This document shows, one piece after another, positions 1-34,735 of a stretch of DNA of 34,735 nucleotides. This stretch comes from an uncultured Bacteroidales bacterium (lineage in GTDB: Bacteria; Bacteroidota; Bacteroidia; Bacteroidales; P3), in contig CAMVAA010000008.1 in assembly GCA_947165345.1 (NCBI GenBank), positions 1 through 34,735 of the forward strand. The letters run 5' to 3'. The notes below the pieces were generated by a model. It ran no database searches. It had not been told where the DNA came from and saw only the letters and a list, made by a program, of their open reading frames with translations. Each line of letters starts with the position of its first letter. Within the stretch, counting starts at the first letter, position 1. A program made the position numbers and the translations under genes.

Positions 1-461
1 GCTACCACAGAGTTTGTACCGATAATAGCTCCATCGCCAATATGAACGCCTGGCATGACAGTGACATTCTGACCAATCCAAACATCATTACCCACCACGG
101 TATCACCCTTTAGAGGCAATTCATCTTTCACAGGAGCGATGGCGCTGCCCCAGTCGCCACCCATGATGTAGAACGGATAGGTGGTCACGCCGTCCATGCG
201 GTGATTGGCTCCGTTCATCACAAACTCAATCCCTTTGGCAATGGCACAGAACTTGCCGATTATCAGCCGGTCGCCAATGAAGTCGTAGAAGTGGGTTACA
301 TGCTTCTCGAACTGGTCGGCACCGTCCACATCATCATAGTAGGTATAGTCGCCAATGATGATACAAGGATTCTTCACCACGTTCTTGATGAAGCAGAGGC
401 GAGGAAGATTGGGATTTGGGAAAGCCTCATTGGGGTTGGGCCTGTTTTGAAACTTAGTCAT
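1..461 (-). CDS. Vat/CatB-type xenobiotic O-acetyltransferase, 3' end missing
   Basis: This gene enters from the left edge and only its first 153 codons are in the window. The family transfers acetyl from acetyl-CoA to hydroxyl groups of antibiotics (streptogramin A for Vat, chloramphenicol for CatB). The left-handed beta-helix is visible as hexapeptide repeats (IGKFCAIAKGIEF and, near the end, VVGNDVWIGQNVTVMPGVHIG). The segment NGANHRMDG places His87 where the family has its catalytic base, and the following YPF/GGDW matches the substrate loop. Known members are about 210 residues, so roughly a quarter is missing. The ATG overlaps the stop of the upstream gene as ATGA, which fixes the start and implies translational coupling. 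Base composition is visibly more AT-rich than in the neighbours beyond 900, suggesting transfer. Whether it confers resistance cannot be told from sequence. Confidence 0.85.
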   Translation of the reverse strand, partial: MTKFQNRPNPNEAFPNPNLPRLCFIKNVVKNPCIIIGDYTYYDDVDGADQFEKHVTHFYDFIGDRLIIGKFCAIAKGIEFVMNGANHRMDGVTTYPFYIMGGDWGSAIAPVKDELPLKGDTVVGNDVWIGQNVTVMPGVHIGDGAIIGTNSVV

Positions 462-829
462 AAAGTGTTTTTTCGTCTCATTATTCTGAATGTGCAACGG
501 TCGCTCCCTCGAAGAATGGTATTCTCAATCCGGACATCGAATTGGCTGTCAGGTTCAAGTTGCGAGAGAATAAAAAAGATGCTCTGTCGCGAACATTCGC
601 ATTGCTCTGGATTGCTTCTCAGACCACTTTTTACCTTTGGGCACGAACACTCCAAATAACTCAATTCATATTCCTTCCCAGGTTTGATCACCTTACCCAT
701 ATAGGAGGCGTTATTGTACGCTTCGGTATAGATTCTGTCAAAATCCCCATTATACTTGGCATATATTTGCTTATGCATCTGGAGGACATTGCCCTTGACG
801 CACTCTATCGCTTCCTCTTTATAATCCAT
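458..829 (-). CDS. Small Cys-rich protein of unknown function
   Basis: A 123-residue protein with no signal peptide or membrane segment. The C-terminal half carries CSCPKV, QCECS and a final ILRGSDRCTFRI. This pattern resembles the C-terminal core of V4R-like/DUF6144-type proteins of Bacteroidetes, in which conserved Cys and an RGxDxCxF motif end the domain; I make that link from memory and with low certainty. An in-frame stop lies a short way upstream of the ATG without another start between, so the protein is probably complete although shorter than that family's usual size of about 200 residues. Its stop overlaps the start of the acetyltransferase by four bases, so the two are likely co-translated. 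It shares that gene's AT-rich composition. Confidence 0.6.
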   Translation of the reverse strand: MDYKEEAIECVKGNVLQMHKQIYAKYNGDFDRIYTEAYNNASYMGKVIKPGKEYELSYLECSCPKVKSGLRSNPEQCECSRQSIFFILSQLEPDSQFDVRIENTILRGSDRCTFRIMRRKNTL

Positions 830-905
830 ATTCTGTTTAATATTTAATGTCTTCTTGTCTTACCTCTCTATACTGGGGACAAACTCATCCGTTTTTGTTA
901 GACAA

Positions 906-2075
906 CTATAGGTTCTTTGTGAAGAACTCCGCCAGCGTGTCCCAAGGAATGTAGTTGCCCGTGCCGCCGTCGTAGAGGTCGCAGTGGGTGGCGCCGGGTA
1001 TGATGAGCAGCTGCTTGTTCCCGGGATTGGGATTTGGCTTGCCCACAAAGCTGTAGCCCTCTGCCCTACCCTCCACCATATAGTGGTAGGCGGCCTCACC
1101 GAAGTAGCGGCTGTGGGCCTTCTCGCCGTGCATCACGAGCACAGCCGAACGTATCTCGTTGATGTAATACAGGAAGCGGCTGTTGCTGTAGGCCTGGGTG
1201 CCGATGGCGCGCCAGCCGTCGTTGCTGTTGCCGCTGCGGGCGTGGTAGCCGCGCGGGGTCTTGTAGTAGGCGTGGTAGTCCTTCACGAACTGCGGCGCGT
1301 CGTCGGGCACGGGGTCCACCACTCCGCCGGCCATCGCCATCGGGTCTGCCAACCGTTGCTTGGCCAAGGCCTCGCGCGCCGCATGGCGGTCGGCCTCGTT
1401 GTCGCCCGCGTCGAAGTAGCCGTTGCCGCCCACGCGAGTCATGTCGTACATCGTGCTCGCCACGGTGGCCTTGATGCGCGGGTCGGCCGCGGCAGCGTTG
1501 AGGGCTATGCCGCCCCAGCCGCAGATGCCTATGATGCCGATGCGCTCCGCATCCACATTCTCCTGCTTCGCCAGATAGTCGACGGCGGCCATAAAGTCCT
1601 CGGTGTTGATGTCTGGCGACGCCGTGCGGCGCGGCTCGCCGCTGCTCTCGCCGGTGTACGAGGGGTCGAAGGCCAGCGCCACAAAGCCGCGCTCCGCCAT
1701 CCGCATGGCGTAGAGGCCGCTGCTCTGCTCCTTGGTGGCCCCGAAGGGACCGCTCACGGCGATAGCCGGATACTTGGAGTCTTCGAGTCCTACAGATGAC
1801 TTGACGTCCTGAAGTCTCGATGTCTCGATGTCTTGAAGTCCCGAAGTCTTGAAGTCTTTAGGAGTATAGAGGTCCGCGGCCAGCGTCAGCCCGTACTGTG
1901 TCTCGAACGTCACCTTGCGGTGGTTCACCTTGTCGCTCAGCGGGAACACCTTGTCCCACTCCTGTGTCAGTTCCATTGTCTTCATATTCATTTCTTCTTT
2001 TTCGTTCGTTGTCTTCTGATTGCATGCCGTCAGCACCGCGCCGAGCAGCATGACTGCCAATAAGTTCTTTTTCAT
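906..2075 (-). CDS. Dienelactone-hydrolase-like alpha/beta hydrolase, lipoprotein
   Basis: A 389-residue hydrolase. A lipoprotein signal ends in LTAC with Cys18, so the enzyme should be anchored outside the cytoplasm. The alpha/beta-hydrolase core shows SGPFGATKEQSSGLYA, FDPSYTGES and the nucleophile elbow GICGWGG with Cys185 in place of the usual Ser, as in dienelactone hydrolases. GATHCDLYD near the C-terminus supplies the likely catalytic His. The internal MKTMELTQEWDKVFPLSDKV at residue 31 is where a cytosolic homologue would begin. Residues about 74 to 100 are low-complexity with an eight-residue period (DFKTSGLQ, DIETSRLQ, DVKSSVGL), encoded by an 8-base tandem array that appears inserted just before the core strand KYPAIAVSGP. 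The substrate is unknown. The gene is last in the redox run before the AT-rich pair. Confidence 0.8.
   Translation of the reverse strand: MKKNLLAVMLLGAVLTACNQKTTNEKEEMNMKTMELTQEWDKVFPLSDKVNHRKVTFETQYGLTLAADLYTPKDFKTSGLQDIETSRLQDVKSSVGLEDSKYPAIAVSGPFGATKEQSSGLYAMRMAERGFVALAFDPSYTGESSGEPRRTASPDINTEDFMAAVDYLAKQENVDAERIGIIGICGWGGIALNAAAADPRIKATVASTMYDMTRVGGNGYFDAGDNEADRHAAREALAKQRLADPMAMAGGVVDPVPDDAPQFVKDYHAYYKTPRGYHARSGNSNDGWRAIGTQAYSNSRFLYYINEIRSAVLVMHGEKAHSRYFGEAAYHYMVEGRAEGYSFVGKPNPNPGNKQLLIIPGATHCDLYDGGTGNYIPWDTLAEFFTKNL
1774..1860. repeat. 8-base tandem array inside the hydrolase gene
   Basis: About eleven degenerate units of eight bases, with the best block reading gaagtctc, gatgtctc, gatgtctt, gaagtccc, gaagtctt, gaagtctt. 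Eight bases times three gives a 24-base super-period, so the array encodes an eight-residue repeat without changing frame. The same unit family fills the gene gap at about 17504-17578, so this looks like satellite DNA that entered or expanded in a coding region. Confidence 0.8.
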
Positions 2076-2135
2076 TAGTTATTTATTGATTACTTGGATG
2101 GATTACATGATTGTTCGTTTCCTCTGGCCGTCCCC

Positions 2136-3038
2136 TCAGCAGCAGATGCGGGTCTGGCGCAGCTGCTCTTTGCGGGCCGAGGGTATTATCTCTTCGTGGT
2201 AGAAGTAGTTGACCACCACCGGGGGCTCGCCGTGGCGGGCGTGGGTGCTGTCGTCGTTGCGGACATAGCGCAGGCCGCTCTCGGCGCAGTAGTGGCCCAG
2301 GTCGGCATTGAGTTCGTGCCAGTAGGCGCGGTCTTTCTTGGTGTATATGTCGTGGTAGAGGGTGTCCAGCTCTGGATGGTGTTCGTGCACCCACTGCAGT
2401 ATGCGCCCTTTGTAGTCGCCCCGCAGGTTGAGGTTCTCCAGCCACACGAGGTTGCACTGCCCCTTGGCCCGCTCTATGATGGCCTCCACGTCGGTGATGC
2501 CCGGGAAGATGGGCGAGATGAAGCAAGTGGTGTCGATGCCGGCCTCGTAGAACTGGCGCATGGCCTCCAGCCGACGTTCGATACTCACGCCGCGGTCCAT
2601 CTCGCGGCGGAACTCCTCGTCGAGGGTGTTGATGCTCCAGCTGACACGGGCTCCGGGAAAGGTCTTTATCAGGTCTATGTCGCGCAGCACCAGGTCGCTC
2701 TTGGTGGCTATACTGATGCGTATGCCGCTGCCCTGCAGCTGCTCCAGCAGCGCGCGCGTGCGCTTGTACTTGGCCTCGCAGGGCTGGTAGCAGTCCGTCA
2801 CCGAGCCGAGGAAAGCCTCCTTGCCGGCATAGCGCCCCGCGTTCTTGATATCCGGCCATAGCTTCACGTCCACGAAGTCGCCCCACGGCTCGGCGTGGTT
2901 GGTGAAGCGCTTCATGAACGAGGCGTAGCAGTACTTGCAGGCGTGGGCACACCCCACATAGGTGTTGACAGAGAAGTCGCTAACCGGCAGGTTCGACTTG
3001 GTCATCACGCTCTTGACGTCAATCTCTTTTATCGTCAT
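2136..3038 (-). CDS. SPL-family radical SAM protein
   Basis: A 300-residue radical SAM protein of the spore-photolyase-like (SPL/SplB, Rv2578c) type. The [4Fe-4S] ligands are Cys30, Cys34 and Cys37 in GCAHACKYCYA, the CX3CX2C pattern of the superfamily. The typical SPL continuation is present: FMKRF, SVTDCYQPCEAKYKRTRALLE, SIATKSDLVLRDIDL and CFISPIFPGITD. The substrate is not known for this subgroup, and there is no evidence that it repairs spore photoproduct, since these bacteria do not sporulate. The protein ends in RICC, a double Cys at the extreme C-terminus. It lies four bases downstream of the flavoprotein gene, so the two are probably one transcript and the flavoprotein could supply electrons; that is inference. 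Confidence 0.88.
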   Translation of the reverse strand: MTIKEIDVKSVMTKSNLPVSDFSVNTYVGCAHACKYCYASFMKRFTNHAEPWGDFVDVKLWPDIKNAGRYAGKEAFLGSVTDCYQPCEAKYKRTRALLEQLQGSGIRISIATKSDLVLRDIDLIKTFPGARVSWSINTLDEEFRREMDRGVSIERRLEAMRQFYEAGIDTTCFISPIFPGITDVEAIIERAKGQCNLVWLENLNLRGDYKGRILQWVHEHHPELDTLYHDIYTKKDRAYWHELNADLGHYCAESGLRYVRNDDSTHARHGEPPVVVNYFYHEEIIPSARKEQLRQTRICC

Positions 3039-3042
3039 CTCT

Positions 3043-3663
3043 CTATCTGATAAAGTTGGTGTTGATTCGTTGCGGTTCCTCTGCGGGCAGCCCGTGGGCG
3101 GCGCGCTCGGCGGCTATGGCGCGGACCATGAAGGCCATGTTGCGCCCCAGCACACGCATAATCTGTATCCCCTCCTCGTCCCTGCGCACCTCGTCGGCCG
3201 TGTGGCCGTGCACCATGTTCCAGTAGCGGCTGCTGACGATGGGCATCTCGGCCAGGGTGAAGTACTTGTTCAGCCGGTCCAGCGTGGCCGTCGTGCCGGC
3301 GCGACGGGCCGAGCAGACGGCGGCGCCCACCTTCATCCGCAGCGGGTAGCCGGCGCTGAAAAAGAGTCTGTCCAGCAGGTTGGTCAGCGTGCCGTTCGGA
3401 CCGGCGTAGTAGACCGGCGAGCCCACCACCAGTCCGTCGGCGGCCTCCAGCTTGGGGGCAATCTCGTTCACCATGTCGTCGAACACACAGCGCCCCAGCT
3501 CGCCGCACATGCCGCAGCCCAGACAGCCGCGTATATCCTTGTGGCCCACGTGGATGATTTCGGTACCCACGCCGCTCTTCTCTATCTCGCCCGCCACGGT
3601 GGCGAGGGCGGTGTATGTGCAGCCCTTGGCATTGGGGCTGCCGTTGAGTAGCAGTACTTTCAT
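3043..3663 (-). CDS. NADPH-dependent FMN-reductase-like iron-sulfur flavoprotein
   Basis: A 206-residue flavodoxin-fold protein. The N-terminal LNGSPNAKGCT is the FMN-phosphate loop, and GSPVYYAGPNGTLTNLLDRLFF is the second flavin-binding segment of the NADPH-dependent FMN reductase family. Cys47, Cys50, Cys53 and Cys59 in CLGCGMCGELGRC form the cluster-binding or redox-Cys motif of the iron-sulfur flavoprotein subgroup. It lacks a signal peptide, so unlike its flavodoxin neighbours it should be cytosolic. Likely role: two-electron carrier or reductase for quinones or an enzyme partner such as the adjacent radical SAM protein. The start follows a 186-base gap containing a weak terminator and an 11-mer satellite, so it may be partly uncoupled from the genes upstream. 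Confidence 0.85.
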   Translation of the reverse strand: MKVLLLNGSPNAKGCTYTALATVAGEIEKSGVGTEIIHVGHKDIRGCLGCGMCGELGRCVFDDMVNEIAPKLEAADGLVVGSPVYYAGPNGTLTNLLDRLFFSAGYPLRMKVGAAVCSARRAGTTATLDRLNKYFTLAEMPIVSSRYWNMVHGHTADEVRRDEEGIQIMRVLGRNMAFMVRAIAAERAAHGLPAEEPQRINTNFIR

Positions 3664-3773
3664 CTGTTCAGTTCTTTTTTACTTTATATATATTAACGCC
3701 CGGGCGGCACCTTTATTGTCCCGCCCGCGCATTTGCTTGCTCCTGTCGTGTATTGTCTATATAAAAAGTCGTG

Positions 3774-3802
3774 ACCCTCTCTACCCCCTCTCTACCCCTC
3801 CT
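3774..3802. repeat. 11-base tandem satellite, copy 1
   Basis: Degenerate units of the form accccctctct, about two and a half copies, in the gap between the acetyltransferase and the flavoprotein gene. The rest of this gap (3664-3849) holds AT-rich sequence and the palindrome cgcccgggcg, with no recognisable gene. The same unit family occurs at 17391-17442 and inside the AddA-like gene near 15307-15333. Confidence 0.65.
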
Positions 3803-3820
3803 CTGGGGTCGCAGGGGTCG

Positions 3821-3838
3821 AAAAAAGGTCCTCCGACC
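3821..3838 (-). terminator. Weak intrinsic terminator after the acetyltransferase gene
   Basis: Read on the minus strand: a 4-bp stem ggtc/gacc with a ggag loop is followed at once by six T, a few bases after the acetyltransferase stop. The stem is short, so termination may be partial. Confidence 0.35.
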
Positions 3839-3849
3839 GTCATCCTCGG

Positions 3850-4377
3850 CTACACATTCTTGATGAACTTGGCCGGGTTGACGCCCACGATGGTGTTCGG
3901 AGCCACATCCTTCGTCACCACCGCCCCGGCGGCCACCACAGCGTTCTCGCCCACAGTGACACCCGGCAGTATGGTGGCGCCGGCGCCCACCCAGACGTTC
4001 CGTCCTATGTGCACAGGCTTGCAAATCAGCAGCTGGCGGTCCTTCAGGTCGTGGTTGTTGCTGATGAGCTGCACGTTGGCGGCTATCATCGCGTCGTCGT
4101 CGATGGTGATGCCGCCGCGGCTCATCATCAGGCAGTTGTTCATTATCATCACACCACGCCCTATCTTCACGCGGTCGAAGCAGACGCCCGTCAGACCGGG
4201 CATCACCAGGCTGCCTTCGCCCAACCGCTCGCCGAACAGCTCACGCACCAGCGCGTTGTACTCGTCGGTGTAGGGCATCGGGTGGTTGAGTTGGAAGAGC
4301 CCCTGTGCTTGGCGCACACCCTCGGCGCGCTCTTCGGCAGTTGTTTTGCGAGGGTCAACTATCGTGGTTTCTGTCAT
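3850..4377 (-). CDS. Maltose/galactoside-type sugar O-acetyltransferase
   Basis: A 175-residue hexapeptide-repeat acetyltransferase of the Maa/LacA/NodL type. Turns of the left-handed beta-helix are clear (IGRGVMIMNNCLMMSRGGITIDD and then IGRNVWVGAGATILPGVTVG). SNNHDLKDR holds the probable catalytic His, and the terminal VTKDVAPNTIVGVNPAKFIKNV is the usual closing motif. The reading frame stays open further upstream but that part is the shadow of the flavodoxin gene, so I place the start at the ATG opening MTETTIVDPRKTTAEER. Its acceptor may be a sugar or a small xenobiotic. The 80-base gap upstream holds a small hairpin (accccgtatggggt at 4411-4424), too weak to call. Confidence 0.85.
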   Translation of the reverse strand: MTETTIVDPRKTTAEERAEGVRQAQGLFQLNHPMPYTDEYNALVRELFGERLGEGSLVMPGLTGVCFDRVKIGRGVMIMNNCLMMSRGGITIDDDAMIAANVQLISNNHDLKDRQLLICKPVHIGRNVWVGAGATILPGVTVGENAVVAAGAVVTKDVAPNTIVGVNPAKFIKNV

Positions 4378-4457
4378 AATGGCTTTTTCTTTATGTGACT
4401 TCTGTAAACGACCCCGTATGGGGTTCATCCTAATCCTATCTGCGGAAATAACCTCTA

Positions 4458-5107
4458 TTATTTCACCACGCTCCTGATCCACTTCTCCACCTTGGCCTTG
4501 CCGCCTCTCACCTTGTGGCCGTACATGCTCCAGCCAGCGGTGACCTTGGCCTTGGGGAAAGCGCGTTTCACGTCGTTCACGCAACTCGCCAGCCCGCTGC
4601 CCTCGTGGGTGGTGAAGGGGATGACCGTCTTGCCGTCGAGGTCAATGTCGCGGAAGAGGGTAAACATCACCTGCGGATAGATGTCGCGACCGAAGGGAGC
4701 AACGTCTTTTAACAGGTGCCCCACCACACAGGACCGCCTATGAAGACGGTGTCGTACTGGCTCAGGTCGGGTGCCTTCCCCTCGTATGGCGGCAGCTCAC
4801 CCGCGTTGGCCTCCTCCTGCGCCAGCTTGATAAGCGCGTTGTAGGCCATCCCGTCATACTTGTGCGTGACTATCTCGTACTGCTCCGCGCCCGTCAGCTC
4901 GCTGATATAGTCGGCCACGATTTTGGTGTTCCCCACCTCGGTGTTGCCCACGCTGTAGTTGTCGCCCGCGTGGGAGAAGAAAATAACGATTGCTTTACTC
5001 ATAGTTGTTCCGGTTTTTGATTGTTTCACATCTTGTTTGCTCTGTCCGTTGCAGCCCGCCGCCATCAGCAGCGCGATTGCCGCCACCAGAATGTTCTTTA
5101 GTTTCAT
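4458..5107 (-). pseudogene. Flavodoxin lipoprotein, broken by a frameshift
   Basis: The first part encodes MKLKNILVAAIALLMAAGC (lipoprotein signal, lipobox MAAGC), then a flavodoxin domain starting MSKAIVIFFSHAGDNYSVGNT and running to DTVFIGGPVWWGT, where a TGT codon and a TAA stop end the frame. The remaining half (YPQVMFTLFRDIDLDGKTVIPFTTHEGSG...GHKVRGG) continues in another frame to a stop at 4458. Comparison with the intact paralogue next door (PVWWYTAPTIVNTF) shows GT should run straight into YPQV; between them are about 35 surplus bases at 4680-4714. A GTG at 4727 could in principle start the second half on its own. A sequencing error does not easily explain 35 bases. The intact gene would give about 200 residues. 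Confidence 0.75.
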
Positions 5108-5265
5108 CTGTCTCTTTGTTTTACGTACAATTATCACACAATCAACCATTATTTCATGGTTAATTCATGCCAATTCGTGTCAATAGGTGCTTGCCCCGTA
5201 GGTGGCACCCTATCAGCACTATCCGGAGGCCTACGTCCGCCAGCCGATTCTTAATCAGCGTTTTG

Positions 5266-5793
5266 TCAGTTCATCAGACGACTCTCGCCCCAGCGGTACT
5301 GCGGGTAGGCCTTCTTGAGGTCGTTGGCCGAGCCGGTGACGTTGCTGCCGCCGCTGGTGGCGAAGACATTGAGCACCTTGCCGCTCAGGTCGTGGGCCTC
5401 TATGAAGGTGTTAACGATGGTGGGGGCGGTATACCACCACACCGGGAAGCCTATCCACACGGTGTCGTAGTCGTCCATGTTGGGGCACGTGCCTTTGATG
5501 GCCGGACGCGAACTCTTGTCCTTCATCTCCTTGGTGGACCGGCTCTGCTTGTCGCGCCAGTCGAGGTCGGCGGCGCTGTAGGGCACCTCGGGGGCAATCT
5601 CGAAGAGGTCGGCGTTCAGCTCTTTGGCCAGCCGCTGGGCGGCAGCCTTGGTGGTTCCGGTGGCCGAGAAGTAGGCCACAAGTGTCTTGTTCATATTGTT
5701 TCCTTTCTTTTGTGTGTTGTCGGTCTTGGGGTTCTGCGCGCAGGCGGCCATCATCAGGCAACAGGCGGCAATAATCATCGTGATGCGTTTCAT
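5266..5793 (-). CDS. Flavodoxin with lipoprotein signal peptide
   Basis: A 175-residue protein. MKRITMIIAACCLMMAAC is a lipoprotein signal (lipobox MAAC), followed by a short polar linker and then the flavodoxin domain at MNKTLVAYFSATGTTKAAAQ, whose SATGTT is the FMN phosphate-binding loop. WIGFPVWWYTAP and VFATSGGSNVTGS are the other FMN-contact loops. A longer open frame extends to 5850, but the ATG chosen is the only one that yields a coherent signal peptide. It is intact and lies between the CMD-cupin gene (58-base gap) and the broken flavodoxin paralogue. An exported flavodoxin would need FMN outside the cytoplasm, or insertion after internal initiation at the second Met; neither can be decided here. 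Confidence 0.85.
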   Translation of the reverse strand: MKRITMIIAACCLMMAACAQNPKTDNTQKKGNNMNKTLVAYFSATGTTKAAAQRLAKELNADLFEIAPEVPYSAADLDWRDKQSRSTKEMKDKSSRPAIKGTCPNMDDYDTVWIGFPVWWYTAPTIVNTFIEAHDLSGKVLNVFATSGGSNVTGSANDLKKAYPQYRWGESRLMN

Positions 5794-5851
5794 GTCTCTG
5801 TGGTGTTTGGGGAGTTGTTGCATAAATCTAAAACACTGACGCATTGACACA

Positions 5852-6985
5852 CTAACGCACTAACGCATTGTACTGTTCGTCGTCGACAGGCTCGAGCCAC
5901 TCGTTGCGGAAGCCGGGCTGTTGGGCGGTGAAGTAGGCCAGGTGCTGCATCCAGCTGTCGGCGGCGGCACCGTGCCAGTGCTTGGTGCCGGCGGGGACGC
6001 TGACCACCGTGCCGGGCGTCAGCTCCACGGGTTCCTTGCCCCACTCCTGGTACCACCCGCGGCCGCTGACACAGACCAGCACCTGCACGGCTTTGTGGTG
6101 TATGTGCCAGTTGTTGCGGCAGCAGGGCTCGAAGGTTACGTTGCAGAGACCGCTCACCGTGTCGAGCACCGCCAGGTAGCTCTGCCCTATGAAGTATTTG
6201 GCGTAGGCGTCGTTGGGCTGTCCCAGCGGATAGGCCGAAGGCGACACCGTCCGCTGCTGTCCCTTCACGGCGGCTATGGCCGCCTCGCAACGCAACGCCT
6301 CAGCCTCCAGTCCGGCGGCTTTCAGCGCCTCGGGGATGGCCGCCAGCTGCGCCTCGCTGACGCCCATATTCAGCGCTCCGCGCACATGGGCCTGCAGCTG
6401 CGGCATCACGCCCTCCAACCCGCTCAGCGCGCTGACGGTCACCAGCTCCCTGTCGGCATGGGTCAGCACGTCGCGGGCGAAGATGTCGCCGAAGAGGTGC
6501 GCTTTGAGGTAGTAGTCCTCGGCCGGGCAGAAGTCATAGTTGAACGGCTGGCCGCTGAGCTTGGTCTGCACCTCGGTCCCCTGCTTCAGGGCGTCGTAGC
6601 CCGCGGGCATCGGCGACGCCTCGGGGCCAAGTTCGTAGGGCTCACCGTTGTCGTCAAACTCCTTCAGCACCTTCTGCAGCGTACCCAACGCATTGAGTGA
6701 ACGGGGGAAACCCATGTAGGCATAGAGCTGCGACAGGGCCTCCTTGATTTGGTTGGCGGTGAGGCCGGTACGCAAGCCGTTGCGTATGGCCACACCGAGC
6801 TTTGACTGGTCGCCGCGTGCCGCATTGCATGCTATCTCGGACATGTAAGTGGCCTGCAGTTCATCGAAACTGAGTGTGTACATTTCTTTATTTGTATCGT
6901 TGTTTGTATTGTTCGACTTGCTGCCGCAGGCGACCATCGCCAGGGCCATCACAGCCGCCACAAGCGGCATCAGTATTCGTTTCAT
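5852..6985 (-). CDS. Double carboxymuconolactone-decarboxylase/cupin fusion lipoprotein
   Basis: A 377-residue protein. The lipoprotein signal MKRILMPLVAAVMALAMVAC starts eight codons inside the open frame. The mature part has a first AhpD/CMD-like helical domain (about 40 to 115, with YAYMGFPRSLNAL), a second CMD domain (about 145 to 230, with LTHADRELVTVSALSGLEGV), and a C-terminal cupin (about 265 to 365). The cupin has WHIHHKAVQVLVCVSGRGW and VSVPAGTKHWHG, whose His residues suit a bound metal. The CMD domains lack the CxxC pair of AhpD, so a peroxidase-type thiol chemistry is unlikely; a decarboxylase or lactone-acting role is possible. It is first in the minus-strand redox operon and divergent from the AraC regulator. 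Confidence 0.85.
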   Translation of the reverse strand: MKRILMPLVAAVMALAMVACGSKSNNTNNDTNKEMYTLSFDELQATYMSEIACNAARGDQSKLGVAIRNGLRTGLTANQIKEALSQLYAYMGFPRSLNALGTLQKVLKEFDDNGEPYELGPEASPMPAGYDALKQGTEVQTKLSGQPFNYDFCPAEDYYLKAHLFGDIFARDVLTHADRELVTVSALSGLEGVMPQLQAHVRGALNMGVSEAQLAAIPEALKAAGLEAEALRCEAAIAAVKGQQRTVSPSAYPLGQPNDAYAKYFIGQSYLAVLDTVSGLCNVTFEPCCRNNWHIHHKAVQVLVCVSGRGWYQEWGKEPVELTPGTVVSVPAGTKHWHGAAADSWMQHLAYFTAQQPGFRNEWLEPVDDEQYNALVR

Positions 6986-7047
6986 ATTGTATAAAATATT
7001 AATATTCATTGTTCAAAGTCCCATTGCACTATTGTTGCTTCCGACTG

Positions 7048-7079
7048 CAAAAATACATCCATTCCACCAGTCAGGCCAA
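7048..7079 (-). promoter_or_regulatory. Promoter of the redox operon
   Basis: On the minus strand, TATTTTTG at 7055-7048 matches the Bacteroidetes -7 box TAnnTTTG, with TTTGG about 21 bases upstream as a -33 element. Transcription would begin about 55 bases before the CMD-cupin start codon. Confidence 0.5.
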
Positions 7080-7096
7080 ATACAGAATGCCGCTCG

Positions 7097-7106
7097 TTGT
7101 GCACAA
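7097..7106. promoter_or_regulatory. Palindrome ttgtgcacaa between divergent genes
   Basis: A perfect 10-base palindrome lies between the operon promoter and the AraC gene start. It could be an operator for the regulator, but a palindrome of this length also arises by chance. Confidence 0.25.
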
Positions 7107-7159
7107 AATGCCTTCCGCCCGATGCAATAACAACGTTAGTTCCGCGTTATCAAACTACT

Positions 7160-7972
7160 ATGAGTACTCTAAGCGAAGACATCATCATCTCCACAAGCCT
7201 CGACCAGACGGCCGCCATGCAGCAGCAGGGCTACATCACCCACGCACTCTGCCGCGAGGGCAGCTGCACCTTCCGCCTCGGGGCCCGTGAGCACCGCCTC
7301 GTCACCGGCGACTGCCTCATCATCCCGCAGCAGTCGCTCCTGCTGCACGACTACGCGCCGAGCGACGACTTCCGCATCGAGGTCATCTACGTCTCCGCCA
7401 CCTTCACCGAAGTCGCCTCCCCGCAGAGCAACTACGGCATGCGGGGCCACCTCGCGCTCTTCGAGAACCCGGTGATGCACCTCACCGCAGCCCAACAAGA
7501 GGTCTGCGAGCTCAACTTCGACTACATACGCCGACGCCTCGCCCTGCCGCAGCACAACTTCCACCGCGACGCAATGCTCAACGCGGTGCAGTGCATGATA
7601 ATCGACTTCTTCGACTTCCACGTGGAACTCTACGGCGAGCGGCACGTCACCAATCAGCAGGCTCTGCTGATGCGGCAGTTCATGTCGCTGCTCGACCGAG
7701 GCGAGTACGTGCAGCACCGCGACGTGGCCCACTACGCCGACGCGCTGTGCGTCACACCAAAGTATCTCAGCGAGGTGTGCCGCGAAGTGAGCGGACAGTC
7801 GGCCATGTACTGGATCACCCGCTACACCGCCCTCAACATCAGCCGCACCCTCCGCAACCGCGCCCTCACCATCGACGAGATATCCGATTACTACGGATTC
7901 TCCTCAACCAACTACTTCGTCCGCTACGTGCAGAAGAACCTCGGCGCTTCGCCAAGCGCCCTGAGGGAATAA
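7160..7972 (+). CDS. AraC-family transcriptional regulator
   Basis: A 270-residue regulator. The N-terminal part is a cupin-like ligand/dimerisation domain (ITHALCREGSCTFRLGAREHRLVTGDCLIIPQQ). The C-terminal 90 residues hold the two AraC helix-turn-helix motifs (VAHYADALCVTPKYLSEVCREVSG and LTIDEISDYYGFSSTNYFVRYVQKN). An ATG further upstream at 7097 is possible, but MSTLSEDIIISTSLDQTAAM begins where related proteins do. It is transcribed divergently from the CMD-cupin/flavodoxin operon, the usual arrangement for a local activator, so it most likely senses a small molecule or redox cue and controls that operon. It converges on ruvB with only 15 bases between them. Confidence 0.88.
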   Translation: MSTLSEDIIISTSLDQTAAMQQQGYITHALCREGSCTFRLGAREHRLVTGDCLIIPQQSLLLHDYAPSDDFRIEVIYVSATFTEVASPQSNYGMRGHLALFENPVMHLTAAQQEVCELNFDYIRRRLALPQHNFHRDAMLNAVQCMIIDFFDFHVELYGERHVTNQQALLMRQFMSLLDRGEYVQHRDVAHYADALCVTPKYLSEVCREVSGQSAMYWITRYTALNISRTLRNRALTIDEISDYYGFSSTNYFVRYVQKNLGASPSALRE

Positions 7973-7987
7973 TCACAGAATTCTGTT

Positions 7988-9010
7988 TCAGAAGAGCTCC
8001 TGCTGGTTGCCGTTGGCCTTTATCTTGCCGAGGTGTTGGTAGGCAAGCATGGTGCATTCACGGCCGCGAGGGGTGCGCATGAGGTAGCCCTCCTGTATGA
8101 GGTAGGGCTCGTAGACCTCCTCCACAGTGCCGGCATCCTCGCCGACAGCAGTGGCTATCGTATTGACACCCACAGGACCACCCTTGAACTTGTCGATGAT
8201 GGTGGTCAGTATTCGGATATCCATATCGTCCAGTCCGTTACGGTCCACGTTGAGGGCCTGGAGGGCATAGCGGGCTATGTCGAGCGTGATGGTGCCGTCT
8301 CCCTTGACCTGGGCGAAGTCGCGCACTCGCCGCAGCAGACGGTTGGCTATTCGCGGTGTGCCACGCGAACGACGCGCTATCTCTATGGCACTCTCGCTGG
8401 TTATCTTGACCTGCAACAGCGCCGCCGAGCGGTTCACTATCTTTGTGAGGGTCTCTGCGTCGTAGTACTCGAGTCGGCAGTTGATGCCGAAACGGGCTCT
8501 TAACGGTGCCGTGAGCATGCCGCTGCGCGTGGTGGCGCCAATGAGGGTGAACGGCTTGAGGTTCAGCTGCACCGAACGGGCTGCAGGTCCACTCTCTATC
8601 ATGATGTCTATCCGGAAGTCCTCCATGGCACTGTAGAGGTACTCCTCGACCACCGGCGAAAGGCGGTGTATCTCGTCTATAAAGAGCACATCGTTAGGCT
8701 GCAGCGAGGTGAGCAACCCGGCCAAGTCACCCGGCTTGTCGAGCACCGGCCCCGAGGTAGTCTTGATACTGACACCTAACTCGTTGGCTATGATATTGCT
8801 CAGCGTCGTCTTACCAAGTCCCGGAGGGCCATACAGGAGTACATGATCCAGCGGCTCGCCGCGCTCCTTGGCAGCACGGACGAAGACCTTCAAGTTCTCC
8901 ACCACCTGCCGCTGGCCGGCAAAGCTGTCGAAGCCCGAAGGGCGCAACGCACGTTCTATCTCCTTTTCTTTCGGAGATATGCTATGGCTGTCGAGGTTGT
9001 CATTTCTCAC
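7988..9010 (-). CDS. ruvB: Holliday junction branch migration helicase RuvB
   Basis: The AAA+ motor that drives Holliday-junction branch migration together with RuvA. Motifs, numbered from the chosen start: Walker [10 protein letters not shown] at 61-69, Walker B DEIH at 112-115, sensor GATTR at 158-162, arginine finger in ARFG at 173, and a C-terminal winged helix ([33 protein letters not shown]). The frame is open to 9109, but the promoter at 9058-9087 lies inside that stretch. The GTG at 9010 gives 340 residues, the normal family size, beginning [15 protein letters not shown]. No ruvA or ruvC is nearby, which is common in this phylum. Confidence 0.95.
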
Positions 9011-9057
9011 TGTTACAGATTGTATTATAAGGCCCTCGTGGCCTTCCGTTTGTCGGG

Positions 9058-9087
9058 CAAAGTTACTACTTTTTTTGTGATTGGCAA
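9058..9087 (-). promoter_or_regulatory. ruvB promoter
   Basis: On the minus strand TAACTTTG (9065-9058) is an exact TAnnTTTG -7 box, with TTG exactly 19 bases upstream (9087-9085). It predicts a leader of roughly 45 bases to the GTG start. Confidence 0.75.
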
Positions 9088-9157
9088 GAAAAAAACTACA
9101 ACACCGCAATAAACCACACCTACCGGCGTTAAGTTAAAAATATATAATGCAAGACTC

Positions 9158-9997
9158 ATGAAATCTATAATCGTAGGAACCGACTTTTCCGAAGGATCAT
9201 ATGTCGCCCTCGAGCTGGCCGTCGACGTGGCCAACCGCATCGGGTGTGACATAACGCTGATATGGGTGAAACGCGAGAAACTACTCTTCACCGGCGACCA
9301 GGTGGACATGATGACCAACCTGGCCAAGGACAAACTGCAAGCCCTCTGCAACAAGTACCAGAAGGCCATGACGGGCGGCAAGCTCGAATGGCGCATCATC
9401 CACGGGCGTGTCTCCTCCGCCATTGCCGAGGTGGCACGCAAGGAGCTCTCTCCCATGATTATCATCGGCACCAACGGAGCCTCCGGCTTCGAGAAATTCG
9501 TTATCGGAAGCCAGGCTTCGCGCATTGTCCAGGACTCGCCCTGTCCCGTACTCACCATGCGCCAGGGCTACGACTTCCACAAGCGGCTCGAACGCATCGT
9601 GGTCCCCATCCGCGTCAATCCCAACTCGCGCGAAAAGGTACCACCTGCCGCCACCATGGCGCGCATTTTCGGCTCCGATGTGCACATCCTCGGCCTTCTC
9701 GACATGAAAGAGGAGGAGTCGGCTCTCCGTACCTACGTCCAGCAGAGCATCGACTACCTTGAACGCAACGGGGTTACATACCACTTCGACATAAGGCCTT
9801 ACTCCAACTACAGCGACACCGTCCTGAGCTACGCCGACGACATAAAAGCCGACCTCGTCATCATAAACACTGAGCAAGACCGCATCATCTCGCAGTTCTT
9901 CCTCGGTACCAACGCACAGCAAATCGTCCACCGCTCGCAAATACCCGTCCTCTGCATCCACCCGGCCGACTATATCAGTGTGGCCGCCAAGGTATGA
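9158..9997 (+). CDS. Tandem-domain universal stress protein
   Basis: A 279-residue UspA-type protein with two repeats. The first domain begins MKSIIVGTDFSEGSYVALELA and carries the ATP-binding signature G-2x-G-9x-G-S intact (Gly104, Gly107, Gly117, Ser118 in GTNGASGFEKFVIGS). The second domain has the same spacing but Asn and Gln replace the first two Gly (NTEQDRIISQFFLGT), so only the first half is likely to bind ATP well. Such proteins act in stress and stationary-phase survival. The next gene starts 40 bases downstream with no terminator, so the two may be co-transcribed. The 5' region is AT-rich but shows no convincing -7 box. Confidence 0.9.
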   Translation: MKSIIVGTDFSEGSYVALELAVDVANRIGCDITLIWVKREKLLFTGDQVDMMTNLAKDKLQALCNKYQKAMTGGKLEWRIIHGRVSSAIAEVARKELSPMIIIGTNGASGFEKFVIGSQASRIVQDSPCPVLTMRQGYDFHKRLERIVVPIRVNPNSREKVPPAATMARIFGSDVHILGLLDMKEEESALRTYVQQSIDYLERNGVTYHFDIRPYSNYSDTVLSYADDIKADLVIINTEQDRIISQFFLGTNAQQIVHRSQIPVLCIHPADYISVAAKV

Positions 9998-10037
9998 CAG
10001 GTAGCGTAACGGCAGACTCAACACTCAAATCTGCAGG

Positions 10038-11339
10038 ATGGAATATGATGTAATCGTCGTGGGTGGCGGTGCAGCCGGACTCATGGCAGCCGTCACGGCC
10101 AGCGGTCGCGGACGCCGCGTGCTGTTGCTCGAGAAGATGGACCAGGCCGGCCGAAAACTACGCATCACCGGCAAAGGGCGCTGCAATCTCACCAACACCG
10201 CCTCGCTGCGCGACACCCTGCCACACATAGGCAGCAGCACAGCTGGCACCACCCGCAAACCCGGCCAATCCGGCGGCGTATGGCTGCGCAACGCCTACGG
10301 CCGCTTCTTCAACCACGAGATTATGCAGTGGTTTGAAGAACACGGTGTGCCACTCGTCGAAGAACGGGGCGGACGCGTCTTCCCAGCCTCCGGCCGCTCT
10401 CTCGACATCTTCCTGGCCCTCATTGGCGAACTGGAGAAGAACCCCAACGTCACCATCCGCAAAAACACCACTGTCAAATCCATCGAAGTATTCAAAGACA
10501 CTAACGCCTCCTCAGACGTTATACCACAAGCCACCGGCGTGGTTCTTCAAAGTGGCGAACGCATCGCCTGCCGCCACATCATCTTGGCCACAGGCGGCCT
10601 CTCCTACCCCACCACGGGCAGCACCGGTGCCGGCTACCGTATGGCAACAGAGCTGGGCCACTCCGTCGTGGAACCAGTTCCTTCTCTCGTAGCTCTGCAG
10701 TGCAAAGAAACGATACCCGAAGAAATGGTAGGATTCGTCCTGAAAAACGTGCAGCTTTCAATCTCCGACCCTCAATCCACAATCTTTAATTCTGCCGTTG
10801 GTGAGATGACTTTCACCAACGACGGCCTCGCCGGCCCACTGGTGCTCAGCGCCAGCCGCATGGCCACCCGCCCGCTGCACGAAGGTCTGTCCCTCACGGC
10901 ACGCCTCGACCTCAAGCCTGGCCTCTCGCCCGAACAGATGGACCGCCGCCTGCTCAGCGACATCGACCAAAACGGCACACGCATATTCAACGACGCCCTG
11001 CGCCTCTGGCTACCAGCCGAGCTGATACCGCTGGCATTAAAACAATTACATATAGAATACTATAAACGTCTGCATCAAATCACTGGCGAGGAACGCCGTC
11101 GCCTTGGTCGCTGGCTCAAAGGTGTAGAGTTCACCATCACCGGCACTCACGACTTCAACGAGGCCGTTGTAACCCAGGGGGGAGTCTCACTGGCCGAAGT
11201 GAACCCCAAGACAATGGAATCACGCCTGGTGAACGGGCTTTACATCGTAGGCGAACTCCTCGACCTCGACGCCGACACCGGAGGCTACAATCTTCAGATT
11301 GCCTTCAGCACTGCACATGCCGCCGCTGAAGCAATATAA
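10038..11339 (+). CDS. BaiN/HI0933-type FAD-dependent oxidoreductase
   Basis: A 433-residue flavoprotein of the HI0933/YhiN/BaiN family. It has the dinucleotide-binding GGGAAGLMAA at the N-terminus, LLLEKMDQAGRKLRITGKGRCNLTN, RVFPASGRSLDI, the family hallmark GGLSYPTTGSTGAGYRMATELGH, and the C-terminal GLYIVGELLDLDADTGGYN that closes the FAD site. Characterised relatives reduce steroid double bonds (BaiN), but most members, including this one, have no known substrate. It probably shares a transcript with the universal stress gene. It ends at a strong terminator shared with the convergent ABC-F gene. Confidence 0.9.
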   Translation: MEYDVIVVGGGAAGLMAAVTASGRGRRVLLLEKMDQAGRKLRITGKGRCNLTNTASLRDTLPHIGSSTAGTTRKPGQSGGVWLRNAYGRFFNHEIMQWFEEHGVPLVEERGGRVFPASGRSLDIFLALIGELEKNPNVTIRKNTTVKSIEVFKDTNASSDVIPQATGVVLQSGERIACRHIILATGGLSYPTTGSTGAGYRMATELGHSVVEPVPSLVALQCKETIPEEMVGFVLKNVQLSISDPQSTIFNSAVGEMTFTNDGLAGPLVLSASRMATRPLHEGLSLTARLDLKPGLSPEQMDRRLLSDIDQNGTRIFNDALRLWLPAELIPLALKQLHIEYYKRLHQITGEERRRLGRWLKGVEFTITGTHDFNEAVVTQGGVSLAEVNPKTMESRLVNGLYIVGELLDLDADTGGYNLQIAFSTAHAAAEAI

Positions 11340-11383
11340 AAAAGAGTGCGGGCAGCTCCGATGAGCTGCCCGCACTCTTTTTT
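11338..11383. terminator. Bidirectional intrinsic terminator
   Basis: A perfect 15-bp stem gagtgcgggcagctc with a cgat loop is flanked by six A and six T. It lies exactly between the convergent stops of the BaiN-type gene and the ABC-F gene and can work on both strands. Confidence 0.93.
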
Positions 11384-13298
11384 ATTCTTCTGCTGCAATG
11401 ACCGCCTCTTCCCATTCGCTCATCTTCTGCTCGAGTTGGTCTTTCAACGACTGGTATTCTTTATAATATTCGGGGGATTGCGCTTCGCCGGACGCCAAAA
11501 CAGCATCGCGTTTGGCTATCTCGGCTTCAAGAGCTTCTATCTCCTGCTCTTTTTGCTTCACCACGTTCTGCAGCTTGCGCCGCTCTCGCTCGCGCTCTTT
11601 GCTCTGCTCGTAGGCAACCTTGCCTTCCGTGGGGCTTTTCTGGCTGCTCTGACTGCTCTGGCCGCCCTGCTTTCCTATGCCACTCTGCTCGTCCTTGCGG
11701 CTCTCCAAAAACTCCATGATGTCACCCTTGAACTCATGCACCGCGCCATCTCGGAACTCGTAGAGCTCGTCAGTGAGGCCACTCAGGAAGTCTCTATCAT
11801 GGCTCACCACTATCAGTGTCCCCGTATATTGCAGCAGGGCATTTTTCAGTATGTCCTTGCTGTCCATGTCCAGGTGATTGGTCGGCTCGTCGAGTATAAG
11901 TAGGTTGCTCGGGGTAAGCAGCAGCTTAGCCAATGCCAGGCGTGCTTTCTCGCCTCCGCTGAGCACCTTGACCTTTTTGTCTATGTCGTCGTCACCAAAG
12001 AGGAAGCTACCGAGAATGTTGCGTATCTTGGGTCTGATATCGCCCTGCGCTATATCGTCTATGGTCTCATAGACCGTCTTCTCCAGGTTAAGCATGGCGG
12101 CTTGGTTCTGGGCATAATAGCCTACCGTCACCCCGGCTCCGAGTTTCAGCGTGCCGCTGTAGTCGTTGATGTCGCCCACTATTATCTTGGCCATCGTCGA
12201 CTTACCCTCGCCGTTGCGACCCACAAAGGCCACCTTTCTTCCGGCTGTAAGCAGCAGGTCCACGTTGTCGAAGACCTGATTGTCACCGTATGCTTTGCCC
12301 ACATGCTTCGCCTCCACCACAATCTTCCCGCTGTGCGGAGCCGGTGGGAACTGGAAGTGGATGCTCTCCGTCGAAATCTCGTCGACCTTCACCTCCTCCA
12401 TGCGCTCGAGCATCTTCACTCGACTCTGCACCTGCTTTGCTTTGGTGGCTTTGTAGCGGAACCGCTCTATGAATGCTTCAATCTGTGCCACCTGCCTCTG
12501 CTGGGCCGTGAGCTGCGCCATCTGGCTGGCCCTGCGTTCCTGCATCTGCACAACATATTCCGAGTATGGGCATCGGTAGTCATATATGCGCCCAGCCGTA
12601 ATCTCTATGGTTCGGCGCGTGATGTTATCGAGGAATGTGCGGTCGTGACTCACCAGGACCACCGCTCCACTATACTGAGCCAAGTAGTTCTCCAGCCATT
12701 GTATAGAGACTATGTCCAAATGGTTGGTCGGCTCGTCGAGCAACAGAAAATCAGGATGCCGCAGCAGGAGTTTGGCCAACTCGACACGCATCTGCCATCC
12801 GCCGCTGAATACCGCTACCGGCCTATCGAAATCGCTGTGGCGGAAACCTAACCCAAGCAGCACTTTTTCAGCCTGTTCTTGCCGGCGTCCACCGCCAAGT
12901 AGGGAAAGATGTTCCGACACCTCGTTGTGGCGCTCAAGCAGACGCGTATAGTCATCACTCTCGTAGTCGGTGCGCTCGGCAATTTCTGCTGCAAGGCTTT
13001 CCAGTTCGCGCTCCATCCCGTCGATGTTCTCGAAGGCCGTGAGCGCCTCTTCCATCACACTGCCCACGCTGTCAGGGATCATCTCCTGCGGCAGGTAGCC
13101 CACCGTCTGACCCGAGGCCACGACAATGGTGCCGCTCTCCGGCTCCTGCCACCCGCAAAGTATCTTCAAAAGAGTGGACTTGCCGGCTCCATTCTTGCCG
13201 ACAAGTCCAATCCTGTCGCGGTCTGACACATTGAATGTGACGCCGCTGAAAAGGTCGGTGCCCGTAAACTGCACCGACAAGTTGTTTACGCTAATCAA
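11382..13298 (-). CDS. ABC-F family ATPase
   Basis: A 638-residue soluble ATPase with two ABC domains and no membrane segments, acting on the ribosome in characterised relatives. Domain 1: Walker A VGKNGAGKST, signature SGGWQMRVELAKLLL, Walker B LLLDEPTNHLD. Domain 2: VGRNGEGKST, LSGGEKARLALAKLL, LILDEPTNHLD. A charged interdomain linker and a C-terminal coiled coil (about 560 to 638, rich in Glu, Lys and Gln) follow the Uup/YheS pattern. Between domain 2 and the coiled coil is a low-complexity stretch with Gln every third residue (GKQGGQSSQSSQ). The frame is open further upstream, but that is the tonB gene in another frame. The TTG at 13298 overlaps the tonB TGA as TTGA and gives the normal N-terminus ISVNNLSVQF. 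Confidence 0.9.
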   Translation of the reverse strand: MISVNNLSVQFTGTDLFSGVTFNVSDRDRIGLVGKNGAGKSTLLKILCGWQEPESGTIVVASGQTVGYLPQEMIPDSVGSVMEEALTAFENIDGMERELESLAAEIAERTDYESDDYTRLLERHNEVSEHLSLLGGGRRQEQAEKVLLGLGFRHSDFDRPVAVFSGGWQMRVELAKLLLRHPDFLLLDEPTNHLDIVSIQWLENYLAQYSGAVVLVSHDRTFLDNITRRTIEITAGRIYDYRCPYSEYVVQMQERRASQMAQLTAQQRQVAQIEAFIERFRYKATKAKQVQSRVKMLERMEEVKVDEISTESIHFQFPPAPHSGKIVVEAKHVGKAYGDNQVFDNVDLLLTAGRKVAFVGRNGEGKSTMAKIIVGDINDYSGTLKLGAGVTVGYYAQNQAAMLNLEKTVYETIDDIAQGDIRPKIRNILGSFLFGDDDIDKKVKVLSGGEKARLALAKLLLTPSNLLILDEPTNHLDMDSKDILKNALLQYTGTLIVVSHDRDFLSGLTDELYEFRDGAVHEFKGDIMEFLESRKDEQSGIGKQGGQSSQSSQKSPTEGKVAYEQSKERERERRKLQNVVKQKEQEIEALEAEIAKRDAVLASGEAQSPEYYKEYQSLKDQLEQKMSEWEEAVIAAEE

Positions 13299-13984
13299 CG
13301 CAGCGAGAAGTTGACGGGGAGGTTGTACTGCACACGCACAGCTTTGCCACGCTGCTTTCCGGGAGACCACTTGGGCATGGCCTTGACCACGCGGACGGCC
13401 TCCTGTCCACAGCCACCACCGATATCACGCACCACGCGCACACCCGTCACCGAGCCGTCGCGCTCCACAACGAACGTGACATACACACGTCCCGTAATGT
13501 TGTTCTCGCGAGCCAGCTGCGGGTATTTGATGTTCTGCTGCAGGTATTTCATCAGGGCTTCCACACCACCGGGGAATTCGGGGTCGTTCTCCACAACTTG
13601 GAAGATGGTCTGCTCCTCCTCTTCTTCTTCTTCCTCGACTTTTACTGGCGTAATCTCGATGTTTGTAGCCTCTTCCTGACGCTGGAACGAACTCATATCA
13701 ACCTCGTTCTCAGACTCGGCGTCATCCTCGATGACGTTCAGCTCGGTCGTAACCTCAGGTTGCTCGGGGGGCGGAGGCGGGGGCAACTCCTCCTGCTGTG
13801 TCTGGATGATGACATCCTCAACCTCGTTCTCGGCGGTACGCACCACCACCTCTACCTGCTCCTGGTCGTAACTTTTGATGTTAAACGCCACAAGGGCGGC
13901 CACCAAAATAACCACCAAGCCTATCTCCAGATAGAGCCCTCGGCGGTTTTCGAGGTCTGCCTTTGGATTTTTCTTGGCTTCCAT
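13295..13984 (-). CDS. TonB-family energy transducer
   Basis: A 229-residue protein. A short cytoplasmic N-terminus precedes one membrane segment (about 17-36, LYLEIGLVVILVAALVAF), then a periplasmic linker with six Pro at 68-73, an unusual run of eight Glu at 117-124, and a C-terminal TonB domain (about 138 to 229: FPGGVEALMKYLQQNIKYP, GRVYVTFVVERDGSVTGVRVVRDIGGGC, KWSPGKQRGKAVRVQYNLPVNF). It couples the proton-motive force to outer-membrane receptors. No ExbB/ExbD genes are near. The Glu run is coded by a slippery CTC/CTT trinucleotide tract. The stop overlaps the TTG start of the ABC-F gene. Confidence 0.92.
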   Translation of the reverse strand: MEAKKNPKADLENRRGLYLEIGLVVILVAALVAFNIKSYDQEQVEVVVRTAENEVEDVIIQTQQEELPPPPPPEQPEVTTELNVIEDDAESENEVDMSSFQRQEEATNIEITPVKVEEEEEEEEQTIFQVVENDPEFPGGVEALMKYLQQNIKYPQLARENNITGRVYVTFVVERDGSVTGVRVVRDIGGGCGQEAVRVVKAMPKWSPGKQRGKAVRVQYNLPVNFSLR

Positions 13985-14035
13985 ATCTTTGTTTTTTAGT
14001 TTATTATTGCGAATTCAGTATTCCTTTTCACACCG

Positions 14036-14065
14036 CTAAATTACGAAAAAAATCCAATTTACCAA
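14036..14065 (-). promoter_or_regulatory. Probable tonB promoter
   Basis: On the minus strand TAATTTAG (one mismatch to TAnnTTTG) has TTG exactly 19 bases upstream. It lies about 50 bases before the tonB start codon. Confidence 0.45.
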
Positions 14066-14075
14066 CAAAAAATTG

Positions 14076-17000
14076 TTAGTTATGGTTAAAAATCGGCACC
14101 TCCACCACCCTCACGTCGGGTTCCAAATACACGATGTACCCACTCACCGCAGGGTATCCCATCTCCACCATGGCGGAGCAGTATCCAGCCACCTGGGTTC
14201 CGTGTTCTGCCATCGGTACACCGGTTTTGAAGTCCACCACCCATGTGCCCTCAGGGGCGAAAACTACACGGTCGGGACGCTCGCGACGGCCGCCCACCAC
14301 CATTTCGCACTCTCGCTTGGACGTATAGCGCGGGTCGAAGAAGCGACGTGCGTCGCTATGGGTCACCACACGACGTGCCAACGAAGCAAGCCGTTCGCGG
14401 TCGGCGGCGTCGGGCACCTGGGCAACAAAATCGGATATAGCCTGTTCCACCCCGTCAGCATCGGCCACAGCAGCCATAAGGTCATGGGCATAAATACCGA
14501 AACGGACCTTGTCCTCTTGGAGCTGCGTGACGGCGTTCTCCGACGGCGAGGCCACATGCACCTTAGACGTCCAGTCTGCAAACGAGAGCCTCTCGAGGCG
14601 CACCGGCTCCTTCCCGTCACGATTCCTGGCTGCGCTGATCCGCGTATCCTCGTCGCCACCATCATAGTCCACGGCGTCAGAAAAAGCCCTGAGAAGGGCA
14701 GGATAGCGCAGGTCCCGTTCCCTCGGTTTCTTTATGTCGTGGGCGTCGGGACAGAAGACATAGAGCTGCTCGCGCGGGCGCGTCAGCGCCACATACAATA
14801 TGTTGAGGTCGTCGACCTCACCGAGCATCTGCTCCTCCCGGCGCTGTGGCTCGAACACCGTAAGCTCGTCGTTTCCAAGGCTCACAAAGGCCGTTGGCAG
14901 CTGACAGCCATCGCCCTCGGCCGGCACATCGACCCACATCTCTACCGGGTAGTCGTGACCGTAGAAAAGGGGGCATATCACCACCGGTGCCTCGAGCCCC
15001 TTCGCTTTGTGAATGGTGAGCAGCCTCACGGCATCCACCTCGTCCGACGCTGCCGCCGATAGGCGCGGCTGGCTGTCGAACCACTCAAGGAATTCGCCCA
15101 CGTTCTGCCTATGACGAGCCGCAAAGGCTGCCACCCGGTTCAACAGTGATGCCACATACGGGGTGTCCACCCCGTCGAGTCCCAACTCGCGTACCACGGT
15201 CTCGCAGCAGTCGTATAAGTCCATCGACCCTAAGTAGTCGAGGTTCAAACGTATACCCCCTATGGTCGGCAACAGCCCACCATCCACGAAAGCATCCCGC
15301 GCAGTCTGCCCCTCCTCTACCCCTACTCTACCCATGGCCTGCATCCGATGTACCAAATCGGCCTGTGCCACCCTGTCGGCTCGGTTGTGCAACAGCCGCA
15401 ATACCGCCACCACCGCCATAACAGCATGGCTTTCGCGCAGGTAGAACGACTCTGTCGAGGTCAACGGCACACCTCCCCGTGCGGAGAGGTAGGCACTGAC
15501 AGCGCCCAGTTCGACATTGCTGCGCGCCAGAACAACGATGTCGGCGTATCGATAGCCTCGCTCCCCGACAAGGGTCTCTATCGTGTCCGCTATGCGACCA
15601 TAGATGGCCTCCTTGATGTCGGTGTCACCTACGTCGGCCTTGCTCACAAAGTCCAGCTTCACACATCCGCGCATCTCCTTGCTCACCCGCTGACGCAGTT
15701 CCTCGTCTCCCTCCGCACGCAGCCGTCCATCCGCGTCGCGACCCACATAGAGCTCCTGCACCAGCGCGTTGTCGGCATACATGTGGCGCGCCAGCCAAGC
15801 GAAGAGCATATTGTTGAATTCCACTATCGCCGATGCGGTGCGGTGGTTGGTGTCGAGCCGCACCAAGCTGTAGTTGCCCCGTATGCCCAGGGTGTGTCCG
15901 TGGTGTTTCATACCCTCAACCCTCGGCAGCCGTGCAAACTGGCGCACGTCGCCCTGCCGGAAGCGGTATATGGCCTGCTTGCCATCGCCCACCACCAGTG
16001 AACGGCAGCGTTGGCTCACCCCGTTCTCCAGCAGCGGCACCAGGTTATGCCACTGCATCACCGACGTGTCCTGAAACTCGTCTATCAGGAAGTGGCGATA
16101 GCGGTTTCCGAGGCGCTCGTAGACGAAGGGAGCCGGGTTGTCCTCGTCCTGAACCACACGGTTTATCAGGCGGTTGAAGTCGCTCAGGTGCACCACCTCG
16201 TTGTCGCGGGCATAGCGGCGCATCTCCCTGTCCAGCAGTCCCAGCAGGGCCATGGAGTATAGGTTGCGCAGCATAGCCCTCAGGCTGTTGTATCGCGTCA
16301 GCCCCTCGCCGAGCAGTCGTTCCACTTTGGCGTAGCGCTCGCGGAGCGCAGGCAGGGCGGCCTCGGCGGCTTCGCGCAGGGCCTTCGGCGCCTTGGCGGA
16401 GGTGAGCTTGCCGTCGTCCATGGCGGCCACGGTGCGTGCCGTCGGCGGTGCAATAGCGCCGTCGGCCATGCGGCTGAAGTAGCCGTAGTAGCCGCTCATC
16501 CCGTAGGGTGCCGTGTCGGCGTCGAGCCCGACCGCCTCGAGGGCGGCCACCATCTCGGCCCCCGCGCGGCGCAGGGCGGCCTCGTAGCGACGCAGCTCGG
16601 CCGTGTAGCCCTGCTGGATGTCACGGAAGTCGCTCAGCGTAAGCTTAGAAAGCTGCGCTATGTGGTCTTCCACGTCCTCCTTGAAGAGCTGCGTAGCCAG
16701 GGCCGACATAAGCCGTTCCACGTTGTAGCCCCGGTCCTCCTCCATCTGGCTGTCCGCGAAGGCCTGCAGCACCTCCGTCAGCTCCTCCTCGCCGTCGGTG
16801 CCGGCCAGCGACATAAGCTGCGAGACGGCCTCGTCGACCATCTCCTGCTGGTCAATCATCACGTCGAAGTTCATCGGCTGCCCCAGGTCGTGGGCAAAGG
16901 TGCGCACCACACGGTGCATGAAACTGTCTATCGTACTCACCGACAAGTCGCTGTAGTGGTGCAATACCTCCGAGTGGAGCCGGGCCGCCATGCGGCTTAG

Positions 17001-17285
17001 CACCCCGCCGTCCGCGATGCCCAGGTCGCGCATGATGTCGGCGCCCATGCCGCCGGCCGTCGGGTCCACGGGGGCCGAGGCCATGGTCTCGAGCTCGTGC
17101 ATGATTCTCCCTTTCATCTCCGCGGCAGCCTTGTTGGTGAAGGTAATCGCCAGTATGGAGCGGAAGCGGCTGTCGACGCCGGCCTCCCCGCCCGCAAATG
17201 CCATCTCAAGATACTCCTTCACAAGGGTATATGTCTTCCCAGACCCAGCCGAGGCCTTGCACACTATAAACGGATTGTCTGTCAT
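14076..17285 (-). CDS. AddA/RecB-like UvrD-helicase with C-terminal nuclease
   Basis: A 1069-residue superfamily 1A helicase-nuclease for double-strand break processing. From the N-terminus: Walker A ASAGSGKT at 11-18, LAITFTNKAAAEMKGRI, DEFQDTSVMQWHNLVPLL (motif II), DGKQAIYRFRQGD (III), LLTIHKAKGLEAPVVICP (V), LYVALTRPREQLYVF (VI), and a PD-(D/E)XK nuclease whose VVDFKTG core is near residue 1030. The architecture is that of AddA; the AddB partner is not in this window. The start is the Met before TDNPFIVCKASAG, just after a -7 box. Around residues 657-667 the sequence GRVGVEEGQT is coded by units of the 11-mer satellite found in gene gaps. Transcription is separate from tonB, with about 90 bases between them. 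Confidence 0.88.
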   Translation of the reverse strand: MTDNPFIVCKASAGSGKTYTLVKEYLEMAFAGGEAGVDSRFRSILAITFTNKAAAEMKGRIMHELETMASAPVDPTAGGMGADIMRDLGIADGGVLSRMAARLHSEVLHHYSDLSVSTIDSFMHRVVRTFAHDLGQPMNFDVMIDQQEMVDEAVSQLMSLAGTDGEEELTEVLQAFADSQMEEDRGYNVERLMSALATQLFKEDVEDHIAQLSKLTLSDFRDIQQGYTAELRRYEAALRRAGAEMVAALEAVGLDADTAPYGMSGYYGYFSRMADGAIAPPTARTVAAMDDGKLTSAKAPKALREAAEAALPALRERYAKVERLLGEGLTRYNSLRAMLRNLYSMALLGLLDREMRRYARDNEVVHLSDFNRLINRVVQDEDNPAPFVYERLGNRYRHFLIDEFQDTSVMQWHNLVPLLENGVSQRCRSLVVGDGKQAIYRFRQGDVRQFARLPRVEGMKHHGHTLGIRGNYSLVRLDTNHRTASAIVEFNNMLFAWLARHMYADNALVQELYVGRDADGRLRAEGDEELRQRVSKEMRGCVKLDFVSKADVGDTDIKEAIYGRIADTIETLVGERGYRYADIVVLARSNVELGAVSAYLSARGGVPLTSTESFYLRESHAVMAVVAVLRLLHNRADRVAQADLVHRMQAMGRVGVEEGQTARDAFVDGGLLPTIGGIRLNLDYLGSMDLYDCCETVVRELGLDGVDTPYVASLLNRVAAFAARHRQNVGEFLEWFDSQPRLSAAASDEVDAVRLLTIHKAKGLEAPVVICPLFYGHDYPVEMWVDVPAEGDGCQLPTAFVSLGNDELTVFEPQRREEQMLGEVDDLNILYVALTRPREQLYVFCPDAHDIKKPRERDLRYPALLRAFSDAVDYDGGDEDTRISAARNRDGKEPVRLERLSFADWTSKVHVASPSENAVTQLQEDKVRFGIYAHDLMAAVADADGVEQAISDFVAQVPDAADRERLASLARRVVTHSDARRFFDPRYTSKRECEMVVGGRRERPDRVVFAPEGTWVVDFKTGVPMAEHGTQVAGYCSAMVEMGYPAVSGYIVYLEPDVRVVEVPIFNHN
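15307..15333. repeat. 11-base satellite inside the AddA-like gene
   Basis: About two and a half units of the 11-mer family. The 19 bases ctctacccctactctaccc here are identical to bases in the gene gap at about 17415-17435. The insertion keeps the reading frame and gives the peptide GRVGVEEGQ. Confidence 0.6.
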
Positions 17286-17308
17286 CTTCCTCTGTCGTTT
17301 ATCGTTTG

Positions 17309-17316
17309 CAAAATTA
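17309..17316 (-). promoter_or_regulatory. -7 box of the AddA-like gene
   Basis: On the minus strand TAATTTTG is an exact TAnnTTTG match about 25 bases before the chosen ATG. No good TTG is seen 19 bases upstream. Confidence 0.5.
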
Positions 17317-17390
17317 CACAAAATTCCCGACATGGACACCTCAAAATCAAAGATATATGTAAAAGCGTATCCCTCAGCACCTTCCCCGCA

Positions 17391-17442
17391 CCCTCTCTAC
17401 CCCCTCTCTACCCCCTCTCTACCCCTACTCTACCCCCCTCTC
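17391..17442. repeat. 11-base tandem satellite, copy 2
   Basis: Almost five units of accccctctct and variants (acccctactct, acccccctctc). With the 8-mer array that follows, it fills most of the nearly 300 bases between the ABC exporter gene and the AddA-like gene. Nothing gene-like is seen in that gap. Confidence 0.75.
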
Positions 17443-17503
17443 CACCGTCACCCTCCATCCGAATATCACCCCTTCGACCCATAAACACATAACCCCTCCG
17501 ACC

Positions 17504-17578
17504 CAAAGTCTCGAAGCCCCAAAGTCCCAAAGTCTCGTAGACTCGTCGTCTCGAAGTCTTGTTGTCTCGTTGTCTCGA
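17504..17578. repeat. 8-base tandem array in the gene gap
   Basis: About ten units of the type cgaagtct (caaagtct, cgaagccc, caaagtcc, cgtagact, cgtcgtct, tgttgtct and so on), ending a few bases before the stop of the ABC exporter gene. It is the same family as the in-frame array at 1774-1860. Confidence 0.8.
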
Positions 17579-17584
17579 AACCCC

Positions 17585-19402
17585 TCAGCAAAACGACTGC
17601 ATCTCCACCAGCTTCCGGTAGAGCCCCGGCTCCGCAAGGAGCTGGTCGTGGGTGCCGCTCTGCACTATGCGCCCCCCGTCCAGCACCACTATCAGGTCGG
17701 CATGCCGTATCGTGGAGAGCCTGTGCGCTATGGTGATGGTGGTGCGCCCGTGTCCCAGGGCGTCGAGCTCGGTCTGCACCGCATGCTCGCTGGCCGAGTC
17801 CAGGGCCGACGTCGCCTCGTCGAATACCAGTATTGGGGTGTCGCGCAGCAGCGCGCGCGCTATGCTGATTCTCTGTCGCTGGCCACCCGAGAGGTTCAGG
17901 CCCCGGTCTCCGACCATGGTGTCGTAGCCCTCGGGCAGGCTCTGTATGAAGTCGTCGGCATTGGCCATCCGCGCGGCGGCCCGTATCTGCTCTCGCGTGT
18001 AGCGCGCGCTCCCGAACGATATATTGTTGGCCACCGTGTCGTTGAAGAGGATGCAGTCCTGGCTCACAAGCCCGAACTGCCGCCGCACGGAGTTGATATT
18101 CACCGCGCGCAGGTCCTGCCCGTCGATGCTGATGCTGCCCGAGCTGACATCATAGAAGCGCGGCAGCAGGTCCACCAGCGTGCTCTTCCCGGCCCCCGAC
18201 GGCCCCACGATGGCAAGGTGCATCCCGTGCGGTATGGTCAGGTCCACATGCTGCAGTATCGGCACACCGTCGTCGAAGTGGAACGACACGTCGCGCAGCT
18301 CTATCGCCGTGGCAAAGGGCGCCAGCTGCGGCGCTCCGGGCTGCTCCACGATGACCTCGTCGGCGTCCATCACGTCCAGGAACCGCTGCGCCGATGCCGA
18401 CCCTTTCAGCAGGCTGTTGTAGGCCGTCACCACGGCCTTGATCGGCGGTATGAGCCTGGCAAAGACGATGACGAAGAAGATAAACACCGAAGGCATGATA
18501 TGCCCCCCTATGACCCACGAGCCGCCCACGACGAGGATGATGACCAGCGCCAGCGTGCCGAGTATCTCCGACAGCGGCCCCGAAAGCTCGCGCCGCCGCG
18601 CCACGCGCTGCATCGTCGCGGTATAGTTCGCGTTGGCTCGGCCGAAGCGCTCCTCCTGGAACCGCGCCGCGCCCGAAAGCTTGACCACACGCATGGCCGT
18701 GAGCGTCTCCTCCAGCATCGCAAAGAGCCGCCCCAGCAGGTTCTGTCCCTGCTGCGAGTTGCGTTTCAGGCTGCCGCCTATGCGCGCTATCATCCACACC
18801 CCGCCCGGCAGCACCAGCAGGAAGAGGACAAACAAACGCCACGACACGAACAGTAGCGTCGCGCAGAACACTATGATGTTGATGGGGTCCTTCACCAGCG
18901 ACTGCAGCGTGCTCACCACGCTCCACTCTATGTCGGTCAGGTCGTTGGCCATGCGGCTTATGAGGTCCCCGCGGCGCTGACGCGTGAAGTAGCCCACCGG
19001 CAGTATCGTGATGCGGTGGTAGAGGTCGTCCCTGAAGCGCTCTATGAGGCCGTTGCGTATCGAGGCCAGAAACACCATGGCCACATATCGGAACAGGTTG
19101 CTCAGCAGCGAGCAGGCCAGATACCCGCCCCCTATCCACAGCAGGCAGTTCCACATGCCTATGCTCTCTTTGTATTGGTGCAGGTGCCAGAAGGCCCACT
19201 GCGCCACACCCTCCTGGCTGAAGGTCAGCGTCGGCTCGGCGGCCGGCACGCTGCCAAGCCCGAAAAGCAGCTCCACGAAGGGCACTATCATCACATACGA
19301 CCCCAGGTTGAACAATATGTGCAGCAGGTTGAAGAAGACGTTGAAACCTATCTTCCACGGAAAGAACCTGAGATACGAGAGTATGCGGCCTATCGGTTTC
19401 AT
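17585..19402 (-). CDS. MsbA-like ABC exporter, fused permease and ATPase
   Basis: A 605-residue half-transporter. The membrane domain (about 15 to 335) shows hydrophobic segments near 18-50, 87-115, 170-205 and 280-315. The ATPase domain has Walker A GPSGAGKST at 400-408, signature LNLSGGQRQRISIARALL, Walker B ILVFDEATSALD and switch His in IAHRLSTIRHADLIVVLDGG. It acts as a homodimer in the inner membrane. The best-known relatives flip lipid A or lipids (MsbA) or export drugs and peptides, and the substrate cannot be settled here. The frame is open far upstream, but the true ATG at 19402 overlaps the stop of the PorE-like gene as ATGA, so the pair is translationally coupled, which suggests an envelope role. 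Confidence 0.88.
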   Translation of the reverse strand: MKPIGRILSYLRFFPWKIGFNVFFNLLHILFNLGSYVMIVPFVELLFGLGSVPAAEPTLTFSQEGVAQWAFWHLHQYKESIGMWNCLLWIGGGYLACSLLSNLFRYVAMVFLASIRNGLIERFRDDLYHRITILPVGYFTRQRRGDLISRMANDLTDIEWSVVSTLQSLVKDPINIIVFCATLLFVSWRLFVLFLLVLPGGVWMIARIGGSLKRNSQQGQNLLGRLFAMLEETLTAMRVVKLSGAARFQEERFGRANANYTATMQRVARRRELSGPLSEILGTLALVIILVVGGSWVIGGHIMPSVFIFFVIVFARLIPPIKAVVTAYNSLLKGSASAQRFLDVMDADEVIVEQPGAPQLAPFATAIELRDVSFHFDDGVPILQHVDLTIPHGMHLAIVGPSGAGKSTLVDLLPRFYDVSSGSISIDGQDLRAVNINSVRRQFGLVSQDCILFNDTVANNISFGSARYTREQIRAAARMANADDFIQSLPEGYDTMVGDRGLNLSGGQRQRISIARALLRDTPILVFDEATSALDSASEHAVQTELDALGHGRTTITIAHRLSTIRHADLIVVLDGGRIVQSGTHDQLLAEPGLYRKLVEMQSFC

Positions 19403-21120
19403 AGCAGTCTGATTTGTTGGCGCTTGTACTCCGTGCCGCCGCGATACAGGACTCTGTCCTGACGTATTCCCATCGCCCTCAGCCTTTCGCAGGCGTCGCG
19501 GGCGTCGGCGCGCCGCGGGCCTTCTATCATCACGTGGACCATCGGGTGCGCCACGAGCCACGCCGCCAGGGCCTCCACCACGGACGTGTCTCCGAGGGCC
19601 ATGGCCGAAACGCTGTCGTCCAGGCGCACCGTGCGGCCGTCCAGCTCGCGCGCCGTGCCGCTCACTATGGCGGGCAGCATTCCCTCCGCGCTTAGGGTGA
19701 CCGTCGTCGGGCGCCGCTCGCCCAGCACAAGCAGGGTGTCGCGCCCTCCACTCGCCGTCCCCACGGTCATCCGGCACAGGCGCATCGGCTCCGGCCGCGC
19801 CGCGGGATACAGGTCGAACATCAGGATGTCCGTGCTGCGCGAGTCGTCGAGGCGCCCGGCGAAGTAGGCCCGCCGTCCGTCGGCGGTCACGCCGAAGCCG
19901 CTCTCGTCCGTCTCCGTGTTGATGGGCAGCCCCAGGTTCGTGGGACGGTTCCCGAAGCGGTCGTCGAGGTCAGCAAAGTAGATGTCGTATCCACCGAAGC
20001 CCTGCCATCCGTCGCTGAGGAAGTACAGCGTGTGCCCGTCAGCGGCAAGGAAGGGCATCTTCTCGTTGCCGGCCGTGTTCACGTTCGGACCCAGGTTCTC
20101 CGGGCGGCTCCAGTCGCCGTTGGCCAGCCGGCGGCACTTCCAGAGGTCGGTCCCTCCCACTCCGCCGCGGCGGTTCGAGGCGAAGACCAGCACCCTCCCG
20201 TCGGCGCTCACCGTCGGCTGCGACTCCCACGTGTTCGGGTCGTTCACGTGGCGCCCCAGCGCCTCCGGCTCGCCCCACCGGCCGTCGCGCTTCTCCACGC
20301 GGTATATGTCGCTGTTCGCGTAGCCGCGGCTGTCGGTGATGACGGAGTAGTAGAGCTCCCTCCCGTCGGCGGTGACGGTCACTCCTCCCTCCGGGCGTCC
20401 GCTGTTGAACGGCGCAGGTAGCGGCATGCCGGCGCTGTATGCCGTGTCCGTCCACCGGCTCGAGCACAGCTGCCACCTCGTCTCCTCAAGCTCGCGCGCA
20501 TAGTAGGTGCGCTCGCGCTTCACAGGCACCTTCCGCAGGTAGTAGAAGGTCGTCCCGTCGGGGCTCAGCGTGGGCAGTATCTCGTCGCGCCGCGAGCTGA
20601 CGCCGGCCACACGCTCCGGCTCGAACGGCGCGGCATTGAGCTCCGCCGCCGCCAGGAACTGCGACCAGTACAGGTAGTTCGACGCCTCCTCGTAGGCGGC
20701 CATGGTGGCCTTCTCCTCGCTCCCCTCCGCCAGCGCGAAGTAGCGCTCCAGCTCGCCCACCGCCTCGTCGTAGCGCTTGTCGGTGTAGTGGATCACTCCC
20801 ATGTAGTAGTGCGCCAGCGCATTGGGGTAGTCGGGCGCAAGCTCTATGCAGCGGCCGAAGTATTTCCGTATGCCCGCGGTGTTGAAGCCGTCGTTCACGG
20901 CCGTCATGCCGAGCCAGAACTGCGGCTCCGCGGCCTTGGGGTTGCGCGACGCCACCTTGCGCAGCAACACCGCAGCCTGGTGGTAGTCGCCTTTCTCGTA
21001 TAGCGTCAGCGCCTCCTCGTAGCTCCTGCGGTCGGCCCCTTTGAACTCCTGCCCCCACAGCGGACCGCACGCGCCGACCGTCGCTGCAAACAGCAGCAGC
21101 GCGGCCGTCGCGCGTCTCAT
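19399..21120 (-). CDS. TPR / PD40 beta-propeller / OmpA-like protein, PorE-like
   Basis: A 573-residue envelope protein. The signal peptide MRRATAALLLFAATVGACG could be lipoprotein type (VGAC) or type I (LWGQ). Then come TPR repeats (about 20 to 150: ALTLYEKGDYHQAAVLLRKVASRNP, AHYYMGVIHYTDKRYDEAVGELERYF) and a WD40-like PD40 propeller (about 180 to 430: DEILPTLSPDGTTFYYL, SQPTVSADGRVLVFASNRRGGVGGTDLW, KMPFLAADGHTLYFLSDGWQGFGGYDIY). A shortened middle domain follows, then a C-terminal OmpA-like segment (MVHVMIEGPRRADARDACERLRAMGI). This order matches PorE, an outer-membrane-associated component of the type IX secretion system, which is about 100 residues longer. The T9SS cargo at the other end of the window makes the assignment plausible. 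The alternative is a general PD40/OmpA lipoprotein. Confidence 0.6.
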   Translation of the reverse strand: MRRATAALLLFAATVGACGPLWGQEFKGADRRSYEEALTLYEKGDYHQAAVLLRKVASRNPKAAEPQFWLGMTAVNDGFNTAGIRKYFGRCIELAPDYPNALAHYYMGVIHYTDKRYDEAVGELERYFALAEGSEEKATMAAYEEASNYLYWSQFLAAAELNAAPFEPERVAGVSSRRDEILPTLSPDGTTFYYLRKVPVKRERTYYARELEETRWQLCSSRWTDTAYSAGMPLPAPFNSGRPEGGVTVTADGRELYYSVITDSRGYANSDIYRVEKRDGRWGEPEALGRHVNDPNTWESQPTVSADGRVLVFASNRRGGVGGTDLWKCRRLANGDWSRPENLGPNVNTAGNEKMPFLAADGHTLYFLSDGWQGFGGYDIYFADLDDRFGNRPTNLGLPINTETDESGFGVTADGRRAYFAGRLDDSRSTDILMFDLYPAARPEPMRLCRMTVGTASGGRDTLLVLGERRPTTVTLSAEGMLPAIVSGTARELDGRTVRLDDSVSAMALGDTSVVEALAAWLVAHPMVHVMIEGPRRADARDACERLRAMGIRQDRVLYRGGTEYKRQQIRLL

Positions 21121-21182
21121 GCAGGTTGCTATGTCGTTCCTTGTCTCCACCGTTCGGCGTCTGTATGAGGTCCGTCGCTGCG

Positions 21183-22115
21183 TCAGAGTTTTGTCGGGTC
21201 TATGTGGAAATTCGCCCCCACGCCGTTGCACGGCGTGGTGCAGCGTATGGCACACTCGTCGCACGACGGGCTGAGTTCACCGTGCAGTCTCTTCTTCACC
21301 ATGTCCCCCACGGCGTTGCGCAGCGGCTCGATGCCAATGCCGCGTATCACCTCGTCGCAGAAGGCGTAGCTGAGCATCGTCACAGCGGTGCGCTCCGAGA
21401 TTCCGCGCGTCATGAGGTAGAACAAGGCCTGCTCGTCGAGCTGTCCTATCGTGCTCCCGTGCGAGCACTTCACGTCGTCGTTGTATATCTCCAGGAAGGG
21501 ACGCGTGTCCACGTGCGCCTTGTCCGTGAGCAGTATGTTGCGGTTGGTCTGGTAGGCCTCGGTCTTCACCGCCCCGTCCTGCACCAGCACATGCCCGTTG
21601 AAGCGCGCACGCGCCGCGTCGTCGACAATGCCCTTGTACAGCTCCCTGCTGTTGCAGTGCGGCTTGGCATGCTCCACGAAGATGTAGTTGTCGCACTCCT
21701 GGTCGCGGTCTATCAGGTAGAGGCCGTCGGCCTCCACGTTGCAGCCCTCGCCCTGCATCCTGATCACCACATTGTTCCTCACATGCCCTCCCCCAAGGGT
21801 GACGGTGCACATGCTCAGCGTGGCGTCTCTCTCCATGGCGATGCTGAGGTCGGTCAGATGGTGCTGCGGGGTGTTGACTCCCTGCAGCCTGTAGAGTCTC
21901 ACGTGCGACCCCTCGCCGATTTCCAGGTGCAGGTTCGGCAGGTCGTCCTCTATTCTGTAGCCGGCGCCATCGTCCAGCATAAACATCGGGGCGTCGTCGG
22001 CCGAGCAGAGCACCAGGCTCAGCTCCTCGCAGCGTCCGGTGCGCAGCGTCCGGGCCGCGGCCTCTTGCCGCCACTCGTCGGTCCACACATCGGGCAGTAT
22101 GTCTTTTCTAATCAT
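21183..22115 (-). CDS. sufD: Fe-S cluster assembly protein SufD, shortened
   Basis: A 310-residue SufBD-family protein, part of the SufBCD scaffold that builds Fe-S clusters. The core beta-helix and C-terminal helices are clear: GGGHVRNNVVIRMQGEG, DNYIFVEHAKPHCNSRELYKGIVDD, AYQTNRNILLTDKA, and the family signature PFLEIYNDDVKCSHGSTIGQLDEQALFYLMTRGI. Usual SufD proteins are about 440 residues, so much of the N-terminal helical domain is absent. The C-terminus carries four Cys (285, 288, 292, 296) in SCDECAIRCTTPCNG; Bacteroides relatives end in a shorter Cys tail. It lies 34 bases after sufC, and no sufB or sufS is in the window. The PorE-like gene follows 62 bases later. Confidence 0.88.
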   Translation of the reverse strand: MIRKDILPDVWTDEWRQEAAARTLRTGRCEELSLVLCSADDAPMFMLDDGAGYRIEDDLPNLHLEIGEGSHVRLYRLQGVNTPQHHLTDLSIAMERDATLSMCTVTLGGGHVRNNVVIRMQGEGCNVEADGLYLIDRDQECDNYIFVEHAKPHCNSRELYKGIVDDAARARFNGHVLVQDGAVKTEAYQTNRNILLTDKAHVDTRPFLEIYNDDVKCSHGSTIGQLDEQALFYLMTRGISERTAVTMLSYAFCDEVIRGIGIEPLRNAVGDMVKKRLHGELSPSCDECAIRCTTPCNGVGANFHIDPTKL

Positions 22116-22149
22116 AACGGTTATTCAACGTTTGCCGGTAACAGCTGTT

Positions 22150-22914
22150 TTACTGCTTCCCCTCCAGTTCTTCCTTTATCCACTCGTAGCCCCTCTCCTC
22201 GAGCTCCAGGGCGAGCTCCTTGGGCCCCGTCTTCACAATCCGGCCCTCGTAGAGCACATGGACAAAGTCGGGCACTATGAAGTCCAGCAGGCGCTGGTAG
22301 TGCGTGATGACGATGGTGGCGTTGTCCTTCGAGCGCAACTGGTTGACGCCTCCAGCCACGATGCGCAGCGCGTCGATGTCGAGCCCAGAGTCGGTCTCGT
22401 CGAGAATCGAGAGCGTGGGGTTGAGCATCGCCATCTGGAATATCTCGTTCTTCTTCTTCTCACCACCGCTGAAGCCCTCGTTCACCGAGCGCCCAGCAAG
22501 GCTGGCGGTCATCTCCACCACCTTCTTCTTCTCCTCCATCAGCCGCAGGAACTCGGCCCCGCTCAACGGGTCGAGGCCGTGGTATTTCCGCTGCTCGTTG
22601 ACGGCGGTGCGCATGAAGTTGGTGATGCTCACACCCGGTATCTCTACCGGATACTGGAACCCGAGGAAGATGCCCTCGCAGGCCCGCTGGTCCACAGGCA
22701 TGCCCAGTATGTCCTTGCCGTTGTAGATAACCTCGCCGGCCGTGACCGTATACTTCGGATTGCCGGCTATCACTCCGGCCATCGTACTCTTGCCGTTGCC
22801 GTTCGGACCCATGATGGCGTGCACTTCGCCACGGTTGACTTCAAGGTCCACACCTTTCAGTATTTCGCGTTCGCCTATCGAAGCGTGCAAATTGCGTATG
22901 GAGAGTAATGACAT
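22150..22914 (-). CDS. sufC: Fe-S assembly ATPase SufC
   Basis: A 254-residue soluble ABC ATPase that energises the SufBCD scaffold. Numbered from the chosen start: Walker A GPNGNGKST at 36-44, Q-loop in FLGFQYPVEIPGVS, signature GFSGGEKKKNEIFQ around 148-158, Walker B SILDETDSGLD around 170-179, switch His in VITHYQRLL. These include the SufC-specific EGFSGGEKKK. Four more codons are open upstream, but MSLLSIRN is the family N-terminus. It begins its own transcript: a -7 box lies about 65 bases upstream with a leader hairpin between. Confidence 0.95.
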   Translation of the reverse strand: MSLLSIRNLHASIGEREILKGVDLEVNRGEVHAIMGPNGNGKSTMAGVIAGNPKYTVTAGEVIYNGKDILGMPVDQRACEGIFLGFQYPVEIPGVSITNFMRTAVNEQRKYHGLDPLSGAEFLRLMEEKKKVVEMTASLAGRSVNEGFSGGEKKKNEIFQMAMLNPTLSILDETDSGLDIDALRIVAGGVNQLRSKDNATIVITHYQRLLDFIVPDFVHVLYEGRIVKTGPKELALELEERGYEWIKEELEGKQ

Positions 22915-22951
22915 TTTTATATACAATTTGTTGGTTTATACTACTCTATTG

Positions 22952-22969
22952 CTTTTCCTCACGGAAAAG
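22952..22969 (-). promoter_or_regulatory. Leader hairpin in the sufC 5' UTR
   Basis: A perfect 7-bp stem cttttcc/ggaaaag closes a gtga loop on the minus strand, a GNRA-type tetraloop. It sits between the -7 box and the sufC start and lacks a following T run, so it is more likely an mRNA-stability or protein-binding element than a terminator. Confidence 0.4.
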
Positions 22970-22976
22970 TCATTAA

Positions 22977-23026
22977 GCAAAGATACACTTTTTTCTTCAC
23001 ACATCTGAAAAAAAGTGTATCTTTGC
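22977..23026. promoter_or_regulatory. Palindromic divergent promoters of sufC and the SAM hydrolase gene
   Basis: Two copies of aaaaaagtgtatctttgc face away from each other (arms 22977-22994 and 23009-23026) around a short spacer. Each arm contains an exact -7 box TATCTTTG: 22985-22978 on the minus strand toward sufC and 23018-23025 on the plus strand. Neither has a TTG at -33. The plus-strand box ends only nine bases before the ATG at 23035, so that mRNA should have almost no leader. Confidence 0.7.
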
Positions 23027-23034
23027 ACCTTGAT

Positions 23035-23820
23035 ATGAGTACGCCAATAATAACACTGACAACCGATTGGGGCGACCAAGGTTTCTTTTCCGGCATGGTA
23101 AAAGGGCTTTTGTTCAGCCTGGTCGACGGGGTGCGGGTGGTCGACATCACCCACAGCCTCGAGGCGTACAATGTCATGACCGCCACCTTCGTGGTGCGAC
23201 ACGCTTGCTCCGGCTTCCCTCCGGGCACCGTGCATATCGTCGACGTCGCCTCCCGCCCGCCGTTCCTCTGCGTCAAGGCACGCGGCCAGTACTACCTCTG
23301 CAGCGACAACGGCCTGCCCTCCATGGCCTTCGGCGACGACATCGAGGATGTCAGCCTGCTGCAGGTGCAGGAAGGGGGCGTCTACAACTTCGCGGCCTAC
23401 AACCTCTTCGCACGCGTGGCGGCCCGCCTGCTCCAGGGCGCCTCCATGCGCGACCTCGGCGAGCAGCCTCAGCAGCTGCTGCAGCGCAACATGCCGCGCT
23501 ACATCCAGCAGGGCGACTATTTCCGCATCTACGTCCACTATATTGACTCCTACGGCAACGCCTACCTCGGCATGAGCTACCGCGAATTCGAGGGGCTGCG
23601 CCAGGGTCGGCCGTTCGCGCTCACCGTCCGCGACCAGGAAGTCACCGAGCTCTCCGCCGGCTACTTCCAGCAGCATTCCTCCAACGACCCCCGCCGCCGG
23701 CTACGCCTCACCGTCTCCGCCACCGGTCTGCTCGAGCTGGCCGTGAAAGAGGGATCGCTCGCCCAACTGGTCGGCCTCCGCGTCAACGAGAGCGTCCTCC
23801 TGAAATTCAAAGGCGAATAA
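23035..23820 (+). CDS. SAM hydroxide adenosyltransferase (DUF62 family)
   Basis: A 261-residue member of the SAM hydrolase/halogenase-like family, which splits S-adenosylmethionine to adenosine and methionine using water. The N-terminus ITLTTDWGDQGFFSGMVKGLL carries the family Asp and glycine loop; VDITHSLEAYNVMTATFVV, TVHIVDV and LCSDNGLPSMAF follow, and YIDSYGNAYLGMS marks the start of the C-terminal domain. The halogenase-type insertion loop is absent, favouring hydrolysis. ATG 23035 is preferred over an upstream TTG that would lie inside the -7 box. The shared promoter with sufC hints at joint control of sulfur metabolism, which is inference. Confidence 0.9.
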   Translation: MSTPIITLTTDWGDQGFFSGMVKGLLFSLVDGVRVVDITHSLEAYNVMTATFVVRHACSGFPPGTVHIVDVASRPPFLCVKARGQYYLCSDNGLPSMAFGDDIEDVSLLQVQEGGVYNFAAYNLFARVAARLLQGASMRDLGEQPQQLLQRNMPRYIQQGDYFRIYVHYIDSYGNAYLGMSYREFEGLRQGRPFALTVRDQEVTELSAGYFQQHSSNDPRRRLRLTVSATGLLELAVKEGSLAQLVGLRVNESVLLKFKGE

Positions 23821-23843
23821 CCTCACCCCACCCCCTCCCCCCC

Positions 23844-23950
23844 CCTTAAACCTTAAACCCTAAACCCTAAACCCTCAACCTTAAACCTTAAACCTTAAAC
23901 CCTAAACCCTAAACCTTAAACCCTAAACCTTAAACCTTAAACCTTAAACC
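23844..23950. repeat. Telomere-like 7-base tandem array
   Basis: About fifteen units of ccttaaa or ccctaaa, preceded by a C-rich run (23821-23843). It follows the stop of the SAM hydrolase gene directly and is followed by a terminator hairpin. The ccctaaa unit equals the plant-type telomere repeat, but both flanks are bacterial genes. Confidence 0.9.
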
Positions 23951-23986
23951 AAAAGGGCGGCAGAGTGCAAACTCTGCCGCCCTTTT
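23951..23986. terminator. Bidirectional intrinsic terminator
   Basis: A perfect 16-bp stem aaaagggcggcagagt with a gcaa loop and T/A runs on both sides. It lies between the convergent SAM hydrolase and DUF3078 genes. Confidence 0.93.
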
Positions 23987-24002
23987 AGACTTGCTCTTTC
24001 CG

Positions 24003-25088
24003 TTACTTTCCAGCCGTCTTCCAGCTGAAGAAGACCTGCAGGCCGGCCATCTGGTAGAACTGCCAGTGGCCCCACTTGCCGATGCCGCTGAAGTCGGTGT
24101 CCCACTTCATGTTGACGGCAAAGTTGGCGGCGATATGCTCCGAGAAGCGGTAGTCGAGCTTCACCTCGAAGTCCAGGTCGGTCTCGAACGCACGTTTCTT
24201 CAGCCAGTTGTACGAGGCCAGGTCGCTCCACTGCTCTCCCGCTGCGGGCAGATACTTCGATTCGGCAGCCATCGCCGCGGCATCGCTGTTCCACGCCATG
24301 TTCGAGGGCTTCCAGTAGTCGTAGAAAATCTCGAGACGGGCATAGAGGTCGAGGCTGGGCAGGAGGTCTTTCTTCAGATACTGCGCCTTGACATAGCTAC
24401 CGAGGGCGAAGTAGGCGTGACTGAAGGTCTTGGGGTCGGTGGCGTCGAAGTCGTCGGGCTGTATGACACCGTAGGTGAGCCCTGAGGCGATAAGATCGTC
24501 GTCGTAGACGAAGGTCGTCTTGCCGGTGAGGAACGAGAGCGACACCGACCAGTCGGCGCGCTTGTGCTCGAACGAGAGAGCCGTGGTCAGATAGGCGGGA
24601 GCGAAGAAGCGCGACACCTTGGTCTCCACCTGGCTCGCACCGTATCCGGTGTACTCATAGCCGGTTCCGAACTGCGTCTTCAAGTTGGCCGTGAACGAGG
24701 CACCCCAGCCCTTGTAGGCGTTCCAAGAGATGACGCTCGTCAGGTCTATCTTATCGTTGCTCTTGCGGCGGGTCTCGAAGAGGCCTCCGGCTGCTTCGGA
24801 CGTCGAGTTGTCCAGGTCCTGCCAAGCATAGCCGTAGGCGAGGTCGGCGACGTTGTCCCACACGAACTTGGGATGCGTGTACTTGTAGTTTCCGAAGAAC
24901 GTGGCCGTCACATCGATCTGCGAGTTACCGGTCTTGGACCAGTTGTGGAACAGGAACTCGCTGGCCTTCAAGGCCGGCGTGCTCGATGTCGTCCAGCTGC
25001 CGCCGCCAAGTGTGGCGGTCTCTTCCTGCGCCATGGCCGCAGTGCACAGCACCGCAATGGCGGCGCACATAGTAATTATCTTTTTCAT
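24003..25088 (-). CDS. DUF3078 outer-membrane protein
   Basis: A 361-residue protein with a type I signal peptide (MKKIITMCAAIAVLCTAAMAQ). The rest alternates polar and aromatic residues as in beta-strands and ends in aromatic-rich VFFSW near the C-terminus. Family marks of DUF3078 are present: FHNWSKTGNSQIDVTATF, the KSNDKIDLTSVISWNAYKGW stretch, TANLKTQFGTGYEY, and SRFFAPAYLTTALSFEH. The function is unknown; a beta-barrel in the outer membrane is likely. The frame is open upstream, but that is recX in another frame. The ATG overlaps the recX stop as ATGA, so the two are translationally coupled, an odd pairing for a recombination regulator. Confidence 0.78.
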   Translation of the reverse strand: MKKIITMCAAIAVLCTAAMAQEETATLGGGSWTTSSTPALKASEFLFHNWSKTGNSQIDVTATFFGNYKYTHPKFVWDNVADLAYGYAWQDLDNSTSEAAGGLFETRRKSNDKIDLTSVISWNAYKGWGASFTANLKTQFGTGYEYTGYGASQVETKVSRFFAPAYLTTALSFEHKRADWSVSLSFLTGKTTFVYDDDLIASGLTYGVIQPDDFDATDPKTFSHAYFALGSYVKAQYLKKDLLPSLDLYARLEIFYDYWKPSNMAWNSDAAAMAAESKYLPAAGEQWSDLASYNWLKKRAFETDLDFEVKLDYRFSEHIAANFAVNMKWDTDFSGIGKWGHWQFYQMAGLQVFFSWKTAGK

Positions 25089-25573
25089 TTTCCTGCTATG
25101 TTTTTGATTGCTTGGTTTATCTCGTCGAATGTGAAGCCCCTCTGTGCCAGAAAGGCCTCCAGGCGCCGCGAGGTGTCGTCGCCGTACGTGGCTGCCAACT
25201 CGTCGCGCTTCTTGGCGGCCAGCTCGGCAAGCATGGCCATATAGGCCTCGTTGCTGACCGTCGCCATGCCGGCGTCGATGGCCTCCTTGGGCAAGCGCTT
25301 CAGCCTCAGCTGGTACAGCACCTTCTGGCGGCTCCACTGCTGGTTGGCAATCTTGCTTTCGCAGTACGTCCGCGCATATCGCAAGTCGTCAATATATCCT
25401 TCTTCACGCAGCCGCGCCACTATCGGGTCGGCATCGTCGGCATGGCAACCCCAGGTCACCAACTTCTGGCGCACTCCGCTCTCGCACTGCTCCGCCATGG
25501 CACAATAGCGACGCGCACGCTCCAAGAGGGCGTGTATCTCCTCGTCATGGCTCATTATCTTGTCTTTACGCAT
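25085..25573 (-). CDS. recX: RecA regulator RecX
   Basis: A 162-residue all-helical protein of the RecX family, which modulates RecA filaments. The three-helix repeats are visible: ARRYCAMAEQCESGVRQKLVTWG, ADPIVARLREEGYIDDLRYARTYCESKI, QWSRQKVLYQLRLKRLPKEAID, and a C-terminal TSRRLEAFLAQRGFTFDEINQAI. The start is uncertain among three in-frame Met codons (25600, 25573, 25555); the middle one lies just downstream of the -7 boxes. It is coupled to the DUF3078 gene. recA is not in the window. Confidence 0.88.
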   Translation of the reverse strand: MRKDKIMSHDEEIHALLERARRYCAMAEQCESGVRQKLVTWGCHADDADPIVARLREEGYIDDLRYARTYCESKIANQQWSRQKVLYQLRLKRLPKEAIDAGMATVSNEAYMAMLAELAAKKRDELAATYGDDTSRRLEAFLAQRGFTFDEINQAIKNIAGK

Positions 25574-25585
25574 ACTATTCTCCTG

Positions 25586-25605
25586 CAAAAGTAGTTGCAA
25601 AATTA
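25586..25605 (-). promoter_or_regulatory. -7 boxes upstream of recX
   Basis: On the minus strand two exact TAnnTTTG matches follow each other, TAATTTTG (25605-25598) and TACTTTTG (25593-25586). No TTG is seen at the right -33 distance. The bases from here to about 25770 hold small dyads but no gene. Confidence 0.45.
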
Positions 25606-25776
25606 CATAAAATATTCGATTCTAAGGGCTATAGACGAAAATATTTTTCTCCGCATAGCGGCTCTCCACCCGACCTCCCTCTCGCCGCACCTGATTAAAA
25701 GGTGTTTACACCGAAAATACGGCGAAGCCGGCGGCCTCGCGTCCGCGAACCCAGCCAGACAATCTGGCCCCATTTT

Positions 25777-25792
25777 GCAAACAAATGTTTGC
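25777..25792. promoter_or_regulatory. Dyad over the -33 element of the GT5-like gene
   Basis: gcaaaca and tgtttgc form a perfect 7-bp dyad with a 2-base spacer, covering the TTTG of the -33 element. This is a position where a repressor could compete with RNA polymerase. Confidence 0.35.
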
Positions 25793-25818
25793 CACATCGA
25801 ATTTTTTTCGTACTTTTG
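25788..25818 (+). promoter_or_regulatory. Promoter of the GT5-like/DUF4270 operon
   Basis: TTTG at 25788-25791, 19 bases, then TACTTTTG at 25811-25818: both Bacteroidetes promoter elements match with canonical spacing. The ATG at 25843 follows after a leader of about 20 bases. Confidence 0.75.
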
Positions 25819-25842
25819 CATTTTGATATATAAATACTTTTT

Positions 25843-26664
25843 ATGGGAAAAGGAAAGATATTGTTTGTCAGCCAAGAGATTATGCCTTTTTCGGACGAGA
25901 GTGAGCTTTCGATCATGGGTCGTAGTCTGCCGTCGAAAATGCAGGAGATGGGTCGCGAGACGAGGGTTTTCATGCCTCGCTTCGGCAGCATCAGCGAACG
26001 GCGGCACCAGCTGCATGAGGTCATCCGCCTCAGCGGAATGAACCTGATCGTCAACAACTGTGACCGCCAACTCATCATCAAGGTGGGCTCCATTCCGCAA
26101 GCCCGCCTGCAGGTGTACTTCATAGACAACGAAGACTATTTCGGCAGCTGCAAGACGGCGACCCTGCCCGACGGCACACTGCCCGAAAACAGCGACGAGC
26201 GGCTGCTCTTCTTCGGCCGCGGCACCCTCGAGGCTGTCCGCAAGCTCGCATGGCAGCCCCACCTCATCTGCTTCTCCGGTTGGTTCTCGGCCATGATTCC
26301 CTTCTTCTTGCGCCGCATAAACAAGGAGAACGCCTTCTTCAACGGCACCAAGATGGTCATCATGCTCATGGACGACGGCTTCTCCGGCCCTATCCCGGGC
26401 GACCTCGAACGCAAGATGAAGACCGACGGAGCCACCGCCAAGGACCTGCGCCTCTACGGTGACACCACCTACCTTGGCCTCATGAAGTCCGCCATCACAT
26501 ACTCGCACGGCGTCATCATCGGCTCGCCCAACGTGCACCCCGAACTTGTGGCCTACGCCAAAGAAAACAAGAGAACAGTGCTCGACTATATCGAAGACCG
26601 CGACGAATTCTTCACCCGCATTAACAAATTCTACGACTCCATCATCGGTCGCATCGACAACTGA
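25843..26664 (+). CDS. Short starch-synthase-like (GT5 N-terminal) protein
   Basis: A 273-residue protein matching only the N-terminal Rossmann half of ADP-glucose-type glycogen/starch synthases: ILFVSQEIMPFSDESELSIMGRSLPSKMQEMGRETRVFMPRFG, VYFIDNEDYFG, DERLLFFGRGTLEAVRKLAWQPHLICFSGWFSAMIPFFLRR. The C-terminal GT-B half with the catalytic E-x7-E is absent, and the usual KxGGL nucleotide-binding loop is replaced by SELSI. Glycogen synthesis is therefore doubtful although annotation pipelines name such proteins glycogen synthase. In Bacteroidetes this short form commonly sits beside a DUF4270 gene, as here (five-base gap), which points to a joint function that is not known. Confidence 0.8.
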   Translation: MGKGKILFVSQEIMPFSDESELSIMGRSLPSKMQEMGRETRVFMPRFGSISERRHQLHEVIRLSGMNLIVNNCDRQLIIKVGSIPQARLQVYFIDNEDYFGSCKTATLPDGTLPENSDERLLFFGRGTLEAVRKLAWQPHLICFSGWFSAMIPFFLRRINKENAFFNGTKMVIMLMDDGFSGPIPGDLERKMKTDGATAKDLRLYGDTTYLGLMKSAITYSHGVIIGSPNVHPELVAYAKENKRTVLDYIEDRDEFFTRINKFYDSIIGRIDN

Positions 26665-26668
26665 ACGT

Positions 26669-27904
26669 ATGAAAAGACTAAACATGCTGGCCCTCGCGGC
26701 CGCATTGCTCTCGGCCCTGCTGCCCTGCGGCTGCAGCGACGAAAACACAGACCTCGGATCCAGCCTCGTGGACCCCTCCACCCTGTACAACGGAAAGACG
26801 GACACCCTTTACGCCTCGGCGGCATACAGCCGCATCGACGAACCGCTCAAGACCTCGTCCTACAGCTTCGGTGTCGTGGGCAACTACTCCGACGCCACGT
26901 TTGGCAGCGTCTCCTCGGTCCTCTACACCCAAGTGGCCCTCAAACAGGCTTCCACGTCCATCAACATCGAAGAGATGACCATCGACTCGGTTGAGCTCTG
27001 CCTGGTCAACGACGGTCTGTACCCCGACTCCACGGCCACCTACAACTTCCACTTCGAGGTGATGCGGCTGGCCGAAGCCATCGTCTCGGACAGCGACTAC
27101 TACAGCAACAACGCCATCCCGGTCGACCCCTCGGCCGTCTACTTCGACGGCGTCGTCTCCGTCGGCCCCACCGACACCGTTGTCCGCCTCACCCTCGACC
27201 CCTCGGTGCAGCAGATGCTGTCCTACACCGCCACGGCAGAAGAATTCGTGAACCTCTCCCGCGGTCTCCGCATACGTATCGTCGACGACGGCAGCCAGGG
27301 CATGCTGTCCATCAACTTTGCCGCCGTCAAGACCAAGCTCGTGGCCCACTACCACCGCGGCGACAACCTCGCCGACTCCGCCTCCTACGACTTCGTCATC
27401 GGCACCGGCGCCAACCACTTCACACAGTTCACCCACGACTACAGCACCTCGGTCTTTGCCGCGTCAGACAGCATCGAGGGCAGCCAGGCCCTCTATGTCG
27501 AACCGCTTGTCGGGACCAGTGCCTACATCAGCTTCGACAGTGCCATACGGGCCTTCGCCGCCGAGCACCCCCTGGCCGTCATCCACCAGGCCCGTCTGCT
27601 GATGCCCGTAGCCTCCTCCGCCCAGCCCGCCATGCCTGACCGCATACTGGCCACCTACGACCTCGACGGCACCGAGATGGCCGTCCCCGACATGCTGCTC
27701 GACGGCTTCGACGGCACATTCCACCCCGGCGACGGCTTCTACGCCCTGCGCCTCTCGCGCCATCTGCAGCATCTGCTGCGCCAAGGGAACGACCCCGGCA
27801 TAAAACTGATACTCGACTCGCGCCGCAACTCGCCGGCACGCGTCGTCCTGGAGGGAACACGCTCCGCCAACCCGACCAAGATAGTGTTCACCTACTCCGA
27901 ATAG
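26669..27904 (+). CDS. DUF4270 lipoprotein
   Basis: A 411-residue lipoprotein. The signal MKRLNMLALAAALLSALLPCGC is followed by SDENTDLGSSLVD. The acidic residues right after the lipid-bearing Cys resemble the Bacteroidetes lipoprotein export signal, so it may face the cell surface. DUF4270 marks: LGSSLVDPS at the mature N-terminus, SYSFGVVGNYSDATFGSVSSVLYTQVAL, IDSVELCL, and repeated beta-rich segments. The function is unknown. It follows the GT5-like gene by four bases and probably shares its promoter. Confidence 0.82.
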   Translation: MKRLNMLALAAALLSALLPCGCSDENTDLGSSLVDPSTLYNGKTDTLYASAAYSRIDEPLKTSSYSFGVVGNYSDATFGSVSSVLYTQVALKQASTSINIEEMTIDSVELCLVNDGLYPDSTATYNFHFEVMRLAEAIVSDSDYYSNNAIPVDPSAVYFDGVVSVGPTDTVVRLTLDPSVQQMLSYTATAEEFVNLSRGLRIRIVDDGSQGMLSINFAAVKTKLVAHYHRGDNLADSASYDFVIGTGANHFTQFTHDYSTSVFAASDSIEGSQALYVEPLVGTSAYISFDSAIRAFAAEHPLAVIHQARLLMPVASSAQPAMPDRILATYDLDGTEMAVPDMLLDGFDGTFHPGDGFYALRLSRHLQHLLRQGNDPGIKLILDSRRNSPARVVLEGTRSANPTKIVFTYSE

Positions 27905-27933
27905 CACACACACAAACACAGCAGCACCACGAT

Positions 27934-29079
27934 ATGAAGAAATCATTCGTCATCATCATTGTCGCCGCCGCCCTCTCTACAGCCGCGTCGGCACAGACCA
28001 TCTATCGCAAAACCTTCAAAGGCACCGACCAAACCCTCGTCGAGGGGTCGCTCGACAGCGAGGGACGCCGCACCGGCAACTGGGTGTGGTACTACCCCTC
28101 CGGACGCCTCTCGCAGCAGGGCGCCTACACCGCCGGCAAGAAGAGCGGCACCTGGACCCTCTTCTACGACGACGGCAGCCGCATGGCCGAAGAGTGCCAC
28201 TCCACCGGCGTCACCCGCAGCTGGTACCGCAACGGCGACCTCAAGGACGAAGTAGCCGTCGAATACGGCAAACCCAACGGCGTCTACCGCTCCTGGTACG
28301 CCAACGGCCAGCAGGAAGAGGAGATAACCTACGTGGCCGGAAGCCGCGAAGGCGAGACCACCCAGTGGCACGAGAACGGCAAGGTACGCTTCCGTGGCGT
28401 ATACAAGAACAACGAATTGCAGGGCAAGGCCACCTGGTGGACCGACGCAGGGCGCGTGGACATGGAAGGCGACATGGTCGACGGCGAGCAGGAAGGCCCC
28501 TGGCGCTTCTACTGGCGCACCAACGGGCGCCTCGGCATCGAAGGCTCGTACTCGCACGGCAAGGAGACCGGCCTCTGGACCTACTACTACGAGACCGGCG
28601 AACGCTGGCGCTACGGCAACTACCGCAACGGCAAACGCGAAGGCCTCTGGACCACCCTCTACGAGAACGGCAACAAACTGCACGAGGGCAACTATGAAGA
28701 GGACAAGGAAGAGGGCCGCTGGACAGCCTGGTACGACGACGGCACCACCGTAGACTACTACGGCGACTTCAGCGACGGCCTGAAAGAGGGCGAGTGGCGC
28801 GGTCTCTATGACGACGGCACCGTCCGCTATATCATCCACTACTCCGCCGACATCAAGGACGGCGAGGAGGTGCGCTACTATCCCGGCGGCCAACTCGAGG
28901 TGCGCCAGAACTTCGTCCACGGAGTCCTCGACGGCCCCTACGAGCGCTACAACGAAGCCGGCGCCCTGGTCGAGAAGGGCCAGTTCGCCAAGGGCGAGAA
29001 AGAAGGGCGCTGGACCTGGTACGACGGCGGACGCGAGGCCTACCGGGCCAAGTTCAAGAAGGGAGAGCAGGTGAAATGA
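27934..29079 (+). CDS. Secreted MORN/YwqK-type repeat protein
   Basis: A 381-residue protein with a signal peptide (MKKSFVIIIVAAALSTAASAQ). Almost all the remainder is a series of about 23-residue MORN-variant repeats (pattern G-x-W-x-x-Y-x-x-x-G-x-x-x-x-x-G-x-Y-x-x-G-x-x-x-G), roughly fourteen in number, for example GLWTYYYETGERWRYGNY and GRWTAWYDDGTTVDYYGDF. Databases call such proteins YwqK-family antitoxins, but nothing here supports a toxin-antitoxin role; a periplasmic or surface beta-sheet scaffold is more likely. Its stop overlaps the Maf start as ATGA. Confidence 0.85.
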   Translation: MKKSFVIIIVAAALSTAASAQTIYRKTFKGTDQTLVEGSLDSEGRRTGNWVWYYPSGRLSQQGAYTAGKKSGTWTLFYDDGSRMAEECHSTGVTRSWYRNGDLKDEVAVEYGKPNGVYRSWYANGQQEEEITYVAGSREGETTQWHENGKVRFRGVYKNNELQGKATWWTDAGRVDMEGDMVDGEQEGPWRFYWRTNGRLGIEGSYSHGKETGLWTYYYETGERWRYGNYRNGKREGLWTTLYENGNKLHEGNYEEDKEEGRWTAWYDDGTTVDYYGDFSDGLKEGEWRGLYDDGTVRYIIHYSADIKDGEEVRYYPGGQLEVRQNFVHGVLDGPYERYNEAGALVEKGQFAKGEKEGRWTWYDGGREAYRAKFKKGEQVK

Positions 29080-29648
29080 GGCTTCTCTTAGCCTCCAAGT
29101 CGCCACGCCGCCGCCAGCTGCTCGGCGAGCTGGGCTACGAACTCCGCTTCGTCGACCTCGAGGTCAACGAGCATGTCTCCCCCACCCTACCGGCCGCCGA
29201 CGTAGCCGAACATCTGGCACGCCGCAAAGCCGACGCCTTCGACACCGCCTCCCTCGCCCCCGACGAGGTGCTCGTAACGGCCGACACGGTGGTGGTCCAC
29301 CGCGACCAGGTTCTCGGGAAACCTGCCGACCGGCAGGAGGCCATCGCGATGCTCCGCTCCCTCTCCGGCGACCGCCACACCGTATATACCGGCGTATGCC
29401 TCCGCTCACGCGGCGACTGCCAGTCCTTCACCGAACACACCGACGTCTTCTTCCGTCCGCTCTCCACGGCCGACATCGTCCACTACGTCGACACCTTCCG
29501 GCCCTACGACAAGGCCGGGGCCTACGGCATCCAGGAATGGATAGGAATGGTGGGAGTCAGCCGCATCGAGGGCTGTTTCTACAATGTCATGGGGCTTCCG
29601 CTCTCGGCTCTCTATGCGAGGCTGAGCCTCATGTCGGCATCCATGTGA
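29076..29648 (+). CDS. maf: Maf family nucleotide pyrophosphatase
   Basis: A 190-residue Maf/YhdE-type enzyme, which hydrolyses non-canonical or excess nucleoside triphosphates to monophosphates. Family motifs: LLASKSPRRRQLLGELGY at the N-terminus, VLVTADTVVVHRDQVLGKP, LSGDRHTVYTGV, and DKAGAYGIQEW with the conserved catalytic/metal region, then GVSRIEGCFYNVMGLPLSALY. Its 3' end overlaps the 3' end of recQ on the other strand by 37 bases (29612-29648). Confidence 0.93.
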   Translation: MRLLLASKSPRRRQLLGELGYELRFVDLEVNEHVSPTLPAADVAEHLARRKADAFDTASLAPDEVLVTADTVVVHRDQVLGKPADRQEAIAMLRSLSGDRHTVYTGVCLRSRGDCQSFTEHTDVFFRPLSTADIVHYVDTFRPYDKAGAYGIQEWIGMVGVSRIEGCFYNVMGLPLSALYARLSLMSASM

Positions 29649-31501
29649 AGCTCTCCGCGTTCCATCATGTCACGGAGCTGGTCCGTCAGGGTATCGTCGT
29701 CATCGGGCGCGAGCATGACCAATAGCTCCTGCACACTGAGGCGCCTTCCTGCGAGCAGACTCCTGACACGGCCTTTGAAGTCGTCCGGAGCGCCATACTT
29801 ACGGCGGCACACATCGCACACGCCGCAGTCCTCCACCCCTTCTTTCTGTCCGAAGTAGGCCAGCATCCGTCTCATACGGCAGCTCTTGTCGTCGCCGATA
29901 TACTCCGCCATGGCCTCCATCCGGTCGCGGGCGGCGCGTTTCAGGCTGTCGTAGTCCTGCTCGCCGAGGTTCAGGCTCCGCTCGTCGATACGGGCCGAGG
30001 TGAAGATAATCTGGGGGTTCTTGCTCCGCCGGTGGTATTCGACCACGTGCATCTCGTGCAGCTGACGCAGCATGGCGCCGACGTCGGCGGCGTCCGTATT
30101 GTATCGCTGGGCTATCTTGCGCTCGTCGATGGGCACGGGGGCCATGGCTATGCCGGGATACATGCGCAGGAGGGTCTGCACCAGACCGCCGAGGCGCATG
30201 TGGTTCACCTCGAAGCGGTAGAGCTCGTCGCGGCTGACGGGGATAAAGAGGGTCGAGAAGGCATCGGTCCGGTCCGGCAGGGCTATCAGCCCTGCATGCT
30301 CTATATAGCGGCACGCGCTGTAGCACTCGCGGACACTCATGTTGTAGGTGCGGCACAGTTCCTCCAAGTCGAAGTCGAAGCGGCTGTCCGCCCCGCTGCC
30401 CACCGGTATCTTGTAGTAGTTGCACAAGGCCCTGTAGACGTTGCGGATATAGCGTATCGGCGGATACTCGGCCTCCACCATCTGCTCCAGGCGTTCCCGT
30501 TCGTTGGGCGAACAAACCAGGATGGCCGCCGCCTCTTTCCCGTCGCGGCCGGCACGGCCTGTCTCCTGGTAGTAAGCCTCCAACGACTCGGGGCAGTCGG
30601 CATGAATCACAAAGCGCACGTCGCCCTTGTCGATGCCCATGCCGAAGGCGTTGGTGGCCACCATCACACGGCACTGCCCTTTCATCCATACAGACTGGCG
30701 CAGGTCGCGTTCGCGCCCTTCCAGCCCGGCGTGGTAGTATGTGGCGCCCACGCCCTCGCTTTCCAGCTGGTCGGCAATGACCTTGCAGAGGCGGCGGCTG
30801 CGCGTGTATATGATGCCGCATCCTTCGAGGCCCTTCACCATCTGCACTATCCGCAGGTTCTTGTCGCCCGTGCGGAGCACGCTGTAGTGCAGGTTGGGCC
30901 TGGAGAACGACGCCGTGTAGCGGCGCACGTCGCGCATCTGGAGCAGCCTCACTATGTCGTCCGCGACGGCTGGGGTGGCCGTGGCCGTGAGGGCTATCAG
31001 GGGCACCCGCGGTTGGTACTGCCTTATGGCGGCAATGCGCAGGTAGGGCGGTCGGAAGTCGTAGCCCCACTGCGAGACACAGTGGGCCTCGTCGACGGCG
31101 ATCAGGCCCACACGCATACGGCGGAAATGCTCTATGAAGCGCTGCTGCTCGAGCCGCTCGGGCGAGACGTAGAGGAGCTTCACCGTGCCGCTCAGGCAGT
31201 TGGTGAGCGTGGCGGACACCTCGGCCGGGGACATGCCCGACACCACACACGAGGCTTTCACCCCGCGGTCGTTCAGCTGCTGGACCTGGTCCTTCATCAG
31301 GGCAATCAGCGGGGAGACCACCAAGCAGAGCCCCTCTGCCATCAGCGCGGGGATCTGATAGCAGAGGGACTTGCCACCTCCGGTGGGCATCAGGGCGAGG
31401 GTGTCGTGCCCTGCGGCCACGGAGTCTATAATCTCTTCCTGCAGGGGGCGGAACGAGTCGTAGCCCCAATAGCGCTGCAGGAGGCTCTTCTTGTCGCTCA
31501 T
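29612..31501 (-). CDS. recQ: ATP-dependent DNA helicase RecQ
   Basis: A 629-residue superfamily 2 helicase. Numbered from the start: Walker A MPTGGGKSL near 38-46, DEAH at 137-140 within DEAHCVSQWGYDFRPPY, ALTATAT (motif III), ATNAFGMGIDKGDVRFVIH (V), YYQETGRAGRDG (VI), a zinc-binding domain with CRMRR...CGVCDVCRRK, and a winged-helix segment before it. A C-terminal helical part follows instead of a clear HRDC domain. It unwinds recombination intermediates and acts with RecF-pathway proteins. A longer open frame upstream is the shadow of the T9SS gene. The ATG overlaps that gene's TGA by one base (TGATG), so the two are coupled. Confidence 0.93.
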   Translation of the reverse strand: MSDKKSLLQRYWGYDSFRPLQEEIIDSVAAGHDTLALMPTGGGKSLCYQIPALMAEGLCLVVSPLIALMKDQVQQLNDRGVKASCVVSGMSPAEVSATLTNCLSGTVKLLYVSPERLEQQRFIEHFRRMRVGLIAVDEAHCVSQWGYDFRPPYLRIAAIRQYQPRVPLIALTATATPAVADDIVRLLQMRDVRRYTASFSRPNLHYSVLRTGDKNLRIVQMVKGLEGCGIIYTRSRRLCKVIADQLESEGVGATYYHAGLEGRERDLRQSVWMKGQCRVMVATNAFGMGIDKGDVRFVIHADCPESLEAYYQETGRAGRDGKEAAAILVCSPNERERLEQMVEAEYPPIRYIRNVYRALCNYYKIPVGSGADSRFDFDLEELCRTYNMSVRECYSACRYIEHAGLIALPDRTDAFSTLFIPVSRDELYRFEVNHMRLGGLVQTLLRMYPGIAMAPVPIDERKIAQRYNTDAADVGAMLRQLHEMHVVEYHRRSKNPQIIFTSARIDERSLNLGEQDYDSLKRAARDRMEAMAEYIGDDKSCRMRRMLAYFGQKEGVEDCGVCDVCRRKYGAPDDFKGRVRSLLAGRRLSVQELLVMLAPDDDDTLTDQLRDMMERGELHMDADMRLSLA

Positions 31502-34494
31502 CAGCGGACGAGGGTGACGGTACCCTTCTTCGTGGCGAGGGTCGGGGTGCCGGGCTTGCGGTAGTAGCAGATATACACGTAGGCACCCTGCTCGCAGAGC
31601 TCGCCGTCGCGAGTGCCGTCCCACTCGAAGGTCGGGTCGGCGGACTCGTAGACCAGCATACCCTGACGATTGTAGATGTATATGTGGAACTGCTCGTACT
31701 CGTTGGCGGTATAGAGCTTGAACTTCGAATTCTGGTCTTCGCTGCCGGGGGTGAAGATGTTGGGGAACCAGGTGGTGAAGAGCCTCACGGGGATGGTGAA
31801 GACATAGTTGGTGTCGCAATTCAGGGAGTTGTATGTGGTGAGGGTCACGGCGACGTCCTCCTTGTCCACGATGCCTTCGAAGGTGTGGCTGACCTCGCGG
31901 CCCATAGCCGTGGTGCCGTTGTCGAAGGTCCACATGGCGTTCACGCCGTTCTGCGACACGTCGCGCAGGAGCACGGTGGGGTCGTCGACGTCGATGTAGC
32001 CGGGGGTGAGGTCGACGGCCGGGGTGGGCCTGGGCAGAACCTTCACGGTAATCTCCTGAGGCAGGGCCTTGCAACCATTGGTGCCGTAGCCCCACATCTT
32101 GTAGGTGGTAGTGGCCTTGGGTGAGACGTTGACGACAGCGGCGGAGTCGGCGTTGGCCACGTCGAGGGAGGGGTCGGCGGGGGAGGCTTCCCAAGTGTAT
32201 TTGGAAGCGCTGCGCCCGGTGAGGACCGCCACGCCGCCCGGGCAGATGCCCTCCGCGGGCGTCATGGAGACGCGGGGTTTCACGAGATATACCGTAGTGC
32301 TGCTCCACGCGGAGCATTCGTCGGGGCTGGTCACCTTGACATAGTAGACGGCGGTGTCGGCGTAGGGGACGACCTTGAGGCTGTCGCCGGCGGGCAGGCC
32401 ACCGCTCACGGTGCCGTTGGTGAGCGACCACTCGTAGGTGCATCCGGTCATGCCTTCAGCCTCGACCTTGGCGGCCGTCTTCTCGCCTTCGCACACGATG
32501 GTCTCGCCGCTGACAATGAGGTTGGGGTTGAGGAAGACGCGGACGGTGTCGTAGGCTTTGTCCTCGCACCAGACGGTGTCACGGGTGGCGGTGTCGAGGT
32601 AGAAGAGGCCGTTGCGGACGGTGAGCTCGATGGGCTCGACGTCATGGACGAAGTCGCGGTCGGAGAGGGTCTTGCTCTCCGTGGCGGAGGAGCCGGTGAC
32701 GTAGTCGTACTGGAGTGGGACGGTGTCGTCGAGGTGGGAGGTGGGCTTGAGGAAGGCCCACTGGCGCCAGGTCACGTCGCGGGTGGTGTCGGTGATGGTG
32801 GTGTGGTCGCCGTCGCAGAGCAGCTTGTCGGCGATGCGCATGCCGGCGTCTGGCTTCCAGAGGGGCTCGATGACGTAGAGCTCTTCGGAGTAGCAGGTGG
32901 GGTCGGTGGTGACGGTGCGGACGACGAGGCTCTGTGTGGTGCGATTGGTGAGGTAGTATTCGAGGCTGTCGCGCGGGGCGGCGTCGGTGCCGGTGACGGT
33001 GTAGTAGGGTTCGCCGGCGCCGGTGGAGTTGTTGTAGAGGGAGTATGTGCTGCGCTGGAGCTGTGCAAGGTTGGGAGAGCCGGGCACCTCGCTGCGGTTC
33101 CAGACGCTGAGCTTGCCGTCGCACTCGACGAGGGTGTCGATTTCCATACGGGGCTTATTGTTGGTCACGTCGACATAGAGCGGCTGCCAGAAGGGCACTT
33201 CCGGGTTGATGGCCGACTTCATGTTGCAGCGGAATGTCTGGCGCTTGGCGAAGGAGTCGACCACGTCGATGGGTGTCGGCGAGTTGACGGGACGGTAGAG
33301 GACGCGGAAGTCGTCGGCCTGGACGTGGTAGTTGTAGGCGCTGTCGGCCTCGGTGCCGGAGAAGAGGGTGCGGAAGGTGAAGTAGTTGTTAGGGCCAGTG
33401 GCGGCCAGGTCGGACTGTGAGGAGTAGCCATACTCCGAAGCCTGCCACTCGTACTCGAGCATGCCGCGCGGGGCCTGGAGAGTGGTGACGTCGGTGGAGC
33501 GGCCTGGAGGGCAGCCGGTGCTGTTGATGGTCATGGGGCGGCACTCGCCGCAGATGTAGGCGTAGGCTGCGTGGGCAGTATAATCACAGTCGCGCATGAT
33601 AATCTCAATGCGGTGTGGCTCATCAAGACACTCGCCGAGGTTCACGACCACCTTCTCCCAGTCTTTATACTTGAAAGGGTCACCATAGTTAGTGGCACCC
33701 ACGTGCCAGCCAGCTTGTCCAGAAGCTGCCAATTGGATAGAGCCAGGCCCACCATCGTAACAGTAAGTACAATTGTTTGCAGTCGAGGCGACATAGTAGG
33801 CCAAGGTGTCACTTTTCTGCACCCACTGGTTGGCGGCGTTCTTCTCCATGACACGAATAACGAACGACGGGTCGGTATCTACCCCGTGTTCCGGGCCCTG
33901 AACCACGACAGCATAGTAGATGATGAAGACGGCATTGTCCACGTTAGGCACAAACTCGTAGTAGAGCGCGGCCGCTTTGCCCATGCCACAGCCGTCGCCG
34001 ATGCGGATGCTGCGGGTGAGGTTGGTGTTGAACTGGCCCTGGTCGGTGGTGTTGAAGCCCGACAGTCCTTGCCCTGCCGACTGCGACGGGATATAGGGCA
34101 GACGGTTCAGGGTGTTGGGGTCGGTACCGTTGGTGGTATGGATATAGAACTGCTTGTCGACGCTCGGGAGCTGGGCGCCGGCGGCACTCGAGACTTCCGA
34201 TACATTGGCCAAGGCCGTGCCGGTAAACAAGGAGGACTCCAGGTTCACCCCGGTATGTTGGGAGTGTACTTCCGGCGCTTGCGAGATGGCTTCACCGGTG
34301 CGGCCCGAGTAGCAGTTGCGAGCCACCGCCGACACACCGTCGTCGTACATATAGGTGGCACCGAAGTTGTTCGGGTTGTTCCAGCCCGGGCAGGCGGTCG
34401 CCTGGTTCCACTGCGCGTAGGCCATGTTGCCTGACGCCAGCGCGGCGGCCAGCGTCACCACCGCCAAAGCGGCTCTATACATCTTGGTCTTCAT
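31501..34494 (-). CDS. T9SS type B cargo protein with gliding-motility-type C-terminal domain
   Basis: A 997-residue secreted protein. The signal peptide (MKTKMYRAALAVVTLAAALASGNMAYAQ) is followed by WNQATACPGWNNPNNFGATYMYDDG. The N-terminal 330 residues are a beta-rich region of unknown type; the middle has several Ig/PKD-like repeats (YDTVRVFLNPNLIVSGETIVCEGEKT, STTVYLVKPRVSMTPAEGICPGGVAVLTGR, QEITVKVLPRPTPAVDLTPG). The last 90 residues are the type B sorting domain: WFPNIFTPGSEDQNSKF, YEQFHIYIYNRQGMLVYES, FEWDGTRDGELCEQGAYVYICYY. It should cross the outer membrane through the type IX system and stay on or leave the cell surface. A second Met five residues in is an alternative start. No -7 box is obvious upstream. 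Confidence 0.9.
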   Translation of the reverse strand: MKTKMYRAALAVVTLAAALASGNMAYAQWNQATACPGWNNPNNFGATYMYDDGVSAVARNCYSGRTGEAISQAPEVHSQHTGVNLESSLFTGTALANVSEVSSAAGAQLPSVDKQFYIHTTNGTDPNTLNRLPYIPSQSAGQGLSGFNTTDQGQFNTNLTRSIRIGDGCGMGKAAALYYEFVPNVDNAVFIIYYAVVVQGPEHGVDTDPSFVIRVMEKNAANQWVQKSDTLAYYVASTANNCTYCYDGGPGSIQLAASGQAGWHVGATNYGDPFKYKDWEKVVVNLGECLDEPHRIEIIMRDCDYTAHAAYAYICGECRPMTINSTGCPPGRSTDVTTLQAPRGMLEYEWQASEYGYSSQSDLAATGPNNYFTFRTLFSGTEADSAYNYHVQADDFRVLYRPVNSPTPIDVVDSFAKRQTFRCNMKSAINPEVPFWQPLYVDVTNNKPRMEIDTLVECDGKLSVWNRSEVPGSPNLAQLQRSTYSLYNNSTGAGEPYYTVTGTDAAPRDSLEYYLTNRTTQSLVVRTVTTDPTCYSEELYVIEPLWKPDAGMRIADKLLCDGDHTTITDTTRDVTWRQWAFLKPTSHLDDTVPLQYDYVTGSSATESKTLSDRDFVHDVEPIELTVRNGLFYLDTATRDTVWCEDKAYDTVRVFLNPNLIVSGETIVCEGEKTAAKVEAEGMTGCTYEWSLTNGTVSGGLPAGDSLKVVPYADTAVYYVKVTSPDECSAWSSTTVYLVKPRVSMTPAEGICPGGVAVLTGRSASKYTWEASPADPSLDVANADSAAVVNVSPKATTTYKMWGYGTNGCKALPQEITVKVLPRPTPAVDLTPGYIDVDDPTVLLRDVSQNGVNAMWTFDNGTTAMGREVSHTFEGIVDKEDVAVTLTTYNSLNCDTNYVFTIPVRLFTTWFPNIFTPGSEDQNSKFKLYTANEYEQFHIYIYNRQGMLVYESADPTFEWDGTRDGELCEQGAYVYICYYRKPGTPTLATKKGTVTLVR

Positions 34495-34610
34495 ATCTTG
34501 TATACTTTTGTTCGTGTCTGTATATATAGACGCACGAAGGGACGATTTGTTACATCGGGCGTCGTATTTTTTTGTATTAGGACAACGCAGGAAGGGGGAG
34601 TTTATTGTTT

Positions 34611-34735
34611 AAGTGGAAAGTGGAAAGTGGAAAGCGGAAAGTGGAAAGTGGAAAGTGGGAAGTGGAAAGTGGAAAGTGGAAAGTGGGAAGTGGGAAGTGG
34701 GAAGTGGGAAGTGGGAAGTGGGAAGTGGGAAGTGG
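34611..34735. repeat. 7-base tandem array aagtgga/aagtggg, runs off the edge
   Basis: Almost eighteen units; the left part is mainly aagtgga and the right part mainly aagtggg, so the two variants are segregated. It lies upstream of the T9SS cargo gene. The bases 34495-34610 between them hold a small AT-rich hairpin (gtctgtatatatagac) and no gene. Confidence 0.92.

Follow-up and report, generated by a model that had tools for sequence, protein, structure and literature searches.

An 11-bp satellite dispersed through one Bacteroidales genome occurs in frame in protein-coding genes

A degenerate 11-bp repeat inside an addA-like helicase-nuclease gene belongs to a satellite family that is scattered over the genome of this one species and lies mostly between genes. 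Members of the family are read in frame in unrelated protein genes, where in-frame stop codons are avoided, and their peptides are missing from the homologues that we compared. We favor, at a probability of roughly 0.6, the reading that the addA stretch is one coding copy of this dispersed satellite and that the satellite was spread by block copying via ectopic templated repair. The window is the whole stretch of DNA analyzed here (34,735 nucleotides), and its genome, G000, is a draft MAG of 124 contigs that is 74% complete and in which several contigs terminate within arrays.

The satellite unit is G/C-rich, with GGGGGTAGAGA on the G strand and CTCTACCCCCT on the C strand, and the window holds three arrays of it (Table 1), of which the longest occupies the gap that separates addA from an ABC-transporter gene; these two genes are both on the minus strand. 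The preliminary description of this DNA had reported 19 bases common to the addA-like gene and the gap about 2 kb away, and we recovered both exact copies of this 19-mer, CTCTACCCCTACTCTACCC, the second at 17417-17435 in the gap upstream of the gene; the chance expectation for such a pair was 0 (100 dinucleotide shuffles). Across G000 the exact 19-mer occurred 12 times. With up to 2 mismatches allowed, the consensus 19-mer CTCTACCCCCTCTCTACCC gave 268 matches in G000 and a maximum of 6 in any of 98 relatives, and the backward control pattern for it gave 5 matches. Tandem runs of the unit are found at many unlinked genomic sites, in arrays of 2 to ~10 units, three-unit (30-nt) arrays being commonest. 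The earlier view of the addA stretch as a piece of satellite, and not independent low complexity, is borne out. A looser pattern, TCTCTACCNNNTCTCTACC, was matched 149 times in G000, 24 times in G002 and 2 to 6 times in G007, G015, G070 and G074, with 0 matches in the other 84 of the 90 genomes searched. This distribution suggests that the family goes back to an 11-mer present at low copy in a few congeners, which in this species was amplified and changed its sequence.

Table 1. Satellite arrays of the window and genes that carry the satellite in frame
Feature	Location	Strand	Basis
addA-like helicase-nuclease gene	window 14076..17285	-	Pfam UvrD-helicase N and C domains; open through array
Degenerate 11-mer satellite in addA-like gene	window 15305..15333	-	TRF period 11, 2.6 copies
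Exact 19-mer common to 11 further genome sites	window 15315..15333	+	genome search
Intergenic satellite array, ~5 units	window 17391..17446	+	TRF period 11
Third satellite array, intergenic, 2.2 units	window 3775..3798	+	TRF period 11
ftsL with satellite	L089:18056-18502		Pfam FtsL_2
dnaE with satellite	L160:330-4379		Pfam
tilS with satellite	L150:2364-3692		Pfam
Sulfatase-domain membrane protein, LTA-synthase-like, with satellite	L169:71-1927		Pfam
C25 peptidase with satellite	L107:2-994		Pfam

The best solved-structure match of the addA-like product is AddA (3u44), and a longer ORF, 14076..17339 on the same strand, is possible via a GTG start. Through the array it is the G-rich strand that codes, reading GGT AGA GTA GGG GTA GAG GAG GGG CAG, or GRVGVEEGQ, in agreement with the earlier statement that the frame is preserved. 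The satellite stretch lies shortly past the part of the protein aligned to UvrD1 (to residue 436) and, judging from the SF1A helicase layout, would fall in the 2B domain. The distance between the anchor motifs SxESFxL and LYDCCE is 80 residues here, 80 to 84 in nearly all measurable loop-bearing relatives and 75 in one far relative. In the four closest relatives (G025, G019, G008 and G023; L044-L047) it is 57, the loop being lost; the loop that hosts the satellite here is the one from which ~24 residues are gone in those four. Because the distance of 80 compares with 80 to 84, we conclude that the satellite substitutes loop residues, and the nine residues said to have been added to AddA are not a net insertion. 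As for the peptide itself, whose presence in homologues would have counted against the preliminary description, none of those in the comparison carries GRVGVEEGQ; identity to the AddA of the nearest relative is only 65%.

Six coding copies in unrelated protein genes were found (addA, ftsL, dnaE, tilS, the sulfatase gene and the C25 peptidase gene), and in all six the satellite is in frame. Besides the DNA-repair helicase, the products concerned include the main DNA polymerase, encoded by dnaE, and a division protein, encoded by ftsL. The homologue comparison covered addA, ftsL, dnaE, tilS and the sulfatase gene, and in these five the repeat peptides are absent from the genus homologues. Each of the five sites is a loop or a tail whose length or sequence differs from one relative to another. 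Length is about unchanged at the satellite site of tilS and ftsL; the sulfatase protein is ~10-11 residues longer at the array than all relatives (~+33 nt, close to three units), and the dnaE array belongs to an insert of ~43 to 65 residues (~+130 nt or more) relative to its homologues. Within this dnaE insert (L160, codons ~420-470) a second degenerate repeat, ESENEGVEESENMGVES, precedes the satellite, and other species have unrelated inserts at the same place.

Since the period of 11 is coprime to 3, a long array runs through all three phases. All frames of a C-sense array are free of stops, and its translation cycles through STPSLPPLYPL; a G-sense array presents one TAG per 33 bases in any frame. 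In the G-sense coding arrays, all 5 in-frame TAG positions are altered (CAG in addA, CAG and CAG in ftsL, CCG and CCA in dnaE), a count that excludes a sixth listed dnaE position outside the array, whereas 9 of the 10 out-of-frame TAGs are kept. Given the changed-base rate at the TAG place in intergenic arrays (23/243), p is ~8e-6 for 5 of 5. The C-sense coding copies consist mostly of consensus units, with long pure arrays in genes, as expected. The loss of in-frame TAGs and retention of out-of-frame ones argue that the genes are under coding constraint through the array.

Array placement was assessed in a sample of 411 kb taken in full and in further stretches mostly picked around known arrays. 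In the 411-kb sample, where coding sequence makes up 89% and non-coding 10.6%, 28 of 31 arrays were intergenic (binomial p ~1e-24). By gap type, 17 were in tandem, 6 in divergent and 2 in convergent gaps (n=25), against space shares of 56, 30 and 14%. An enlarged set, which includes stretches selected around known arrays, held 28 tandem, 18 divergent, 8 convergent and 15 contig-edge arrays and 7 called genic ones; one of these seven, in the ThiF-like L193, was set aside because it probably precedes the real start of that gene. We also discarded a role of the arrays as promoters or terminators, placement simply tracking intergenic space.

Per 100 kb, congeners carry 8-10 period-7 and period-11 arrays, and the order's other families carry ~1. 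Species differ in their 11-mer, and AACAATCGAAG, with 697 matches in G029 and 38, 15 and 5 in three congeners, had 0 matches in this genome. Inverted pairs of 11-mer arrays were seen in G029, G012, G025 and G019, and direct arrays in this genome, in whose sampled stretches no two period-11 arrays formed an inverted pair. The pairs of the relatives, in which three to four units are followed, after a short spacer, by three to four inverted ones, are numerous and dispersed (e.g., L121:7207-7299 and 17297-17390; L119:2013-2097 and 14158-14240; L108:2378-2466; L109:10574-10666) and look like a hairpin element made of 11-mers.

How the arrays reached their sites can be approached from their unit orders. 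The variant orders CCT-CCT-CTA and CCT-CCT-CTT-CCT were seen again at unlinked arrays, so that for the family as a whole the idea of copying stands; part of this recurrence could come from a few common variants that arose convergently. TT/TA variant units stood last in the array 13 times against 7.5 expected (61 of 5000 shuffles). The preliminary description had read the unit order as a sign of copying between the gap and the gene, and this holds for the family but is not supported for that pair. The two sites do have the same 19 bases 2.1 kb apart; however, eleven other 19-mers fit equally, the neighboring units differ, and the addA piece CCCCTCCTCTACCCC has its sole match in the sample in the C25 peptidase array. 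Identity to the gene copy ends at 19 bases with every copy, the gap included, so no donor can be named and the gap site has no better claim than other arrays; we therefore consider direct gap-to-gene exchange very unlikely. Growth in place by polymerase slippage from native unit-like sequence, the usual route by which tandem repeats change length, would suit a unit number ranging from 2 to ~10, but it needs one 11-mer to have arisen independently at scores of places, all of them in a single species and none in the relatives. The homologous sites of tilS, the sulfatase gene, ftsL and addA showed no greater resemblance to the unit than did randomly chosen windows of the same gene (mean percentiles 0.63, 0.48, 0.43 and 0.33), which makes growth from a native seed improbable, and slippage would not be expected to yield the length-neutral replacement seen in tilS, ftsL and addA. 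Length-neutral replacement in three genes together with additions in two fits instead a patch written over or into a site.

Another possibility is that selection keeps the arrays because they function at the DNA or RNA level, be it as G-quadruplexes or as protein-binding sites with helical phasing, with the coding copies as side products. A predicted G-quadruplex motif lies on the G strand in 47 of 73 arrays, quadruplexes form in vitro from the G-rich heptamer arrays of Xanthomonas and Nostoc (PMC4692102), and period 11 is reused in the genus with differing units. Against this, array positions track the intergenic share, strand bias is weak (18 G-sense, 10 C-sense), and the dominant 11-mers of other species are not G-rich, so that quadruplexes are not the general reason; we regard a functional role, in either form, as unlikely, if the most serious of the competitors. 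An artefact of draft assembly, with repeats joining unrelated pieces, might be suspected in a MAG of 124 contigs with several ends inside arrays, but the array-bearing addA, dnaE, ftsL and tilS are open and their alignment to relatives holds on both sides of the array. Stops are avoided solely in the frame that matters, and the coding constraint through the array also speaks against an artefact, which we find scarcely credible. A further conceivable source is a dedicated templated activity of the genus, for example a telomerase-like, RNA-templated reverse transcriptase or terminal-extension enzyme, that would write 11-nt repeats at breaks or nicks from a species-specific template and so give each species its own 11-mer family; we hold this to be a long shot.

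Block copying by ectopic templated repair, the reading that we prefer, could have proceeded as follows. A low-copy TCTCTACCNNN ancestor, found in a few congeners, would have been amplified recently in this one species, and blocks of 2-10 units would have been copied to new sites. Templated repair or replication restart may copy a short array patch into an unrelated site in a homology-poor manner, preferably by ectopic template switching or a gene-conversion-like process. The patch would overwrite an equal length of DNA in tilS, ftsL and the addA loop, and would add DNA in the sulfatase gene (the ~33 nt above) and in dnaE (the ~130 nt or more). Most copies persist in intergenic DNA, and coding survivors are confined to proteins' variable loops or tails, where they keep the frame and carry no TAG in it. 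The arrays themselves are probably near-neutral or selfish.

The general view is that satellites are purged from bacterial genomes. The species studied here has scores of private 11-mer arrays, and its relatives have other 11-mers in up to ~700 matching places. The entry of the satellite into core genes shows a selective footprint in the contrast between its in-frame and out-of-frame TAGs. Two questions thereby become testable in bacteria, namely how short arrays jump to unlinked sites and how foreign peptides come to be tolerated in core proteins.

Three known systems bear comparison. The GGGNATC heptamers of Xanthomonas and Nostoc are dispersed and intergenic, with a preference for four units (PMC4692102); like the arrays described here, they are tandem repeats of a short G-rich unit whose copies number from 2 to many, and they are spread genome-wide, strongly intergenic and quadruplex-capable in principle. 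They differ in having a unit of 7 where ours has 11 and three-unit arrays are commonest, which places our arrays outside the GGGNATC class. Moreover, our arrays do not avoid divergent gene pairs, have in-frame copies with stop avoidance in core genes, and were amplified in one species of a genus. The TAACTGA direct repeats of Beggiatoaceae, Cyanobacteria and some Bacteroidetes (PMC4679880) also form dispersed short tandem arrays, mainly intergenic with some within ORFs, and in them, too, one orientation bears stops, there in all frames, and is restricted in ORFs. Those repeats sit mainly in the DNA immediately before start codons and, within ORFs, near protein ends, whereas the 11-mers also occupy internal loops (dnaE, addA and tilS), including in the stop-bearing orientation with the stops mutated. 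Rickettsia palindromic elements (reviewed in PMC10969869) are likewise dispersed repeats in frame in many unrelated protein genes, apparently tolerated, but they are palindromes of ~150 bp; the units here are 11-bp non-palindromic direct repeats in tandem, without a fixed element length. In the open-access literature of one library, we found no known system that combines all the features seen here.

Several other repeats accompany the satellite. The window contains the heptamer arrays (CCTTAAA)15 at 23844-23950 and (AAGTGGA)18 at 34611-34735, the latter reaching the contig end, and degenerate 8-mer arrays of the AAGTCTCG / CTTGAAGT type at 1795-1858 and 17502-17579, one of which closely adjoins the satellite at 17391. 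In many arrays the middle units are CTCTGGGTCCT, with GGGT in place of ACCC, its reverse complement (e.g., L162:2971-3055, L158:303-420 and L096:12656-12729), and such arrays could form internal 4-bp stems with 7-base loops. In the downstream flank of an 11-mer array, within a few tens of bases and on the same side and strand, there is often an AT-rich heptamer array of the CAATTTT type. The two are neighbors at L166, L167, L175, L176, L177 and L182, and the intergenic regions look like composite repeats.
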